A DNA stretch of 64,000 bases, from positions 248,001 to 312,000 of the forward strand of contig NZ_JALEKL010000009.1 of assembly GCF_022768985.1 (NCBI RefSeq), read 5' to 3'. Below the pieces are notes generated by a model. It did no database searches. It saw only the letters and a program-made list of their open reading frames with translations, and was not told where the DNA came from. Shown here one piece after another: positions 1 through 64,000 of the stretch; within the stretch, counting starts at the first letter, position 1; each line of letters opens with the position of its first letter. Made by a program: the position numbers and the translations under genes. This DNA comes from Methanosphaera sp. GTDB taxonomy: Archaea; Methanobacteriota; Methanobacteria; Methanobacteriales; Methanobacteriaceae.

Positions 1-223
1 AGTTAATATTGTCATAATCTTTAAAATTTGATCTTGTCTTTTTTAAAATTAGTGGATTTGACTCAATTGCATATACAATATCTGCATTTTCTGATGCTAT
101 TGTTGCAAGTATTCCTGATCCTGTTCCAAGATCGTATGTTATACCGTTTGCTTTTGCATCAATTGCCTTTTTAAATGCTGATACTCTTTTTTTATCATTT
201 ACTAGATCGTCATAATATGTCAT
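1..223 (-). CDS. SAM-dependent methyltransferase, C-terminus cut by window edge
   Basis: The minus-strand frame opens with an ATG at 223 and runs off the window after 74 codons. It carries the glycine-rich SAM-binding motif I, YDLGTGSGILA, around residues 30-40, and an acidic motif II residue in AIESNP. This is the layout of small class I methyltransferases (L11 methyltransferase-like or predicted RNA methylases common in methanogens). The substrate cannot be told because the C-terminal part lies outside the window. Confidence 0.75.
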   Translation of the reverse strand, partial: MTYYDDLVNDKKRVSAFKKAIDAKANGITYDLGTGSGILATIASENADIVYAIESNPLILKKTRSNFKDYDNIN

Positions 224-443
224 TATAAGATAGTTATGTAAGTACTAATTATAAAATAATTATATTAAAAAAAAAATTAGTGTGCTGTGTTGTTTTTATT
301 AAATATTTAAAAAAAGTAGATTTTGTGAAAATATAACTAATCACTAGAATTCATTTATTATCTATGTATGAATGATGTATGTGTGGTGATTTTTAAGAAT
401 AAATAAGATGTATGTGGGTATTTTTCTTATTTTTTCAAATTAT

Positions 444-869
444 TTATTCTTCTTCACTTAATTGTTCAATTTCGCCTGTTCCAGCACTAGTGAGTTTTAC
501 ATGTTCTACGCCTTTGAGTCTCATTAATTTTTCAGTTAACTCACGTATATATTTAACATCACCTTTTACAATGATAACTTCTAAACAATACTTTTCATTC
601 ATGTGAATGTGTAAACTTGCATCAATTTGATCTCTATAATGGTGTTGAATATCAGTCATTGACTCCATTACACCTACGTAGTTATGATCATATATAACAG
701 CTAGTACTCCAACACGTTCTCCTTCCATCTCATTCATCCATTGATACCTGAGAATATAATCTTTTAGAGCATCACGAATTCCTTTTGAACGAGATTGGTA
801 ACCTCTATCCCTAAGAACATCATCAAATTCTGTTAATAACTTGTTAGGGAGAGACATACTTATTCTCAT
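444..869 (-). CDS. nikR: NikR nickel-responsive transcriptional regulator
   Basis: A 141-residue protein of the NikR family: a ribbon-helix-helix DNA-binding domain (about residues 1-45), then an ACT-like nickel-binding and tetramerisation domain. The high-affinity Ni(II) ligands are all present at the positions known from E. coli NikR: His76, His87, His89 and Cys95. NikR represses nickel uptake and Ni-enzyme genes when nickel is sufficient. The start at 869 is supported by GGAG about 8 nt upstream. A perfect inverted repeat lies 25-45 bp upstream and may be an autoregulatory operator. Nickel-dependent genes (frh, hyp) occur elsewhere in the window. Confidence 0.93.
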   Translation of the reverse strand: MRISMSLPNKLLTEFDDVLRDRGYQSRSKGIRDALKDYILRYQWMNEMEGERVGVLAVIYDHNYVGVMESMTDIQHHYRDQIDASLHIHMNEKYCLEVIIVKGDVKYIRELTEKLMRLKGVEHVKLTSAGTGEIEQLSEEE

Positions 870-893
870 AATAACTACTCCAGGATACTTTTA

Positions 894-914
894 ATACAAT
901 TTTTATTATTGTAT
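894..914. promoter_or_regulatory. Inverted repeat upstream of nikR
   Basis: ATACAAT at 894-900 and ATTGTAT at 908-914 form a perfect 7-bp inverted repeat with a 7-nt spacer. It sits where the TATA box or transcription start of nikR would lie. It could be an operator, possibly for NikR itself; this is inference from position and symmetry only. Confidence 0.4.
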
Positions 915-1151
915 CTGTTGTGTAAATAATTTATTGAAATATAATAAATAATTTAATCCTTAAATAGTCTAAAAAAATTAAAATTTCCAGTATGAAAATA
1001 ATAATAATTCTAGTATTAATATTAAATTAGTTATATAATATATATTATTGAAAATAATATGTTTAATAATTTATGTTAAAAAATTTTACAATTAAGTAAT
1101 TTTTTATTAAACTTTTAAATTTAATTTAATTTATGGCGTGCGTGATTAGTT

Positions 1152-1547
1152 ATGATCATAAAAGATGTTATGAATAATACAATTTATTCAATAAAATCTA
1201 ATGAAAAAGTTAGAGAAGCAATAAGGCTATTGCAGGAATATAATATTAATAGATTATTTGTAGTTAATGATAATGACAGTATTATTGGATCTATAGGTTA
1301 TATTGATTTATTTGAAATTATAAAACCTGCAGAAAAATTAAATATTGATGATATATCAGTATCTGAGTTAATGGATGTTAATATTAATTTTATTGATGTT
1401 AATGAAGTTGTAGAAAATGCTGCTAATCTTATACTTAGATCTGAAACTTCAGCATTAATAGTAACAGAAGACAATAAAAATGTTGGTGTTATAACTAAAA
1501 CTGATATTTGTCGTTGTGTTGCAATGTCAAAATTGATTGGAAAATAG
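1152..1547 (+). CDS. Two-CBS-domain protein
   Basis: A 131-residue protein made almost entirely of a pair of CBS motifs (about residues 5-60 and 68-125), for example VREAIRLLQEYNINRLFVVNDNDSIIG and VVENAANLILRSETSALIVTED. Stand-alone CBS pairs bind adenosine nucleotides or SAM and act as sensors or regulatory subunits. No catalytic domain is present. It lies alone upstream of the tRNA-Gly cluster, so the context gives no partner. The ATG at 1152 is preceded by the weak ribosome-binding sequence GTGATTAG. Confidence 0.85.
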   Translation: MIIKDVMNNTIYSIKSNEKVREAIRLLQEYNINRLFVVNDNDSIIGSIGYIDLFEIIKPAEKLNIDDISVSELMDVNINFIDVNEVVENAANLILRSETSALIVTEDNKNVGVITKTDICRCVAMSKLIGK

Positions 1548-1574
1548 TTTTAGTTAAAAGTTTAGACCAAAATC

Positions 1575-1584
1575 TTTATATATA
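1575..1584 (+). promoter_or_regulatory. TATA box of the tRNA-Gly cluster
   Basis: TTTATATATA lies between the CBS gene and the first tRNA, about 60 bp before the mature 5' end. It matches archaeal TATA boxes. Start would be expected near 1605, leaving a short 5' leader for RNase P to remove. Confidence 0.5.
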
Positions 1585-1641
1585 ACATAGGATAAAGTTT
1601 ATAATAGTTGCTAGTAATGACACTTGTAACTATTATCATAT

Positions 1642-1715
1642 GCAGCGATAGTCCAGTCTGGCTAAGACTCTACCCTGCCACGGTAGTGACCCGGGTTCGA
1701 ATCCCGGTCGTTGCA
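1642..1715 (+). tRNA. tRNA-Gly (GCC)
   Basis: A 74-nt cloverleaf. The acceptor stem GCAGCGA pairs with TCGTTGC (one G-T pair), the discriminator is A, the anticodon stem CTACC/GGTAG encloses loop CTGCCAC with anticodon GCC, and the T arm contains GGTTCGAAT. CCA is not encoded and no intron is visible. It is the first of three tRNA-Gly genes. Confidence 0.95.
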
Positions 1716-1729
1716 TCATTTTTACATAT

Positions 1730-1805
<76 letters not shown>

Positions 1806-1859
1806 AACTTTTATAAAAAAACTATTTCTAAATAAATTAAAAAATTCATATTTACATAT

Positions 1860-1935
<76 letters not shown>

Positions 1936-2180
1936 AACTTTTATTACAAAAATTATTTCTATTAAATTCTACTTTTTATATTAATTTATTATTTATATTG
2001 ATTAATTCTAGTTTTAAAATATTTACACTAAAATTTTAACAATCTATCATTTTTCAATTGCTTATTTTATCTAAATTTAATAAAAATTTAAATATTGAAA
2101 TTATTATTATACTATATTATATAATAAAAAAAAATCAGTCAAAAGATGGCTGTGTAATTTTTCAGAGGGTGAAATATAAA

Positions 2181-2837
2181 ATGAATGGTATAATAGTAGG
2201 AGCTGGACGTGTTGGCTATAACTTGGCTAAAAAGATGCAAACAGAACATGATATAACAGTTATTGAAAAAGATCATGATAGATTTGTTAGAGCATCTGAG
2301 GATCTTAGTTGTTATGTAGTTCATGGAAGTGCTGCAAATACATCAACACTTGAAAAAGCAAATATTCAATCTGCTGACTTTTTTGTTGCAGTAACAGGAA
2401 ATGATGAGGTAAATCTCTTATCTTCTGTATATGCAAAAGAACATGGTGTTTCTATTATTTCATCAAAACTTAATAATCCAGACCATTCATCTATATTTGA
2501 GAAATTAGGAATAGGATTTATTAATCCTGAAAGAAGTGTTGTTAGATTTATTACACGTATGATTATCAGACCATCTGCACAATCTCTTGTAACTTTAGGA
2601 AAAGGTGGAGCTGAAATTCTTGAATTCACAGTACAAAATGAAGAACTAGATGGAAAGAAGATATCTGAAATTGAAAATGATTCACCTTATTTTAAAATTG
2701 TATCAAAATTTGTCAATGATGAAGATGATGCAATCATACCAAATCCAGAAACTATCATTGAAGTTGATGATTCTGTAAGTGTAATTGTAAAAAATGAATA
2801 TCAAAAACAAGTACAACATTTATTTACAAATGAATAA
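2181..2837 (+). CDS. trkA: TrkA-type NAD-binding potassium transport regulator
   Basis: A 218-residue protein with an N-terminal RCK/TrkA-N Rossmann domain (GAGRVG at residues 7-12, acidic residue of the second strand in VIEKDHDR) and a C-terminal TrkA-C domain from about residue 140. Such proteins bind NAD(H) and gate Trk/Ktr potassium transporters from the cytoplasmic side. No transporter gene is adjacent. I chose the ATG at 2181 because GAGGGTGA precedes it and residue 1 begins the Rossmann strand. The frame is open further upstream, but that stretch is AT-rich and unlike protein. Confidence 0.9.
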   Translation: MNGIIVGAGRVGYNLAKKMQTEHDITVIEKDHDRFVRASEDLSCYVVHGSAANTSTLEKANIQSADFFVAVTGNDEVNLLSSVYAKEHGVSIISSKLNNPDHSSIFEKLGIGFINPERSVVRFITRMIIRPSAQSLVTLGKGGAEILEFTVQNEELDGKKISEIENDSPYFKIVSKFVNDEDDAIIPNPETIIEVDDSVSVIVKNEYQKQVQHLFTNE

Positions 2838-2921
2838 AAAAAAATACCCCTCTCCATTAAATTAATAGAATTTAGATGTTTCACCCTTTAATAGTAAAAT
2901 TTAACTAAAATTCAAAAGAAG

Positions 2922-4070
2922 ATGAAGCAAATGACATCAGAGGTAACATCAGAAAGTATTATTACACTTTCAAATCTACTAAGAAAAGATGGTATGATTG
3001 TAAGTATACGTAGTTCAACAACAGCTTCATGGTTCTGGGAAAACTACCATGAAGACATTGATGAGGCACATCTAAAAGAATCATTAAAATGTATCTATGT
3101 TAAAAATAAAGAAGATGAAGTAAAATTTGACAGAGCATACACACAAGTATTTGATACAAAAAGCAAGGATAGCTATAGAAAATACAAAGAAAAAGTAAAT
3201 AAAAAACGAAAAAAGATTGAAGAAACATCAGAAAATGTAAATGTTGAAGTTCAAACACAGGACAACACACAATATAATGAAAATATTGAATTAATTGAAC
3301 AAAGAAAGAAAAGTAAAATAATCAATGAAAAACTTACACAAGATAGTATTGTACTTCTTGATAACTTTGATAATCGTGTATTTGACATATGTAGACGTTT
3401 AAGTAAAAAGATTGCAAATCAGAGAAAAAAACGTAGAAAACTTGCTCGTTCACATAAAATTGACATGCAACGTACAATACGATATAATCTTAAAAATGGT
3501 GGACACCTAGTTAAGTTATATACACAAAAACCTCCACTTAAAAAGACAAAACAAATCTTTCTTTGTGATGTGAGTGGATCATGTAAATGGGTAAGTACAT
3601 GGTTTTTTGCAATACTTTATGGATGTTATAAGACATTTGATAAAGTTACAATATTTGACTTTGACAATAAAGTTGTTGATGTAACAGGAACATTTAACTG
3701 TGATTTTAAAAATACAAACGATATTAATGAAGCACACCAGGCATATGGTCTTAAATCATATGGACAATCTGATATGACAAAGGCATTTAAACAATTTGAA
3801 GAGGAAGCTAATTTAAATAATAAGACTGATGTTATAATTCTTACAGATTGTCGTGACTGGAAAGGTGAATTTGTTAATGGTAAACTTGAAAGTGCAGCTA
3901 TTCTTGAAAGAATTGCTAAAAAGTCAAGACGTCTAATAATATTAAATCCTGAAAAGAAAATACGCTGGAATACACCTACAAGTTATGTATCTGAATATGA
4001 AAAAGCAGGTGCAACAGTTTATGAAACAGGTACACTTGAGCAGTTTGCTAATGTAATATCAAAATTATAA
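2922..4070 (+). CDS. VWA-domain protein, CoxE-like
   Basis: A 382-residue cytoplasmic protein. The N-terminal part is charged and helical (lysine/glutamate-rich about 60-180). The C-terminal half is a von Willebrand A domain of the CoxE type, with the metal-site motif DVSGS at residues 216-220 and later conserved acidic residues (SDMTKAF, LTDCRDW). CoxE-like proteins usually work with MoxR-type AAA ATPases as metal-insertion or assembly chaperones, but no such ATPase is next to it. There is no clear Shine-Dalgarno sequence before the ATG at 2922 or the alternative at 2931. The gene converges on cobQ. Confidence 0.75.
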   Translation: MKQMTSEVTSESIITLSNLLRKDGMIVSIRSSTTASWFWENYHEDIDEAHLKESLKCIYVKNKEDEVKFDRAYTQVFDTKSKDSYRKYKEKVNKKRKKIEETSENVNVEVQTQDNTQYNENIELIEQRKKSKIINEKLTQDSIVLLDNFDNRVFDICRRLSKKIANQRKKRRKLARSHKIDMQRTIRYNLKNGGHLVKLYTQKPPLKKTKQIFLCDVSGSCKWVSTWFFAILYGCYKTFDKVTIFDFDNKVVDVTGTFNCDFKNTNDINEAHQAYGLKSYGQSDMTKAFKQFEEEANLNNKTDVIILTDCRDWKGEFVNGKLESAAILERIAKKSRRLIILNPEKKIRWNTPTSYVSEYEKAGATVYETGTLEQFANVISKL

Positions 4071-4098
4071 AAAAAATAAGTTAAATGTTTTAAAAAAA

Positions 4099-4131
4099 AA
4101 TAAAGAGGTTATGAAATTAAACCCCTTTATT
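4099..4131. terminator. Bidirectional hairpin between VWA gene and cobQ
   Basis: AATAAAGAGG (4099-4108) pairs with CCCCTTTATT (4122-4131) with one mismatch and a 13-nt loop, with A-rich sequence on the left and a T-rich tract on the right. It lies between two convergent stop codons, so it can serve both genes. Confidence 0.6.
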
Positions 4132-4142
4132 ATCCTTTTTTT

Positions 4143-5654
4143 CTAGTTTTTAAGTAGATTATTTATGAAGTCCATATCTACATTATCTGCAAATAGATCT
4201 CCTAGTTGGTTGTAGTTGACACGTTTTGAATCTTTGAAATCATCATTACCCATGCCTAATTTTTCAAGTCCTTTATTTTCACGGAGAACATCGGTAAAGC
4301 TTCGTCTAAATTCAAAGTTATGGAATATTCCATGGAGGTATGTTCCACATACATTACCATTTACTGCTCCATCAAATTTACGTGATGTATCGTTTCCAAA
4401 TCCTTTATCTAGTTTTATGAATGGTTTTACATCACCAAGTACTGTTACTGCTTCGTGTAATTCATAACCTGTTACTGGTGTGTTCATCTTAAATCCTAGA
4501 GGACTGTCTGCTATTACATGTCCACTACTTTGTTCTACTACTTTATCTGTTAGTGTTCCAAATTCTGTTTTTATATCAAGAAGTCCCATTCCATCAACAG
4601 ATCCATATTTTGATTCTTTACACTTAGGATCTATGATTTTATTTGATAACATTTGATATCCACCACATATTCCAAATACTGGAATTTCTTTTGCTACTTC
4701 TTGTATGTAATCAAAGAGTCCTTGTTCTTTTAGTGCCATTAGGTCACTTACTGTATTTCTTGTTCCAGGTATTATTAATGCATCAAGATCATCAAATTTA
4801 TCATATATATTTACTAGTTTTATTCCTACATCTGGTTCATAATCTAGTGGATCTATATCTGTAAAGTTTGATATTTTTGGAAGTCTTAGTGTTCCTATTG
4901 TAATTTTCTCATTTTCTGAGAAGTGATGTGTTGATAGTGATGCTGAATCTTCTTCTGGTAGATTTAATGTTTCATCAAATGGTATAATTCCAATAATTGG
5001 TATGCCTGTAATTTCTTCAACTTTTTTAATTCCTGAGTCAAGTACATCTGCATTTCCTCTGAATTTATTGATTATTACAGCTTTTATACGATTTCTATCT
5101 TCTTCTGGAAGTAGGAAGTATGTTCCTACAATTGATGCAAATACTCCTCCCTGGTCTATATCTGCAACTAGTATTACATCTGCATCTGTCATTCTTGCAA
5201 TTAACATGTTTGCAAGATCTTTATCATACATGTTAATTTCAGCTGGTGATCCTGCACCTTCAATTACTGTTATATCATAGTCTTCATCTAGTTTTTTTAG
5301 TGATGATTCTATTGCATCTATTGCTTCATCTCTGAAGTTGTTTTGGTAGTCATCAAAGCGCATATCTCCTGCTGGTTTTCCCTGTACAATTACCTGTGAT
5401 ACAAATCCTTCTTTTGGTTTTAGAAGTATTGGATTCATGTTACAGTTTGGTTCTATGTCTGCTGCTTCTGCTTGCATTACTTGTGCTATTGACATTTCAT
5501 CATTGTCTATCGTTGTATATGAGTTAAGTGACATATTTTGTGATTTAAATGGTGTTACACGATAGCCATCTCTTGCAAGTAAGTTACATAGTGCTGCAAC
5601 TGTCAGTGTTTTTCCAGCATTTGATGATGTTCCTTGAAACATTATGTATTTCAT
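4143..5654 (-). CDS. cobQ: Cobyric acid synthase CobQ/CbiP
   Basis: A 503-residue amidotransferase that amidates four side chains of adenosylcobyrinic a,c-diamide using glutamine and ATP, in cobamide synthesis needed for methyl-transfer enzymes of methanogens. The N-terminal dethiobiotin-synthetase-like domain opens with QGTSSNAGKTL (residues 7-17). A class I glutamine amidotransferase domain follows, with the catalytic cysteine in FGICGGYQM (about residue 330) and a catalytic histidine in YLHGIFHN. Length matches the family. It stands alone and divergent from lonB; metE, a corrinoid-using methyltransferase, is in the same window. Confidence 0.95.
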   Translation of the reverse strand: MKYIMFQGTSSNAGKTLTVAALCNLLARDGYRVTPFKSQNMSLNSYTTIDNDEMSIAQVMQAEAADIEPNCNMNPILLKPKEGFVSQVIVQGKPAGDMRFDDYQNNFRDEAIDAIESSLKKLDEDYDITVIEGAGSPAEINMYDKDLANMLIARMTDADVILVADIDQGGVFASIVGTYFLLPEEDRNRIKAVIINKFRGNADVLDSGIKKVEEITGIPIIGIIPFDETLNLPEEDSASLSTHHFSENEKITIGTLRLPKISNFTDIDPLDYEPDVGIKLVNIYDKFDDLDALIIPGTRNTVSDLMALKEQGLFDYIQEVAKEIPVFGICGGYQMLSNKIIDPKCKESKYGSVDGMGLLDIKTEFGTLTDKVVEQSSGHVIADSPLGFKMNTPVTGYELHEAVTVLGDVKPFIKLDKGFGNDTSRKFDGAVNGNVCGTYLHGIFHNFEFRRSFTDVLRENKGLEKLGMGNDDFKDSKRVNYNQLGDLFADNVDMDFINNLLKN

Positions 5655-6045
5655 ATCATATTCAAATCCTTTTTAGTTGTTTAAAAATATTTTCTAATTT
5701 TTATATATGTTTTAGGAAATAATTTAATACTATTGATAATTATTTGTAGGATTTATGAATTTTGTAGCTATTTTTTTAGGATTTTTTTATTTTATTTTGA
5801 AATTTTTTAATTTAAAAAAGGTGTGAATCATTTTTTAAGTTTTAGTTTATTAAAACTATATTTTAAATACCTTAGGTTACTTAAATATTATTATAAATAG
5901 AAATTTATATATTAAATAGAATAAAGAAAATAAAAAGTATAACAAAAAAAATATAACTTAACATTAATTTAATAAAAATATAATCACAAAAAAAATATAA
6001 TAATTTTAATCAAATAATTCACAAAAAAACTAAGGAGGGTTAAAT
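5655..6045 (+). promoter_or_regulatory. cobQ-lonB divergent intergenic region with lonB TATA box and long leader
   Basis: No coding signal in 390 bp. A good TATA box, TTTATATAT at 5904-5912, faces lonB. It implies a start near 5935 and an A-rich leader of about 110 nt before the lonB ribosome-binding site. AGTTTTA (5838-5844) and TAAAACT (5851-5857) form an inverted repeat further upstream that could be an operator for either gene. Promoter assignment is from sequence only. Confidence 0.45.
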
Positions 6046-6058
6046 ATTACCACCCAAG
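6034..6058 (+). promoter_or_regulatory. lonB ribosome-binding site, ATT start and overlapping hairpin
   Basis: GGAGGG at 6034-6039 is followed after 6 nt by ATT at 6046, the position a start codon would take. GGAGGGT (6034-6040) can pair with ACCACCC (6049-6055) at five of seven positions. That would put the ribosome-binding site in a stem and the ATT in the 8-nt loop. No ATG, GTG or TTG is in frame between the upstream stop at 6031 and the ATG at 6277. Confidence 0.6.
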
Positions 6059-8064
6059 ATAATAACCAACAAGATGAAAACATATCACTCGAACTAGATG
6101 ATGATATAGTTATTCCTGAAAATTCTGATATAAAAGAAGAAACAGAGGAAAGTCAACAAAAAGACGAAAAAACTGAAGAAAAATCAGAACCCACAAAAGA
6201 TGACATAAAAAGTCACGTTATATCAGAAATTAACCCAGATGAATATGCAGATACAGAAGACATAGACATACCACCAATGCTAATTGACCAAATTATAGGT
6301 CAAGAAGAAGCTGTAGAAACAATAAAAAAAGCAGCAAAACAAAGAAGAAACGTACTTCTTATAGGAGAACCAGGTATTGGTAAATCAATGATTGCAAAAG
6401 CAATGGCAGAACTACTTCCACCAGAAGACCTACAAGATATACTTATATATCCAAATGTAGAAAATCCAAACAACCCAGTTGTAGGAGTAATGCCTGCAGG
6501 ACAAGGAAAAAAAGTAGTTCAAAATGCAAAAGATGAATTCAAAAAACAAGAATCAAAAAAGAACACATTAACAATAGCAATAATAGCACTTATTATGGCA
6601 ATAGGATTTATAACAAATCAATTCCTAACTGCAATAATAGCTGTTGGAATAGTATTTTTTGCATTATACCAAATCAAACCAAAATCCCAACATCTTGCAC
6701 CAAAACTTCTAGTAAATAGTGATGCAAAAAAAGTAGCACCATTTATAGATGCAACAGGAGCACATGCAGGAGCATTACTTGGTGATGTAAGACACGACCC
6801 ATACCAGTCAGGAGGACTTGGAACACCAGCACACGAAAGAGTAGAAAGTGGAATGATCCACAGAGCAAACAAAGGTGTACTCTACATTGACGAAATCGGT
6901 ACAATGGACATGAAAACACAACAAGAACTACTCACAGCACTCCAAGAACATAAACTTCAAATTACAGGACAAAGTGATACCAGTAGTGGAGCAATGGTAA
7001 GAACAGATGCAGTACCATGTGACTTCGTACTTGTAGCATCAGGAAACCTTGAAGTACTCGATGGCATGCACATTGCACTTAGATCAAGAATACGTGGATA
7101 TGGATATGAAGTATTCATGAAAGATACAATGGAAGATACATCAGAAAACAGAAAGAAAATATCACAATTTGTAGCACAAGAAGTTAAAAATGATGGACGT
7201 ATACCACACTTTACAAAAGAAGCTGTAGGTGAAATCATCAAAGAAGCACAACGTCGTGCAGGTAAAAAAGACACACTTACACTTAAACTACGTGATCTTG
7301 GTGGACTTGTAAGAGCAGCAGGAGATATAGCAGTAGAACAAGGAGCTAATGCTGTAACACCAGAACATGTATTTGAAGCTAAAAAACAGGCAAGAACACT
7401 AGAACAACAAATAGCAGACAGATACATAAAACAAAGAAAAGACTACAGTGTATATTCAAATGAAGGATCAAAAATTGGATGTATCAATGGTCTTGCTGTA
7501 ATTGGAGATTCAAGTGGTATAGTACTACCTATTGCTGCTGAAGCAGCCCCATCCCAGAGTAAAGAAGAAGGTAAAATTATTGCTGCAGGAAAACTTGGAG
7601 ATATTGCAAAAGAAGCAGTACAAAACGTTGGAGCTATAATTAAGAAAAGTATTGGAACTGACATTTCAAACTATGATATACACATACAATTTGTACAATC
7701 ATACGATGGAGTAGAAGGAGACAGTGCAAGTGTATCAATGGCAACAGCAATAATTTCAGCAATTGAAGATATACCAATTGATCAAACACTAGCACTTACT
7801 GGATCTTTAAGTGTACGTGGAACAGTACTACCAATTGGTGGAGCAACATATAAAATAGAAGCTGCAGCTCAATCAGGAATTAAAAAAGTATTAATACCTG
7901 CATCAAATCTTGATGATGTATTAATTGATAAAAAATATGTTGATGAAATTGAAATAATTCCAGTACATACACTTACAGAAGTACTAGAACATGCACTTGT
8001 AGGACCTAAAAAAGATGCATTTATCAATTCATTAAAAGAAAAACAACAAAAAACAAATCAATAA
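6046..8064 (+). CDS. lonB: Membrane-anchored ATP-dependent protease LonB
   Basis: LonB is the archaeal membrane-bound Lon protease that unfolds and degrades proteins from the cytoplasmic face. With the start proposed here it has 672 residues: an acidic, low-complexity N-terminal segment (1-75), Walker A GEPGIGKS (107-114), two membrane spans (about 175-208) inserted in the AAA domain, Walker B VLYIDE (about 278), and the protease domain with catalytic Ser560 (EGDSAS) and Lys603 (ATYKIEAA), 43 residues apart as expected. The first in-frame ATG (6277) falls inside the conserved start of the domain ([12 protein letters not shown]) and lacks a ribosome-binding site. GGAGGG precedes an ATT at 6046, so I place the start there. 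An automated call would give 6277. Confidence 0.9.
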
Positions 8065-8080
8065 ACACCAAAGACTAATC

Positions 8081-8122
8081 AAAAGAAGATAACTGATCTT
8101 CTTTTATTTTTTCCTATTTTTT
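8081..8122 (+). terminator. Hairpin terminator of lonB
   Basis: AAAAGAAGAT (8081-8090) and ATCTTCTTTT (8096-8105) are perfectly complementary with loop AACTG, followed by T-rich sequence to 8122. It starts 17 nt after the lonB stop. Confidence 0.75.
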
Positions 8123-8252
8123 TAGAAATTAAATTTTACATTAAAAAAACAATAGATTTTAATAATTTAAAACTTAGAAATAATAAATATCTTATTTTTT
8201 AAAAAAGAAACCAAAAACTTCTACTTAGAAAAAAAGAATTTGAATTTAAAAA

Positions 8253-8387
8253 AAAACATGTTTTAACAAGCCCCAAGGCTAGCAGATAAAAAAGGATAAA
8301 TTAAGAATTTATAATAAATAAGGGGTTAAATTAGAGAAAAATAAAAAGAATACTTTTTTTTAGTTTTAAAAAAGAAAAACATGTTTT
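8253..8387. repeat. Two copies of a 12-bp palindrome before the DEAD-box helicase
   Basis: The perfect palindrome AAAACATGTTTT occurs at 8253-8264 and again at 8376-8387, 123 bp apart. Both copies share the longer core AAAAACATGTTTTA. The 530-bp gap otherwise holds no reading frame. The pair looks like binding sites for a dimeric regulator; the function is inferred. Confidence 0.5.
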
Positions 8388-8399
8388 ACTTAGAGAAAA

Positions 8400-8532
8400 T
8401 AAGGGTTATATAGAGATATTTAATGGAATTTTAGATAATATGCCAATATTATCATTATACGAAATATACAAAAAATAGAAAAGGACAATCCCACCCTAAA
8501 AAAGTGACAAAGACAGACAATCATAACCCTTA
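8400..8532 (+). promoter_or_regulatory. Structured region upstream of the DEAD-box helicase, possible leader
   Basis: TAAGGGTTAT (8400-8409) is exactly complementary to ATAACCCTTA (8523-8532), closing a domain of 133 nt. Inside is a perfect hairpin, GATAATAT (8434-8441), loop GCCA, ATATTATC (8446-8453). A degenerate direct repeat beginning GACAATC occurs at 8484 and 8516. A TATA-like TTATATAG at 8406 overlaps the left arm, so whether the whole domain is transcribed is not settled. Confidence 0.45.
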
Positions 8533-8606
8533 AAGAAAAGATTATGGATAAAAACTGGAAAAAGAAATAAAAAAAATAACAATACTAAAACTATGAGATG
8601 GATTTT

Positions 8607-10379
8607 ATGGAAAAATTAAAATTTAAAGATTTAAACATATCAGAAGAAATACAAAAAGCTGTAGAAGATATGGGATTTGAGGAAGCATCACCAATTCAGT
8701 CACTTGCAATACCAAAGATTTTAGCAAAAAAAGATGTAATAGGACAAGCACAAACAGGAACAGGAAAAACTGCAGCATTTGGAATACCACTTCTTGAAAA
8801 TATAAATGAACATGATGAAAGTCTGCAAGCAATAATTTTATGTCCTACACGTGAACTTGCAATACAAGTTGCAGAAGAACTTAGAAAACTTGCAGCATAC
8901 CTACCAGAAATAAATGTACTACCAGTATATGGTGGACAACCAATAGATAGACAAATTAAAGCACTGAAAAAAGGTGTACAGATAATTATAGGAACACCAG
9001 GACGTGTAATGGATCATATATCACGTGGAACAATAAATCTCAGTACAATAAAAACAGTAATACTTGATGAAGCAGATGAAATGCTTGACATGGGATTTAG
9101 AGATGATATAGAATATATTCTTGAATTCATACCAGATGAAAGACAATTTTTACTATTTTCAGCAACACTTCCAGGTGAAATACTTCAACTTGCACAGAGA
9201 TACCAGAATGATTCTGAAATTGTAAAAGTAACACGTCATGAACTCACCACCCCTGATGTTGACCAGAAATACTTTGAAGTAAAAGAAGATATGAAACTCG
9301 AACTTCTATCAAGACTTCTTGATATAAATGATTTTGACTTATCACTTGTATTTTGTAATACAAAAAGAAAAGTTGACAAACTTGTAAGTCATCTTCAAGT
9401 AAGAGGATATCTTGCTGATGGTCTTCATGGAGATTTAACACAAAATCAGAGAGATCATGTAATGCGTAAATTTAAAAATGGTAACATTGAAATTCTTGTT
9501 GCAACAGATGTAGCAGCACGTGGTATTGATGTTGGTGGTGTTGAAGGAGTATTTAACTATGATATTCCAAATGATAATGAATACTATGTTCACAGAATAG
9601 GACGTACAGGACGTGCAGGTAAAACAGGAAAAGCATTTAGTTTTGTATCAGGACGTGAAATATATCAACTTCGTGATATTCAAAGATATGCAAAAACAAA
9701 GATTGAACAAGCACCAATTCCATCACTTATTGATGTAGAAGAAGTTAAAAAAGACAACTTCATAGAAGAACTTAAAGAAAGAATTAACACAGAAGATATT
9801 TCAAAAGAAACATACATCATTGAAAAACTTATAGAAGAAGATTATAACTCAATTGATATTGCAGCAACACTTCTTAAAGGAATTATTGAAGAAAGTCCAT
9901 ATAAACAGGAAGAATTTGGAGATACAGATGCAAATGAAGGATTTGTAAGATTCTTCATGAGTCTTGGAAGAAAACAAAACATTACAATTAGTGTAATTCT
10001 TAATTCAATCTATGAAAAAACAGCACTTACTGGTCGTCAAATAGGAAACATTGATATATTTGATAACTTCTCATTTATTGAAATTCCACAAGATCATGCA
10101 TCAGACTTCTACAGATTCATGGGAGATACATACATAGACAATAAAAGAGCACACATTGAACCTGCAAAACCTCGTGATAAATCAAATAAAAAAGATAAGA
10201 AACGATATTCAAATAAAAGAAAAAGAAAAAGTAATAAATTCAATCCACATAAAAAAGATAATAACTATCATGGTGGAAAAAATACTTATCGTAAAGATAG
10301 TTATAATAAAAAAAATACTTATAAAAAACATTCATACCAGAATGATTCCTACAAGTCATATCAAAAAGATGACTACTAG
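8607..10379 (+). CDS. DEAD-box RNA helicase
   Basis: A 590-residue ATP-dependent RNA helicase of the DeaD/CshA type. All motifs are present in order: Q motif (SPIQ, about residue 30), AQTGTGKT (about 48), PTRELA (80), GTPGR (129), DEAD (155), SAT, ATDVAARGID and HRIGRTGRAG. The second half has a linker domain and a basic tail rich in Lys, Asn and Tyr (from about residue 525) of the kind that adds RNA affinity. I chose ATG 8607 because GATGGA precedes it; 8598 is an alternative three codons upstream. The long, structured region before the gene suggests post-transcriptional or cold-response control. Confidence 0.92.
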   Translation: MEKLKFKDLNISEEIQKAVEDMGFEEASPIQSLAIPKILAKKDVIGQAQTGTGKTAAFGIPLLENINEHDESLQAIILCPTRELAIQVAEELRKLAAYLPEINVLPVYGGQPIDRQIKALKKGVQIIIGTPGRVMDHISRGTINLSTIKTVILDEADEMLDMGFRDDIEYILEFIPDERQFLLFSATLPGEILQLAQRYQNDSEIVKVTRHELTTPDVDQKYFEVKEDMKLELLSRLLDINDFDLSLVFCNTKRKVDKLVSHLQVRGYLADGLHGDLTQNQRDHVMRKFKNGNIEILVATDVAARGIDVGGVEGVFNYDIPNDNEYYVHRIGRTGRAGKTGKAFSFVSGREIYQLRDIQRYAKTKIEQAPIPSLIDVEEVKKDNFIEELKERINTEDISKETYIIEKLIEEDYNSIDIAATLLKGIIEESPYKQEEFGDTDANEGFVRFFMSLGRKQNITISVILNSIYEKTALTGRQIGNIDIFDNFSFIEIPQDHASDFYRFMGDTYIDNKRAHIEPAKPRDKSNKKDKKRYSNKRKRKSNKFNPHKKDNNYHGGKNTYRKDSYNKKNTYKKHSYQNDSYKSYQKDDY

Positions 10380-10398
10380 AGTATAAATAATTATACTC
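10379..10398. terminator. Hairpin at the helicase stop codon
   Basis: GAGTATAA (10379-10386) and TTATACTC (10391-10398) form a perfect 8-bp stem with loop ATAA, starting on the last base of the helicase stop codon. A C-rich element and T-rich sequence follow. The next gene (prs) is convergent. Confidence 0.6.
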
Positions 10399-10405
10399 CC
10401 AAATT

Positions 10406-10414
10406 TAACCACCC
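10406..10414 (+). terminator. 3' element TAACCACCC after the helicase gene
   Basis: Exact TAACCACCC, 27 nt after the stop codon on the sense strand, followed by a T-rich stretch. It is one of five exact copies in the window, all in the same position relative to a stop. Confidence 0.45.
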
Positions 10415-10449
10415 TTTTATTTTAAAAAAAAAGTTTATTTTTCTTGTAT

Positions 10450-11328
10450 TTATTGTAATGTTTTTAAATGATCTGCTATTGTTTTTCCAACAGATATACT
10501 TGCAACTTCACTAATTAATGTATTTGTTGCTTTAACTGATGATGCTCCTGCTGCACTTATTTTAAGTATTGCATCTCCAACAAGTACTGGATGTACACAT
10601 ACAACATCTACTTTTTTTGCACCTTGTTTTTTAAGAATATCTATTGCATTTACTATTGTTCCACCTGTACTTATAATATCATCAACTATAATTACACTAC
10701 GATTTTCAACAGATATTGATTTTGTTTTTGTTTTAACAACTTCTGGTGAAAGTCTTACTTTTTCAAGGTAGTCATAGTCTGTATCTAGAATTTCTGCAAT
10801 TTCTTTTGCAAAGTTTTCTGCTCCCTTATCTGGTGCAAGTATTACAGGTTTTTTATCATCATGATTGTTTCTTATGTATTCAGCAATTGATGGCATTGCA
10901 GATAGGTTATCTACTGGTATGTCATATAAATCACAGATACTTTCTTCATGTAAATTTATTGATATTAAATGTTTTACTCCCATGCTTTGAATAAGTTTTG
11001 CTGTTGCTTTTGCTGAGATACATTCAACTTCTTTAAATCTACGTTCTTGTCTGCTGTATCCAAGATATGGTGAAACTACTGTAATATCTTCTATATTCAT
11101 GTCACTAAGTGTGTCAAGTATGAAGAATAATTCCATCATATTTTCATCTTGTGGATATCCTGTTGATTGAATAATTACTACTTTTTCATCTTCTGGAATT
11201 TCATCTTTGATTCTGAAATATTTTTCTCCATCTGGAAACTTTTTAATTTCAACAGTACATAATTTTTCATCTAATTGTTTTGCTACTTCTGCAGCTAATG
11301 ATTGTGATGCAGATCCTCCAATAATCAC
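10450..11328 (-). CDS. prs: Ribose-phosphate pyrophosphokinase
   Basis: A 292-residue PRPP synthetase: ATP + ribose 5-phosphate to PRPP + AMP, feeding nucleotide and histidine synthesis. It has the two phosphoribosyltransferase-like domains, the N-terminal FPDGEKYFRI motif (about residue 30) and the PRPP-binding loop VDDIISTGGT (about 215). Length is normal for archaeal class III enzymes. The start is a GTG at 11328, with GGGAG upstream and a stop codon immediately before it in frame. It is monocistronic and convergent with the helicase. Confidence 0.95.
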   Translation of the reverse strand: MIIGGSASQSLAAEVAKQLDEKLCTVEIKKFPDGEKYFRIKDEIPEDEKVVIIQSTGYPQDENMMELFFILDTLSDMNIEDITVVSPYLGYSRQERRFKEVECISAKATAKLIQSMGVKHLISINLHEESICDLYDIPVDNLSAMPSIAEYIRNNHDDKKPVILAPDKGAENFAKEIAEILDTDYDYLEKVRLSPEVVKTKTKSISVENRSVIIVDDIISTGGTIVNAIDILKKQGAKKVDVVCVHPVLVGDAILKISAAGASSVKATNTLISEVASISVGKTIADHLKTLQ

Positions 11329-11532
11329 TTAATATTACTCTCCCTTTAATTATAAATCTTATGTTGTTGTGAATTTATTTTCTTTTTAGTTAAGAAAAAA
11401 ATATTATAATGTTATATATTTAGTATTTATGATTTTTATTTTTAAAATAATTTACATATATTATCAATATTTTATAAAACTAATAAATAATACAAATTAA
11501 TAAAATGTTATTAAATATAATACTTAAAAAAA

Positions 11533-11543
11533 TTATATATAAA
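11533..11543 (+). promoter_or_regulatory. TATA box of hypAB
   Basis: TTATATATAAA about 75 bp before the hypA start codon is the best TATA match in the prs-hypA gap. It predicts a leader of roughly 45 nt. Confidence 0.45.
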
Positions 11544-11615
11544 AATGTAAAATAAACATAATAATGTATAAAAAAAATTAATAAAATAATTTTATAAAAT
11601 AATTGGAGAATAATC

Positions 11616-11996
11616 ATGCATGAATTAGCTATGGCTTCAAGTATTGTAGATGCAATACTTGATACTGCTAAGAAAAACAATGCCATTGAAATAACAGAGG
11701 CAGTTATAGAAGTTGGAGAACTTACAATGCTCAATCCTGAACAACTCAGATTCATGATGGAAATTTTAAGTGAAGACAACATGCTTAAAGATGCTGAAGT
11801 TATAATTAACATGATCCCTATTGAAATTGAATGTGAAAACTGTGGATATGAAGGAAATGTTGAAGCAGACGAAGAAGAAGTAGATCATTATATGGCAGCA
11901 ACAGAGTGTCCTGAATGTGGAAATACAAGAGTAAATGTAATAAAAGGACGCGAATGTAGTGTAAAAACAATAAAAATTGAAAAGGAAGATGAATAA
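11616..11996 (+). CDS. hypA: Hydrogenase nickel-incorporation protein HypA
   Basis: A 126-residue nickel metallochaperone. The N-terminal MHE supplies the nickel ligand His2. A structural zinc site is formed by Cys73, Cys76, Cys98 and Cys101 (CENC and CPEC). It delivers Ni to [NiFe]-hydrogenase large subunits together with HypB, whose gene follows after 2 nt. The ATG has GGAG 7 nt upstream. The likely client in this window is FrhA. Confidence 0.96.
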
Positions 11997-11998
11997 AA

Positions 11999-12658
11999 AT
12001 GCATAATGTAGCAAGTATTGAAATAGAACAAGATATAATTCAAGCAAACGATAAATTAGCATCAGCTAACAGAAAATACCTTGATTCAAAAGATATTTTC
12101 GCAGTAGACCTTGTAGGAGCTGTAGGATCTGGTAAAACATCACTTCTTGAAAAACTTATAGATGTAATAGAAGATGAAGATCTTGGAGTAATTGCAGGAG
12201 ATATACTCAGTAAATTTGATGCAAAAAGAATTGAAGATAAAAACGTACCTGTAAAAGGATTAAACACAGGAAAAGAATGTCACCTTGATGCACACCTTGT
12301 TGAACATGCACTTGAAGATATTGATCTTGATGATATTTCAATGTTATTTATTGAAAATGTAGGAAACCTAATTTGTCCTGCAGACTTTAACCTTGGAGCT
12401 CACATTAGAACTGTAATTATCAGTGTAACAGAAGGTGACGACACAGCAGAAAAACACCCAATGATCTTTAAAACAGCAGATATGGCTATTGTAAACAAAG
12501 TAGATCTTGCTGATGCTGTAGGTGCAGATGCTGATAAAATGGTTGAAGATATTAAAACAATAAATCCTGACATACCAGTTGTAAAATGTAGTATTAAAAC
12601 TGGTGAAGGTGTAGATGAAGTTATTTCATTATACAAAGAATTTAAAAACAACAAGTAG
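11999..12658 (+). CDS. hypB: Hydrogenase nickel-incorporation GTPase HypB
   Basis: A 219-residue SIMIBI-class GTPase that couples GTP hydrolysis to nickel transfer. The P-loop is GAVGSGKT (residues 40-47). The GTPase-domain metal motif is in NTGKECHLDAHLVEHAL, and the guanine motif is NKVD (about 165). It lacks the histidine-rich N-terminal nickel-storage stretch found in some bacteria. It follows hypA by 2 nt and is surely co-translated. Confidence 0.96.
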   Translation: MHNVASIEIEQDIIQANDKLASANRKYLDSKDIFAVDLVGAVGSGKTSLLEKLIDVIEDEDLGVIAGDILSKFDAKRIEDKNVPVKGLNTGKECHLDAHLVEHALEDIDLDDISMLFIENVGNLICPADFNLGAHIRTVIISVTEGDDTAEKHPMIFKTADMAIVNKVDLADAVGADADKMVEDIKTINPDIPVVKCSIKTGEGVDEVISLYKEFKNNK

Positions 12659-12687
12659 ATAAGTTTTTTTCTACTTTCTTTCTTTTT
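12653..12687 (+). terminator. Hairpin terminator overlapping hypB stop
   Basis: AAGTAGA (12653-12659) pairs with TCTACTT (12670-12676). The left arm contains the hypB stop codon TAG, and a T-rich tract follows. Confidence 0.6.
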
Positions 12688-12792
12688 TTACTAAATTTTA
12701 TTAATAGAAGATTTATATTTTTTTAATTAAAAATTAAAGAACTTACCTCTTTTTTTTCATAAATCTTAAAAATATAAGGGATGGAATTAATC

Positions 12793-13827
12793 ATGAAAAT
12801 ATGGATAGATATTGTAAATTCACCACATGTACGTTTTTTTAATGGTATTATTAAAAGACTTAAAGCTGATGGACATGAAGTTATTATAACAGCACGAGAT
12901 TTTTCAAATATTCACGACTTACTTGATATTTTTAATATAGAATATACATCTATTGGTGATCATGGTGTTACACTTGAAGAAAAGCTTCTCTCAAGTACAA
13001 AACGTGCATATGATCTTGCAAATTTTATTAAAGATAAAGATATTGATGTTGCAATTACAAAGCATTCTATTGAACTTCCAAGAGTTGCATTTGGTCTTAA
13101 AATTCCAAATATTTTTATTCTTGATAATGAACATGCAATTGCTGCAAATAAGTTAACTCTTCCTCTTGTAAATAAGCTTGTTATTCCCGAAATTTTTGAT
13201 GTATGGGATAGTATAAAATTTGGTATGGATCCTAATAATATCATTCGTTATGATGGAACATGTGAAGTTACACATCTTGAAGATTTCACATACAATGAAA
13301 ACATACTTGAGGATTTAGATATTGAAGTTTCAAAGAAATATACTATTTTAATGAGACCAGAACCATCACTTGCATCATATCTTGATACAGATTGTAATAA
13401 ATCAGTACTTACACCTATAGTTGATGAACTAAAAGATATTGCAGACATACTTGTAATTCCAAGATTTAATGCTCAAAGTGAAATATTTAAAGATATTGAT
13501 GGTGTACATGTTGTTAAAACACCTGTTGATACATTTAGTCTTATGAAACGATGTGACCTTGTAATTGGAGCAGGAGGTACAATGAATCGTGAAGCAGCAC
13601 TTCTTGGAACACCTGTTATATCATGCTATCCTGGAGCACAACTATCTGTAGATTCATACTACATAAAACGAGGATTAATGAAACGTTCAACAGATCTTAA
13701 TGAAATAATAAAACTTGCAAAACAATTACTTGAAAATAAAGATGAACAAGTTACACTAAAAACAGATGATCTTGTTGATATAATAGTAAATGAAATCTAT
13801 AAAACATATAATGAAAATTCATCCTAA
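12793..13827 (+). CDS. DUF354 family protein, glycosyltransferase-B fold
   Basis: A 344-residue protein of the archaeal DUF354 family, related to UDP-GlcNAc 2-epimerases and GT-B transferases. It begins MKIWIDIVNSPHVRFF, typical of the family, and has the C-terminal nucleotide-site GAGGTMNREAALLGTP at about residue 260. The true activity of the family is not established to my knowledge; a role in surface glycan synthesis is plausible. I chose ATG 12793 (GGATGGA upstream, family N-terminus); the ATG at 12781 overlaps that ribosome-binding sequence. Confidence 0.85.
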   Translation: MKIWIDIVNSPHVRFFNGIIKRLKADGHEVIITARDFSNIHDLLDIFNIEYTSIGDHGVTLEEKLLSSTKRAYDLANFIKDKDIDVAITKHSIELPRVAFGLKIPNIFILDNEHAIAANKLTLPLVNKLVIPEIFDVWDSIKFGMDPNNIIRYDGTCEVTHLEDFTYNENILEDLDIEVSKKYTILMRPEPSLASYLDTDCNKSVLTPIVDELKDIADILVIPRFNAQSEIFKDIDGVHVVKTPVDTFSLMKRCDLVIGAGGTMNREAALLGTPVISCYPGAQLSVDSYYIKRGLMKRSTDLNEIIKLAKQLLENKDEQVTLKTDDLVDIIVNEIYKTYNENSS

Positions 13828-13942
13828 ATTTTCATACCCCTTTTTTTTAATCTCCCAAATTTTTTATAAAAAAAATAATAATTTCTCATTTTAAATAATA
13901 TTCATAAAAATAGTATAATCATAAAAAAAAGAACTTCTTTAG

Positions 13943-14016
<74 letters not shown>

Positions 14017-14246
14017 ATATTTCTATTTAATATTTATATATTTATTAATATTTATTTTTTATGTAAATTTCAACAACCCCATAAAATTGTCACTTTAAAT
14101 TTATTTTACATACTTATTAATAAAATAAAGTAATATAATATAGAATATAGATAAAAATATTTTCTAAAGCATAAAAAAAGGACATTATATTCTTTCTTTA
14201 GAAAAAGTTTTAGAATTCATTTATGAATTGGAGGTTGAATTATTAC

Positions 14247-15332
14247 ATGGCATTAATAGCTACAAATCACCTATTGTTTATAATAGAATTTGCAATTCTT
14301 ATACACATAGGAGTACTTCTACTATTAAATTTTGTAGATTTAAATCTTAACCTTGCATTTTTCGTAGCACTGATTGCTAGTGCAGGATTAACATTAATAT
14401 TTGGTTTCGATGCTGCTTGTCTTCTTCTTCCTATGTTAAATCATCATGAATTTACACATCCATACGGGCCGTTAGCAATACTCTTTGTAGTAACGGCGTG
14501 GGCATGTATACCCATGTTTAAGGATGACAAGTTAAAGATTAACAATATTAAAATGTTGTTAATTATTATGACAATAGGTATAACAATATTTGGTGCAATT
14601 GTTCACAGAGATTTCCTTATCATGTGGATTCTTGGATTACTTATTGGTGTATTTATTATCAGTAAATTATTCAAACACTCATCATCCAAACTTCTATCTG
14701 CAAGAAATGTAATTCTTATAATTGGTGCATTAATTGCCGTATTTGGATTAATGGAACTTCTTGCACAAGTATTAAACATGCCTATTATAAGTCCTCTTTC
14801 AAGAATTGATCGTATGAATACAAATCAATTTGCAAGTCTTCAGCTAGTAATAGATAATACAAATCTATATGGACACAATCCAAATGCTACATACTGGGGA
14901 AATTCAAGTCTAGGAAGCAGTGATGGTTACATATCACTTCCATTAACATTCATTACATACTTTGGTCTTCCATTCCCATTGTTTTATGGAATTCTTGTAA
15001 CTAAAAAGGATGTTATTGACTACTTCTTACCTGGAATATTTGGTATAGGATTTGACTTTGGATACATTATACTTGCATTATTAATTATCTGGATTCTTAT
15101 TGTGATGATCATAGGATTTAAAACATTAACTAAGTACAGACTTCAAAGAGAACGTGGAAATAGGAAATTTAGAGGTAGAGAGGCGTTACTTGTTGGATCA
15201 TTATCAGCATTTATTGCACAGACAATTTTAGGACTATTTGTTATTACAAGGACAATAAATGGTTCAGCACTGGTAACATACATATTCCTTAGTGCTATGG
15301 TTATAGCACACGTTGTTACAACAAAACGATAA
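14247..15332 (+). CDS. Polytopic membrane protein
   Basis: About 361 residues with roughly nine or ten hydrophobic spans (for example IEFAILIHIGVLLLLNFV, LALLIIWILIVMIIGF) and a hydrophilic loop near residues 185-235. I recognise no enzymatic motif. The short charged loop before the last two spans (about residues 295-315) may be cytoplasmic. GGAGG at 14230-14234 lies inside the longer frame from 14223, so I favour the ATG at 14247, although the spacing (12 nt) is long. It stands alone between tRNA-Ala and a nitroreductase gene. Confidence 0.7.
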   Translation: MALIATNHLLFIIEFAILIHIGVLLLLNFVDLNLNLAFFVALIASAGLTLIFGFDAACLLLPMLNHHEFTHPYGPLAILFVVTAWACIPMFKDDKLKINNIKMLLIIMTIGITIFGAIVHRDFLIMWILGLLIGVFIISKLFKHSSSKLLSARNVILIIGALIAVFGLMELLAQVLNMPIISPLSRIDRMNTNQFASLQLVIDNTNLYGHNPNATYWGNSSLGSSDGYISLPLTFITYFGLPFPLFYGILVTKKDVIDYFLPGIFGIGFDFGYIILALLIIWILIVMIIGFKTLTKYRLQRERGNRKFRGREALLVGSLSAFIAQTILGLFVITRTINGSALVTYIFLSAMVIAHVVTTKR

Positions 15333-15356
15333 AACAATAAAAAGGAAACCTAAAAC

Positions 15357-15365
15357 TAACCACCC
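15357..15365 (+). terminator. 3' element TAACCACCC after the membrane gene
   Basis: Exact TAACCACCC 25 nt after the stop codon, followed by CCTTACTTATTTTTTTT. It separates two co-directional genes. Confidence 0.45.
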
Positions 15366-15506
15366 CCTTACTTATTTTTTTTAGAAAAACTTCAAAAGTT
15401 TTATTTATTTTAGATATTTTTTAAAAATTAATAATACATTACAAATATAGTATTATACAATAAAACATTATTTTTATTTTAAATAGGCAAATTAGGAGTT
15501 TTTTTT

Positions 15507-16295
15507 ATGATACTTGATATAAATCCAATACGATGTGTAAGATGTGGATTATGTGAATCAGTATGTATATTTGATAATATATCACTAGAAGGAGATGTTC
15601 ATGAGGTAGGAAATGACTGCTTTAAGTGTGGACATTGTGTTGCAATCTGTCCAACAGGTGCAATAAATCTCAAGGAATATGAAGATTATGATACAATAAA
15701 AACAAAATATAAAACTGACTCACTACCAGTAAATTATGATGATTTTCTTGAAGTTTTAAATAGACGCCGAAGTATGCGTTGGTTTAGAAAACAGAAAATT
15801 GAAAAACAAACATATGAAAAACTATTTGAATGTGTATATAACTCACCAACAGCTACAAATGCACAGGATCTTGAATTTGTTGTAGTATCAGAGAGAATTG
15901 ATGAATTTAATGATATGCTCTATGACATACTAAAAGATCACACAGATATACATCCACGTGTTGTTGAATTTATTAAGTATATGGAAAATAACAAGGAAGG
16001 TAAAAATCCTATGCTTTGGGATGGACGTGAAGTAATTCTTGGATTTTCAACAAATGCTACAACTACCTGTGTTGCTGCTGCAAGAATTGAGATAATGGCA
16101 CAAATTATGGGTCTTGGTGGATTTTATAACAAGTTTATTGTACTTGCTGATGAATTTGATCATGAAAAAGTCATGTCATTTTTCCCAGATATAGACAGTG
16201 ATAAACATCTTCATTCAGCATTTATAATAGGATATCCTAAGAAGAAATTTAAAAGACCACTTCCAAAACGTGAAGTTAAAATTAGCTATGAATAA
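15507..16295 (+). CDS. Ferredoxin-nitroreductase fusion protein
   Basis: A 262-residue protein. Residues 5-52 form a bacterial-type 2[4Fe-4S] ferredoxin domain (CVRCGLCESVC and CFKCGHCVAICPTG). Residues 80-250 form a nitroreductase-family FMN domain (NRRRSMRWFRKQKI, SPTATNAQDLEF, GLGGF). Such fusions pass electrons from ferredoxin-type clusters to FMN; the physiological substrate is unknown. The start has GGAG 8 nt upstream. metE follows after 33 nt in the same direction. Confidence 0.88.
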   Translation: MILDINPIRCVRCGLCESVCIFDNISLEGDVHEVGNDCFKCGHCVAICPTGAINLKEYEDYDTIKTKYKTDSLPVNYDDFLEVLNRRRSMRWFRKQKIEKQTYEKLFECVYNSPTATNAQDLEFVVVSERIDEFNDMLYDILKDHTDIHPRVVEFIKYMENNKEGKNPMLWDGREVILGFSTNATTTCVAAARIEIMAQIMGLGGFYNKFIVLADEFDHEKVMSFFPDIDSDKHLHSAFIIGYPKKKFKRPLPKREVKISYE

Positions 16296-16328
16296 AATAT
16301 AATAATAATTAATTGAGGGTAATATATA

Positions 16329-17309
16329 ATGAACATAACTACAACTATTGTTGGTAGCTATCCTGTCATATCACATGAGGCTAACTGTTTCGGGGATAAA
16401 TTAAGAGATCATCTTGGAATATATGATAAATATCATGACTCTATTGTTCATACAACAACCATGTTTGCAAAAAATGGTATTGATGTTATATGTGATGGTC
16501 AGCCAAGAGATGATATGGTTAAGATCTTTGCAAGTAAAATTAATGGATTTGATATTATTGACAACTCTGTACATGTTATAGGAAAAATCACACCAGCAGC
16601 TCATGCTATTGGAGTTCGTGATCTTAAACTTGCATATAATGTTGCACATAAAATTAACAATAAATATCAACTACACACATCACTTGATGATATCTTTAAA
16701 GGCAAAGCAAAAGGAATTAAAGGTATGCTAACAGGACCAACTAGTATAATACATTCATGTGCTATTGATAATTTCTATGCAAATAAACAAGAAGCAATAT
16801 TTGATCTTGCAAAAGCACTATGTTATGAGGCAAAACAACTACAAAAAGCAGGTGCATGTGCAATACAAATAGATGAACCATTCATATCAACAGGAGTTGA
16901 AGATATAAAAGTATCAAAAGAAGCAGTAGAAATAATAGCCGAATCTGTTGACATACCTGTTGTTGTACATGTATGTGGAGATCTAAAAGATGTACTTAAA
17001 GACCTGCTAGAATTTGATGTAGAAGTACTAGACTTTGAATTCCAAGGACAAAAAGACAACATAAACACACTAAAGAAAGTATGGACTAAAAATACAGATA
17101 AAAAAATAGCAATAGGATGTATAGATACAAAACTTCATGAAGTAGATGATGAAGATGAAGTTAAAAATACAATCAAAAAAGTAGTAGATATAATGCAAAA
17201 TGAAGATGTAATAATAGATCCAGACTGTGGAATGAGAATGCTAGATGAAGAAGTTGCAATAGGAAAACTTGAAATTTTAAATAATATAAAAAATGGTGGT
17301 ATCATATAA
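16329..17309 (+). CDS. metE: Archaeal methionine synthase (corrinoid-dependent MetE-type)
   Basis: A 326-residue protein corresponding to the C-terminal catalytic half of MetE, as in the Methanothermobacter enzyme that methylates homocysteine from methylcobalamin. The zinc ligands are visible in VVHVCGDL (about residues 215-222) and DPDCGMRML (about 298-306), with the substrate motif IQIDEPF. The folate-binding N-terminal half is absent, consistent with a corrinoid methyl donor. Its stop codon overlaps the thyA start by one base. Confidence 0.85.
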   Translation: MNITTTIVGSYPVISHEANCFGDKLRDHLGIYDKYHDSIVHTTTMFAKNGIDVICDGQPRDDMVKIFASKINGFDIIDNSVHVIGKITPAAHAIGVRDLKLAYNVAHKINNKYQLHTSLDDIFKGKAKGIKGMLTGPTSIIHSCAIDNFYANKQEAIFDLAKALCYEAKQLQKAGACAIQIDEPFISTGVEDIKVSKEAVEIIAESVDIPVVVHVCGDLKDVLKDLLEFDVEVLDFEFQGQKDNINTLKKVWTKNTDKKIAIGCIDTKLHEVDDEDEVKNTIKKVVDIMQNEDVIIDPDCGMRMLDEEVAIGKLEILNNIKNGGII

Positions 17310-17938
17310 TGGCAAAATTTATAAGAACAAACAACATAGCAAATGCATGGCTAATGAGTGTAAAAAAGATAATGCAAGAAGGACATGAAGTAGTAGATGA
17401 ACGTGGAAGTCTAACACGTGAACTTCAAAATGTGATGATTGAAATTACAGATCCAGACGACAACACAATACCAGAGTGCAGTCCATGGAAAGATGACAGA
17501 CTTGAAACATACAAACAAGAACTACTAGATGCATCAAATGACCAGGGATTTGTATACACCTATGGAAATCGTCTACGTCAATACTTCAATATTGACCAAC
17601 TAGATACATGTATTGAAAAACTTAATAATTGTCGTCAGTCAAGACGTGCAATTGCAATAACAATCGACCCAATACAAGACAATAGTGTAGATGAAATACC
17701 ATGTCTTCAAGAAATTGCATTTTTAATACGTAATGATGAACTATACATGACAGACTTCTTCCGTAGCAATGACTGTGGAGGTGCAACATTTCCAAATCTC
17801 TTTGGAATACGAGAAGTAGGATATTATGTTGCAAAAAATACAGATACAAAACTTGTAAATATGGTACATCATGCAATGAGTCTTCACATCTATGAACATG
17901 ACTGGGATAAATGTAATGAAATATTAAGAAAATATTAA
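17309..17938 (+). CDS. thyA: Archaeal thymidylate synthase
   Basis: A 209-residue ThyA of the short archaeal type, methylating dUMP to dTMP with a methylene-pterin. The catalytic cysteine is Cys132 in IPCLQEIAF, and the dUMP-binding FRSND motif is at about 151. It overlaps metE by one base, so the two are translationally coupled. mch, acting on H4MPT one-carbon units, follows after 121 bp. Confidence 0.9.
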   Translation: MAKFIRTNNIANAWLMSVKKIMQEGHEVVDERGSLTRELQNVMIEITDPDDNTIPECSPWKDDRLETYKQELLDASNDQGFVYTYGNRLRQYFNIDQLDTCIEKLNNCRQSRRAIAITIDPIQDNSVDEIPCLQEIAFLIRNDELYMTDFFRSNDCGGATFPNLFGIREVGYYVAKNTDTKLVNMVHHAMSLHIYEHDWDKCNEILRKY

Positions 17939-18059
17939 TAAAATTAATAAAAACTTAATTATCCATGACTAGTGCATAGTAAAAATAGATAAACAATTAT
18001 TAAAAAAAACAAATAAACATTTTAAATAATTTTAAATGAAATAAATTGGAGGCTAATAT

Positions 18060-19046
18060 ATGGCTGAAAGTATGAATATAGAAGCAAAAAAAATAACAGA
18101 CAAAATGATTCAAGATGCAGAAAAACTTAACATTGAAGCATTTCAACTTGAAAACAACACAACAGTAATTGATTGTGGAGTAAATGTAGCTGGAAGTATT
18201 AAAGGTGGAGAATTATTTGCAAAAGTATGTCTTGGTGGAATATCAGATGTAGGTATTTCAATACCTGGTGATTTAAGTGATATTATGGCAATGCCTGCTG
18301 TAAAAGTTAAAACTGACTTCCCAGCACTATCAACACTAGGATCACAAAAAGCAGGATGGAAAATAAGTATAGGAGACTACTATGCAATAGGATCAGGACC
18401 TGCACAAACTCATAAATTTATAAACAATCCAATCTATGAAATGACAGGATATAGTGAAACAGCAGATGTTGCAGTAATTACCCTTGAAGCTGATGAACTT
18501 CCAAATGTTGAAGTTGCAGAATATATTGCAAGTGAATGTGGCGTAACACCTGAAAATCTTGTTATTGTTGTTGCACCAACATCATCACTTGTAGGATCAA
18601 TTCAAATATCTGCAAGAGCACTTGAAACTGGAATCTTTAAAATGTATGAAATACTCGACTTTGATGTTACAAAAATAACATATGCAGCTGGTATTACACC
18701 TATTACACCTGTTGATCCAGATGGATTTAAAGCAATGGGAAAAACAAACGATGCTATCATCTTTGGTGGACGTGCATACTACTACATACAGCCTGATGAA
18801 GGAGAATGTCTTGAAGAACTTGCAGCAAATCTACCATCATCTGCATCAGATAAATATGGTGAAAGCTTCATAGAATTATTCAAACAAGCAGATGGAGACT
18901 TCTATAAAATGCCAAAAGATATCTTTGCACCAGCACAAGTTATTGTAAACGATATGCTTACAGGTCAAATGTATCATACAGGATTTATAGATCTTGAAAG
19001 ACTTAAAAAATCATTTGAAGTAATTGAAATTATTAATAAAAAATAA
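18060..19046 (+). CDS. mch: Methenyltetrahydromethanopterin cyclohydrolase
   Basis: A 328-residue enzyme interconverting 5-formyl-H4MPT and 5,10-methenyl-H4MPT, a central methanogenesis step. The sequence is typical of the family throughout (NVAGSIKGGELFAKVCLGG, AVKVKTDFPALSTLGSQKAGW, SGPAQTH). GGAGG lies 7 nt before the ATG. In Methanosphaera, which depends on methanol plus H2, the enzyme would mainly serve biosynthetic one-carbon supply, matching its place beside thyA and metE. Confidence 0.96.
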   Translation: MAESMNIEAKKITDKMIQDAEKLNIEAFQLENNTTVIDCGVNVAGSIKGGELFAKVCLGGISDVGISIPGDLSDIMAMPAVKVKTDFPALSTLGSQKAGWKISIGDYYAIGSGPAQTHKFINNPIYEMTGYSETADVAVITLEADELPNVEVAEYIASECGVTPENLVIVVAPTSSLVGSIQISARALETGIFKMYEILDFDVTKITYAAGITPITPVDPDGFKAMGKTNDAIIFGGRAYYYIQPDEGECLEELAANLPSSASDKYGESFIELFKQADGDFYKMPKDIFAPAQVIVNDMLTGQMYHTGFIDLERLKKSFEVIEIINKK

Positions 19047-19079
19047 TTACACAAAAAAAATTAAGGAGTTGTTAAATTA

Positions 19080-19544
19080 ATGTCTAAAAAAATTGGAATT
19101 TGTAGTACTACATTTTCACGATATGATATGGGAGCTGCTGCAATTAAACAGATCAAAAAACAAGTAGATGGAGTAAAATTCATTGAAAGATATGTTCCAG
19201 GTGTTAAAGATTTACCTGTTGCATCTAAAAAACTTATTGAAGAGGATGGATGTGACATTGTAATGGCATTTGGTATGCCTGGTGGTGAAAAGATAGATAA
19301 ACTATGTGCACACGAGGCAAGTACTGGTCTTATTCAAGCACAGCTTATGACTAACACCCATATTCTTGAAGTTTTTGTTCATGAAGATGAAGGAATTAAT
19401 GATAAGGATCTTAAAGAACTTGCACATAACAGAGCAGTTCAACATGCAGATAATCTTGTTAAAATGCTATTTAAACCTAAATCAATGAAGAAAGAAATTG
19501 GTAAAGGAATACGTGAAGGTAGAGAAAACAAAGGACCATTATAA
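19080..19544 (+). CDS. ribC: Riboflavin synthase, archaeal type
   Basis: A 154-residue archaeal riboflavin synthase, converting two 6,7-dimethyl-8-ribityllumazine to riboflavin. The archaeal enzyme is related to lumazine synthase rather than to bacterial RibE. Diagnostic segments are ICSTTFSRYDMGAAAI at the N-terminus and AFGMPGGEKIDKLCAHEASTGLIQAQLMT in the middle. Flavin is needed by F420 synthesis and FrhB. It follows mch by 33 nt, with GGAG upstream. Confidence 0.94.
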   Translation: MSKKIGICSTTFSRYDMGAAAIKQIKKQVDGVKFIERYVPGVKDLPVASKKLIEEDGCDIVMAFGMPGGEKIDKLCAHEASTGLIQAQLMTNTHILEVFVHEDEGINDKDLKELAHNRAVQHADNLVKMLFKPKSMKKEIGKGIREGRENKGPL

Positions 19545-19811
19545 CTTGGACATATTAACAATTTAGTAATTATTTAACCCCCATTTTATTTTTATTTTTT
19601 TTAGAAAATTATTTGGAAATTAATATATTTTAGAAATAGAAAGTATTTATTTTATATATTATTATAGCTATTAATTTTATATAATATTAAAAAATAGTAG
19701 ATAAACAATGTTTAATTTTAGTATCATATGATACAATTATATTTAAAAATATTACACAATAATTACCACAAAATATACATATACCTTAATTATATAAAAA
19801 AATATGGTATT

Positions 19812-20162
19812 ATGATTAATAACAAATCTGATATAAGTTTACGTTTTTCAGCTATTGATTGTGATACATCAACTAAGTATTACCAGTTAACTCAGAAAAT
19901 TTCTGATGAACAAAAACAGTTAGTTAAACCTTACTTTGAGTACTACACACCTGAAAAATTCTCAAATAAGGAAAATGTTGCTGGAAATTTAGAAGGTTGG
20001 ATGTGTAAAGATGAAGATATTCAGACAGTAGAAGAACTTCTTGGTATCTATGAACATCACAAAAAGCGTATGGCTAAACTTGAAGCAATAGATGAAAAAA
20101 TAGAAAATACTCTAAAAGATTCAATAAAAGATATTGATTGTCTTTTAGAATTAAATATATAG
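19812..20162 (+). CDS. Hypothetical protein, short acidic helical
   Basis: A 116-residue soluble protein I do not recognise. It begins INNKSDISLRFSAIDCDTSTKYYQLTQ and ends in a predicted helical, possibly coiled-coil segment (HHKKRMAKLEAIDEKIENTLKDSIKDIDCLLEL). The frame is open further upstream to 19728, but that part is Ile/Tyr/Asn-rich like untranslated AT-rich DNA, so the ATG at 19812 is preferred. No clear ribosome-binding site is seen. No partner is indicated by context. Confidence 0.6.
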   Translation: MINNKSDISLRFSAIDCDTSTKYYQLTQKISDEQKQLVKPYFEYYTPEKFSNKENVAGNLEGWMCKDEDIQTVEELLGIYEHHKKRMAKLEAIDEKIENTLKDSIKDIDCLLELNI

Positions 20163-20241
20163 ATTATAACCTATTTCTTTTTTTATAATTTTTTTTTATT
20201 TATAACAACTTTAGCGTCATTTTTTTGAAATTGTATTCATT

Positions 20242-20559
20242 TTATTTAGATCTTCTCCATGTATTTCCACATTTTGTGCAGCGATAGAATCTTGTCTCAG
20301 CTTCATCACTTTTTCTCATTTGTACTAGCCACCATTCAAGTTCACGATTTCCACATCTGTAGCATAAACCTTTTGTTGTTGGTAGTGTATTTATTTTTTC
20401 ACCTGCTATGATAATATCCTCTTTTTGTGATACGTCTTGTTCTATGATATAATCCTCTTTTTGTTTATCTGTTAGTGATTTGTCATATCCACATTCAAAG
20501 CAGTGAAGTATGCCATTTTTTGGAAGTAAAACCTTTCCACATTTTGGACAAAATTCCAT
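20242..20559 (-). CDS. tfs: Transcription factor S (TFIIS-like)
   Basis: A 105-residue archaeal TFS that rescues backtracked RNA polymerase by stimulating transcript cleavage. It has an N-terminal zinc ribbon (Cys4, Cys7, Cys20, Cys23) and a C-terminal zinc ribbon (Cys66, Cys69, Cys94, Cys97). The hairpin tip carries the catalytic acidic pair Asp85-Glu86 in QMRKSDEAETRFYRC, so it should be an active cleavage factor rather than an inhibitory paralogue. It is divergent from rpl15e, with AGAGGT before the ATG. Confidence 0.95.
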   Translation of the reverse strand: MEFCPKCGKVLLPKNGILHCFECGYDKSLTDKQKEDYIIEQDVSQKEDIIIAGEKINTLPTTKGLCYRCGNRELEWWLVQMRKSDEAETRFYRCTKCGNTWRRSK

Positions 20560-20990
20560 TTTAAAAAAAGACCTCTTTTTATATTTAATATAACTTAGTA
20601 TATTATTGGTAAGTATTAATATTATTATTAATTTAATTTTATTTTAAAAAATATACTAAACATTATATAATAAGAAAAATAAATAAAATATAGTATGATA
20701 GATTATTTAGTTATAATCTATATTTTCTTATAATATGAAAAATCCATTTCATATTATTTTTATATGAAAATTTTTCGGGATTAATATTCCAAAAATTTAA
20801 TGAATATAAACTCTTTTCCTAGACTTTAAAATAAAGTTACTAGGAGAACTATTATATTTTTAGGAGAATATTAATAAAAAAGCAAATAATTAGTTTTACT
20901 GTTATTTCTTTCTACTCCTTAAAAATAATTATTAAAGAAAAACTTTAATATTGGATGTGGCCTTAAGGCTGAACAATTGAGGTAGATATA
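20560..20990 (+). promoter_or_regulatory. Structured region upstream of rpl15e
   Basis: No gene in 430 bp, but four hairpins in series: a perfect 11-bp stem at 20730-20757 (ATAATATGAAA, loop AATCCA); AAATTTTT/AAAAATTT plus GG/CC at 20768-20798; TCCTAG-ACTTT/AAAGT-CTAGGA at 20817-20845; and GCC-TTAA-GGC at 20960-20969, just before the rpl15e ribosome-binding site. If transcribed this is a leader suited to ribosomal-protein autoregulation; no known RNA family is recognised. Confidence 0.45.
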
Positions 20991-21536
20991 ATGTATAAGT
21001 ATTTAAAAGATGCATGGAAAAACCCATCAGAATCATATGTAAAAGAACTTATGAAAGAAAGATTACCTAGATGGAGAAGACAACCTGTTATTGTAAGAAT
21101 CGACAAACCTACAAGAATCGACAGAGCAAGAAGTTTAGGTTACAAAGCAAAAACAGGATACGTAGTAGCTAGAATCAGAGTTAGAAGAGGATCAAGAAGA
21201 AAATCAAGATTCAAAAACGGTAGAGATCCAAAAAGAATGGGTGTAAAGAAAATTTCAGGAGAAAAATCCATTCAGAGAATGGCTGAAGAACGTGTTGCAC
21301 GCAAATATCCTAACTTAGAAGTACTAAATTCATACTGGGTATGGGAAGATGGTAAAGCTAAATACTACGAAGTAATAATGGTTGATCCACAATGTCCTAC
21401 AATTAAAAACGACAATTCCATCAACTGGATTTGTTCAAACAAACACACCAGACGTGCTCACAGAGGTTTAACAAGCGCTGGTAAAAAAGGAAGAGGATTA
21501 AACAAAAAAGGTAAAGGTGCAGAAAAGGTTAGATAA
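20991..21536 (+). CDS. rpl15e: Ribosomal protein L15e
   Basis: A 181-residue large-subunit protein, highly basic and conserved throughout ([56 protein letters not shown]). GAGGT lies 9 nt before the ATG. It heads a run of RNA-processing genes: the downstream gene starts at the very next base. This is the order seen in the archaeal exosome superoperon. Confidence 0.97.
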
Positions 21537-21968
21537 ATGATTCATAACATTTCGTATAGAACATTTGTTTATACAACCGAAGATGAAGATAAGGTAACAG
21601 ATGCAATAAGTTACCTTTTCTTTAATTCTTTACCTGAAGCAACCATTGATGAGGATCATTTCAACAATGAAATTCTTGTCCTATCAGATAAAATAACAAA
21701 AAAACGATCAATACGTGAATTTATTGATTTTCTTAATGAAAACCTATCAGATGCTGATAAAGAAACTATTAAAGATGAATTATCACGCAGAATTGATGAT
21801 AAAGGTAACTTATTTTTAAGATTTGATAAACAAGAAGCAGTTGATGAAAATCTTAAATTAACCTACTCAGGTAATGCAATACATACAAAGATTAAAATTG
21901 CATCTTATCCTTCAAATAAGGAAAATGCAATTAAGGTTGCAAAAGAGAAGATTTTTAACTTCTTATAA
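21537..21968 (+). CDS. Exosome-associated RNA-binding protein (COG1325-type)
   Basis: A 143-residue protein of the archaeal RNA-binding family found next to L15e and exosome genes (MIHNISYRTFVYTTEDEDKVTDAISYLF, FDKQEAVDENLKLT). It has the dimeric alpha-beta fold assigned to RNA binding. The start abuts the rpl15e stop with no gap, so it depends on translational coupling. The role, probably in exosome or RNase P related RNA metabolism, rests on gene context. Confidence 0.85.
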   Translation: MIHNISYRTFVYTTEDEDKVTDAISYLFFNSLPEATIDEDHFNNEILVLSDKITKKRSIREFIDFLNENLSDADKETIKDELSRRIDDKGNLFLRFDKQEAVDENLKLTYSGNAIHTKIKIASYPSNKENAIKVAKEKIFNFL

Positions 21969-22092
21969 AAAATCAAATTTTTTTAAACTATTAATTTTTT
22001 TCTAAAAATTAAAATGAAATTTTAACCTAATTTCTTTTAATTAATTTTTACAATTTATTTATAAAACAAATATAAGCGAGGATTTTCAAGTT

Positions 22093-22788
22093 ATGTGCTA
22101 TTTTTATGATTTTAATATTAAACCTGAATTTGAAATTATAGATACACTTAGTAAATTTAATTACCATGGTGCATGTATATTTTATGATCCAAGAAAGTAT
22201 TCAAATAAAGAGATTGATGAATCATTTAATGAACTTCAAAGTAGAACTGATCTTAAATTATATCATGGTGTATATATTAAAGAGGCAAATCCTCAAGTTA
22301 TGTCTAAACAAGTACAACATTTCTATAAAAAAGCTGATCTTATAATGGTATCAGGTGGAGATAGTAAACTTAACAGGGCAATATGTGAAATGCCACAAGT
22401 TGACATTATTAATCATCCATATAAAAACAATAAAAATAGTGGAATTAATCATGTTCTAGCAAATCTCTTAGTTGAAAATAATATTACAGTAAACATCAAT
22501 ATAATGGATATACTTAATAATCATGGATTTTACAGAGCAAAGATACTTTCACAAATTAATCAACTCATACATCTTCAGAAGAAATTTAACTTCAGAATGA
22601 TACTATCAAGTGGTTCAAGAAGCTTTTATGATGTAAGATCACCAAATGATATGATAAATCTAAGTTCTCTTATGAATATGGATGAAGAATTTGCAAAAAA
22701 AGCTCTTAGTTGTAATATGCAAGAAGTTATTGACAATATTGATGTACATAAAAGAAGTATTGTTGAGGGAATTCAAATTATTGACTAA
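22093..22788 (+). CDS. rnp3: Ribonuclease P protein component 3 (Rpp30)
   Basis: A 231-residue Rpp30-family TIM-barrel protein, a subunit of archaeal RNase P that matures tRNA 5' ends. Family segments include YHGVYIKEANPQ, VDIINHPYKN, GINHVLANLLVENNITVNINI and SSGSRSFYDVRSPNDMINL. GAGG precedes the ATG. The Pop5 partner gene lies 28 nt downstream, and Rpp30 and Pop5 form one sub-complex in the archaeal enzyme. Confidence 0.92.
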   Translation: MCYFYDFNIKPEFEIIDTLSKFNYHGACIFYDPRKYSNKEIDESFNELQSRTDLKLYHGVYIKEANPQVMSKQVQHFYKKADLIMVSGGDSKLNRAICEMPQVDIINHPYKNNKNSGINHVLANLLVENNITVNINIMDILNNHGFYRAKILSQINQLIHLQKKFNFRMILSSGSRSFYDVRSPNDMINLSSLMNMDEEFAKKALSCNMQEVIDNIDVHKRSIVEGIQIID

Positions 22789-22816
22789 AAAAAATATAGG
22801 ATAAGATGATGTTATT

Positions 22817-23191
22817 ATGAAGATGTCTAAATTAAAAATTTTACCTCCCACACTACGTGAGAAGAAACGATATGTTGCATTTGAATTATTTTCTGAAAAT
22901 AAGATTAATAAGGATGATTTCATAGTATTTATGTGGAATAACTTAATTAACTTATATGGTGAGATAACCTGTGGAAATATTAATCTATGGCTTATTAGTT
23001 TTAAATATATTGAACATAAAAATAATAGATTTAAATATAAATGTATTGTTAAATGTCAAAGGGGTTATGAAAAAAATATTCACACAATGCTTGCAAGTAT
23101 TATACGATATAAAAATATGCGTCTTGTAGCACATACTCTTGCAACATCAGGTACAATACATTCACTTGATAAAAAATATGACCTTCTATAA
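22817..23191 (+). CDS. rnp2: Ribonuclease P protein component 2 (Pop5)
   Basis: A 124-residue Pop5-family RNase P subunit that binds the catalytic RNA domain with Rpp30. Recognised by LPPTLREKKRYVAFELFSE at the N-terminus and by YKCIVKCQRGYEKNIHTMLASI and LATSGTIHSL near the C-terminus. The start is ATG 22817, or 22823 two codons later. It ends the first RNA-processing block, before purB. Confidence 0.9.
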   Translation: MKMSKLKILPPTLREKKRYVAFELFSENKINKDDFIVFMWNNLINLYGEITCGNINLWLISFKYIEHKNNRFKYKCIVKCQRGYEKNIHTMLASIIRYKNMRLVAHTLATSGTIHSLDKKYDLL

Positions 23192-23379
23192 CAATTTCTC
23201 TTTTTTATCTATTTTTATAATTAATTAATGGTAATTACTAATATTATAAAAAAGATACATATTATATAATAATAAATTATTTTAAATTATAAACTCATTT
23301 TTTTATTGGAAAATAATATAATTCATTTCCCAATAAGGAATAATAAAATTAAATAAATAAATATTTTTAACTGATTATT

Positions 23380-24735
23380 ATGGCAATACATCCAATAGAA
23401 TTCCGATACGGTACTCCTGAAATGAAAGCTGTATGGGAACAGGAAGCAAAATTACAAAACATGTTAAAAGTTGAAGCAGCACTTGCTAAAGCTGAAGGTG
23501 AAATAGGATTAATTCCAAAAGAAGCAGCAGATGAAATTAATAGAAAAGCTTCAACAGAATATGTTAAACAAGAACGTGTAGATGAAATTGAAAGAGCTAC
23601 AAACCACGATATTGCAGCATTAATGAAAGCATTACAAGAAGTATGTGATGATGATGCTGGAGAATATGTGCATTATGGTTCAACAAGTAATGATATTATT
23701 GATTCATCACAATCATTACAACTTAAAGAATCAATTGAAATTATAAGAGCAAAAGTTGTTAAACTTATTGAAGTATTAATTGATCTTGCAGAAGAACATA
23801 AAGATACAGTTACAATAGGACGTACACACGGACAACATGCTCTTCCTACAACATATGGTATGAAATTTGCAATCTACATAGATGAACTTATGCGTCAACT
23901 TGAAAGACTTGACCTTACACAAAAACATGTATGTGTAGGTATGATGACAGGAGCTGTAGGTACAACAGCAGCACTTGGAGATCAAGGATATGACATTCAT
24001 ATGAGAGTATCTGAAATTTTAGGATTAAATCCTGTACAGATTTCAAACCAAGTTGTACAAAGAGATAACCATGCAGAATTCATTATGACACTTGCAAACA
24101 TTGCAAGTACACTTGAAAAAATGGCACTTGAAGTACGTAACTTACAAAGAACTGAAATTATGGAAGTTGGAGAAAAATTCGACCCTGAAAAACAAGTTGG
24201 TAGTAGTACAATGCCACATAAAAGAAACCCTATTACTGGTGAAAGAATTTGTGGTGTTTCAAGAGTTATTAAATCATACGTTAATGTTGCACTTGCAAAC
24301 AACCCACTATGGCACGAACGTGACTTAACAAACTCATCATCAGAACGTATTATACTTCCTGAATCTGCAATTCTTACAGATTACATACTTAATTTATCAA
24401 TTAAATTATTCTCAAAACTTGACTTCTATGATGAAAACATTGAACACAACCTTAACTTAAGTAATGGTCTTATAATGGCAGAAAGATTCATGTCAAAACT
24501 TACACAAAAAGGTATGGGAAGACAAAGTGCTTATGCTCTTGTACGTTCCTGTTCAATGGATGCATATGCTCAAGATACAGGTCTTCGTGAAATCTTATCA
24601 CAACAAGAAGAAATTCTTAAATACCTTACACAAGAAGAAATTGATGAAACAATGGATCCACACACATACCTTGGAAGCAGTACTAAATTTGTAGATAATG
24701 TAATTAGTAGAGCTAAAGATGTTATAGGTGAATAG
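23380..24735 (+). CDS. purB: Adenylosuccinate lyase
   Basis: A 451-residue fumarase/aspartase-superfamily enzyme with two roles in purine synthesis: SAICAR to AICAR and adenylosuccinate to AMP. The signature loop SSTMPHKRNP is at about residue 285, the catalytic histidine region TIGRTHGQHALPT at about 145, and HYGSTSNDI at about 92. Length is normal. It lies inside the otherwise RNA- and protein-turnover gene run, with intergenic gaps of 188 bp before and 251 bp after, so it probably has its own transcript. Confidence 0.97.
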   Translation: MAIHPIEFRYGTPEMKAVWEQEAKLQNMLKVEAALAKAEGEIGLIPKEAADEINRKASTEYVKQERVDEIERATNHDIAALMKALQEVCDDDAGEYVHYGSTSNDIIDSSQSLQLKESIEIIRAKVVKLIEVLIDLAEEHKDTVTIGRTHGQHALPTTYGMKFAIYIDELMRQLERLDLTQKHVCVGMMTGAVGTTAALGDQGYDIHMRVSEILGLNPVQISNQVVQRDNHAEFIMTLANIASTLEKMALEVRNLQRTEIMEVGEKFDPEKQVGSSTMPHKRNPITGERICGVSRVIKSYVNVALANNPLWHERDLTNSSSERIILPESAILTDYILNLSIKLFSKLDFYDENIEHNLNLSNGLIMAERFMSKLTQKGMGRQSAYALVRSCSMDAYAQDTGLREILSQQEEILKYLTQEEIDETMDPHTYLGSSTKFVDNVISRAKDVIGE

Positions 24736-24761
24736 ATTATAAAATGAAAACTATTTTATTC

Positions 24762-24770
24762 TAACCACCC
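24762..24770 (+). terminator. 3' element TAACCACCC after purB
   Basis: Exact TAACCACCC 27 nt after the purB stop, followed by ATCTAC and two T tracts of eight or more. It implies a transcript end between purB and psmA. Confidence 0.45.
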
Positions 24771-24986
24771 ATCTACTTTTTTTTATTTTTTTTAGTATGA
24801 TTGTTTATTAATTCATTGTTTTATTATTGTTTTTATCTTCATATAGTATGTAAAAATATATTAATAACAAATAGTTATAATAAGTAATTGTAATAACTTA
24901 AATAACATAATAACAAAAAAAATATAAAATTTTAAATTAATTAATAATAACTTTTTCAATAAAAACAAATGTGAGGTATAGAAATT

Positions 24987-25910
24987 ATGCAACAATTTTC
25001 AAGTGCAGGATATGACAGAGCACTAACAGTATTTAGCCCAGATGGACGTTTATTCCAGATTGAATATGCAAGAGAAGCAGTTAAAAGAGGAACACCAGCA
25101 ATAGGAATAGTATCACAAGATGGTGTTGTTCTTGCAGTAAATAAAAAAGTTAAAAGTAAACTCATTGTACCATCATCAATTGAAAAAATATTTAAAATTG
25201 ATGAACACTTAGCAACAGCATCAAGTGGACTTGTTGCAGATGCAAGAAGACTTGTAGATGTTGCAAGAACACAAGCACAAGTTAATAAAGTAAACTACCA
25301 TGAACCTATATCTGTAACAGGTCTTGCAAAATATATTGGTGATCTTGAACAGATGTACACCCAAAGTGGTGGAATTAGACCATTTGGTATTTCACTTATT
25401 ATTGGAGGAGTATCTGATGGTGAATGTAAATTATATGAAACAGATCCAAGTGGAGCACTTGTTGAATATAAGGCAACATCAATAGGATATGGACGTGAAA
25501 AAACACTTAACTTATTTGAAGAAAAATACACAGATGACATCTCACTTGATGATGCAATAGATCTTGCAGTAGAAGGAATCTATGTTGCAACAGATTCTAA
25601 AATATCTGATGATGATAACATAGAAATTGCAATTATTGACAAAGATACAGAAAAATTCAGAAAACTTGATGAAGAAAGCATCAATGAACGCGTTGAAAAA
25701 CTTCTAGAAAGAAAAGAAGAAGAAAAACGTGAAGCTGAAGAAAAAGCTAAAAAAGAAGCAGAGGAAAAAGAAGCAGAAGAAAAAGCAAAAGCAGAAGCTG
25801 AATCTAAAGCAAAAGCTGAAGAAGAAGCTGCAAAAGAAGCAGAAGAATCAGAAGATGCAGAAGCTGAATCTGAAGAAGTTGCTGATGAAACCCCTGCAGA
25901 TGATGAATAG
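24987..25910 (+). CDS. psmA: Proteasome alpha subunit with long charged tail
   Basis: A 307-residue 20S proteasome alpha subunit. Residues 1-240 are canonical: the N-terminal gate-forming MQQFSSAGYDRALTVFSPDGRLFQIEYAREAVKRG and the family's Rossmann-like core. Archaeal PsmA usually ends near 240-250. Here an additional tail of about 65 residues (241-307), almost only Glu, Lys and Ala and ending acidic, is attached in the same frame. The ATG has GAGGT upstream. The gene starts the psmA-SBDS-exosome order typical of archaea. Confidence 0.95.
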   Translation: MQQFSSAGYDRALTVFSPDGRLFQIEYAREAVKRGTPAIGIVSQDGVVLAVNKKVKSKLIVPSSIEKIFKIDEHLATASSGLVADARRLVDVARTQAQVNKVNYHEPISVTGLAKYIGDLEQMYTQSGGIRPFGISLIIGGVSDGECKLYETDPSGALVEYKATSIGYGREKTLNLFEEKYTDDISLDDAIDLAVEGIYVATDSKISDDDNIEIAIIDKDTEKFRKLDEESINERVEKLLERKEEEKREAEEKAKKEAEEKEAEEKAKAEAESKAKAEEEAAKEAEESEDAEAESEEVADETPADDE

Positions 25911-25928
25911 ATTCAACATCAACATACC

Positions 25929-25937
25929 TAACCACCC
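25929..25937 (+). terminator. 3' element TAACCACCC after psmA
   Basis: Exact TAACCACCC 19 nt after the psmA stop, followed by two long T tracts. It suggests psmA is terminated before SBDS although both belong to the same conserved gene order. Confidence 0.45.
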
Positions 25938-26185
25938 TATTAAATTCTTTTTTTTTATTTTTTTTTAAAATTACTATTTTTTCATACAATAAAATCATCA
26001 TATAAAAACTACCTAAATTATTAACTTATTTATCAATATAGAAATAAATTATTAATAGTATTAGTAAATTAAAAAACAAATAAATATAATAGATCTAGAA
26101 AGATGAAAATTCAATAAAATTAAAATTATACTGAAATTAAACTAGAAACTAAATATTAAAAAAAAATGTGTAGGTGAAATTAATT

Positions 26186-26881
26186 ATGGTAAATGTAGAT
26201 GAAGCAGTTATTGCAAGACTAGAAAGCTATGGTGAAAGATTTGAAATACTAGTAGATGCAGAACTTGCAAGTGACTATAAAAGTGGATCAGATGTTGCAA
26301 TTGAAGATGTAATTGCAGTAGAAGAAGTATTTAAAGATGCACATAAAGCAGATAAAGCATCAGAAGAAAATATGATGAAAGTATTTGAAACAACAGATGT
26401 ACTAGAAGTTGCAGATAAAATCATTCATAAAGGAACAATACAAATAACAGCAAAACAAAGACGTCAAATGCAGGAAGAAAAAACAAAACAAGTAATTGCA
26501 CAAATTGCACGTGAAGCAATCAACCCACAAACAAAACTTCCACATCCACCAAAACGTATACAAAAAGCAATGGAAGAAGCAAAAGTACACATTGATCCAA
26601 TGAAAAGTGTAGAATCACAAATAAAACCAACAGTAAAAGCAATTCTTACAAAAATACCAATAAGAATTGAAAAAGTACAAGTTGCAGTAAAAATACCAGG
26701 AACATATGCAGGAAAAGCATACTCAACAATAAGCCAATTTGGAAAACTACAAAAAGAAGAATGGGAATCAGATGGTAGTTGGATTGGTATTGTAGAAATA
26801 CCAGGTGGACTTCAAGATGAATTCTACAGAGAACTCAGTGGAATGACACATGGTGAAGTTGAAACTAAATTAATGAAATAA
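26186..26881 (+). CDS. Ribosome maturation protein SBDS homologue
   Basis: A 231-residue SBDS/Sdo1 protein with the three-domain layout: FYSH domain (1-90), a helical middle, and a C-terminal ferredoxin-like domain. Family segments are [46 protein letters not shown] and [20 protein letters not shown]. In eukaryotes SBDS releases the anti-association factor eIF6 from the large subunit; the archaeal role is taken as similar. I use ATG 26186, preceded by GGTGA, rather than the GTG at 26174. Confidence 0.95.
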
Positions 26882-26918
26882 ATAATCATAGCCTAAAATT
26901 TTTTAGATGTGTTAAATT

Positions 26919-27596
26919 ATGCGATATGTAGAAAATAAGGAAATGGTACTACCAGGAAGTCTTCTTGCTGATAATAACTATAAAGCAGGAAACTTTACAT
27001 TTAAAGAAGATGGTAAAATCTATTCAAATACAGCAGGACTTGTTTATTTTGACAGTGAACGCGTATATGTCATACCATTTAAAAATACATACAACCCAGA
27101 ATATGGAGATCTTATAATAGGACGTGTTATAGGATCAACATACTCATCATGGACTATTGATATTAACAGTGCATATAATGGATTTCTATTAACATCAGAA
27201 ATATATGATAAAAATGAGCCAAACATCAACAATGTCATTAATGTAAACGATGTACTACTACTTCGTGTAGGTAATGTTGATGAAATACACAGAGTAAAAC
27301 TAACACTCCGCTCACATGGTCTTGGTAAGTTTAATCAAGGTGTAATAGTTGATGTTAAACAGCCAACAATACACTTTTTAAGTGAAGAAAATGCATTTCT
27401 AACAAATATGATACAAGAATATACACATACAGATATCATAGTTGCAAAAAATGGACTAATATGGCTTAATGGTCTTAAAGAAAACATAGAAAAAACTATT
27501 GAAATAATTAATTTAATAGAAAAAAATCCATTCAAATACAATCTAATTAAAGACGTACAAAGTATGCTTATAAAATTCCAAAAAGAGGGATATTAA
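26919..27596 (+). CDS. rrp4: Exosome RNA-binding subunit Rrp4
   Basis: A 225-residue cap subunit of the archaeal exosome: N-terminal domain (LPGSLLADNNYKAGNFTF), S1 domain (about 62-135, GDLIIGRVIGSTYSSWTIDINSAYNGFL) and KH domain (about 145-205, IIVAKNGLIWLNG). It binds substrate RNA and feeds the Rrp41-Rrp42 ring. It is directly upstream of rrp41, whose start codon immediately follows its stop. Confidence 0.94.
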   Translation: MRYVENKEMVLPGSLLADNNYKAGNFTFKEDGKIYSNTAGLVYFDSERVYVIPFKNTYNPEYGDLIIGRVIGSTYSSWTIDINSAYNGFLLTSEIYDKNEPNINNVINVNDVLLLRVGNVDEIHRVKLTLRSHGLGKFNQGVIVDVKQPTIHFLSEENAFLTNMIQEYTHTDIIVAKNGLIWLNGLKENIEKTIEIINLIEKNPFKYNLIKDVQSMLIKFQKEGY

Positions 27597-28292
27597 ATGA
27601 ATAATCAATTTATACGTGAAGATGGAAGATCTGCAACAAGTTTCAGAAACATGAAAATGGAAGTTGGCATACTTAACAATGCTGATGGATCTGCATACAT
27701 TGAATGTGGAGGAAATAAGATACTTGTAGGTGTATATGGACCAAGAGAACTTCATTCAAAGAAACATTCAAAACCTGATGGTGCAGTACTTAGATGTAAA
27801 TATAACATGGCACCATTTTCTGTAACAGAAAGAAAAAGACCAGGAAATGATCGTCGTTCAACTGAAATATCAAAACTTATATCTGAGGCAATTACACCAT
27901 GTGTATTTCTTGAAAAATATCCAAGAGCATCAATTGATATTTCAATAGAAGTACTTGAAGCTGAAGGTGGAACACGTTGTCTTGGTATTATTGGTGCAAG
28001 TCTTGCTCTTGCTGATGCTGAAATTCCAATGCGTGATCTTATAAGTGCATGTGCTGTTGGAAAAGTTGATGGACACATTGTACTTGACTTATCAGAAAAA
28101 GAAGATCAGACAGGAGATGCAGATGTACCTGTTGCTATAATGCCTAGAACTGGTGAAATAACATTTCTCCAGATGGATGGTAACCTAACACAGGAAGAAT
28201 TTATGGAAGCTCTTGATCTTGCATATGCAGGTTGTGAATTTATTAACAACCTTCAACGTGAAGCTTTACTTAAAAAATTTAGAGGAGAATAA
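27597..28292 (+). CDS. rrp41: Exosome catalytic subunit Rrp41
   Basis: A 231-residue RNase PH-family subunit, the phosphorolytic active subunit of the exosome. Active-site features: [21 protein letters not shown] (about 78-98), the phosphate-binding [18 protein letters not shown] (about 124-141) and the catalytic acidic residues in [12 protein letters not shown] (about 170-180). It starts directly after the rrp4 stop and 6 nt before rrp42. Confidence 0.96.
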
Positions 28293-28298
28293 GAAACT

Positions 28299-29099
28299 AT
28301 GGTTAATGTAATTTCAGAAGTGTCAAAAGAAGCCATATTTGATCTTTTAAATCAGGGAAAAAGAATAGATCATAGAATGTTTACAGAATACAGAGATATT
28401 ACAATTAAAACTGATTATATTTCAAAAGCTAATGGTTCAGCTCTTATTTCTATTGGTAATACAACAGTTATTGCTGGTGTTAAAGCTCAACTTTCAACAC
28501 CATTTAGTAATTCTCCTGATGAGGGAATATTAATTGTAAATACTGAAACTCTTGCTTTAGCAAATAAAAACTTTGAACATGGACCACCTAACAAGTTTAC
28601 TGTTGAAATTTCAAGAGTTGTAGATAGAACAATACGTGAAGCTCCACTTATTGACTTAAAACAGTTATGTGTTGTTGAAAACTCAAAAGTATGGAAACTA
28701 CACGTTGATATTTACATTATTGACTTTGATGGTAATATGATGGATGCAGCAGCACTTGCTGCAATTTGTGCACTCCTTACAACTAAGATTCCAACAGCAT
28801 CATGTGTTAATGATGAAATTACAATTGATGAAGATACACAGATGAATCTTCCAATTAAAAACAAATGCATGCTTACAACTGTTACAAAAATTAACAATCA
28901 GTTAATATTTGACCCTACATATGATGAAGAACAACTTATGGACTCAAGTCTATCTGTAGGTTTTAGAGAAGATGGTTCTCTTTGTGCAATGCAAAAATGT
29001 GGTCTTAATGTTATGAGTATGGCTGAAGTTAAAAAGACTATTAAACTTGCTGAGATAAAATCAAAAGAATTCTTTGAAATAATTAATCAATTAAAATAA
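28299..29099 (+). CDS. rrp42: Exosome non-catalytic subunit Rrp42
   Basis: A 266-residue RNase PH-like subunit that alternates with Rrp41 in the hexameric ring and shapes the RNA channel. Typical segments are GKRIDHRMFTEYRDITIKTDYISKANGSALISIGNTTVIAGVK and SRVVDRTIREAPLIDLKQLCV. It lacks the Rrp41 catalytic acidic cluster, as expected for Rrp42. It has a GGAG ribosome-binding site within the rrp41 end. Confidence 0.95.
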   Translation: MVNVISEVSKEAIFDLLNQGKRIDHRMFTEYRDITIKTDYISKANGSALISIGNTTVIAGVKAQLSTPFSNSPDEGILIVNTETLALANKNFEHGPPNKFTVEISRVVDRTIREAPLIDLKQLCVVENSKVWKLHVDIYIIDFDGNMMDAAALAAICALLTTKIPTASCVNDEITIDEDTQMNLPIKNKCMLTTVTKINNQLIFDPTYDEEQLMDSSLSVGFREDGSLCAMQKCGLNVMSMAEVKKTIKLAEIKSKEFFEIINQLK

Positions 29100-29461
29100 T
29101 AAACTTTATATTAAGTAACAACAAATATATTTAATAGTTATATTATAAGGGTTTAATAGAAATTAGGTATCTATTATTTAATTCCGAAATAATATTATTT
29201 TTAAAGCTAATTATTAATAGAAGGACAGCTTCTTGCTGTATATTCTTTGTTAATGAATATGAGAGTTGTTTTGAGCAATTATAATTATAAAAAGTGACAT
29301 TTTTAGGTTTTTGTTATTTTTTGAAACATAATTATATTTGATTCTCAAAAAGTTTTTATCTTCAATATAATGGAAAAAAAATATTTTAGAGTATTTTTAT
29401 TAAAAAAAGGAAGATAATATATAAATCTTTTTTAATTATTAACTTAATGGAAGGTGAAAAA
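29100..29461 (+). promoter_or_regulatory. rrp42-rpl37ae intergenic region with TATA box
   Basis: 360 bp without a gene. ATATATAAA at 29416-29424 is a good TATA box about 40 bp before the rpl37ae ATG, so the ribosomal-protein gene has its own promoter and a short leader of some 15 nt. A small hairpin ACAGC-TTCTT-GCTGT lies at 29225-29239. No snoRNA boxes were convincing. Confidence 0.45.
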
Positions 29462-29731
29462 ATGGTAAGAAAAAGTAAAGTTGGATCTACTGGTCGTTTT
29501 GGAGCTAGATATGGAAGAAAAGCTAAAAGAACAGTGAAAGATATCGAAGATAAAATGCATGCAAAACACGTTTGTCCTAAATGTGACAGACCAGGAGTAA
29601 AAAGAACACATGCTGGTATCTGGAAATGTAAAAAATGTGGTAACGTATTTACCGGCGGAGCTTATGTTCCAGCAACACCAATGGGAAAAGTTGCAAAACG
29701 TAACATTAAACGTATTACTGGAGGAGAATAA
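29462..29731 (+). CDS. rpl37ae: Ribosomal protein L37Ae
   Basis: An 89-residue large-subunit protein with one zinc ribbon (Cys38, Cys41, Cys56, Cys59), beginning [23 protein letters not shown]. The ATG at 29462 has GGAAGGTGA upstream; the in-frame ATG at 29447 precedes that sequence and is not used. rpoP follows 2 nt after the stop. Confidence 0.96.
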
Positions 29732-29733
29732 GT

Positions 29734-29865
29734 ATGTACAAATGCATTAACTGTGGACAAAGTGTGGATATTAAAAAATATTCAGAATCAAAATGTCCTA
29801 AATGCAGATACAGAATTTTATTTAAAGAAGTTCCTGTAGTAAAACGTACAGTAAAAGCCAGATAA
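29734..29865 (+). CDS. rpoP: RNA polymerase subunit P (Rpo12)
   Basis: A 43-residue protein, the zinc-binding P subunit of archaeal RNA polymerase (counterpart of eukaryotic Rpb12). It is [15 protein letters not shown] at the start, with zinc ligands Cys4, Cys7, Cys21 and Cys24 and a basic C-terminus ending KRTVKAR. It starts 2 nt after the rpl37ae stop, with GGAGGAG spanning the end of that gene. The rpl37ae-rpoP pair is conserved in archaea. Confidence 0.93.
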
Positions 29866-29887
29866 AAAAATTTTTTACTATTTTTTT

Positions 29888-29932
29888 AAATAAAGAGTAG
29901 ATTATTTTTACATAATCTTACCCTCTTTATTT
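29888..29932 (+). terminator. Long hairpin after rpoP
   Basis: AAATAAAGAG (29888-29897) pairs perfectly with CTCTTTATTT (29923-29932). Inside it, AGATTAT (29899-29905) pairs with ATAATCT (29912-29918) around a 6-nt loop. T-rich sequence follows. It is the strongest terminator-like hairpin in the window. Confidence 0.7.
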
Positions 29933-30021
29933 TTTTAATTAAACTCAAAATTTAAATTAAATCAAACATAATTCTTTTTATTTTATTATTATACTAAAAA
30001 TAGGATACTGTGGAGATTAAA

Positions 30022-30549
30022 ATGATATTTCAACTAGATTCTGATGTATTAATAACAACAAGCCGTAAACCATCACAAAAAACTAGACGATTTAGTCAAT
30101 TTCTCAAACATTATTTTAATTTTAAATATATAAATCGTGGAAAATCTAGTTTTAATAAGGTTGTTACACAAACAAGACAAGAAGATGTATCAAAGCTCAT
30201 TGTTATTACAGAAACAAAAGGTAATCCTAGTAGTATCAATGTTTATGATATAGAAAAAAGTAGTGAAGAACCATTATATAGTATTTATATAAATTGTTCT
30301 CTACCATCAAATAATTCTAAGATTAATACAAAATCTAACGATATATATGTTATAAACAAGGCTAAATCACTAAGTGAATTTAATAAATTTTTTATGCAAA
30401 TAAAGCCATCTGAGAAAATTAAGACAAACTGTGTTATTTGTCGTGATTATGATAAAGATGACTATGTTGCATCTGTTAATTTTATTGATAAAAATGGTGA
30501 TGATACTAAATTTAAGATTTATATTAGTGGATTTAAAATCAATGAATAA
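30022..30549 (+). CDS. Brix-domain ribosome biogenesis protein (Imp4-like)
   Basis: A 175-residue single Brix-domain protein, with VLITTSRKPSQKTRRFSQFLKHYF near the N-terminus followed by a region rich in beta strands. Brix proteins bind rRNA during ribosome assembly; the archaeal ones resemble Imp4. The ATG at 30022 has GGAG 7 nt upstream; the GTG at 30010 overlaps that site. It precedes pcc1 by 14 nt, as in the archaeal exosome superoperon. Confidence 0.82.
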   Translation: MIFQLDSDVLITTSRKPSQKTRRFSQFLKHYFNFKYINRGKSSFNKVVTQTRQEDVSKLIVITETKGNPSSINVYDIEKSSEEPLYSIYINCSLPSNNSKINTKSNDIYVINKAKSLSEFNKFFMQIKPSEKIKTNCVICRDYDKDDYVASVNFIDKNGDDTKFKIYISGFKINE

Positions 30550-30563
30550 GAAGTGTGATTTAC

Positions 30564-30824
30564 ATGGAAGATAAAAAGGTTTTAAATAACATTGAAACAG
30601 TCTTTGAAGTTGAATTTGATAGTGATCGTGAAGCTGAAATTGTATATAATGCAATTTATCCTGAGTTATCATTTTCACATAATGATAGATCAACTACTGA
30701 TATTAAATTAGATAATAACAATATGATTATTACAATTAATTCAAAAGATGTTGTTTCACTAAGAGCTTCTATAAATTCATATATTAGGTGGATTAAATTA
30801 TCTACTGAAATATTAAAAATATAA
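30564..30824 (+). CDS. pcc1: KEOPS complex subunit Pcc1
   Basis: An 86-residue Pcc1-family protein, the dimerising subunit of the KEOPS complex that makes the t6A modification at position 37 of ANN-decoding tRNAs. Recognised by size, by EFDSDREAEIVYNAIYPEL and by the C-terminal NSKDVVSLRASINSYIRWIKLSTEI. The ATG at 30564 is used; the GTG at 30555 is an unlikely alternative. Other KEOPS genes are not in the window. Confidence 0.85.
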   Translation: MEDKKVLNNIETVFEVEFDSDREAEIVYNAIYPELSFSHNDRSTTDIKLDNNNMIITINSKDVVSLRASINSYIRWIKLSTEILKI

Positions 30825-30953
30825 TAAAAAGATAAAATATATATGTTTATATAATAGAAAAAAAATTAATTAAATATTTTTCTAAAAAAATTAATTTTAT
30901 ATAATAAGAATTATTTTTTTATTTACAAAATAAAAGAAATTAGGTGATTAAAG

Positions 30954-31301
30954 ATGGAAATGCCTGAAAATATACAAGAACAATTAAATCAATTCCAACA
31001 AGCACAACAACAAGCACAATCAATTGCAATGCAAAAACAAAACTTAACAATTCAACTTAATGAATCTAAAAAAGCTTTAGATGAACTTTCAAAAATTGCA
31101 GATGATGAAGATGTTTACAAAACAGCTGGACCTCTTCTCATTAAAACAACAAAAGCACAATCTGAAGCAGACTTAAATGATTCAATTGAAATGCTCCAAA
31201 TCAGAGAAAAAACAATCAACAAACAAGAAAAACGTATCAATGATAAACTTACTGAATTACAAGCAAGTCTTCAAAATGCAATGAACCAATTACAACAATA
31301 A
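30954..31301 (+). CDS. pfdB: Prefoldin beta subunit
   Basis: A 115-residue prefoldin beta subunit: two long coiled-coil helices (about 5-45 and 72-112) joined by the beta-hairpin segment ADDEDVYKTAGPLLIKTT. With the alpha subunit it forms a hexameric chaperone that hands nascent proteins to the thermosome. Glutamine-rich ends are typical. GGTGAT precedes the ATG. Confidence 0.93.
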   Translation: MEMPENIQEQLNQFQQAQQQAQSIAMQKQNLTIQLNESKKALDELSKIADDEDVYKTAGPLLIKTTKAQSEADLNDSIEMLQIREKTINKQEKRINDKLTELQASLQNAMNQLQQ

Positions 31302-31326
31302 ATTGGAATCTAAATTGGGATTTATT

Positions 31327-31354
31327 TTTAGAGGAAATATTTTTTTCTTCTAAA
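31327..31354 (+). terminator. Hairpin after pfdB
   Basis: TTTAGAGGAA (31327-31336) pairs with TTCTTCTAAA (31345-31354) using one G-T pair, around an 8-nt T-rich loop; T-rich sequence and TGACCACCA (31379-31387) follow. Confidence 0.5.
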
Positions 31355-31481
31355 TTTATATCTTTTTTTAAATTAATTTGACCACCATAAATATAAATGT
31401 TTTATATTACAAAATCCTTTTTTTTTATTATATAAATTAACTAAAAACTAAATTAAAATTTTTATAAAGGTGAAATTTTTT

Positions 31482-31763
31482 ATGATTAAATTAACACAAG
31501 ATGAAGCAGATGAAATTATTAAACTTGCTCATAATACAGCTGAAAAATACATTCTTGATAATGTAAATAAGAAACAATTTGAAGATATTAATATTATGAT
31601 TAATCTTAAAGCATTAGAAGATAGTTTTGATATTGATATTAACATTAAACTTGATAGTGATGTTGAACTTCCAAGTGATTTATCACAAAAAGCTATTGAT
31701 CTTAGCCTTGATGCTGTAGATGAATATGTTCAGGCAAGAAAAGAAAGATTAAATGATTATTAG
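31482..31763 (+). CDS. DUF3194 family protein
   Basis: A 93-residue protein of the small archaeal family DUF3194, regularly found just behind prefoldin beta. It has an alternating helix-strand pattern (LTQDEADEIIKLAHNTAEKYI, EDINIMINLKALEDSFDIDINIKLDSDVELPSDLSQKAIDLSLDAVDEYV). Function is unknown. The ATG at 31482 has GGTGAAA upstream. The following gene begins at the base after its stop codon. Confidence 0.75.
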   Translation: MIKLTQDEADEIIKLAHNTAEKYILDNVNKKQFEDINIMINLKALEDSFDIDINIKLDSDVELPSDLSQKAIDLSLDAVDEYVQARKERLNDY

Positions 31764-32462
31764 ATGGTTTTTATGATTATTCCTGTTGTTGATATGAAAG
31801 ATTCAATGTGTGTTTCTGGTAAATCTGGAATGCGTGATACATATACAGAACTTAGAAGTATTTATGGTCGTGGTTGTGATATTATTGATCTTGCATCTAA
31901 TCTTCGTGATGATGGTGCAAAGCTTATGTATATTGCAGATCTTGATAAGATTGAAGGTGTTGGTGACAATAGTAGTTTAATTTCTAAAGTTAATGATATT
32001 ATTCCTGTTATGCTTGATAATGGTATTTCAACACCAGATGATATTGAAGAAAATAGTAAAATTTGTACATACAATATAGTTGCAACAGAAACATTATCTA
32101 GTATTTCTGATGCCTATGCAATATTTGAAAAATATGACAATGAAAAGTTAATCTTTAGTGTTGATATTAAAGATAATGAAGTGCTTCTTAAAGATAAAAG
32201 CATCAAAGTATCTGAGTTAATTGAACTTATCAATGATGTTAAACCAAAATATGTAATACTACTTAACATTACACAAGTAGGACAAAAACAACAAAAACAG
32301 TGTGATGTAGTTGATGAAATCATATCAAAAACACCAACAGTTGAACATATCATGGCAGGTGGAATAACAAACCAGGCAATAGCAGAATATAAAAAAGTGG
32401 GAATTGACAACTTCCTTATTGGTACAATACTACATGAAGGAAAACTAGAATATGAAATGTGA
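31764..32462 (+). CDS. HisA/HisF-like TIM-barrel protein (COG1411-type)
   Basis: A 232-residue TIM barrel related to the histidine enzyme HisA. It has the N-terminal IIPVVDMKDSMCVSG strand and the C-terminal phosphate-binding loops (IMAGGITN, NFLIGTILHEG). It differs from true HisA, and the related archaeal family has no proven function that I know of. It starts immediately after the DUF3194 stop and ends 6 nt before a PfkB kinase gene, so the two are probably one functional pair. ATG 31773 is an alternative start. Confidence 0.78.
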   Translation: MVFMIIPVVDMKDSMCVSGKSGMRDTYTELRSIYGRGCDIIDLASNLRDDGAKLMYIADLDKIEGVGDNSSLISKVNDIIPVMLDNGISTPDDIEENSKICTYNIVATETLSSISDAYAIFEKYDNEKLIFSVDIKDNEVLLKDKSIKVSELIELINDVKPKYVILLNITQVGQKQQKQCDVVDEIISKTPTVEHIMAGGITNQAIAEYKKVGIDNFLIGTILHEGKLEYEM

Positions 32463-32468
32463 TAATAT

Positions 32469-33311
32469 ATGCAAAATAAGATACTTACAATAGGTCCAAT
32501 TACAAAAGATATAATAATTACACCACAAAGTAGAAATTCACAAACAGGTGGATCAGTATTCTACCAGTCAAAAGCATTACACCTAATAAACACGCCACAT
32601 GATGTAGTATTAACAATAGCAGATGATGATCTTAAATTACTCAATAGTTTTGATAGCCAAGAAAACATTAAAACAATAATAACCAAACAAACAATGCAAT
32701 ATACAAACATCTATGATGAATCAATGCAAAGAACACAAAAAGCAACACTACCTGAAAATCCAATAGGCATAGATAACATCAAAGATATTAATCTAAGCCA
32801 ATATCACACAGCAATAATCTCACCACTATGTGAATATGACATACCACCTGAAACAATAAAATATCTAAAACAAAACAATCTTAAAACAACAATAGTAGCA
32901 CAGGGATATCTAAGATCTACAGATAAAGATGGTAACATAAAAAGACATGAATGGAACAATAAAGATGCATACCTAAAATATGCAGATACAATAATACTAG
33001 ATGATGAAGAAACAAAAAAAGCATTTAATCTTAATGAAATAACAGATGATAATATCAATGAAATACTAAAAAAATATGACATTGAAACATTCATAATAAC
33101 AAAAGCATCAAAAGGATCAACAATTTACATGCAAGATATGAAAACTGATATTCCATGTATAAAAGCTGAAAAAATAGTAGATCCTACAGGACTTGGAGAT
33201 ACATATATTGCAGCATATACATCAAAAATTATGGAAAATAAGTCAGTCTATGAAGCTGGAATATTTGCAGCAGAAATGGCAAAAGAAAAAATAGAAATTA
33301 AATATCAATAA
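32469..33311 (+). CDS. PfkB-family carbohydrate kinase
   Basis: A 280-residue ribokinase/PfkB-family sugar or nucleoside kinase. The C-terminal signature DPTGLGDTYIAAY (about 238-250) carries the anion hole and catalytic Asp, and the N-terminal GGSVFYQSKAL (about 22-32) is the substrate-side glycine motif. Substrate cannot be told. It is placed right behind the HisA-like gene, suggesting a phosphorylated sugar intermediate shared by both. Confidence 0.85.
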   Translation: MQNKILTIGPITKDIIITPQSRNSQTGGSVFYQSKALHLINTPHDVVLTIADDDLKLLNSFDSQENIKTIITKQTMQYTNIYDESMQRTQKATLPENPIGIDNIKDINLSQYHTAIISPLCEYDIPPETIKYLKQNNLKTTIVAQGYLRSTDKDGNIKRHEWNNKDAYLKYADTIILDDEETKKAFNLNEITDDNINEILKKYDIETFIITKASKGSTIYMQDMKTDIPCIKAEKIVDPTGLGDTYIAAYTSKIMENKSVYEAGIFAAEMAKEKIEIKYQ

Positions 33312-33328
33312 ATCATTAAAAAAATAGA

Positions 33329-33352
33329 AAAAAGGAAGTAATACCCCTTTTT
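33329..33352. terminator. Hairpin between convergent PfkB and small membrane genes
   Basis: AAAAAGG (33329-33335) pairs with CCTTTTT (33346-33352) around a 10-nt loop, between two convergent stop codons. Confidence 0.45.
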
Positions 33353-33361
33353 ACATCCCAA

Positions 33362-33538
33362 TTAAATTAAGTTTGTTAGGATAATAAATGGTACTGCTAC
33401 CGATGCAATAAATAAAACAATTCCAGCTACAGCTTGTGTTCTTTTGTGATCAAGAATACCAGTACCTAAAAAGTAAACACCTGCTACTGCAAGAATTGTT
33501 GGAATAATTTCAGAATAAACAATTACAGATTGAACCAT
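33362..33538 (-). CDS. Small two-span membrane protein
   Basis: A 58-residue reading frame, MVQSVIVYSEIIPTILAVAG at the start, with two hydrophobic spans (about 10-27 and 38-55) joined by the short charged turn LDHKRTQA. GGGAGG lies 8 nt before the ATG, an excellent ribosome-binding site, and codon use fits a real gene. I do not recognise the family. Small membrane proteins of this kind are often accessory subunits, but nothing here identifies the partner. Confidence 0.75.
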   Translation of the reverse strand: MVQSVIVYSEIIPTILAVAGVYFLGTGILDHKRTQAVAGIVLFIASVAVPFIILTNLI

Positions 33539-33639
33539 AATATTAACCTCCCATTAAAATAAAATCAAAAAAAATAATCTAATTTTATAGTTTATTATAT
33601 AATATTAATATTTTTAAAATTAATTATATACATATTTTT

Positions 33640-34320
33640 TTATAATATTTTCATTAAATCAATTAAATTATTTAATTTCTTAACAGTATATCCACGTTTA
33701 TCAAGAAGTTCTTGTTGTTCATCTGTAATATCAGAATTAATAATCATACTCTGCATACCAGCATTACATGCACCAATAATATCAGTATCAAAGTTATTTC
33801 CAATCATAATAGATGTATCTGCTGTAACATTAAGACGATCCATTGCAATTTTAAAAATTTCAACATCAGGCTTTTCAATACCTACATCTTCTGATGTAAC
33901 AACATCATCAAAGAATGGATAAACACCAAGACGTACAAGTTTCTCCCACTGCTTCAATTTCTTACCATTAGTAATAAGTCCAACCTTATAATTTTTACTC
34001 TTAAGATATAATAGTATTGAAAAAGATTCAGGTTCAAGTTTTAACATAGCAAATTTTGTATTATGATATGTGATAATTCCATTTACAATAATTAATGGAT
34101 CTTCCTCACCATTGATTCTTTCTGTAAGAATATTGAAATGTTTATCATAATTTGATCCTTTCTCTTTAACAATTTCCATTAAACATTCATAACCTTCATC
34201 TTCACTACATTTTAGACCGTTATGTACCATGGACTTAACAGCTGCTCTACGTGCAATAGCAGCAAAACCTGAAGTATCATATATTGTATCGTCCATATCA
34301 AAAAATACTGCTTGAATCAT
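33640..34320 (-). CDS. HAD-superfamily hydrolase
   Basis: A 226-residue haloacid dehalogenase-type phosphatase. Motif I is FFDMDDTIYD (residues 6-15, nucleophile Asp8 and acid Asp10), motif II GLITNGKK (about 113), motif III lysine in EKPDVEIF (about 148), and motif IV MIGNNFDTDIIGACNAG. The cap domain is of the small helical type. Substrate unknown. No ribosome-binding site precedes the ATG, but a TATA box sits about 27 bp upstream, so the mRNA is probably leaderless. Confidence 0.87.
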   Translation of the reverse strand: MIQAVFFDMDDTIYDTSGFAAIARRAAVKSMVHNGLKCSEDEGYECLMEIVKEKGSNYDKHFNILTERINGEEDPLIIVNGIITYHNTKFAMLKLEPESFSILLYLKSKNYKVGLITNGKKLKQWEKLVRLGVYPFFDDVVTSEDVGIEKPDVEIFKIAMDRLNVTADTSIMIGNNFDTDIIGACNAGMQSMIINSDITDEQQELLDKRGYTVKKLNNLIDLMKIL

Positions 34321-34342
34321 ATGTATAATATTATAATCTTCA

Positions 34343-34352
34343 ATTTATATAT
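34343..34352 (-). promoter_or_regulatory. TATA box of the HAD gene
   Basis: On the minus strand a TATATATAA-type sequence about 25-30 bp before the start codon at 34320, the spacing expected when transcription begins at or next to the ATG. Confidence 0.45.
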
Positions 34353-34422
34353 AATATAATTATAAAAAAAGTTGATATAATTAAAAGAAATTTGAATATG
34401 CTAAAAAAAAGATAAGATAAAA

Positions 34423-34431
34423 GGGTGGTTA
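34423..34431 (-). terminator. 3' element TAACCACCC after frhB
   Basis: Exact TAACCACCC read on the minus strand, beginning 14 nt after the frhB stop and followed by TTTTATCTTATCTTTTTTTT. It marks the end of the frh operon. Confidence 0.5.
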
Positions 34432-34444
34432 ATTTAAGATAAAT

Positions 34445-35347
34445 CTATCTGTTTTCAAATACATCGTCTTTATCTTTTGAATGAGCAAATGGAACAGGTA
34501 TTCCAAATTCAAGTTTTTGGTCGATGTTTTTCTGATTTTTAGTTTTCTTATTTGTTGCAAGTTTTCTAAGCATTCCAAGACCAAATTTACCTTCATTTGT
34601 TTCAGTTTGCTCAAGAACTCCATCTTCTAGTGCTTGATCAATGAGTGATGCACCTTTATCTGTTCTTTTTATAACTGTTGACCATCCTTCTTTTGCACCT
34701 ACAGATCCACATGAGAAATCTGAAAGTTCTGCTACATAGTCCATACAATAGTTACATCCTGTTTGTTCATATCCATGTGTATTTTTAAGAGGAATTGAAT
34801 CTTCACCTTCATGATGTTTTACTATGAATTTACCTTTTGTAATATCAAGTTTTTCAACATTTTCAAGTGATACTCCAATTGAATCTTCTACAAATGTTTT
34901 AAGAGATTCATATGGGAAGTTTTCCATACAATAAATACCTACAACAAGTGCTATTTTTTCTGCTGTATTTCTGAATCCCATAGGATATGTTTGTGATTTA
35001 CGAATTCCCATAACTTGACATGGTGTTCCTACAGTTCCTATTTTTTCAAGACCATATTCACGTGTTGCTTCCTTAATTAATGCAATGTTAGGACACATTG
35101 TGTATTTTGTTCCTGCACCTTTAAGAATTTCTTTTGTTGTTGTTGCAACAAGAGGTTCTGGTTTCCATGGATCTTCACCTGGTGCTGCTACAATTGTACC
35201 ATCTATTACTCCAGTTTCAAGAGCATATGAAAGAAGTGCTGATACAATTCCACCATCTTGTGATACTTTTAGGATTTTATTATCTACAGCTCTTACTGTT
35301 ATTATTTCTTGGTGTGGTCCAAGAATTGAATCATTTATTATACTCAC
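34445..35347 (-). CDS. frhB: Coenzyme F420-reducing hydrogenase, beta subunit
   Basis: A 300-residue subunit carrying FAD and an iron-sulfur cluster; it is the site where F420 is reduced with electrons from H2. Family landmarks: KVSQDGGIVSALLSYALE near the N-terminus, GTPCQVMGI, and the cysteines of GCNYCMDYVAELSDFSCGSVG. The start is a GTG at 35347 with GGGAGG 8 nt upstream. It is the last gene of frhADGB. Confidence 0.95.
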   Translation of the reverse strand: MSIINDSILGPHQEIITVRAVDNKILKVSQDGGIVSALLSYALETGVIDGTIVAAPGEDPWKPEPLVATTTKEILKGAGTKYTMCPNIALIKEATREYGLEKIGTVGTPCQVMGIRKSQTYPMGFRNTAEKIALVVGIYCMENFPYESLKTFVEDSIGVSLENVEKLDITKGKFIVKHHEGEDSIPLKNTHGYEQTGCNYCMDYVAELSDFSCGSVGAKEGWSTVIKRTDKGASLIDQALEDGVLEQTETNEGKFGLGMLRKLATNKKTKNQKNIDQKLEFGIPVPFAHSKDKDDVFENR

Positions 35348-35364
35348 TTTAATAGCCTCCCTAT

Positions 35365-36078
35365 CTATTGTAATCCCATTTCTTTTTTAATTTGATCTAT
35401 AGACCACCAGCTACGTGTACATTGATAGTAGCATAAACCACATTTTACACAACGATCACAGTTATATGATGGTCTTCCATCTTTCATTAACATTGCACGT
35501 GTAGGACATGCAGCTGCACATGTTCCACATCCAATACAAATTGATTGATTTACAATATTTTTCTGTAAGTCACATCCACATGCATCTTTTTTCTCTGTAA
35601 ATTTCATAAATGGTTCAAGATATTCCATATCTCCATTTACTGCTGCAAGTATAACTTTTTTAATTGCCTCAGGTCCTGGTGGACATCCTGGTATTGCTAA
35701 ATCTACATCAACTAAGTATTGTAGTGGTACAAATGATGCATGTTGAGGTTGTGCTTGTTGTCCTCCTTTTGCATATACTGTAAATCCACCAGTTGATGCA
35801 CATGATCCAAATGCTACGAGAAGATCTGCTTTTTCTCTTGCTTCTCTTAATTCTTTTACTGAATGTTTATCTTCAAGACATACAGATCCTTCAACTAAAA
35901 CTATGTCCATTTCTGGCATATCCCATCTATCTACAAGTGTTTGTCCATATACAATATCAACAGCATCAAGTAGATCTACAAGATCATCATAGTTTTCTGT
36001 AAAAGACATGATATCTCCAGTACATCCTGATAAGTGGATATATCCTACTTTTAATTTTTCATTTCCATTTTCAGACAA
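35365..36078 (-). CDS. frhG: Coenzyme F420-reducing hydrogenase, gamma subunit
   Basis: The small electron-transfer subunit, about 237 residues. The N-terminal domain carries the proximal [4Fe-4S] site ([30 protein letters not shown]). The C-terminal part adds two ferredoxin-type clusters ([16 protein letters not shown] and [14 protein letters not shown]). GGTGA at 36083-36087 looks like the ribosome-binding site, so I place the start at the TTG at 36078. The in-frame GTG at 36087 is part of that site but remains possible. Confidence 0.94.
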
Positions 36079-36174
36079 GACTCTCACCTTTATTTTTATT
36101 ATAATTTAATTTTTATATTTCCTTTAGTTCCTAGTTATTTTAAAGTTAGCTCATATTATAATCACATGGAGATC

Positions 36175-36651
36175 TTATTTACTAAGCATTTCATCTAATA
36201 CTTTCATTGTTAAATCAACACATTCAGGTATTTTATCTGATAATACATCAGTTAAGCCCATTTCCATCTCTAGTGGTACACACTCTGGTTGACATACAAC
36301 AAGTTTTATATTTACTTTATCTTCAAGATCATGAAGTGGATATGTTACACTCACACCATGTACATCCATATATCTATCCTCTTCTTTTACATCACCCAGA
36401 TCTAGTACTGCAAGTGTTCCTGGCTTTGTATCTAGTTGTGCTATATCTATTATTATGATATTTTTCCATTTATCTTCAGGTAATGTGAAGATATAGTGTG
36501 GTGCACTTGTTGCTCCATCAATTAGACATGTATCTCCTGGTAGTTGTATGTTATTTTCTTTCATATAATTGATAACTTCAGGTCCAAAGCCATCATCTTT
36601 AAATAAGATATTCCCACATCCAACTATTAGATTTTCATGATTATATGCCAT
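36175..36651 (-). CDS. frhD: Hydrogenase maturation protease FrhD
   Basis: A 158-residue HyaD/HycI-type endopeptidase that removes the C-terminal peptide of the hydrogenase large subunit after nickel insertion. The N-terminal GCGNILFKDDGFGPEVI (about 11-27) holds the conserved acidic nickel-sensing residue, and further ligands lie in IIDIAQLD and the His-containing MDVHGVSVTYPLHDL. It sits between frhA and frhG, starting 24 nt after the frhA stop. Confidence 0.93.
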   Translation of the reverse strand: MAYNHENLIVGCGNILFKDDGFGPEVINYMKENNIQLPGDTCLIDGATSAPHYIFTLPEDKWKNIIIIDIAQLDTKPGTLAVLDLGDVKEEDRYMDVHGVSVTYPLHDLEDKVNIKLVVCQPECVPLEMEMGLTDVLSDKIPECVDLTMKVLDEMLSK

Positions 36652-36674
36652 CTAACTTCTCCATTATATTAATT

Positions 36675-37895
36675 CTATAATTGTATCATTTCATCTTTTA
36701 TTACTTCTTTAGATTCATCATCTACAACTACCATATGTGTTGCACATGATAGACATGGATCGTATGCACGTATTACATCTGCTCCATATTTATGATGATA
36801 TCCTTCTGTTGCTTTACCCATTGTTGGGATGTTCCATGTTGTTGGTACAATTGCACGGTAATCTGAAATGTATCCTTGTGGTGATATTTTTGCCATGTGT
36901 ATGTTTGTTCCACGTGGACCTTCAATTACTCCTACTCCAAGTTTGTCTGTTCCTTCAATGTTGAATTTTGCCATTGTTTCAGCTGATGTGTCAAGTTGAT
37001 CTATGAGTTCAAGAATTCTTTCTGCTGAATTTACCATTTCTAGTGCTCTTGCTATATGTTGTGCTTTTACACCTTTATCTTTGAAGTTGCGGAATTTTAC
37101 AGCTCTTGCTCTTGGTCCTGTTTCTACAACTTCTCCTTTGTATAATGGTATTTGTGAGCATGCTCTTTTTCCTATTTCTGGTTGATCATACCATGAACTT
37201 GGTAGAATTTCTTCTACTGCATCCATATCTATTGCATCTCTTGAACCATATGTGTTTGATGATGCAAATACTGGTTGGCTGTGTTCTCCAAGTTTATCTG
37301 GGAAGTCTTTTTTCTCAACTAGTTCTGCCATTGTTTCTATGTGTTCTTTAATTAATGGTAAAACATTTGAGATTCTTTCCTGAATTTTATTTTTTGTATT
37401 TTCTGTGATGTTATGTGCCATTCCACCAATTCTTATATCTGATGGATGAATTCCTTCTCCTCCAATAACATCTTCTACAAATTGTGCTTGTTTTCTTATT
37501 TCAGAAACATTTGCTATTACATCAGCACGAATACTATCATCTACAAAGTCTGGTGCTACTAGGAAATGGTGTATTGCATGACTATTTATTATATGTGCAT
37601 TTAGACACATTTCTCTTAGATATTTTGCATTTTCTGGTATTTCAATTCCTAGTGAATCATCTACTGCTTCTACTGATGCAAGTGTATGTGTTACAGGACA
37701 TACTCCACAGATTCTCTGTGCAATTACTGGTGCAGATTCTGGTCTTCTGCCTATTAGCATCTTTTCTATTCCACGAACAGGTGTAATACTAAAATAACGT
37801 CCTGTTGTAACTATTCCGTTTTCATCAACTTCCATTGATAGTTCCGCATGCCCCTCTTGACGAGAAGTAGGGGATATTACTACTGTTTCACTCAC
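36675..37895 (-). CDS. frhA: Coenzyme F420-reducing hydrogenase, alpha subunit
   Basis: A 406-residue [NiFe]-hydrogenase large subunit. The nickel-iron site is formed by RICGVCPVTHT (Cys63 and Cys66) and the C-terminal DPCLSCATHM. FrhD would cleave after this His, removing the last 19 residues. All four ligands are cysteine; there is no in-frame TGA to suggest selenocysteine. I chose the GTG at 37895 because GGTGAT lies 5 nt upstream; a TTG at 37901 is the longer alternative. It is first in frhADGB. Confidence 0.96.
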   Translation of the reverse strand: MSETVVISPTSRQEGHAELSMEVDENGIVTTGRYFSITPVRGIEKMLIGRRPESAPVIAQRICGVCPVTHTLASVEAVDDSLGIEIPENAKYLREMCLNAHIINSHAIHHFLVAPDFVDDSIRADVIANVSEIRKQAQFVEDVIGGEGIHPSDIRIGGMAHNITENTKNKIQERISNVLPLIKEHIETMAELVEKKDFPDKLGEHSQPVFASSNTYGSRDAIDMDAVEEILPSSWYDQPEIGKRACSQIPLYKGEVVETGPRARAVKFRNFKDKGVKAQHIARALEMVNSAERILELIDQLDTSAETMAKFNIEGTDKLGVGVIEGPRGTNIHMAKISPQGYISDYRAIVPTTWNIPTMGKATEGYHHKYGADVIRAYDPCLSCATHMVVVDDESKEVIKDEMIQL

Positions 37896-37962
37896 TTTCA
37901 ATCACCTATTTAAGTAATATTTTTTTTACTATTTTTTTCTAAAATAATTTATTTTTCATATG

Positions 37963-37981
37963 TGTAACACTTTTTGTTACA
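37963..37981. promoter_or_regulatory. Inverted repeat upstream of frhA
   Basis: TGTAACA (37963-37969) and TGTTACA (37975-37981) form a perfect 7-bp inverted repeat with a 5-nt spacer, about 70-85 bp before the frhA start. The remaining gap up to 38378 has no gene. A second inverted repeat, ACTAAATTT/AAATTTAGT, is at 38191-38216. The first is a good operator candidate for hydrogenase regulation. Confidence 0.45.
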
Positions 37982-38378
37982 AGAATTTTTTTTAGAAATT
38001 CAACTGATTATAATATATTACCATAATTTGTAATTATTAATTATGTTGATTTTGATTCTGAAAAATTAACAATAAATTATACAAAAAACATCTTATTTTT
38101 ATAAAAAAATAATTTAAATTACTTTTAAATTATAATCTTTATATTTATCTTTATTTTTTTTAATTAATAAACTATTAGATCTTAGTTTTAACTAAATTTA
38201 ATTTTAAAAATTTAGTAGAATTTTACATAAAAAAATGGTATTTTTTCTAAATATTTTCAACTACAATTATAACTTTAAAAAAACAATTAAACTTATCCTA
38301 GAAATAAGGTTATGAAAAACAAATAAAGTATGATTTTATAATTAATCTATTTTATTAACAATAGGAGTTGATGCTTTT

Positions 38379-38702
38379 ATTGAAATCTTTAAAAATAACA
38401 AAAAACAACACGACAATGGAAAATGGCAGGAAATTAAAACAGATACCTGGAATCCAAAAGAAGGTGAAATGATAGAAGGAAAACTTATATCACAAAAGCA
38501 TGGTGTTGGACGATACAATCAGAATATGTATATTCTTGAATATAATTCAAAAAAGACTATTATCTGGGGTAAAACTCAGCTTGATAAGCTTATGGATGAT
38601 GTTGATATTGATGATTATATTAGAATTACATTTAATGGTTGTATTAAAACAGGTAGTGGACATAAGATGCATGTTTATAATGTTCAAAAAAGGATGGATT
38701 AG
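38379..38702 (+). CDS. Small hypothetical protein A, probable non-ATG start
   Basis: A protein of about 107 residues, paralogous to its downstream neighbour. Shared features are a WNP motif, IEG, then a G-V-G-[RK]-Y core and a conserved WG near the middle, followed by acidic turns and beta strands. The pattern suggests a small OB- or SH3-like beta barrel, but I do not recognise the family. The first ATG (38469) falls after the shared WNP motif. Upstream the frame is open to a stop at 38343 with no ATG, GTG or TTG. GGAG at 38364 precedes an ATT at 38379 by 11 nt, the same spacing as in ribC. Confidence 0.65.
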   Translation: MEIFKNNKKQHDNGKWQEIKTDTWNPKEGEMIEGKLISQKHGVGRYNQNMYILEYNSKKTIIWGKTQLDKLMDDVDIDDYIRITFNGCIKTGSGHKMHVYNVQKRMD

Positions 38703-38704
38703 AA

Positions 38705-38974
38705 ATGGAAATTAAAACAATTTATTGGAATCCTGATGTTGATGATTCAATTGAGGGAATTTTAATTGATAAACTTAGTAATGTTGGAAAATATAAAAGT
38801 AATCTCTATAAAATTCAGGATGATGATACTATTTATTGTATCTGGGGTAGGTTTCATCTTGACATACTTATGAAAACTACTCTTATTGGTGATAAGATTT
38901 TTCTTAAATATGTTGGTGTTGAAGAAATAAATGATCATAAAATGAAACGATATATCCTTAAAGTTAATGAATAA
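38705..38974 (+). CDS. Small hypothetical protein B, paralogue of A
   Basis: An 89-residue paralogue of the gene just upstream: WNPDVDDSIEG matches WNPKEGEMIEG, and NVGKYKSNLYKI matches GVGRYNQNMYIL. It is predicted to be all beta strands with a central WGRFHLD. It starts 2 nt after the stop of A and overlaps the next gene by 8 nt, so the set is one operon. Function unknown; tandem duplication followed by divergence is clear. Confidence 0.7.
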   Translation: MEIKTIYWNPDVDDSIEGILIDKLSNVGKYKSNLYKIQDDDTIYCIWGRFHLDILMKTTLIGDKIFLKYVGVEEINDHKMKRYILKVNE

Positions 38975-39557
38975 TATGCATGATAAAATACAACAATACA
39001 TCAAAAAAGACAAGCATTTACTACTCTATAAACAACCATTATATAACATCTACAAAATTCATGATAAAAAATATAATCCCATCTATATTTCAACACCAAA
39101 AAAGGGAAAAACTGCAATTGAATTAATACTAAAAAAAGTAGATGAAAAACAACACAAAAATATGACAATAAGCAGCCTAATTGATGAAATTAATAAACAA
39201 ACAGAAGATAAACAACTACACATCTTTCTTGACCACTTCGAACATCTAACACGACGAGAACTAACATACTACAGACAACTATCAGAAAATAAAAACATAA
39301 CAATAATAGCAAATATCACAGAAGACCAAGACCTCATAGATGAAGAATTTCTACAAAAATTCATAATAGTAGATGATAAATTCTACACAAACCGCTCATT
39401 AAGTATAAACATACAATTTAGTCTACTTTTAGTTTTTACAATACTGGTATTTCTACTATTTCTTAAAATACAACTAAGTATAGTAGGAATTATAGTAAGT
39501 ACACTATGGTTTACATTTCTAATGTATAGATCGTTCTATTACATGATACGAAGATAA
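38967..39557 (+). CDS. Membrane-anchored degenerate P-loop protein
   Basis: A 196-residue protein with an N-terminal domain resembling a reduced AAA/STAND ATPase. IYISTPKKGKTAIELI (about 35-50) looks like a Walker A loop that has lost its first glycine. LHIFLDHFEHLT (about 80-91) looks like Walker B with an acidic pair replaced by DH, and ITIIANI like a sensor strand. Two membrane spans (about 145-162 and 168-186) close the protein. It probably binds but may not hydrolyse nucleotide. It overlaps the upstream gene by 8 nt. Confidence 0.65.
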   Translation: MNNMHDKIQQYIKKDKHLLLYKQPLYNIYKIHDKKYNPIYISTPKKGKTAIELILKKVDEKQHKNMTISSLIDEINKQTEDKQLHIFLDHFEHLTRRELTYYRQLSENKNITIIANITEDQDLIDEEFLQKFIIVDDKFYTNRSLSINIQFSLLLVFTILVFLLFLKIQLSIVGIIVSTLWFTFLMYRSFYYMIRR

Positions 39558-39577
39558 AAAAATGAGGATGGTAAATT

Positions 39578-40192
39578 ATGAGTAATATAAATGAACTTCT
39601 AGCATCAGTTGTACTATATTCACTAATATCATACCTTCTAAACATACCAGATTTTCTAGTTGGATTAATATTTGCAACTATAGCCTCACAAATAAGTACA
39701 ATACTACCATCAAATTATAAAACATCACTACTAGTATTTATTCCAATAATAATCTTTTCAATAAAATATCCAACCATAATGATAGCACTAACTGTAGGAT
39801 ATGCCTCATCAATAATAATATCACTACTATCAAAAAATGGATGTAAACTACTCTATCCAATAGGAAACATTACATTTACAGGACCTGCAAACTACATACA
39901 AAACGATACAAAAGGAGACTATGCAGCAACAGTATTTCTAGTAGTACTTGCTATAACATCAATCATATTTTCAATGTATGGAATGGACATAATAAGTACA
40001 CTAAATGAAACAAACACAGATAATATCCACACATATTTTACAAACCAGGAAAAAAATACAACAGACAATAGAAACTATGTACACTATGTAAATATAAATC
40101 CCACAGAAGTTGTAAATAAAAACATAACAACAATACACAAAGATAACACTACAACAACAATAGTATCAGAATACAATCCAAATACCACATGA
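39578..40192 (+). CDS. Membrane protein with Asn/Thr-rich outer tail
   Basis: A 204-residue protein: about five hydrophobic segments in residues 5-150, then a hydrophilic C-terminal tail (155-204) rich in Asn and Thr with several N-x-T/S sites (for example NTTTT-like repeats), probably outside the cell and glycosylated. GAGG precedes the ATG. It is 20 nt behind the degenerate P-loop gene and belongs to the same cassette. The family is not recognised. Confidence 0.65.
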   Translation: MSNINELLASVVLYSLISYLLNIPDFLVGLIFATIASQISTILPSNYKTSLLVFIPIIIFSIKYPTIMIALTVGYASSIIISLLSKNGCKLLYPIGNITFTGPANYIQNDTKGDYAATVFLVVLAITSIIFSMYGMDIISTLNETNTDNIHTYFTNQEKNTTDNRNYVHYVNINPTEVVNKNITTIHKDNTTTTIVSEYNPNTT

Positions 40193-40251
40193 GAAATTAT
40201 TAAAAAAAAAGTTTTAGAAGGTTAAAAAAAGAAGAAAATAAAAAAAAATAA

Positions 40252-41544
40252 TTAATCTTCTTTTTTCTCTATTTTTTGAATATCAAGACTAACACGTGCT
40301 TTAACAAGTGAATTTTCCTCAATATCACGGTAAATTACACATCCAGCATTAATGAATGAGCCATTACCAATTTTAACACCAGGATTTACACTAGTATTAA
40401 TACCTGTTTTTACACCATCACCAAAGATAGCACCAAGTTTACGAAGACCAGAATCTACACGTTCACCTTTAACTGTAACTGGAACATTTTTATTATCAAA
40501 TCTAAGATTTGCAAGATTTGTACCAGCACCAAGATTACAATTCACACCAATAACAGAATCTCCCACATATGAAAGATGATTTACATTAGTACCATCCATA
40601 ATAATACTATTTTTTATCTCAACAGCATTACCAACATCTACATCGTTACACAAACAGGTATATGGACGTAGATATGTATTAGGTCCAACATCACAGTTTT
40701 CACCAATAAATACAGGACCTTGAATATAACATCCAGATCTTATAATACTGTTTTTACCAAGATGAAGATCACCATGAACTGTTACACCATCTTCAATTTC
40801 ACCCTGAATATCTTCTTCCATTTTCTCAAGGAAGCTAGCATTAGATTTTAGAAGTTCCCATGGTCTTCCAACATCCATCCAAGGTTCATGAGATACTAAA
40901 CCAAGTATTTCATAGTCATTGTCAAGTTCAATTTGAAGTGAATCTGTAATTTCATATTCTCCACGCTCTGAAAGTTGTGTTTCACGAATAGCATCGAATA
41001 TTTCAAGGCTAAATAGGTATATTCCAGCGTTTGCAAGATTACTTGGAGCTTCATCTTCTGCTGGTTTTTCAATGATTTGAGTAATTTTATCATTAGTCAT
41101 TGAAACAATACCATAATTTGATGGATTATCAACTTCAATCAATGTTAATACTCCTTTAACATTGTTGCTTCGTCTTGTAGCATATTTTTCAATTAAGTTT
41201 CTAATAAGATCATAACTTACAATAATATCTCCATTTAAAACTATGAAACTTTCATCAATATACTCCTCAGCACTACCAATAGCATGAGCTGTACCAAGCT
41301 GTCCTTCTTGTAAGGCATAATTAATATTTACTCCAAAGTCACTTCCATCTCCGAAGTAGTCTTCTATAACTTCATGTTTATATCCTACAACTAAGGTTAT
41401 GTCTTTGATTCCTGCTTTTTTAAGTGATTCAATGTTATATTGGATTAATGGTTTTCCTCCAGTAATAAGCATTGTTTTTGGTCTTGTGGTTGTCAAAGGA
41501 CGCATTCTTGTTCCTTCACCAGCTGTTAAAATTATTGCCTTCAT
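40252..41544 (-). CDS. glmU: Bifunctional sugar-1-phosphate nucleotidylyltransferase/acetyltransferase (GlmU-like)
   Basis: About 430 residues. The N-terminal nucleotidyltransferase domain has the signature MKAIILTAGEGTRMRPLT, then GGKPLIQY and the metal-binding LNGDII. The C-terminal half is a left-handed beta-helix of hexapeptide repeats (from about 250), as in archaeal GlmU-type enzymes making UDP-GlcNAc. The ATG at 41544 is chosen because GGATGG precedes it and the domain begins there. glmM, the preceding step in the pathway, lies upstream on the same strand. Confidence 0.9.
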   Translation of the reverse strand: MKAIILTAGEGTRMRPLTTTRPKTMLITGGKPLIQYNIESLKKAGIKDITLVVGYKHEVIEDYFGDGSDFGVNINYALQEGQLGTAHAIGSAEEYIDESFIVLNGDIIVSYDLIRNLIEKYATRRSNNVKGVLTLIEVDNPSNYGIVSMTNDKITQIIEKPAEDEAPSNLANAGIYLFSLEIFDAIRETQLSERGEYEITDSLQIELDNDYEILGLVSHEPWMDVGRPWELLKSNASFLEKMEEDIQGEIEDGVTVHGDLHLGKNSIIRSGCYIQGPVFIGENCDVGPNTYLRPYTCLCNDVDVGNAVEIKNSIIMDGTNVNHLSYVGDSVIGVNCNLGAGTNLANLRFDNKNVPVTVKGERVDSGLRKLGAIFGDGVKTGINTSVNPGVKIGNGSFINAGCVIYRDIEENSLVKARVSLDIQKIEKKED

Positions 41545-41680
41545 ATGATTTTCCATCCTTTAGTTTTTAATTAATAATATTAATTTCTTATTATAAGTTA
41601 TTATATATTTTTTTAATAAAAAAAGAATTAGAAAATAAAGAAAAAAAGAAGAGTGGAGATTAAATTAAATAAAATAACAA

Positions 41681-43042
41681 CTAGATAAGGTTATCTAGGA
41701 AATCTGATGAGATTTTACCAATTTCATCAAGAAGTTGTTGTGTTTTTGCTTCAGCTGTTATTCTAATGTATGGTTCTGTACCAGATGGACGTATTAAAAC
41801 CCAACTATCATCGTCAAATTGTACTCTTACACCGTCAATTGTGAGAATTTCAGCGATATTTGTGAATTTTTCACTAAAATGCTGTGATACTTCATCCATA
41901 ACAGCAGCTTTTCTATCATTTTGACATGTTACTTTAAGTCTTAATGTAGGATAGCTTTCAATATCAGCTAGTTGTTTTGATAATTTACCATTTTTCTGTA
42001 CAGCTGCAATAATTCTAAGTGCAGAAAGAAGTCCATCAGGACACATACAGAAGTCTGGATGAATCCATGTACCAGATGGTTCTCCACCAAATGTTGCATT
42101 ATTATCAACAATAGATTCTGCTACATGTACATCACCAACAGGTGTTCTTAGTACACTTCCACCAAGTTTTTTCATCTGTGTATCAAGACATGCTGATGCA
42201 TCAACTGTTGTAACTACAACCCCACCAAATTCTTTTGCCATAATTGTAAGAAGTTTATCAAAGTCTGATATGTTACCTTCCTCATCTATTGCAATCATAC
42301 GATCTGCATCACCATCATGTGCAATACCAATATCTGCACCTGTAGCTTTTACAGTTTTCATAAGTTCAACTAAGTTATCAGCATTAGGTTCAGGATTACG
42401 TCCTGGGAAGAATCCATCAGGTTGACAATTAAGTGTTATAAGTTCCATTCCAGATTTACGTATTGCTTCTGGTGAAAGATATGATCCTGCACCACTTGCT
42501 GCATCAAGGACAACTTTTAGAGGTTTTGATGAATCAATTCCTGATGCTTCAATTATTGCATCTACATATTCATCACAAAATGATGAAATATCATATACTT
42601 CTCCTATTTCATCCCATCCAAGAATATTGAAATCTCTTTCATATACAATTTTTTCAATTTCATGTTCTTGATGTTGTTTATATGCTGATCCATCTGCATT
42701 CCATAGTTTTATACCATTATATGGTGAAGGATTATGTGATGCTGTTATCATAATACCTGCATCTGCATTTTTCTTTATTGTTGCATATCCTACAGTTGGT
42801 GTTGGTACCATTCCAAGAGATAGTACATTACAACCTGACTGCATAAGTCCTGCAATCATAACATTTTCAATAATTTTACCAGTTGTACGTGTATCTCGTC
42901 CTATTACAACTGTTTTTCCATGTCCACCAATATATTTTGCTAGTGCTCGTGCTACATCTAATGCTAATTCTAGTGTAACTTCTTGTTGATATTTTCCTCT
43001 GATTCCTGATGTTCCAAATAGTTTTGGTATATTATCTTCCAT
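41681..43042 (-). CDS. glmM: Phosphoglucosamine mutase
   Basis: A 453-residue alpha-D-phosphohexomutase. The phosphoserine loop is ITASHNPSPYNG (Ser102), the magnesium loop HDGDADRM (about 239), the sugar loop GGEPSGTWIH, and the C-terminal phosphate loop RPSGTEPYIRI. Archaeal GlmM converts glucosamine 6-phosphate to glucosamine 1-phosphate for UDP-GlcNAc, feeding pseudomurein and N-glycans. GGAG precedes the ATG. It is next to the GlmU-like gene (137 bp). Confidence 0.93.
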   Translation of the reverse strand: MEDNIPKLFGTSGIRGKYQQEVTLELALDVARALAKYIGGHGKTVVIGRDTRTTGKIIENVMIAGLMQSGCNVLSLGMVPTPTVGYATIKKNADAGIMITASHNPSPYNGIKLWNADGSAYKQHQEHEIEKIVYERDFNILGWDEIGEVYDISSFCDEYVDAIIEASGIDSSKPLKVVLDAASGAGSYLSPEAIRKSGMELITLNCQPDGFFPGRNPEPNADNLVELMKTVKATGADIGIAHDGDADRMIAIDEEGNISDFDKLLTIMAKEFGGVVVTTVDASACLDTQMKKLGGSVLRTPVGDVHVAESIVDNNATFGGEPSGTWIHPDFCMCPDGLLSALRIIAAVQKNGKLSKQLADIESYPTLRLKVTCQNDRKAAVMDEVSQHFSEKFTNIAEILTIDGVRVQFDDDSWVLIRPSGTEPYIRITAEAKTQQLLDEIGKISSDFLDNLI

Positions 43043-43238
43043 TATATGTAAATCTCCTTTTATTAAATGAGTATAATAATTAAAATAAAAATTAATTCTT
43101 TAATATATTTAGTTTTATTATCTTTTTTTATTAAATTTTTTAAGTATTTTTCAATAAAAATTGTGGAAATAATTTTATCTAAAAAAAGGGGTGTGAAATA
43201 GGGGGAGGTGAATTAGTTGTAATTTAAATATAAAAATT

Positions 43239-44468
43239 CTATGCTCCGAATTTTGCAATTACATTCATTAAATCTCTGATAATGTACATTACATCTGATC
43301 CTCTAATACGGCAAAGACCACCTTTTGCTGCTGCTCTTTCACCATATTCTGTTACATCATCTACTCTAAGACCAGGTGCTTTTATAAATACAGGTACAGG
43401 ATCTCCTGTGTGATCCATTACACTTACAGGTGTTGAATGGTCTGCTGTTACAAATAGTACAATGTCATCCATTTCATCAAGATCTTTCATAATTGGATCA
43501 ATTTTTTCAATGAAATCTCTTTTACCAATTGTATCTCCATCGTGTCCTGCTTCATCTGCACCATCAACATTTACAAGTATGAAATCATATTTATCACTTT
43601 TTACTGTGTCAATGATGTGTTTGTGTACACTGTCAATATCTGTGTGAATTCCACCAGTTGCTCCTGGGATTTGGATAATGTCCATACCAGCAAGTTTACC
43701 AATACCTTGAATAAGTCCAGTTTCTGCTACACATGCTGCTTTAAGACCATATTTTTCTTCAAATGATTCTACTTCAGGTACAGCTCCTACACCACGTGGT
43801 ATAACAATATTTGCTGGATTTTCTCCATTTTCTATTCTTTCAAGGTTTACTGGATGATCTTTAAGCATTTCATATGATTTTTCAACGAATTGATTTACAA
43901 CATCTGCTGTATATTTTGCTTCTTTTGTATCATCTAAAGGTTTTACAACTTTTGGTTTGTGTCCTTCATGTTTAGGATCTGCATCTGTAATTTGATCAGA
44001 TAATCCTTCTCCTCTTAGAACTAGAACTGCTCTGTGTCCTGTAGATTCTTTAAAGATAACTTCAACATTATCATCAATTTTCATTTGATTGATTGTTTCT
44101 GAAATTTTATCTGTTCCTACTTCTATTCTTCCAGCACGTCTATCTGTAATTGTTAGATCTTCATCTGCTGTTGAGAAGTTACATCTGAATGCTACATCTC
44201 CAGGTTGAACATCTACATCTACACCTGCTGCTTCAAATGGTCCTCTTCCTGTGTATACTTCATATGGATCATAACCTAGTAAGGTTAAGTGTGCTGTGTC
44301 ACTTCCAGGTCTTACACCAGGACGTATTGTATCCATAATTCCTGTTATACCTTCTGTTACCATTTTATCCATAGATGGAGTTCTTGCACTCTCAAGTGGT
44401 GTTTTACCACCTAATTCTTTCATTGGGCGATCTCCCATTCCATCTATTACAAATATAATTCCTTTCAT
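43239..44468 (-). CDS. apgM: 2,3-bisphosphoglycerate-independent phosphoglycerate mutase, archaeal
   Basis: A 409-residue enzyme of the alkaline-phosphatase superfamily interconverting 3- and 2-phosphoglycerate. It starts KGIIFVIDGMGDRP with the first metal-binding Asp, and the C-terminal metal site is in LFVTADHSTPVSVMDHTGDPVP. I use the ATG at 44468, which has GGAG upstream; a TTG at 44483 lies within the end of the DUF92 gene. Start and preceding stop are 4 nt apart, so the genes are coupled. C-rich sequence and a T tract follow its stop. Confidence 0.94.
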   Translation of the reverse strand: MKGIIFVIDGMGDRPMKELGGKTPLESARTPSMDKMVTEGITGIMDTIRPGVRPGSDTAHLTLLGYDPYEVYTGRGPFEAAGVDVDVQPGDVAFRCNFSTADEDLTITDRRAGRIEVGTDKISETINQMKIDDNVEVIFKESTGHRAVLVLRGEGLSDQITDADPKHEGHKPKVVKPLDDTKEAKYTADVVNQFVEKSYEMLKDHPVNLERIENGENPANIVIPRGVGAVPEVESFEEKYGLKAACVAETGLIQGIGKLAGMDIIQIPGATGGIHTDIDSVHKHIIDTVKSDKYDFILVNVDGADEAGHDGDTIGKRDFIEKIDPIMKDLDEMDDIVLFVTADHSTPVSVMDHTGDPVPVFIKAPGLRVDDVTEYGERAAAKGGLCRIRGSDVMYIIRDLMNVIAKFGA

Positions 44469-44472
44469 ATTT

Positions 44473-45150
44473 TCATGCTCCAATTGTGATTATTATGATA
44501 CCAACTAATGCTCCAATTATTGTGGCTAGTAAATTAACATGTTCATTATTTAAAAGTCCCTCGCGCTCTAATGTTGCACCTAAAAGACTATCTGCAAAAC
44601 AACCTACCATTCCAGCAATGATTGCTATACAGATACTGTGGGTAATGTCTGGGGTTACATTTACTATAAAGGCTGAAACTCCAATTATTAAAGCTCCAAT
44701 TAATCCTGCAACAGTTCCAAGTACTGATACTCCTCCATCTGTTCCAGGTTTTACTTGTTCCTTATTTGTTATAAGTATAGGTTTGCTTAACACTCCTATT
44801 TCACTTGCCATTGTATCTGCTGTTGCTGTTGCTATTGCTCCAACAAATCCAGCATAATTCCCAAAAACGGCCATTATTACAGGAACGATACCGTTTGATA
44901 TAACGTTTTTTATCGTTCTTTTTTCATGAATTAAACCTATACGATACTTGTAGTCTTTTTTAAATTTAGTAAATACTGAACCTAAAATAAGAAATAGTAA
45001 AAGTATTGTTAGCCAGTTAAATCCTCTGGTTGTAACAATAAACATTCCAATAATTGTAACAAAAAATGAGCCTAGTAAATCAAGTGCACCACTTAAGTAT
45101 ACTAAAATTCCAAGTATTACACAAGTTATGAGGAATATTAATTGTATCAT
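44473..45150 (-). CDS. DUF92 integral membrane protein
   Basis: A 225-residue protein with about six membrane spans and the family motifs NAGFVGAIATATADTMASEIGVL and GTDGGVSVLGT. DUF92 includes the plant phytyl-phosphate kinase VTE6, so a CTP- or prenyl-phosphate-linked kinase role in archaeal lipid or isoprenoid salvage is possible but inferred. No ribosome-binding site precedes the ATG. A 7-bp inverted repeat (TAAAGTA/TACTTTA, 45150-45170) overlaps the start and may be an operator. It is coupled to apgM. Confidence 0.83.
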   Translation of the reverse strand: MIQLIFLITCVILGILVYLSGALDLLGSFFVTIIGMFIVTTRGFNWLTILLLFLILGSVFTKFKKDYKYRIGLIHEKRTIKNVISNGIVPVIMAVFGNYAGFVGAIATATADTMASEIGVLSKPILITNKEQVKPGTDGGVSVLGTVAGLIGALIIGVSAFIVNVTPDITHSICIAIIAGMVGCFADSLLGATLEREGLLNNEHVNLLATIIGALVGIIIITIGA

Positions 45151-45262
45151 AAAGTAATCTATGTACTTTAATTATATTAAATGTTTATAAAAAAAAGAAA
45201 TAAAAAAAAAGAAGAAGATTATAAATTATCTAAATTAGTCAATATATTCAATTGTTTTAGAA

Positions 45263-45286
45263 TAAATTTGTTAGAAAACAAATTTA
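45263..45286 (-). terminator. Terminator hairpin starting in the rps3ae stop codon
   Basis: On the minus strand TAAATTTGTT (from the stop codon TAA at 45286) pairs perfectly with AACAAATTTA across loop TTCT: a 10-bp stem that begins with the stop codon itself. Confidence 0.6.
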
Positions 45287-45856
45287 GTTTACTTTTGATT
45301 TTATTGTTTCTACTTTTTTAAGTGGGTAGATTTTTTTAGCTTCGTGGTAGATGTTTGATGCAAATTTACCAGAAATTATATCTTTTACTAATTCATTAAG
45401 ATTTTTCTCTGCTGCGTTTTCAACAACCATTCTTCTCATGGTTTCTCTGATAAGTTTTTGTTGTGAAGCTTTTGCTCTTTTTACTGTAATTGCAAGTATG
45501 TGTATGTCTAATTTTACACCGTCTTTTGTTGTTGCACTTGTGATTGTATCGATACGGCTTGTTCCTCTTCTGATCATACTACGTACGTAATCTGATGTTA
45601 CTTTGTGACCTGTAAATACTGTGTGTGCTACTTCTCCTGATACGTGATCTACTTCAAAGAAGAGTTTTACGTATTGTCTGCTGAAGTCACCGTTTAATTC
45701 ACGCATTGAGGTTTCAATTTTACGTCCTACAAGCATTTCTGGTTCTCTTGCAGGGGATGTTCCTAAACTTTCTTCATTAAATTCTTCTGGTGCTAAAATA
45801 TCGTACCAAATTTTTTCTTTCCATGTGTCACGTACTCGTCTTCTTGCTTTTGCCAT
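45284..45856 (-). CDS. rps3ae: Ribosomal protein S3Ae
   Basis: A 190-residue small-subunit protein (eS1), recognised by MAKARRRVRDTWKEKIWYDILAPEEFNEESLGTSPAREP and HKVTSDYVRSMIRRGTSRIDT. GGAG precedes the ATG. It is transcribed alone from a long upstream gap of 540 bp with several inverted repeats. Confidence 0.96.
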   Translation of the reverse strand: MAKARRRVRDTWKEKIWYDILAPEEFNEESLGTSPAREPEMLVGRKIETSMRELNGDFSRQYVKLFFEVDHVSGEVAHTVFTGHKVTSDYVRSMIRRGTSRIDTITSATTKDGVKLDIHILAITVKRAKASQQKLIRETMRRMVVENAAEKNLNELVKDIISGKFASNIYHEAKKIYPLKKVETIKSKVN

Positions 45857-46396
45857 TATATCATATTCTCCTATAAGTTTTATTTTTAAATTAAATTTTT
45901 TTATTTGACAGTTTATATTACTGCTAAAATAGTTTTTGGTGGTTAGTTATTTTAAAATCTTAATTAAAGATACAGTTCTTAAAAAAGGTTATAATTTTGT
46001 TGTATCTTCTGAATTAGTTTATATTTTTTTAATAATTTTCTTCTAAATTTATTAGTTTGAAAATAATTCCGTCAAGTTCAAAATTGGTAAATAAAACAAA
46101 TTAATATCGTTGTTTTTTATAAAAGAATTTAGATACGCATGACTTTTGTCATAATCTCTTATAATAATCTCGATAGGATTTTAGATTATAAATTACCAAG
46201 AACCTAGTCTATATTATTAATTTTATATTATGTTTTTTATTTAATATAAAGTTACGTATTAAAATTAGTAATTAAATTATGTAAAAAAAGAATTAATTTT
46301 CAAAAAAGATTTAATTGTGTGGGTATGTATGTTATTTTTAAATTTCCATCCTAAAAAAATATAAATTAGGAGGGAATAAATTTCCTATATTTATTT
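45857..46396 (-). promoter_or_regulatory. Long gap and possible structured leader of rps3ae
   Basis: No gene in 540 bp. Inverted repeats: AAGATACA (45968-45975) with TGTATCTT (46002-46009); ATGAC-TTTT-GTCAT at 46139-46152; and ATAATC (46164-46169) with GATTAT (46184-46189). A C-rich stretch near 46345 belongs to the 3' side of the next gene. If transcribed, the hairpins lie in the rps3ae leader. I identified no clear TATA box. Confidence 0.35.
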
Positions 46397-47272
46397 TTAT
46401 GCTTGTCTAACTTCTTGGAATAGTTCATTTAAGTCAAATGATCTTACATCTACTTCATCATCAGTAATTCTTTTTGAAATTTCACCATCAAGAATTTCAA
46501 GTAAAACTCTTAGTGATGAAGAATCCTGATTTTGAGGTACTTTATATGTTTCTATTAAATCTTTTTTTGATGCATATTCAATTAATTCATGATACTGTGT
46601 ATCTCGACCATATATTTTTGCATAAAGTCTTGACTGGGAATCTTGTGTTCCAGGTATTACTATAATTTGTGAAAATACATCAACTCTTTCATAGTTTAAT
46701 GTTTCAAGTTCACAGTAATCTTCTATAAATTTATGGAGATAATACATTGTAAGTGATGGATTTTCAAGTTCTAAATCTTCATCTAAGTTGATAAATAAGT
46801 AGAATTCATTAAATCCTGTATATAATGGTACTGCCTCAATATTAAAGAGACTTTTTATAAGATCATATACTTTTTGTAGTTCATAGAATGCTTTTTTATC
46901 ATGTCCTAAATTAATTGATCTGCGTATGAACATGTATTTTTGAATTTCATTTAATTCTTCAGTTTCTTGTCTTATGATTGTTGTATCATTTTTAAATCTG
47001 AACATTATATAACGTTTTTTTGAATGCTCTTCATATTTTTCTTTTTGAAGTCTATCCCATTTTAGTATATTTTCATCTGTATCAAAGTTATATAGTGACA
47101 TGTAGAATTCTTTTTGTGGATAGTATTCTTCAATATATTCTGATAGTTGATCTATTGATCTTACATTATAGTTTTTAAATCCTTCTTTTTTTGTTCCTAT
47201 TGTTAGAACTCTGTTGAATTTTTCTCCATATATAGCTCTGTATAGATCAATCCATTTTTCATCTATTTTCAT
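46397..47272 (-). CDS. Unrecognised protein resembling an inactive primase-type (AEP) domain
   Basis: A 291-residue soluble protein of unknown family. The order of motifs recalls archaeo-eukaryotic primases: KRYIMFRFKND where active AEPs have a D-x-D metal site, then YTGFNEFYLFI where they have S-G-x-x-x-x-H, then FSQIIVIPGTQDSQSRLYAKI where they have a RLPGS-type strand. The catalytic acidic and histidine residues are missing, so if homologous it is inactive. GGGGGG lies 7 nt before the ATG. It sits alone upstream of rps3ae. Confidence 0.5.
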   Translation of the reverse strand: MKIDEKWIDLYRAIYGEKFNRVLTIGTKKEGFKNYNVRSIDQLSEYIEEYYPQKEFYMSLYNFDTDENILKWDRLQKEKYEEHSKKRYIMFRFKNDTTIIRQETEELNEIQKYMFIRRSINLGHDKKAFYELQKVYDLIKSLFNIEAVPLYTGFNEFYLFINLDEDLELENPSLTMYYLHKFIEDYCELETLNYERVDVFSQIIVIPGTQDSQSRLYAKIYGRDTQYHELIEYASKKDLIETYKVPQNQDSSSLRVLLEILDGEISKRITDDEVDVRSFDLNELFQEVRQA

Positions 47273-47484
47273 AATGATTCCCCCCTCTAAATTAAAATAT
47301 AATTTAAAATAATTCCAATGTGTTTTAATTTAAAGTAATTATTAAGCTCTGTTTTCTTATTATTAATTATAACATAATATAATTTTGCTAAAAAATATTA
47401 ATTTTACTTAATTTTAAATCATAATAATTTAAATAAACCTTTGGTAAGTTTAAAAACAAAATAAGCATGATAAAAAAATAAAAA

Positions 47485-47493
47485 GGGTGGTCA
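47485..47493 (-). terminator. 3' element TGACCACCC after the NifX-like gene
   Basis: One base different from the TAACCACCC element, read on the minus strand about 25 nt after the stop and followed by TTTTTATTTTTTTAT. Confidence 0.4.
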
Positions 47494-47517
47494 GTAAATT
47501 AAATCTAAGTTTCTAAG

Positions 47518-47838
47518 TTATTTCTGATTTTTAAGAAAGTTATCTAAAACTTCATCAATAGATCCTTCATCTTCAATAACTTCAACACCTTTATGTTTCA
47601 TCTGTCCTTTAGGTACAACACCTATTTTTTCACAGATAACAACATCGCATCCATCAATAGCATCTGCTGACTTTTCCCACTCTTCAGGACTTGTATGATC
47701 TTTTGGAGAAAATATAAGATTATCATACTCTATATTTCCACTTTTCTTATCATAATTATATACAATAAAACTTTCAGATGTTCCAAAATGTCCAACTTTA
47801 ACTCCATTATCTTTTACAGCTACTGCTATTTTCATCAT
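47518..47838 (-). CDS. Dinitrogenase iron-molybdenum cofactor (NifX/NafY-like) protein
   Basis: A 106-residue protein of the NifX-like family: KIAVAVKDNGVKVGHFGTSESFIVYNYD, then DAIDGCDVVICEKIGVVPKGQMKHKGVEVI, an RNase-H-like fold that binds metal clusters. Members outside nitrogen fixers probably carry Fe-S or other metal cofactors in methanogens. No nif genes are nearby, so a nitrogenase role is not implied. GAGGAA precedes the ATG. Confidence 0.85.
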   Translation of the reverse strand: MMKIAVAVKDNGVKVGHFGTSESFIVYNYDKKSGNIEYDNLIFSPKDHTSPEEWEKSADAIDGCDVVICEKIGVVPKGQMKHKGVEVIEDEGSIDEVLDNFLKNQK

Positions 47839-47968
47839 AATATAAGTTCCTCTAAAATATATTTTCTATTATAAATATTTGTTTAATAATTTATTTAAAT
47901 TTTTTAAATAAAATTAATTAATAAAAAAAGAGATTAAAAAAAAAGATTTAAGAAAGTTTAGATAATAA

Positions 47969-48643
47969 TTAGAAATTATCTATTTCATCTTTAGTATAAT
48001 GTGTTACAGGTTTTGGTATGTTAAGTAAATCTATAACATCATCTTCATTTACCATTGTATTGATACATCCATCCTTTAAAAGTACAGCACCCTGTGTTGT
48101 AAGTGGTGCAAGTGATGTCATCATATTATTTAAATCAATAGGACATGCAACTCCAATTGCTGCTTTAAATGGTCTTTGTTTCATTACCTGTTTTATAAAT
48201 GTTGATCCTGGAACAACATACATTCCAATTTCTTTTTTATCACACATTTTCTTAAAAGTTCCTATTGAACATTTACCACACTTTACACATTCAAGTCCTG
48301 AATTTCCAAGTACTGCAGGACACTTTTGTGCTCTAAGACAGTGTGGAAGTATTAAAATCACATCTTTTGCATCAAGTTCTTTAAAGTCATTATGATGTAA
48401 TCTATTTCTTAGGTCAATACTGATTTTATCTATTAATAATTCATCCATATTTAGTAATTTTAACATTCTCTTTGTTGTTGGATATGTTAAATTAATAGCA
48501 AAAAGTAGCACTCTTGGAAATACTAATTTCTTATTTTCAAGCTGATAAACACCTAATATTAGTGATATTGCAATTAGAATTAGTATAATAACTACTCCTA
48601 CCACTACTATTTCACCAACTAATGTGAATATATTCATGTCCAT
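47969..48643 (-). CDS. DUF116 family membrane-anchored cysteine-rich protein
   Basis: A 224-residue protein: one N-terminal membrane span (about 8-32) followed by a cytoplasmic domain with the DUF116 cysteine pattern (LPHCLRAQKCPA, LECVKCGKCSIGTFKKMC, AIGVACPIDL), suggesting an iron-sulfur cluster or metal site. DUF116 is widespread in methanogens and anaerobes, with no established role to my knowledge. It lies behind the NifX-like gene's start region, transcribed in the same direction; the gap is 130 bp. Confidence 0.85.
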   Translation of the reverse strand: MDMNIFTLVGEIVVVGVVIILILIAISLILGVYQLENKKLVFPRVLLFAINLTYPTTKRMLKLLNMDELLIDKISIDLRNRLHHNDFKELDAKDVILILPHCLRAQKCPAVLGNSGLECVKCGKCSIGTFKKMCDKKEIGMYVVPGSTFIKQVMKQRPFKAAIGVACPIDLNNMMTSLAPLTTQGAVLLKDGCINTMVNEDDVIDLLNIPKPVTHYTKDEIDNF

Positions 48644-48972
48644 TTTATTTATTTCCTATATTTTAAAAAATATAATATTTTATAATATAAAAATCTTAAT
48701 TTTAAAGTATTAAAGTTTTTTATTAATTTAGAAAGATATATAGATTATAAAGATAAATTCTAAGATATTAAATAATATATTTTTTTAGTTAGAATTTCTT
48801 TGAAAATTTATTGTAAAAATAGAAATCTTTTTATTAACTAAAAAATATAACTAATATATACTATTCTAATAATAATCTGTTATTTATAAAATATTACTAG
48901 ATTTAATAATATTAACAACGTTGTTATAAGAATTATTTTATTTATCAAAAAATTATTAAAAGTATTATAAAG
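48644..48972. other. Divergent intergenic region, DUF116 and tsr3
   Basis: 329 bp of AT-rich DNA between divergent genes. Several TATA-like runs occur but none stands out, and no long inverted repeat or reading frame was found. It must hold the two promoters. Confidence 0.4.
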
Positions 48973-49485
48973 ATGAAAATTGTAATTTATCACTCAAAAG
49001 AGTGCGATCCAAAAAGATGTACATCAATAAAGCTTGCAAATCAAAATAAGGCAACTATTACACACCAGATGAATAGAATACCTTATAATGCAATTGTTTT
49101 AGATGCTGAAGCTAAAAAGGCAGTTTCTTGTGAAGATCGAGAAAAAATTACAAAATACGGATTATCAGCATTAGATTGTTCTTGGAAGAAATTAAAAAAA
49201 TCTTCATTTAATTTTAAATCTAAGAAGAATCACAGGTTACTTCCATTTCTAGTTGCAGCAAACCCTGTAAACTATGGAAAACCATGTATTCTCTCAAGTG
49301 CTGAAGCATTAAGTGCTACTTTGTATATTGTAGGTTATAAACAAGAGGCTCGTGATCTAATGAATTGTTTCAAATGGGGACCTCATTTCATTACACTTAA
49401 TGAAAATTTATTAGAAGCCTATAGTGAGGCAAAAAATAGTTCTGAAATTGTTAAAATTCAAAATGAATTTTTAGGAGGAAAATAA
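48973..49485 (+). CDS. tsr3: 16S/18S rRNA aminocarboxypropyltransferase Tsr3 (DUF367)
   Basis: A 170-residue Tsr3-family enzyme that transfers the aminocarboxypropyl group of SAM to a pseudouridine or uridine in small-subunit rRNA. Recognised by [21 protein letters not shown] at the N-terminus and [32 protein letters not shown] in the core. No strong ribosome-binding site precedes the ATG. rpl40e starts 2 nt after its stop; the pairing of these two genes fits a ribosome-assembly role. Confidence 0.9.
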
Positions 49486-49486
49486 C

Positions 49487-49633
49487 ATGGCAAAATTTGA
49501 AGAAGCAGAAAACAGAATTTTCAATGTAAAAATTTGTTTAAAATGTAACGTAAGAAACCCTGCATCCGCAAAATCCTGCAGAAAATGTGGTTACAAAGGT
49601 TTAAGATTCAAAGCAAAAGAACCAAGAGGATAG
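49487..49633 (+). CDS. rpl40e: Ribosomal protein L40e
   Basis: A 48-residue zinc-ribbon ribosomal protein ([20 protein letters not shown] at the start), with ligands Cys17, Cys20, Cys31 and Cys34 and the basic end [12 protein letters not shown]. In eukaryotes it is made as a ubiquitin fusion; here it is free. GGAGG lies in the last codons of tsr3, so the two are coupled. Confidence 0.95.
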
Positions 49634-49645
49634 ACTCACTGATGG

Positions 49646-49680
49646 ATCTTTGTTTAAAGATTTAAACTTTTTTACTTTTT
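49646..49680 (+). terminator. Hairpin terminator after rpl40e
   Basis: ATCTTT (49646-49651) and AAAGAT (49656-49661) form a stem, and the overlapping GTTTAAA-GA-TTTAAAC gives an alternative stem. A T-rich tract follows. It starts 13 nt after the stop. Confidence 0.5.
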
Positions 49681-49854
49681 TTATTTTTTTTTAATTAAAT
49701 TAGCTTTTTTTTAATATATAACTTATTTTATTATGAAATTAATTTATTTTTATTTTAACTAAAATTTCTAGTTAATAGTCTTTTTTTATAAATAAAATTA
49801 AATTATATAAAAAATACATAAATTATTATTAATCAACTTGAAGGAATTTAAATA

Positions 49855-50589
49855 ATGAATGTTGAAGAATATTTAAATAACACACTTAAAGATCATAAGT
49901 TACACATAACTCTTATTGATCCTGATGAACAAACACCTGCTGAGGCTGTTGAAATAGCAACAGCAGCACAAAAAGCCGGAACTGATGCTTTTCTTGTTGG
50001 AGGTTCAATAACAGATCAGGAAGAGTTAGATGAAACAGTAAAAGCTCTAAAAGATAATATTTCATTACCTGTTATACTATTTCCAGGAAATGTTGTTGGT
50101 GTAAGTAAATATGCTGATGCATTACTTTTTATGAGTTTACTTAATTCAACAAATCCATACTGGCTTACAACAGCTCAAGCTCTTGCAGCACCATCTGTTA
50201 AAAAGATTGGAATTGAAACAATACCTATGGGTTATTTAATTGTTGAACCTGGAGGAACTGTTGGATGGGTTGGTGATGCTAAAGCTATTCCTAGAAATAA
50301 ATCAGATTTAGCTGTAGCATATTCTCTTGCAGCAGAATATCTTGGTATGCGTGTAATTTATCTTGAAGCTGGTTCTGGTGCTGATGCTCCTATACCTGTT
50401 GATTTTGTTATGAAGGTTAAAAAATTAACAAATCTCATGGTTATTGTAGGTGGAGGTATTAGAACAGCAGAAGATGCTGCTAAAATCAAACAAGCAGGTG
50501 CAGATATAATAATTACAGGTACTGTTGTTGAAGAAAGTAGCGATGTATATGGAAAAATCAAAGAATTAACAGATGCTATACATCAATAA
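49855..50589 (+). CDS. Geranylgeranylglyceryl phosphate synthase
   Basis: A 244-residue TIM-barrel prenyltransferase making the first ether bond of archaeal lipids from sn-glycerol 1-phosphate and GGPP. Landmarks: LHITLIDPDEQTPAEAVEIA, TDAFLVGGSI, ILFPGNVVGVSKYADALLFMSLLNSTNPYW, YLEAGSGADAPIP and the phosphate loop VGGGIRTAEDA. Length and motifs match group II GGGPS. GAAGGA precedes the ATG. It is monocistronic. Confidence 0.95.
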   Translation: MNVEEYLNNTLKDHKLHITLIDPDEQTPAEAVEIATAAQKAGTDAFLVGGSITDQEELDETVKALKDNISLPVILFPGNVVGVSKYADALLFMSLLNSTNPYWLTTAQALAAPSVKKIGIETIPMGYLIVEPGGTVGWVGDAKAIPRNKSDLAVAYSLAAEYLGMRVIYLEAGSGADAPIPVDFVMKVKKLTNLMVIVGGGIRTAEDAAKIKQAGADIIITGTVVEESSDVYGKIKELTDAIHQ

Positions 50590-50835
50590 ATTACAATATG
50601 ACCTTAAACCCCATCTTCTTTTTTTTTGATTTACTTTTTTTTAGAAATATTAAATCTTTTATTCAACCTATCAATACATTAAAAAATATTATAGATATGT
50701 TTTTAAATACATAAAAGATATTCAATTATAACAACAACCTATGTAGTAAATATAAAAAAAAATAAGGAAATATAATAGGCAAATTCACATATTTTACATG
50801 GGTAGTTGAAACCAAATTAACTAGGAGAATAAATT

Positions 50836-51528
50836 ATGCAAAGTCCATGTCAAATTAATGAATATGAAACAATAGCAAATAAAATAAAAACATTACTAAA
50901 ACTTGAAAAAGAACCAGTAGCTGTAAAATTATTCCTAACTGAAGATGAAGCAAAAGAAACACTAAAAAAAGCTGATGATAAAATAAGACACTGTGAACGT
51001 ATCTTCAAAGCAGCAGCAGAAGGTGTATCATGCTATGCAACAGTAGATGAACAACAATGTCAAGGAGGAGCAGCAGTACTAGGACTTCGTGACCTTCCAG
51101 AAGCTGTAAAAACAGGAAAAAAATACATGTCACTCGGAAGATTTGCATCACTAGGATCTGCAAAACATGAAGTAGATCAAATACCAATGGTTGACAATAT
51201 AATGGAAGCTGTAGGATATGCACCTCTAAAAGATGCAAAATTTAAAGCTGATGTAATAGTACTTTATGCAAAACCAGAACAAGCAATGCGTGTAGTTCAA
51301 GCAAATGGATTCATACTAGGTAAAAGATTTACCTCATCATTTGCAGGAATACAATCAATGTGTGCAGATGTTGTAGCACAACCATTTGTAAATAAAGAAC
51401 CTAACATGTCACTTGGATGTGATGGATCAAGAAAATCAACATCAATTGCACCAGATGAACTTGTAATAGGACTTACAGCAGAAAATATTGGATGTATGCT
51501 TAACTCACTTGACAGCATACTCGGATAG
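50836..51528 (+). CDS. DUF169 family protein
   Basis: A 230-residue DUF169 protein: LLKLEKEPVAVKLFLTEDEAKE near the N-terminus, HCERIFKAAAEGVSCYATVDEQQCQGGAAVLGL in the middle, and YAKPEQAMRVVQANGF and SLGCDGSRKSTSIAPDELVIGLT later. Several conserved cysteines suggest metal or cluster binding. No function is established to my knowledge; it is common in methanogens. GGAG precedes the ATG by 7-8 nt. ACCACCC follows its stop by about 22 nt. Confidence 0.83.
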   Translation: MQSPCQINEYETIANKIKTLLKLEKEPVAVKLFLTEDEAKETLKKADDKIRHCERIFKAAAEGVSCYATVDEQQCQGGAAVLGLRDLPEAVKTGKKYMSLGRFASLGSAKHEVDQIPMVDNIMEAVGYAPLKDAKFKADVIVLYAKPEQAMRVVQANGFILGKRFTSSFAGIQSMCADVVAQPFVNKEPNMSLGCDGSRKSTSIAPDELVIGLTAENIGCMLNSLDSILG

Positions 51529-51616
51529 AAAAAAAGGAAAATTTAATTATACCACCCAAAAAAAAGAGATTATAAAAAAAGATTTTGGAATTTATATTTC
51601 CATGATCTTTCCCTTT

Positions 51617-52291
51617 TTAATTACCACTACTTTTTTCAATAATATCTTTAATTTTAAGATATTCACTATAATGATTTATATTAAGAAGCTCAACATCATC
51701 AACTGCTTCAATACCATAGAATTTAACACCATCTTTAATCATATTACGCAGTATAGGATTTAAATTACAATTAGCACCCTTAAGATAGTTATAAATCAAA
51801 CTACCATAACAGCAAAATGGCATGCCAAGACCTTCTGCTGAATTAAGAACACCTGTTTTTCGTCTTGCAAGAACACTTACTAAATTATACTTGTCACTAT
51901 CTGAATTATAAATATTAATCATATTATTAATTGTTTCAGGTGAAATTGTAGGCTGATCTGCTGCCATAAATAAGTAGTCACAATCACTACAACCACTAAG
52001 TGCATTTAGTATAGTTTCAGAAAGTGCTACATCAACATTACTATTTTCTCGAATTCTAACACAATCAAGCATACTATATTCATCTAAAATACCATAAATT
52101 TCATCTCTAAAATGACCAAGCATAACTGTAATATTTTCAATATCTGCTTTCATAACATTTTCTATTGTATGTATAATTATAGGCTTATCATCAATTTTAA
52201 GTTTTAATTTATGAATAGGCTCCATTTTAAGATTAGTGAAATCCTCTATCATTCTTGAATTTCTACCTGCTGCTGTTATTATAGCATCCAT
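51617..52291 (-). CDS. MobA-like nucleotidyltransferase
   Basis: A 224-residue NTP-transferase-fold protein, with IITAAGRNSRM at the start (the glycine-rich nucleotide loop is degenerate compared with GxGTRM), DDKPIIIHTIENV, and the metal-site segment FMAADQPTISPE. This matches molybdopterin or sugar nucleotidyltransferases of the MobA/MocA group; the substrate is uncertain. GGGGGATGTGAT precedes the ATG. It is downstream of the secreted-protein gene on the same strand. Confidence 0.8.
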   Translation of the reverse strand: MDAIITAAGRNSRMIEDFTNLKMEPIHKLKLKIDDKPIIIHTIENVMKADIENITVMLGHFRDEIYGILDEYSMLDCVRIRENSNVDVALSETILNALSGCSDCDYLFMAADQPTISPETINNMINIYNSDSDKYNLVSVLARRKTGVLNSAEGLGMPFCCYGSLIYNYLKGANCNLNPILRNMIKDGVKFYGIEAVDDVELLNINHYSEYLKIKDIIEKSSGN

Positions 52292-52474
52292 ATAATCACA
52301 TCCCCCTAAAGCATATCACTTTTTTTTAATTAATTATATGATTTATTATATCATCTATAAAAATAGGAAATGTAATTTTAAAATCAGGGAAAAAAATAGT
52401 TTTTTTTAGAAAAATAAATTATAAAAAAAAATAGCTAGTTTATTTTGAAAAAAGAAAAGATTAGAAGAATTTTT

Positions 52475-53716
52475 CTAATCTTCTGATGAACTTGAAACTG
52501 TGGATGATGTTGTTACATTGTTATATGTAGCATTATCTTTAAGTTCATAGATTGTTGTGAAAATCTGTGTATCTCCACTTTCTCCTTCAGTCCACATAAC
52601 TATCTTAATTGGATAGTCACCATTGTTTGTTACAAGAACATCTGCTGTTGGTCTGTATTCATATAAAATACATTCTTCTGCTCCACTCATACCTACAGGT
52701 AATGGATTTCCAAGAGCAAGTATTGCATCTCTTAGTGATCTTCCAGGTGGACATACACCGTGTGTTGCACTACCTGATGCTGCTTCTGATTCACTAATTG
52801 ATGTGAAAGATACATTTTCTTTTCCATGAGCTGCTGAGTGTGGTGGAATTATTGTGTTGTTCCATCCATCTGCAAACATCTTAGCATTTGCTGCTCTTAC
52901 TTCTGTTGGATATCCTGCAAGATAACGTACTGTACTTACAGCAGAACTTACATTTGTCTCTGATGCATTGTGTGTATATACCATTACAGGTGCACCTGAG
53001 GTGTAGTTTCTCATGTAATCGTAAGCTCCTTGACCAAATTTATGGATTATATTTTTCTTACCATATACTCCATTTCTTTTATCACTGAAGTCTCCAAGGT
53101 AGTAGTCTACTGTGATGTTATCTCCATCTTTTGATGAATTAAACCATTCTTTTAATGATGCTGCTGAAACAAAGTCTGTAGGAACTGTATCATTATTAAT
53201 ATCAGTTGCTTTTACTGTTTTTACGGTTTTATTATTTTCTACAAGTTTTATTTCATCACCTGCTTTAACAGCTTTTGTATATGGAAGTTTATGTCCCCAT
53301 ACCATTGAAGTTGCAGGTTTTACTGAAACTTTATTGTTTTCATCAAATTCAACTACTGCAGGACCATCTAGTTTACTTGAGATGTGTCCATCTGCTGTTA
53401 TGTACGAATTGTTTTTAATAACATCATTAGGTGCTGCTGCTGTTACTATACTGAAAAATACTGTTGATATATCACGATTTTTAATAGGTCTTAGTATGTT
53501 CATTGGATTTGATGCTATTGGAACTTTCTGTACTGTAGCTTGATCTATTAATGCATCTCCTGATACAACAGTTGAACCATTTTCATATCCAATAGGGTTC
53601 TCTTTTGCTATAGTTTCAGCTGTAACCATATTACATAAGAGTCCAGAAACTGCTACTGTTACTAGAAGAACAATAATTAACAGATATGGATTATCTAATT
53701 TTTTCTTTATTTTAAT
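52475..53716 (-). CDS. Secreted or membrane-anchored protein with VanW-like end, non-ATG start
   Basis: About 413 residues with the start proposed here. Residues 2-28 (KIKKKLDNPYLLIIVLLVTV and on) form a basic-then-hydrophobic signal or anchor, and the rest is extracytoplasmic with many N-x-S/T sites and a Thr/Ser-rich end. The region HGVCPPGRSLRDAI to VTNNGDYPIKIVMWTEG resembles the C-terminal part of VanW-type surface proteins. The first ATG (53629) lies after the signal, and no ATG, GTG or TTG is upstream in frame. GGGGG at 53720-53724 precedes ATT 53716 and ATA 53710; I use 53716. Confidence 0.7.
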   Translation of the reverse strand: MKIKKKLDNPYLLIIVLLVTVAVSGLLCNMVTAETIAKENPIGYENGSTVVSGDALIDQATVQKVPIASNPMNILRPIKNRDISTVFFSIVTAAAPNDVIKNNSYITADGHISSKLDGPAVVEFDENNKVSVKPATSMVWGHKLPYTKAVKAGDEIKLVENNKTVKTVKATDINNDTVPTDFVSAASLKEWFNSSKDGDNITVDYYLGDFSDKRNGVYGKKNIIHKFGQGAYDYMRNYTSGAPVMVYTHNASETNVSSAVSTVRYLAGYPTEVRAANAKMFADGWNNTIIPPHSAAHGKENVSFTSISESEAASGSATHGVCPPGRSLRDAILALGNPLPVGMSGAEECILYEYRPTADVLVTNNGDYPIKIVMWTEGESGDTQIFTTIYELKDNATYNNVTTSSTVSSSSED

Positions 53717-53950
53717 TAACCCCCTATCTAATTTTAAGAAAAAATTTTATTTTCAATTATTTTATTATTATCTATTTTTATTTGTTTTAATAAATAAAGA
53801 TTATTTAATAATTATATTTTAATCTATTTAAATTAATAAAAAAAGTTAATATTCACATATATTAGGTGTTTATACTTGGTTAAATCGTTCTAATTTATAA
53901 AAAAAAGATTAAAATGAAGGTTATAGTTGAAATTATATGTTTTAATTTCT

Positions 53951-55183
53951 TTATAATTCATCTTCTAGCATTGATGTAATTTTTGTAATTTTTTCTTGTC
54001 CATTTCCACCAATGAATATTTTTGAGTTTTGTTTTGAATTTATATATCGTATTATATCATCTATATTTTTAAGTACCATCATATCTTTGTTATATCCAAT
54101 ATTATTTAGATATTCAATATAGTCATACGTTGTATCTTCTAGTCCTGGGAAGATTATAAGTGTGTCAGGTTTGTATGATTTGATATAGTCAAGTATATTG
54201 TATCTGCATGTTTCATACTTTCTTGGTGTTCCTATAATTAGAATGTCAAATCTTTCCTCATCAAGTACTGCTTTTAGTGCATCTACATTGTCTGTTTTTC
54301 CTGTTATTACCTCGTTTGTATTGTATATGATCTTCTTTGTACGTCCTTTTACTGCTTCAAATTCTGCTAGTGATTTTTTAATTTCATCTGTATTTATTCC
54401 CAGATATTGGCATGTCATGTATGCTGCATCTGCATTTTTTAGGTTGAATTTTCCAAATAAATTAAGATCTCCATCATAGATATTAAATAGTAATGGATTG
54501 CTGCTTTCATCCTTTATTTTAACAAGATTTTCATCATTACAATTAAGAATTGCTGGTTTGTCTTTTATAAATTCTGCAACCTCTTGAGTATATTGTTCAA
54601 TTGAACCATGAACATCCATATGATCATAGCCAATATTTGTAACAACAACAATATCTATGTCAAAAACATAACTACAAAAAGCAAGAGTCATATCACATAC
54701 TTCAATAACCATGTAGTCATAATCATTTTCATTAGCATCAAGTAGAAGTTCATTATAACCAGAAAATCCACCACCACCATTACCACCAATTGCTACCTTA
54801 TATCCATTATTTTTTAGAATCTCATAGATCATATGAGTAGTGGTAGTTTTACCATTAGTTCCAGTAACAGCAATTGTCTTAACAGATTTATGTTTTGTAA
54901 ATATATCAGATATGAAAATGTCACGTTCTATAATATCTTTACAAATCTTTTTATTAAATAAACTAGGACTTACACTAACAGCATCAGATTTAAATATCTT
55001 ATCAAGATTATGACTTCCAACTTCAAGATCAAGATTAATGTTTTCATCAAAACCACTACTTTGAAGTAATGATAAGTCAATATCCTTATTAATATCTGAT
55101 GAATAAACATCATAATCCCGCTTAAGTAGAGAAATTGTTGCTTTTTGTCCTTCAACACCTAATCCAACTACACTTATCTTCAT
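53951..55183 (-). CDS. Mur ligase family protein (pseudomurein peptide ligase candidate)
   Basis: A 410-residue ATP-dependent amide ligase of the MurC/D/E type: N-terminal Rossmann domain (VVGLGVEGQKA), central ATPase with P-loop TGTNGKTTTTHM (about 108-119) and metal-binding VVVTNIGYDHMDVHG (about 183-197), and C-terminal Rossmann domain. Methanobacteriales use such ligases to build the peptide of pseudomurein; the exact residue added is unknown. GAGGGC precedes the ATG. The secreted-protein gene follows on the same strand. Confidence 0.87.
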   Translation of the reverse strand: MKISVVGLGVEGQKATISLLKRDYDVYSSDINKDIDLSLLQSSGFDENINLDLEVGSHNLDKIFKSDAVSVSPSLFNKKICKDIIERDIFISDIFTKHKSVKTIAVTGTNGKTTTTHMIYEILKNNGYKVAIGGNGGGGFSGYNELLLDANENDYDYMVIEVCDMTLAFCSYVFDIDIVVVTNIGYDHMDVHGSIEQYTQEVAEFIKDKPAILNCNDENLVKIKDESSNPLLFNIYDGDLNLFGKFNLKNADAAYMTCQYLGINTDEIKKSLAEFEAVKGRTKKIIYNTNEVITGKTDNVDALKAVLDEERFDILIIGTPRKYETCRYNILDYIKSYKPDTLIIFPGLEDTTYDYIEYLNNIGYNKDMMVLKNIDDIIRYINSKQNSKIFIGGNGQEKITKITSMLEDEL

Positions 55184-55393
55184 AAATAGCCCTCATGTTA
55201 TATTTTTTCTATAATTAAAAAAAACCTAAAATGAAATATTAAAGGTTCTAATTTATTTTAATTATTTACTAATATAATATAAATATTTTAATTTTAATAT
55301 TATTATTCATAATAAAAAAAATAATTAATTATTAAATAGAAAAAAAAACTATTTCAAAAAAGGTATGAAAATTTTATAAATAATACTATTTTT

Positions 55394-55402
55394 TTATATA
55401 AT
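55394..55402 (+). promoter_or_regulatory. TATA box of hypD
   Basis: TTATATAAT-type sequence about 27-35 bp before the hypD start codon, with GGAG between, implying a very short leader. Confidence 0.45.
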
Positions 55403-55428
55403 TCCCAACTATAGGAGTAATGAGTTAA

Positions 55429-56475
55429 ATGAAAAATATGACAAAAACAATTCTTAAAAAGATTGATGAGGTAAAACAACCAATCAAAATCATGCACGTA
55501 TGTGGATCACACGAACATACCATAATGTATAACGGTATAAGATCCATGCTACCACCTGAAGTTGAAGTTGTAGCAGGTCCTGGATGTCCTGTATGTGTTG
55601 TACCATCACAGGAAATTGATGAATGTGTAGCACTAGCAGAACAAGGAGTAACAGTAGCAATATTTGGAGATATGCTAAGAGTACCAGGTACAGTAAAATC
55701 ATTAGCAGATGCAAAATCAGAAGGTGCAGATGTAAGAATAGTATATGGAATTTCCAATGCTGTTGAAATGGCAAAAGAATCAGACAATGATGTTGTATTT
55801 ATGTCAGCAGGATTTGAAACAACAGCACCACTAACTGCAAATGAACTTCTAAGTGAACCACCAGAAAACTTCTCAGTTCTATCAAGTCACAGACTTGTAC
55901 CACCAGCACTTGACTTCTTAGTACATGATGATGTACAACTAGATGGACTTATAGAACCAGGACATGTATGTACAATTATTGGTACAAAACCACTAGAATT
56001 CCTATCTGATGACTATGGAATTCCACAAGTTGTATCAGGATTCAATCCACTTGACATACTCCTTTCAATATACTTCATATTAAAACAGAAAAAAGAAGAC
56101 AATCCAAGAATACAAAACGAATACAAACGTGCAGTAGCAGAAGAAGGAAACATCAAAGCACAAGAAGCAATGGCTGAAGTATTCAGACCAGTAACAAAAG
56201 AATGGAGAGGTTTCCCAGAAATACCAGACTCTGTATATGATCTTAAATCAGAATTTGACGATCATAATGCACGCGTAAAATATGACATGGATCTACCAGA
56301 TACAGAAAATGTACCAAAAGGATGTATCTGTGGACCAATTCTCAGAGGAACAGCAAGACCAGAGGATTGTAAATTATTCAGAGGAGAATGTAACCCACTT
56401 CACCCAATAGGTGCATGTATGGTAAGTAAAGAAGGTACATGTAATATTGCATACAGATACTCAAAAATGGACTAA
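55429..56475 (+). CDS. hypD: Hydrogenase maturation protein HypD
   Basis: A 348-residue iron-sulfur scaffold on which the Fe(CN)2CO group of [NiFe]-hydrogenases is built. All hallmark motifs are present: KIMHVCGSHEHTI (about 21-33), VVAGPGCPVCVVP (about 47-59), VFMSAGFETTAP (about 122-133) and the C-terminal cysteines in CICGPILRG and CMVSKEGTC. GGAG precedes the ATG. pmbA follows in the same direction. Confidence 0.97.
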   Translation: MKNMTKTILKKIDEVKQPIKIMHVCGSHEHTIMYNGIRSMLPPEVEVVAGPGCPVCVVPSQEIDECVALAEQGVTVAIFGDMLRVPGTVKSLADAKSEGADVRIVYGISNAVEMAKESDNDVVFMSAGFETTAPLTANELLSEPPENFSVLSSHRLVPPALDFLVHDDVQLDGLIEPGHVCTIIGTKPLEFLSDDYGIPQVVSGFNPLDILLSIYFILKQKKEDNPRIQNEYKRAVAEEGNIKAQEAMAEVFRPVTKEWRGFPEIPDSVYDLKSEFDDHNARVKYDMDLPDTENVPKGCICGPILRGTARPEDCKLFRGECNPLHPIGACMVSKEGTCNIAYRYSKMD

Positions 56476-56552
56476 ATATTTTATAGTCACATAAGAAACT
56501 TGAAAATTAAAGAAAATAAAAGAAAAAATAAATTTATTAGGATGAAAAAGTT

Positions 56553-57863
56553 ATGGATCATTTACTAGATAATATTTTAAATAAACTAACAAAACAAGTA
56601 GATCATGCAGAAGTATATGCTGAGAAGATAATTTCAACAGATGTTGACATACTAAATGATAAAATTAACCATGCAAAAGATGAAGACATCTATGGAATTG
56701 GTATCAGAATATTTAAAGATCAAAAACAGGGATTTGCATATACAACAAACATTGATAGAATAGATGAAACAATTAATCAAGCAATAAATAATTCAAAACT
56801 AAATCATAAAGATGAAAATTTAGTAATGATAGATAATTCAAAAAAATACTCACAAATCAAAGGATTATACAACAAAGATGTCATAGATATGGATGTTGAA
56901 GATGCAATTGAGTATTCACAAACCCTAATAGATCTAACAAAAGATGCAAAATGTAACCCTACATCTGGTGGATTTTCAACAACAGTAAGTGAAATACAGA
57001 TAATGAACTCAAATGGTATAGATGTAAAAGAACAACAAACAGGATGTGGAGCATCAATATCTGTTAATGTAGATGATAATGACGTTGTATCAAGTGCATA
57101 CTACTATGATTTAAGTCATAGTGTAAATATTGACTTGGAAAATATTGTTCAAAAAGCAACAAAACTAGCACTAGATTCAAGAAATGCAAAACCAACACAA
57201 ACACGTGATAGTAATGTAATTCTTAATCATACAGCTGCAGTATCACTTCTTGGAACATTCCTCAGTGCAATTGGAAGTGAAAATGTACAAAGAGGAAGAT
57301 CATTATTTAAAGATAAACTAGAAATGCAAGTTGCAAATGAAAACTTCACATTAACAGATGATGGAACACTAGATTATGCACTTAATTCATCAATAGCTGA
57401 TGGTGAAGGTATGCCATCTGAGAAGACCACACTAATTGAAGATGGAATACTTAAAAGTTTCATATACGATGCATACCATGCTAAAAAAGATGAAGCAGAT
57501 GTACAAACAACAGCAAATGCAGTGCGTGATAGTTATTCATCAACACCATCTGTTGGATTTACAAACCTAAAACTTGACTTTAAAGATGTAGTTAAAGTTA
57601 GTGATATTCAAGATGGAATAATTGTAGATAATGTTATGGGAGCACATACAGCAAATCCTATAACTGGTGATTTCTCAGTTGAAGTATTAAATGCATTTGA
57701 AATAAGAAATGGTGAAATTGCAAATCCAATTAAAAAAGGTATGATTTCAGGAAATATCTTTGAAATTATGAAAGATGCAAAAGCAGTAGATAGTGAAATT
57801 CGCCAGGTTGGAAGTTGTATAACTCCACAGATTTTAGCTGATAATCTACGTATTATTGGATAA
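56553..57863 (+). CDS. PmbA/TldE-type protease subunit
   Basis: A 436-residue TldD/PmbA-family protein with typical segments HAEVYAEKIISTDVDILND, GIGIRIFKDQKQGFAYTTN, DGTLDYALNSSIADGEGMPSEKTTLIEDGIL and MGAHTANPITGDFSVEV. It has no HExxxH zinc site, so it corresponds to the PmbA (TldE) subunit that partners the metalloprotease TldD; TldD itself is not in this window. GGATGA precedes the ATG. It lies 78 bp behind hypD. Confidence 0.9.
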   Translation: MDHLLDNILNKLTKQVDHAEVYAEKIISTDVDILNDKINHAKDEDIYGIGIRIFKDQKQGFAYTTNIDRIDETINQAINNSKLNHKDENLVMIDNSKKYSQIKGLYNKDVIDMDVEDAIEYSQTLIDLTKDAKCNPTSGGFSTTVSEIQIMNSNGIDVKEQQTGCGASISVNVDDNDVVSSAYYYDLSHSVNIDLENIVQKATKLALDSRNAKPTQTRDSNVILNHTAAVSLLGTFLSAIGSENVQRGRSLFKDKLEMQVANENFTLTDDGTLDYALNSSIADGEGMPSEKTTLIEDGILKSFIYDAYHAKKDEADVQTTANAVRDSYSSTPSVGFTNLKLDFKDVVKVSDIQDGIIVDNVMGAHTANPITGDFSVEVLNAFEIRNGEIANPIKKGMISGNIFEIMKDAKAVDSEIRQVGSCITPQILADNLRIIG

Positions 57864-58186
57864 ATAAATTTTTTTCTTTTTATTTTTCCAGATAACCACC
57901 ATTTAACCCCTTAAACTCCATTTTTTTAGATTTTACTTATTATTTTAAAAATATGATTTAATATAAACTCTTAAATTTTTATATATTATAAAAAAGATAT
58001 ATTTTCTTAATCTAAAAAAAGGTATATAATATAATTTTTATAATTCTACTAATAGAGTAAAAAAACTAATAATAAAAGAAATCCTTTTTTAATACTAATT
58101 AGGCATAATACAATTTAATGATTATTTCATAGTATTTTTTTAACTTAAATAAAAAAAAAACAAATTAAGAGATGAGGTAGTATATA
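57864..58186 (+). other. Intergenic region with C-rich 3' element
   Basis: 322 bp without a gene. TAACCACCA (57893-57901) and TTAACCCC (57903-57910), followed by a T tract, lie 30-50 nt after the pmbA stop and resemble the recurring 3' element. The remainder is AT-rich and should hold the promoter of the zinc-ribbon gene; I could not choose one TATA box. Confidence 0.4.
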
Positions 58187-59380
58187 ATGTTTTGTAGAAA
58201 CTGTGGTACAGAACTTAGCGACGATGACAATTTCTGTTTTAATTGTGGAAATAAAGTAGGAGAAGAAGCAGAAACCACACCTAAAGAAGAACCAAAAGCT
58301 GTAGATGAATTTGACGAACTTCTCGAATTAGACACTGAAGACTTTGAAGATGAAGGACTTGTATGGGAAGAAGTACCAATAGATGAAGATTTAAGCTTTA
58401 TTGAACCAGAAGCTGAAAAAGAAGAAGTAGAAGAAAAACCTAAAGCAAAACCTAAAAAAGATGTGTCAAATCTTAAATCAGTGAAATCAACAATTGCAAA
58501 TCCAATAAAACCAAAAGCAAAACCTAAAAAAGCAGCACCAAAAGCAGCACCTAAAGTTGAAAAACCAGTTGTTGAAGAAGAACCTGTTGATGAAATAGTA
58601 GAAGATATACCAGTAGAACAAGAAGAAGTACCAGTAGAACAAGAAGATATTCATGTAGATGATACAGAAGTTATGAGCATTGATGAAGATGCAGTAGTAC
58701 TTGATGATGATGAATTACTTCTTGATGATGATATAATAATTGATGATGACATCGTAATTGATGAAGCAGATCCTGTTATTGATGAAATTATATCAGAAGA
58801 ACCAAAAGCTGAACCTGAAGTTGAACAACCAGTAGTTGAAGAAAAACCTGTTGTTGAAGAAAAACCAGAACCAGTAGCTGCTAAAACAGAAGACGTAATT
58901 ATTCCAGAAATTGAAGATGAAGAACCTGAAATAAAAGAAGCAAAATCTGTTGTAGAAGAAGCAAAAGAAGCAGTAAGAGAAGCAAAAGCTGTAGTTGATC
59001 CAAAATCTGAAACAACAGTAGAAGAAAAACCAGCAGATGATGATATTGATGATGATCTTGAAAAACTTCTCAAATTAGATGATGAAGAAGATGAACAAAA
59101 AGAAGATGAAAAACCACCAGTTCTTAAATCACTACAAGATTCTGTGAAAAAACAAAAACAACAAGAAGAAGAAAAACAAGAAAAAGATTCAAAAATCAAA
59201 GATAAATTCAACAAAATCCTCGAAGATGATGATATTGATGATCTAGCTGATCTTGAAGGAGAACTTGATGAAAACATAAACACATTAAGTAGTAAACTTG
59301 TAACAATTCTTATCATCGTATTAATTCTTGTAATTGCAGCTGTTGTTGCATTATCATTAATTAACTACATAGGAATGTAA
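58187..59380 (+). CDS. Zinc-ribbon protein with long acidic linker and C-terminal membrane anchor
   Basis: A 397-residue protein in three parts: an N-terminal zinc ribbon (MFCRNCGTELSDDDNFCFNC, Cys3, Cys6, Cys17, Cys20); a roughly 330-residue linker of Glu, Asp, Val, Pro, Ala and Lys with imperfect repeats (VVEEKPVVEEKPEPV type); and a single C-terminal span (about 372-392) with almost nothing after it. It is therefore tail-anchored with the zinc ribbon in the cytoplasm. Function unknown; the linker is probably disordered. GATGAGGTAG precedes the ATG. Confidence 0.8.
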   Translation: MFCRNCGTELSDDDNFCFNCGNKVGEEAETTPKEEPKAVDEFDELLELDTEDFEDEGLVWEEVPIDEDLSFIEPEAEKEEVEEKPKAKPKKDVSNLKSVKSTIANPIKPKAKPKKAAPKAAPKVEKPVVEEEPVDEIVEDIPVEQEEVPVEQEDIHVDDTEVMSIDEDAVVLDDDELLLDDDIIIDDDIVIDEADPVIDEIISEEPKAEPEVEQPVVEEKPVVEEKPEPVAAKTEDVIIPEIEDEEPEIKEAKSVVEEAKEAVREAKAVVDPKSETTVEEKPADDDIDDDLEKLLKLDDEEDEQKEDEKPPVLKSLQDSVKKQKQQEEEKQEKDSKIKDKFNKILEDDDIDDLADLEGELDENINTLSSKLVTILIIVLILVIAAVVALSLINYIGM

Positions 59381-59485
59381 AGAAAAATATTTTTTTACAA
59401 TAAAAACTTCCACACCACTTCTTATTTTTTTTCTTTTTTTAAAAAATAATTAAAAATAATAAACTATCTAAAAAAAGGGAATTTT

Positions 59486-61138
59486 ATGAAACTTCTAAAA
59501 AGTAAAGATGATATTTCACGTTTAACTGAAATTGTTAATGTACTAATAAAATATGGATTTGACAATTCAATTACAAACGATCTTAAATCTAAAATAAAGA
59601 TATTTAACAAAGTACTTCCTGAAACACAAAACTATGATGTTAATACAAGAATTAGACTAGTACTTGAGGAGCTTGGAACAACATTTATAAAACTTGGTCA
59701 AACACTAAGTACATTTCCAAACATTGTAGGTGTAGAGTTAGCTGAGGAGTTATCAAAGCTACAACAATCAGCACCTGTAAGTGATTATGAGGATGTGAAA
59801 GATGTAATTGAATCTGAATTTTCAAAGCCTATAGATGAAGTATTTTCAGATTTTTCAGAAAAACCTATTGCATCAGCAAGTATAGGTCAAATACACAAAG
59901 CATTCTATAAAGATAATCTTGTTGCTGTAAAAGTTCAACATCCTAATATTCAACAAACAATTGAAAGTGATATTAGGATAATGAAAACAATATCAAAATA
60001 TACAAATAAGCTATCATCACTTGCAATATTTAATTTTCCAGAGTTAATTGATGTATTTGAACGTGACATGAAAAATGAGCTTGACTATACATTTGAGGCA
60101 ATAAATACGATTCATATGGATGATCTTCTCAGAGATGATGAAGTTCATATTCCAAAGATATATAGTGATGTTTCAACATCAAAGATTCTTACAATGGAAT
60201 TTATTGATGGGGTAAGTCTTAGTGAAGTATTTGAAGCTAGTGATGATGAATATGATAAAAAGAAGATTGCTCATGTTGGTGCTGATTCATACATAAAACA
60301 GATTCTTATTCATGGATTTTATCATGCAGATCCTCATCCTGGAAATATCTTTGTAATTAATCGTGATATTGTTACATTTATAGACTTTGGTATGATAGGA
60401 CATCTAAGTAATTCTCTTCGTAAGGATCTTATTAAGTTATTTACATTTATTATTCAAAACGATGCATATCTTCTTACAAAACAACTATATCGTATGAATA
60501 TTGTTAAAAATAAGAAGTACTTTGAAAGTATTGAAAATGAGATAATTTATCTTCTTGATAAAAACTATAATGCTCAATTTAATGATATTACAGGTATTTT
60601 TCAGGAAGTTATAAAATCAAAAACACTCCAACAATATGGTGTTGTTATTCCTCGTGAACTTATGATGGTAATACGTACAATATCTATGGTGTATGATTTT
60701 GGATGTAAGCTTGATGATGAATTTGATACAACAGAAGTTCTAAGACCTTATGCACTTAAATTATTTTTAGATAACTTTAGTGGTAGTAATATGTATCATA
60801 AAAGTCGAAAGTTTTCCATGAATCTTGAATATCTTATGCATGAACTTCCCGATGCATTAATTAAGTTTTTAAATATTGTAGATGATGATGGTAAGGTACG
60901 TCTTTCTCTTGAATCTAATGAACTTGACAGTATTAACAATATAGTTTCACGTATAATTAATGAAATTGTTCTTTCTATTATTATTGCAGCACTTCTTATT
61001 GGTTCATCTGTAATGGTTCACTCTGGTGTTGGAATGAAATTATTTGGATATCCAATTCTTGGATTTGTTGGATTTTCATTTAGTGGAATTCTTGGAATAA
61101 TACTTGTTATTATGATTCTAAGACGTGGAAATTACTAA
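59486..61138 (+). CDS. UbiB/ABC1-type atypical kinase
   Basis: A 550-residue ABC1/ADCK/UbiB-family protein. Signature elements: the KxGQ helix in FIKLGQTLSTFPNIVGVELAEELSKLQQ (about 70-97), the alanine-rich loop in ASASIGQIHKA, lysine in AVKVQHP, catalytic HADPHPGNI (about 276-284) and metal-binding IDFGMIGHL. Two C-terminal membrane spans (about 500-545) anchor it. UbiB proteins act as ATPases in lipid-quinone pathways; archaeal homologues presumably act on isoprenoid lipids. It has AAAGGGA before the ATG. Confidence 0.92.
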   Translation: MKLLKSKDDISRLTEIVNVLIKYGFDNSITNDLKSKIKIFNKVLPETQNYDVNTRIRLVLEELGTTFIKLGQTLSTFPNIVGVELAEELSKLQQSAPVSDYEDVKDVIESEFSKPIDEVFSDFSEKPIASASIGQIHKAFYKDNLVAVKVQHPNIQQTIESDIRIMKTISKYTNKLSSLAIFNFPELIDVFERDMKNELDYTFEAINTIHMDDLLRDDEVHIPKIYSDVSTSKILTMEFIDGVSLSEVFEASDDEYDKKKIAHVGADSYIKQILIHGFYHADPHPGNIFVINRDIVTFIDFGMIGHLSNSLRKDLIKLFTFIIQNDAYLLTKQLYRMNIVKNKKYFESIENEIIYLLDKNYNAQFNDITGIFQEVIKSKTLQQYGVVIPRELMMVIRTISMVYDFGCKLDDEFDTTEVLRPYALKLFLDNFSGSNMYHKSRKFSMNLEYLMHELPDALIKFLNIVDDDGKVRLSLESNELDSINNIVSRIINEIVLSIIIAALLIGSSVMVHSGVGMKLFGYPILGFVGFSFSGILGIILVIMILRRGNY

Positions 61139-61321
61139 TAAAAAAAAAATTTATTATAACTATATCTCCACCAATTATTTTTTTTTCTTTTTTTTATAGT
61201 TAAAAATTTAGGAAAAAAATATAATCTCTCTTTTTTTTAGAAAAAATAAGTTTTTTGATATTTAAAATAAAAATAAAAAAGTTTAAAATTTAGTTTTATA
61301 TATTTGGGTGATGATTTTTAT

Positions 61322-61975
61322 CTAAAAGAAACTGTCAAGACTTGTTTGTTTTTCATTGTTCATGACTTGTTCTTCACTATATCCAATTGCTTCAAGAATT
61401 CTTAATGTTGCTGGCAATACCTGATTTTGTATGTAGTATTCAGCATCATATGAGAATTTATCTCCAATAAGTTCAACTGGTTCTGCTTTTTGACTTATTG
61501 ATCCTTTAGCTTTTGTTATAACATAGCTTATAATAGTACCACTTTTTACATTAATTCCATGGTCTATTAGTTTTCTTGCAGCAATTACATGTGGTGCTAT
61601 TTGTTTGTAGTTTTCAGGTTTCTTTGTTAGTTTTGTATGAATAACTAGATCATCAAGTGGAACTTCACCCTTATTAAGACGTGTAATAACATTATTTACT
61701 ATCTTTTTAGCCTTTTTAGGTGATGCATCCTTTAGTATTGCTTCAAGTACATCGTGTTGTGTCTGTTTTGCAACGTTTGCCCAGTCTCGTCTAACAAGTT
61801 CAAGACCTTTAACTGTTATTTCACCATCAGATATGACTGCATATCTTTTTTTTGTTACGAAGAATCCTCTATCATAGTAACCTTCAAGTTCAAGTTCCAT
61901 GTCTGAGGGAAGATTTTGATTTATGGAGCTTAGTAGCTCCTCAATCTTTTCTTCAATTATTGGTGGAATGCTCAT
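61322..61975 (-). CDS. polB2: Family-B DNA polymerase, C-terminal split subunit PolB2
   Basis: A 217-residue protein matching only the C-terminal thumb part of a replicative family-B polymerase: KKRYAVISDGEITVKGLELVRRDWANVAKQTQ, then YYIQNQVLPATLRILEAIGYSEEQV. It ends with the PCNA-binding motif QTSLDSFF (210-217). Methanothermobacter is known to carry PolB as two genes, and the small one matches in size. The larger catalytic piece is not in the window. Its ATG overlaps the rps8e stop (ATGA), so it is translationally coupled to a ribosomal gene. Confidence 0.9.
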   Translation of the reverse strand: MSIPPIIEEKIEELLSSINQNLPSDMELELEGYYDRGFFVTKKRYAVISDGEITVKGLELVRRDWANVAKQTQHDVLEAILKDASPKKAKKIVNNVITRLNKGEVPLDDLVIHTKLTKKPENYKQIAPHVIAARKLIDHGINVKSGTIISYVITKAKGSISQKAEPVELIGDKFSYDAEYYIQNQVLPATLRILEAIGYSEEQVMNNEKQTSLDSFF

Positions 61976-62352
61976 TCGATTAATACACCGTTTACAATTC
62001 CGTTTTGTCCTGGTCTGGATGTGATTCTTGCATTACCAATTTCTGTTTCAACAATTGCACCTTTTGTAATGATGTTTCTTCTTACAAAGTGGCTGTTTGC
62101 TGAGTTTTCAAGAACTGTGATAATTTCAACATTTTTTGTTGAGTTGTCTTTAGGATCTACAACGTTGATTCTGTTAGCAACTGTTGCTCTTGTTTTTGAG
62201 CAGTTTCCTCTTGCTACAATTTCTTTTTTAACTTCTTCACCAATTCTTGTTTCTGCTGGTGTTCTTCCGAATTCAGCGTTTCTTTTGTTTTTGTTTCTTA
62301 TTGATCTTGCTCCAGATGGTTTTCTTAGGGAGCTTCCTTGCCATATTGCCAT
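61972..62352 (-). CDS. rps8e: Ribosomal protein S8e
   Basis: A 126-residue small-subunit protein, recognised by MAIWQGSSLRKPSGARSIRN, NKRNAEFGRTPAETRIG and AKGAIVETEIGNARITSRPGQNGIVNGVLI-like ending (ITKGAIVETEIGNARITSRP). GGTGA lies before the ATG. It overlaps polB2 by four bases in the ATGA arrangement. It is divergent from hypE. Confidence 0.96.
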   Translation of the reverse strand: MAIWQGSSLRKPSGARSIRNKNKRNAEFGRTPAETRIGEEVKKEIVARGNCSKTRATVANRINVVDPKDNSTKNVEIITVLENSANSHFVRRNIITKGAIVETEIGNARITSRPGQNGIVNGVLIE

Positions 62353-62426
62353 TTTTTCACCTTAGTTTTTTTAATTAAATTAAATTTTATACTAAAGAAT
62401 TAAAATCTTTAGATAAATCCGTAAAT

Positions 62427-62447
62427 AATTACCCATTATAGGTAATT
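62427..62447. promoter_or_regulatory. Inverted repeat in the rps8e-hypE gap
   Basis: AATTACC (62427-62433) and GGTAATT (62441-62447) form a perfect 7-bp inverted repeat, 75-95 bp upstream of rps8e. A second, imperfect one (TAGTTTA...TAAACTA) lies near 62475-62505. The rest of the 475-bp gap between the divergent genes (62353-62827) is AT-rich with no gene seen. Confidence 0.4.
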
Positions 62448-62827
62448 TGTGATATAATATAAAGTATTTGTAATTAGTTTAATCTACCAAAATTTGTAGT
62501 AAACTAAGTTTATTGTATAATATAAATTTTATTTTTCATAAAATAAATAAAAGAGTAAATATTATATTATACTAATTTTTACAATAATATTATAATATAT
62601 AATTAATATTATATTTATATTTTATCGAATAAATTTCACAACCCAAAAAAATTAATATATTCATCTTACTTTTTTCATAAAAACCTATTTTTTATAGTGT
62701 AAAATTTTATTAAATAATTAATTGATAAATATATATTATAAATAAATAAAAAAACTAAAAAAATTTTTATTACTAAAGGATTTTAATTTTTTTTGTAAAA
62801 AACAAAAGTATATAGGAGCAATATATA

Positions 62828-63856
62828 ATGGCATATAATGATGATAAAATTAACATGGTTCATGGTGCTGGTGGAGAAGTAATGCAACAGATGATTTCAG
62901 AAATTGTTCTATCAAATGTTACTAAAAAAAGTGTAAATGGTGGAATAGGACTTGAATCATTAGATGACAGTGCAACAATACCAATTGATGATGAAAATGT
63001 AGTTGTAACAACTATTGACAGTCATACAATACAACCATTATTTTTCCCAGGTGGAGATATAGGAAGAATATCTGCAGCAGGAACCTTAAATGATATATCA
63101 GTTATGGGAGTAAAACCAGTTTCATTAAGCAATTCAATGGTTATAAGTGAAGGATTTTCAAGAGAAGATCTTGATAAAATCATGAAATCAATGGATGAAG
63201 CATGCCAAGAAGTAGGAGCTGCAATTGTTACAGGAGATACAAAAGTTATTGACAGTGACAAACTTGACTCAATGATTATAACAACAGCAGGAATAGGTAT
63301 AGGTAAAAAAGAAAACGTAGTACGTGACTGTACCTTAAATGTTGGAGATAAAGTAATTGTAACAGGAACAGTTGGAGATCATGGAATGGCTATTATGTCC
63401 AAACGTGAAGGATTTGGATATGATACAGAACTACAATCAGATGTAGCACCTGTATGGTCAATGGTTGAAGCAGCACAAAAAGTTGGAAAAATTACAGCAA
63501 TGAAAGATCCAACACGTGGTGGAATAGCAAATGCATTAAATGAAATGGCAAATAAATCAGGTGTAGGTATGAGATTATATGAAGAAAATATACCAGTAAG
63601 ACCTGAAGTTGAAGCTGTATCAGACATGCTTGGAATTGACCCATTTGAAGTTGCAAATGAAGGAAAAATTGTAATGGGTGTAGAAGCTGAAAATGCAGAA
63701 GATATGCTTGAAGCAATAAGAAAAACTAAGTATGGTAAAAATGCACAAATTATCGGTGAAGTTACAGATACAAACCGTGTAATTATGGAAACTCTTATTG
63801 GTGGAGAAAGATTAATAGAACCTCCAATAGCAGATCCTGTACCTAGAGTATGTTAA
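62828..63856 (+). CDS. hypE: Hydrogenase maturation protein HypE
   Basis: A 342-residue ATP-dependent dehydratase that turns a carbamoylated cysteine into the thiocyanate that supplies cyanide for the [NiFe] centre. It begins INMVHGAGGEVMQQMI, has the ATP-binding segment GLESLDDSATIPI and the GDTKV region (about 136-140), and ends exactly in the required PRVC, whose final cysteine is the modified residue. GGAG precedes the ATG. A membrane-protein gene follows 9 nt later. Confidence 0.97.
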   Translation: MAYNDDKINMVHGAGGEVMQQMISEIVLSNVTKKSVNGGIGLESLDDSATIPIDDENVVVTTIDSHTIQPLFFPGGDIGRISAAGTLNDISVMGVKPVSLSNSMVISEGFSREDLDKIMKSMDEACQEVGAAIVTGDTKVIDSDKLDSMIITTAGIGIGKKENVVRDCTLNVGDKVIVTGTVGDHGMAIMSKREGFGYDTELQSDVAPVWSMVEAAQKVGKITAMKDPTRGGIANALNEMANKSGVGMRLYEENIPVRPEVEAVSDMLGIDPFEVANEGKIVMGVEAENAEDMLEAIRKTKYGKNAQIIGEVTDTNRVIMETLIGGERLIEPPIADPVPRVC

Positions 63857-63865
63857 GTGGTAGTT

Positions 63866-64000
63866 ATGGAACATTTTATTTTAAGAACAGAAGCATTGAT
63901 AGTTGATGGTATTATAGTAACTCTTCTTACAGCGTTACTTAATAACATTCTATTTATGTTATTTGTCTTGTTACACATACCAGTTCTTAACTTATATAAT
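63866..64000 (+). CDS. Membrane protein, 3' part cut by window edge
   Basis: The frame opens with an ATG 9 nt after the hypE stop and stays open for 45 codons to the window end. It begins MEHFILRTEALIVDGIIVTL and continues with a hydrophobic span (about 12-38). The short distance to hypE suggests co-transcription. Too little is present to identify the family. Confidence 0.5.
   Translation, partial: MEHFILRTEALIVDGIIVTLLTALLNNILFMLFVLLHIPVLNLYN

Follow-up and report, generated by a model that had tools for sequence, protein, structure and literature searches.

The window, the 64,000-nt stretch analyzed here of a contig from Methanosphaera sp., a genus of gut methanogens, carries a DEAD-box helicase gene separated by a 533-nt spacer from its upstream neighbor lonB (Table 1). 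The encoded helicase is DeaD/Hera-like, consisting of a DEAD core, a DeaD dimerization domain, a DbpA RNA-binding domain that matches PF03880 above its cut-off, and a basic tail; solved-structure relatives of the RNA-binding domain are 5b88 and 2g0c/3moj. No hairpin-plus-U-run terminator or attenuator, in which a G+C-rich stem leads into a U tract, was found in 8065–8700.

Table 1. Features of the lonB–helicase spacer and of the flanking genes (window coordinates).
Feature	Position	Strand	Basis or remark
lonB	6277–8064		Upstream neighbor of the helicase spacer
Run of 8 T	8354–8361	+	Sequence; presumably terminator-like for archaeal transcripts begun further upstream
Left outer arm, TAAGGGTTAT	8400–8409	+	Exact; unconserved; overlaps TATA candidate
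Top-scoring TATA-box candidate in the spacer, GTTATATA	8405–8412	+	Hand-made consensus matrix; predicted start ~8434
Inner hairpin, GATAATAT-GCCA-ATATTATC, conserved element	8434–8453	+	Covariation, leader counts, covariance model
Hairpin apical loop, GCCA	8442–8445	+	Sequence
GACAATC, copy 1	8484–8490	+	Sequence
GACAATC, copy 2	8516–8522	+	Sequence
Right outer arm, ATAACCCTTA	8523–8532	+	Exact; unconserved
DEAD-box helicase	8607–10379	+	Start 8607 by alignment with relatives; in-frame ATG at 8598
DbpA-type RNA-binding domain of helicase, candidate hairpin reader	9948–10163	+	PF03880

The initial annotation had described the end of this spacer as a closed, structured domain, in which two complementary outer arms enclose a perfect 8-bp hairpin and a GACAATC repeat, and had proposed a leader responsive to temperature or to the helicase. 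The arms were verified in coordinates and letters as exact reverse complements with 113 nt between them, and the hairpin and both copies of the repeat were likewise found as described. Chance levels were estimated by dinucleotide-shuffling the spacer 1000 times. Perfect 10-bp pairs within 150 nt that include three or more G/C arose in 2.6% of shuffles and perfect 10-bp pairs of any kind in 65%, so that the G/C-bearing outer arms alone are mildly unusual in this one sequence, a judgement made post hoc. An 8-bp hairpin with a loop of 3–8 nt arose in 36% of shuffles, and a 7-mer with at least three G/C and a second copy at most 40 nt away in 14%; the GACAATC repeat is probably due to chance. RNA folding assigned pair probabilities of 0.87–1.0 to the outer helix and a z score of −3.5 to the segment 8395–8537, which weakened to just −1.2 to −1.5 with more flank. 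In the single sequence the outer arms are thus mildly special and the inner hairpin is ordinary, a ranking that comparison across species inverts: conservation and compensatory changes mark the inner hairpin, and the outer arms show no conservation.

When the helicase leaders of congeners were aligned, only the ribosome-binding region and the hairpin stood out as conserved islands; the aligner placed the hairpins of the window and of its closest relative (G001), which are more distant from the start codon, out of register. Of 20 Methanosphaera genomes, 16 carry, ahead of this helicase, a hairpin with the loop GCC(A/C) and a stem of 5 bp or more, as compared to a frequency of 0.3% per shuffled leader, and under the same strict rule it occurs exclusively on the sense strand, with zero antisense occurrences. 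G001 retains the loop GCCA on a stem with one mismatch, a degenerate copy, while G012 carries a variant loop (ATAATATT-ACCAG-AATATTAT) and G010 a decayed copy. The leader of G013, which is basal in the helicase tree, contains no hairpin. In G018 (L018, reverse strand, 1815–1895), two exact GCCA hairpins lie in tandem with a weaker third, the loop of which is CCCA. One Methanosphaera clade (L004, L008, L009, L011, L014, and L015) displays AAGTCC immediately 3′ of the hairpin, perhaps a second contact site.

The stem varies in sequence while retaining its pairing, with combinations such as AATAC/GTATT, AACAC/GTGTT, and GACAC/GTGTC, and AATAT/ATATT in the window. Over 17 copies, both-side changes were observed in seven of nine stem pairs, and the covariation score was reached by none of 500 shuffles. 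Sliding the partners by 1–3 columns reduced the paired cells from 83% to 26–52%, and pair changes map to several points of the helicase tree. Covariation support of this kind is known for few leader elements of archaeal mRNAs.

The outer pairing did not withstand the same comparison, as homologous arms exist in no congener. Enclosing pairing did not exceed the chance level in 13 of 16 leaders. The enclosing helix is unusually long in the window, G001, and G016 (matched by 0–1 of 100 shuffles each). In G001 and G016 (L003 and L006), the nearest species, a helix of 9–10 bp surrounds the hairpin and is built from unrelated sequences; these helices could be coincidental, or represent a closing stem under loose constraint. 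The left arm also overlaps the best TATA candidate, from which a transcription start at the foot of the hairpin is predicted, so that the arm may lie outside the mRNA and the closed domain may never form there. TATA positions were scored with a hand-made consensus matrix rather than from a mapped start, and the best-scoring positions shift relative to the hairpin from one species to another. A structured leader domain closed by the 10-bp arms and answering to temperature or helicase is accordingly very improbable, even with a helix predicted at high probability and long enclosing helices of different sequence in G001 and G016; it was rejected on the lack of conservation and the TATA overlap, and its folding is unremarkable once flank is added. 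Of the original proposal, the cis element ahead of the helicase gene survives in the inner hairpin, which is conserved, covarying, gene-specific, and found to travel with the helicase, while the closed domain does not. None of the sequence features appears to demand a role for temperature, and a helicase-responsive leader would fit what is seen, a reading strengthened by the DbpA-type domain in the same genus.

Alternatively, the inverted repeat could be a DNA operator close to the helicase promoter, bound by a dimeric transcription factor. Its palindromic form would suit this, as would its closeness to the predicted start in the window, and a changed half-site preference would likewise yield paired changes in the arms. 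The invariant part of the element is, however, its asymmetric center, GCC, in a single orientation, while the symmetric arms vary, the opposite of what is expected for a dimer operator and the reason that an RNA hairpin seems the better description. Neither the single site recovered from the genome nor the varying distance to the best-scoring TATA candidates is in keeping with an operator, and this alternative is regarded as improbable.

The hairpin appears to belong to this one gene. In the window genome, a covariance model of the hairpin recovered this site with E = 3.5e-4 and the next best at E ~3, leaving a sole convincing match, and the other matches inspected across the genus lie inside open frames and recur upstream of no gene; a multi-gene regulon was rejected on that observation. 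In three genomes (G017, G015, and G011; L010, L014, and L015), the upstream neighbor of the helicase is not lonB and the hairpin is still present, which indicates that the hairpin goes with the helicase. No convincing match to the GCC hairpin was found in 28 helicase-leader loci of other genera. Helicase upstream regions from five other Methanobacteriaceae genera (L067, L068, L069, L070, and L071) share a conserved leader element of another kind, TTTGATTATTn(0-3)TGCTAATTTT ... AAAATnnGCnnTAAATAATTAATTATC, which is predicted to form a hairpin and is without compensatory changes. In Rfam 15, nothing reached the gathering score in the spacer (window matches being tRNAs only) and nothing was returned up to E = 5 in 8066–8620; the open-licence literature yielded neither a published description of the hairpin nor a relevant paper on Methanosphaera transcription starts. 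Judged from sequence comparison, the hairpin looks like an undescribed cis control element for that single helicase gene.

A candidate reader is encoded by the gene itself. The DbpA domain is present in the helicase of 20 of 20 Methanosphaera genomes and in 0 of 80 genomes sampled from other Methanobacteriaceae (16 genera), and the helicases of the other genera examined end at ~435 aa. Methanosphaera, alone among 17 Methanobacteriaceae genera in this respect, either gained the domain from outside or is the lone genus to have retained it. Related domains read RNA hairpins in more than one manner, that of YxiN recognizing the apical loop and that of Hera a GGGU stretch beside the hairpin (PMC3695512).

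The explanation tentatively favored, at somewhat less than an even chance, is that the GCC(A/C)-loop hairpin forms part of the 5′ leader, or stands right at its beginning, and acts in cis on the helicase gene alone, its loop being read by the DbpA/YxiN-type domain of the helicase in a negative feedback. Free helicase, when plentiful, would bind the hairpin of its own leader via the loop, and its presence there would reduce translation or stability of the helicase mRNA; when structured RNA titrates the helicase away, as in the cold, helicase synthesis would rise. The sequences establish the hairpin with its constant loop, its covariation and strand bias, its tie to one gene, and its occurrence in the same genus as the domain; transcription of the hairpin, its binding by the helicase, and the direction of control are all presumed in this scheme. 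Several observations count against self-binding: G013 has the domain without the hairpin, the copy in G010 is decayed, and the hairpin, located 40–150 nt from the start codon, leaves the ribosome-binding site uncovered. The co-occurrence of hairpin and domain at the genus level may go back to one event in a common ancestor. The best-known targets of DbpA-type domains are, moreover, rRNAs, which likewise counts against recognition of the leader.

The leading rival, doubtful yet a real possibility, also holds the hairpin to be a cis-acting element of the mRNA leader, with another RNA-binding protein or an RNase as its reader, or with the hairpin itself as a stabilizer of the 5′ end. All of the conservation evidence serves this alternative equally, and the predicted start at the hairpin foot in the window would suit a stabilizer, although a stabilizer alone has no need of a fixed loop and the spacing between the hairpin and the best-scoring TATA candidates, which varies from species to species, weighs against the alternative. 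A methanogen precedent is the helicase mRNA MMP0457 of Methanococcus maripaludis, which has a 223-nt 5′UTR; the chaperone TRAM0076 binds this mRNA, and deletion of TRAM0076 raises its level (PMC6705878). In the window genome, the sole match to the TRAM model falls in a 432-aa frame, so that by this model there is no standalone TRAM protein, and a TRAM chaperone was rejected as the binder.

Under the favored self-binding explanation, a genus-specific archaeal feedback may be envisaged, in which the helicase acquired a bacterial-type DbpA domain, or was alone in keeping it, and its mRNA then gained the GCC-loop hairpin read by that domain, giving a one-gene riboregulator with specificity shifted from rRNA to its own leader. 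This fuller history is considered rather unlikely. G013 touches upon the gain of the hairpin, being basal and hairpin-less, with the domain that scores highest against the Pfam family model and is least like that of the window (47% identity, versus 62–89% for the complete domains of the others). The divergence of the G013 domain is weak evidence, because its dimerization domain is equally divergent.

Methanosphaera stadtmanae is a human gut methanogen, and a small single-gene element paired with an RNA-binding domain confined, within the family, to the same genus would make it straightforward to test whether an archaeal DEAD-box helicase is under feedback control. Self-recognition, if true, would raise the interest of the leader hairpin. 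The deaD gene of Methanococcoides burtonii also has a long mRNA leader. One close parallel is MMP0457, likewise a DEAD-box helicase gene of a methanogen, the leader of which is long, as is the spacer or leader in Methanosphaera, and for which there is evidence of control by a protein that binds its mRNA (PMC6705878); the difference is that a fixed-loop covarying hairpin is not reported in the available part of that source and that its mRNA is bound by a standalone TRAM protein, a kind of protein that the window genome lacks by the TRAM model. The bacterial cold-shock leader of cspA likewise precedes the gene of an RNA-remodeling protein, but the Methanosphaera leader offers no support for a large temperature-switching fold, its conserved part being one 22-nt hairpin. 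In E. coli, RNase E is, as cited in PMC5874925, an RNA enzyme under feedback control via its own leader (the rne 5′UTR), as proposed here, and differs in being another enzyme from another domain of life with another element, as compared to the single small fixed-loop hairpin of Methanosphaera. DbpA, YxiN, and Hera share with the Methanosphaera helicase the family of their C-terminal RNA-binding domain and, on the proposed reading, a hairpin-type target, and in Hera the core, dimerization domain, RNA-binding domain, and basic tail follow one another just as in the Methanosphaera protein (PMC3695512). Their target is hairpin 92 of 23S rRNA, whereas the candidate target in Methanosphaera is an mRNA leader hairpin with the loop GCC(A/C).
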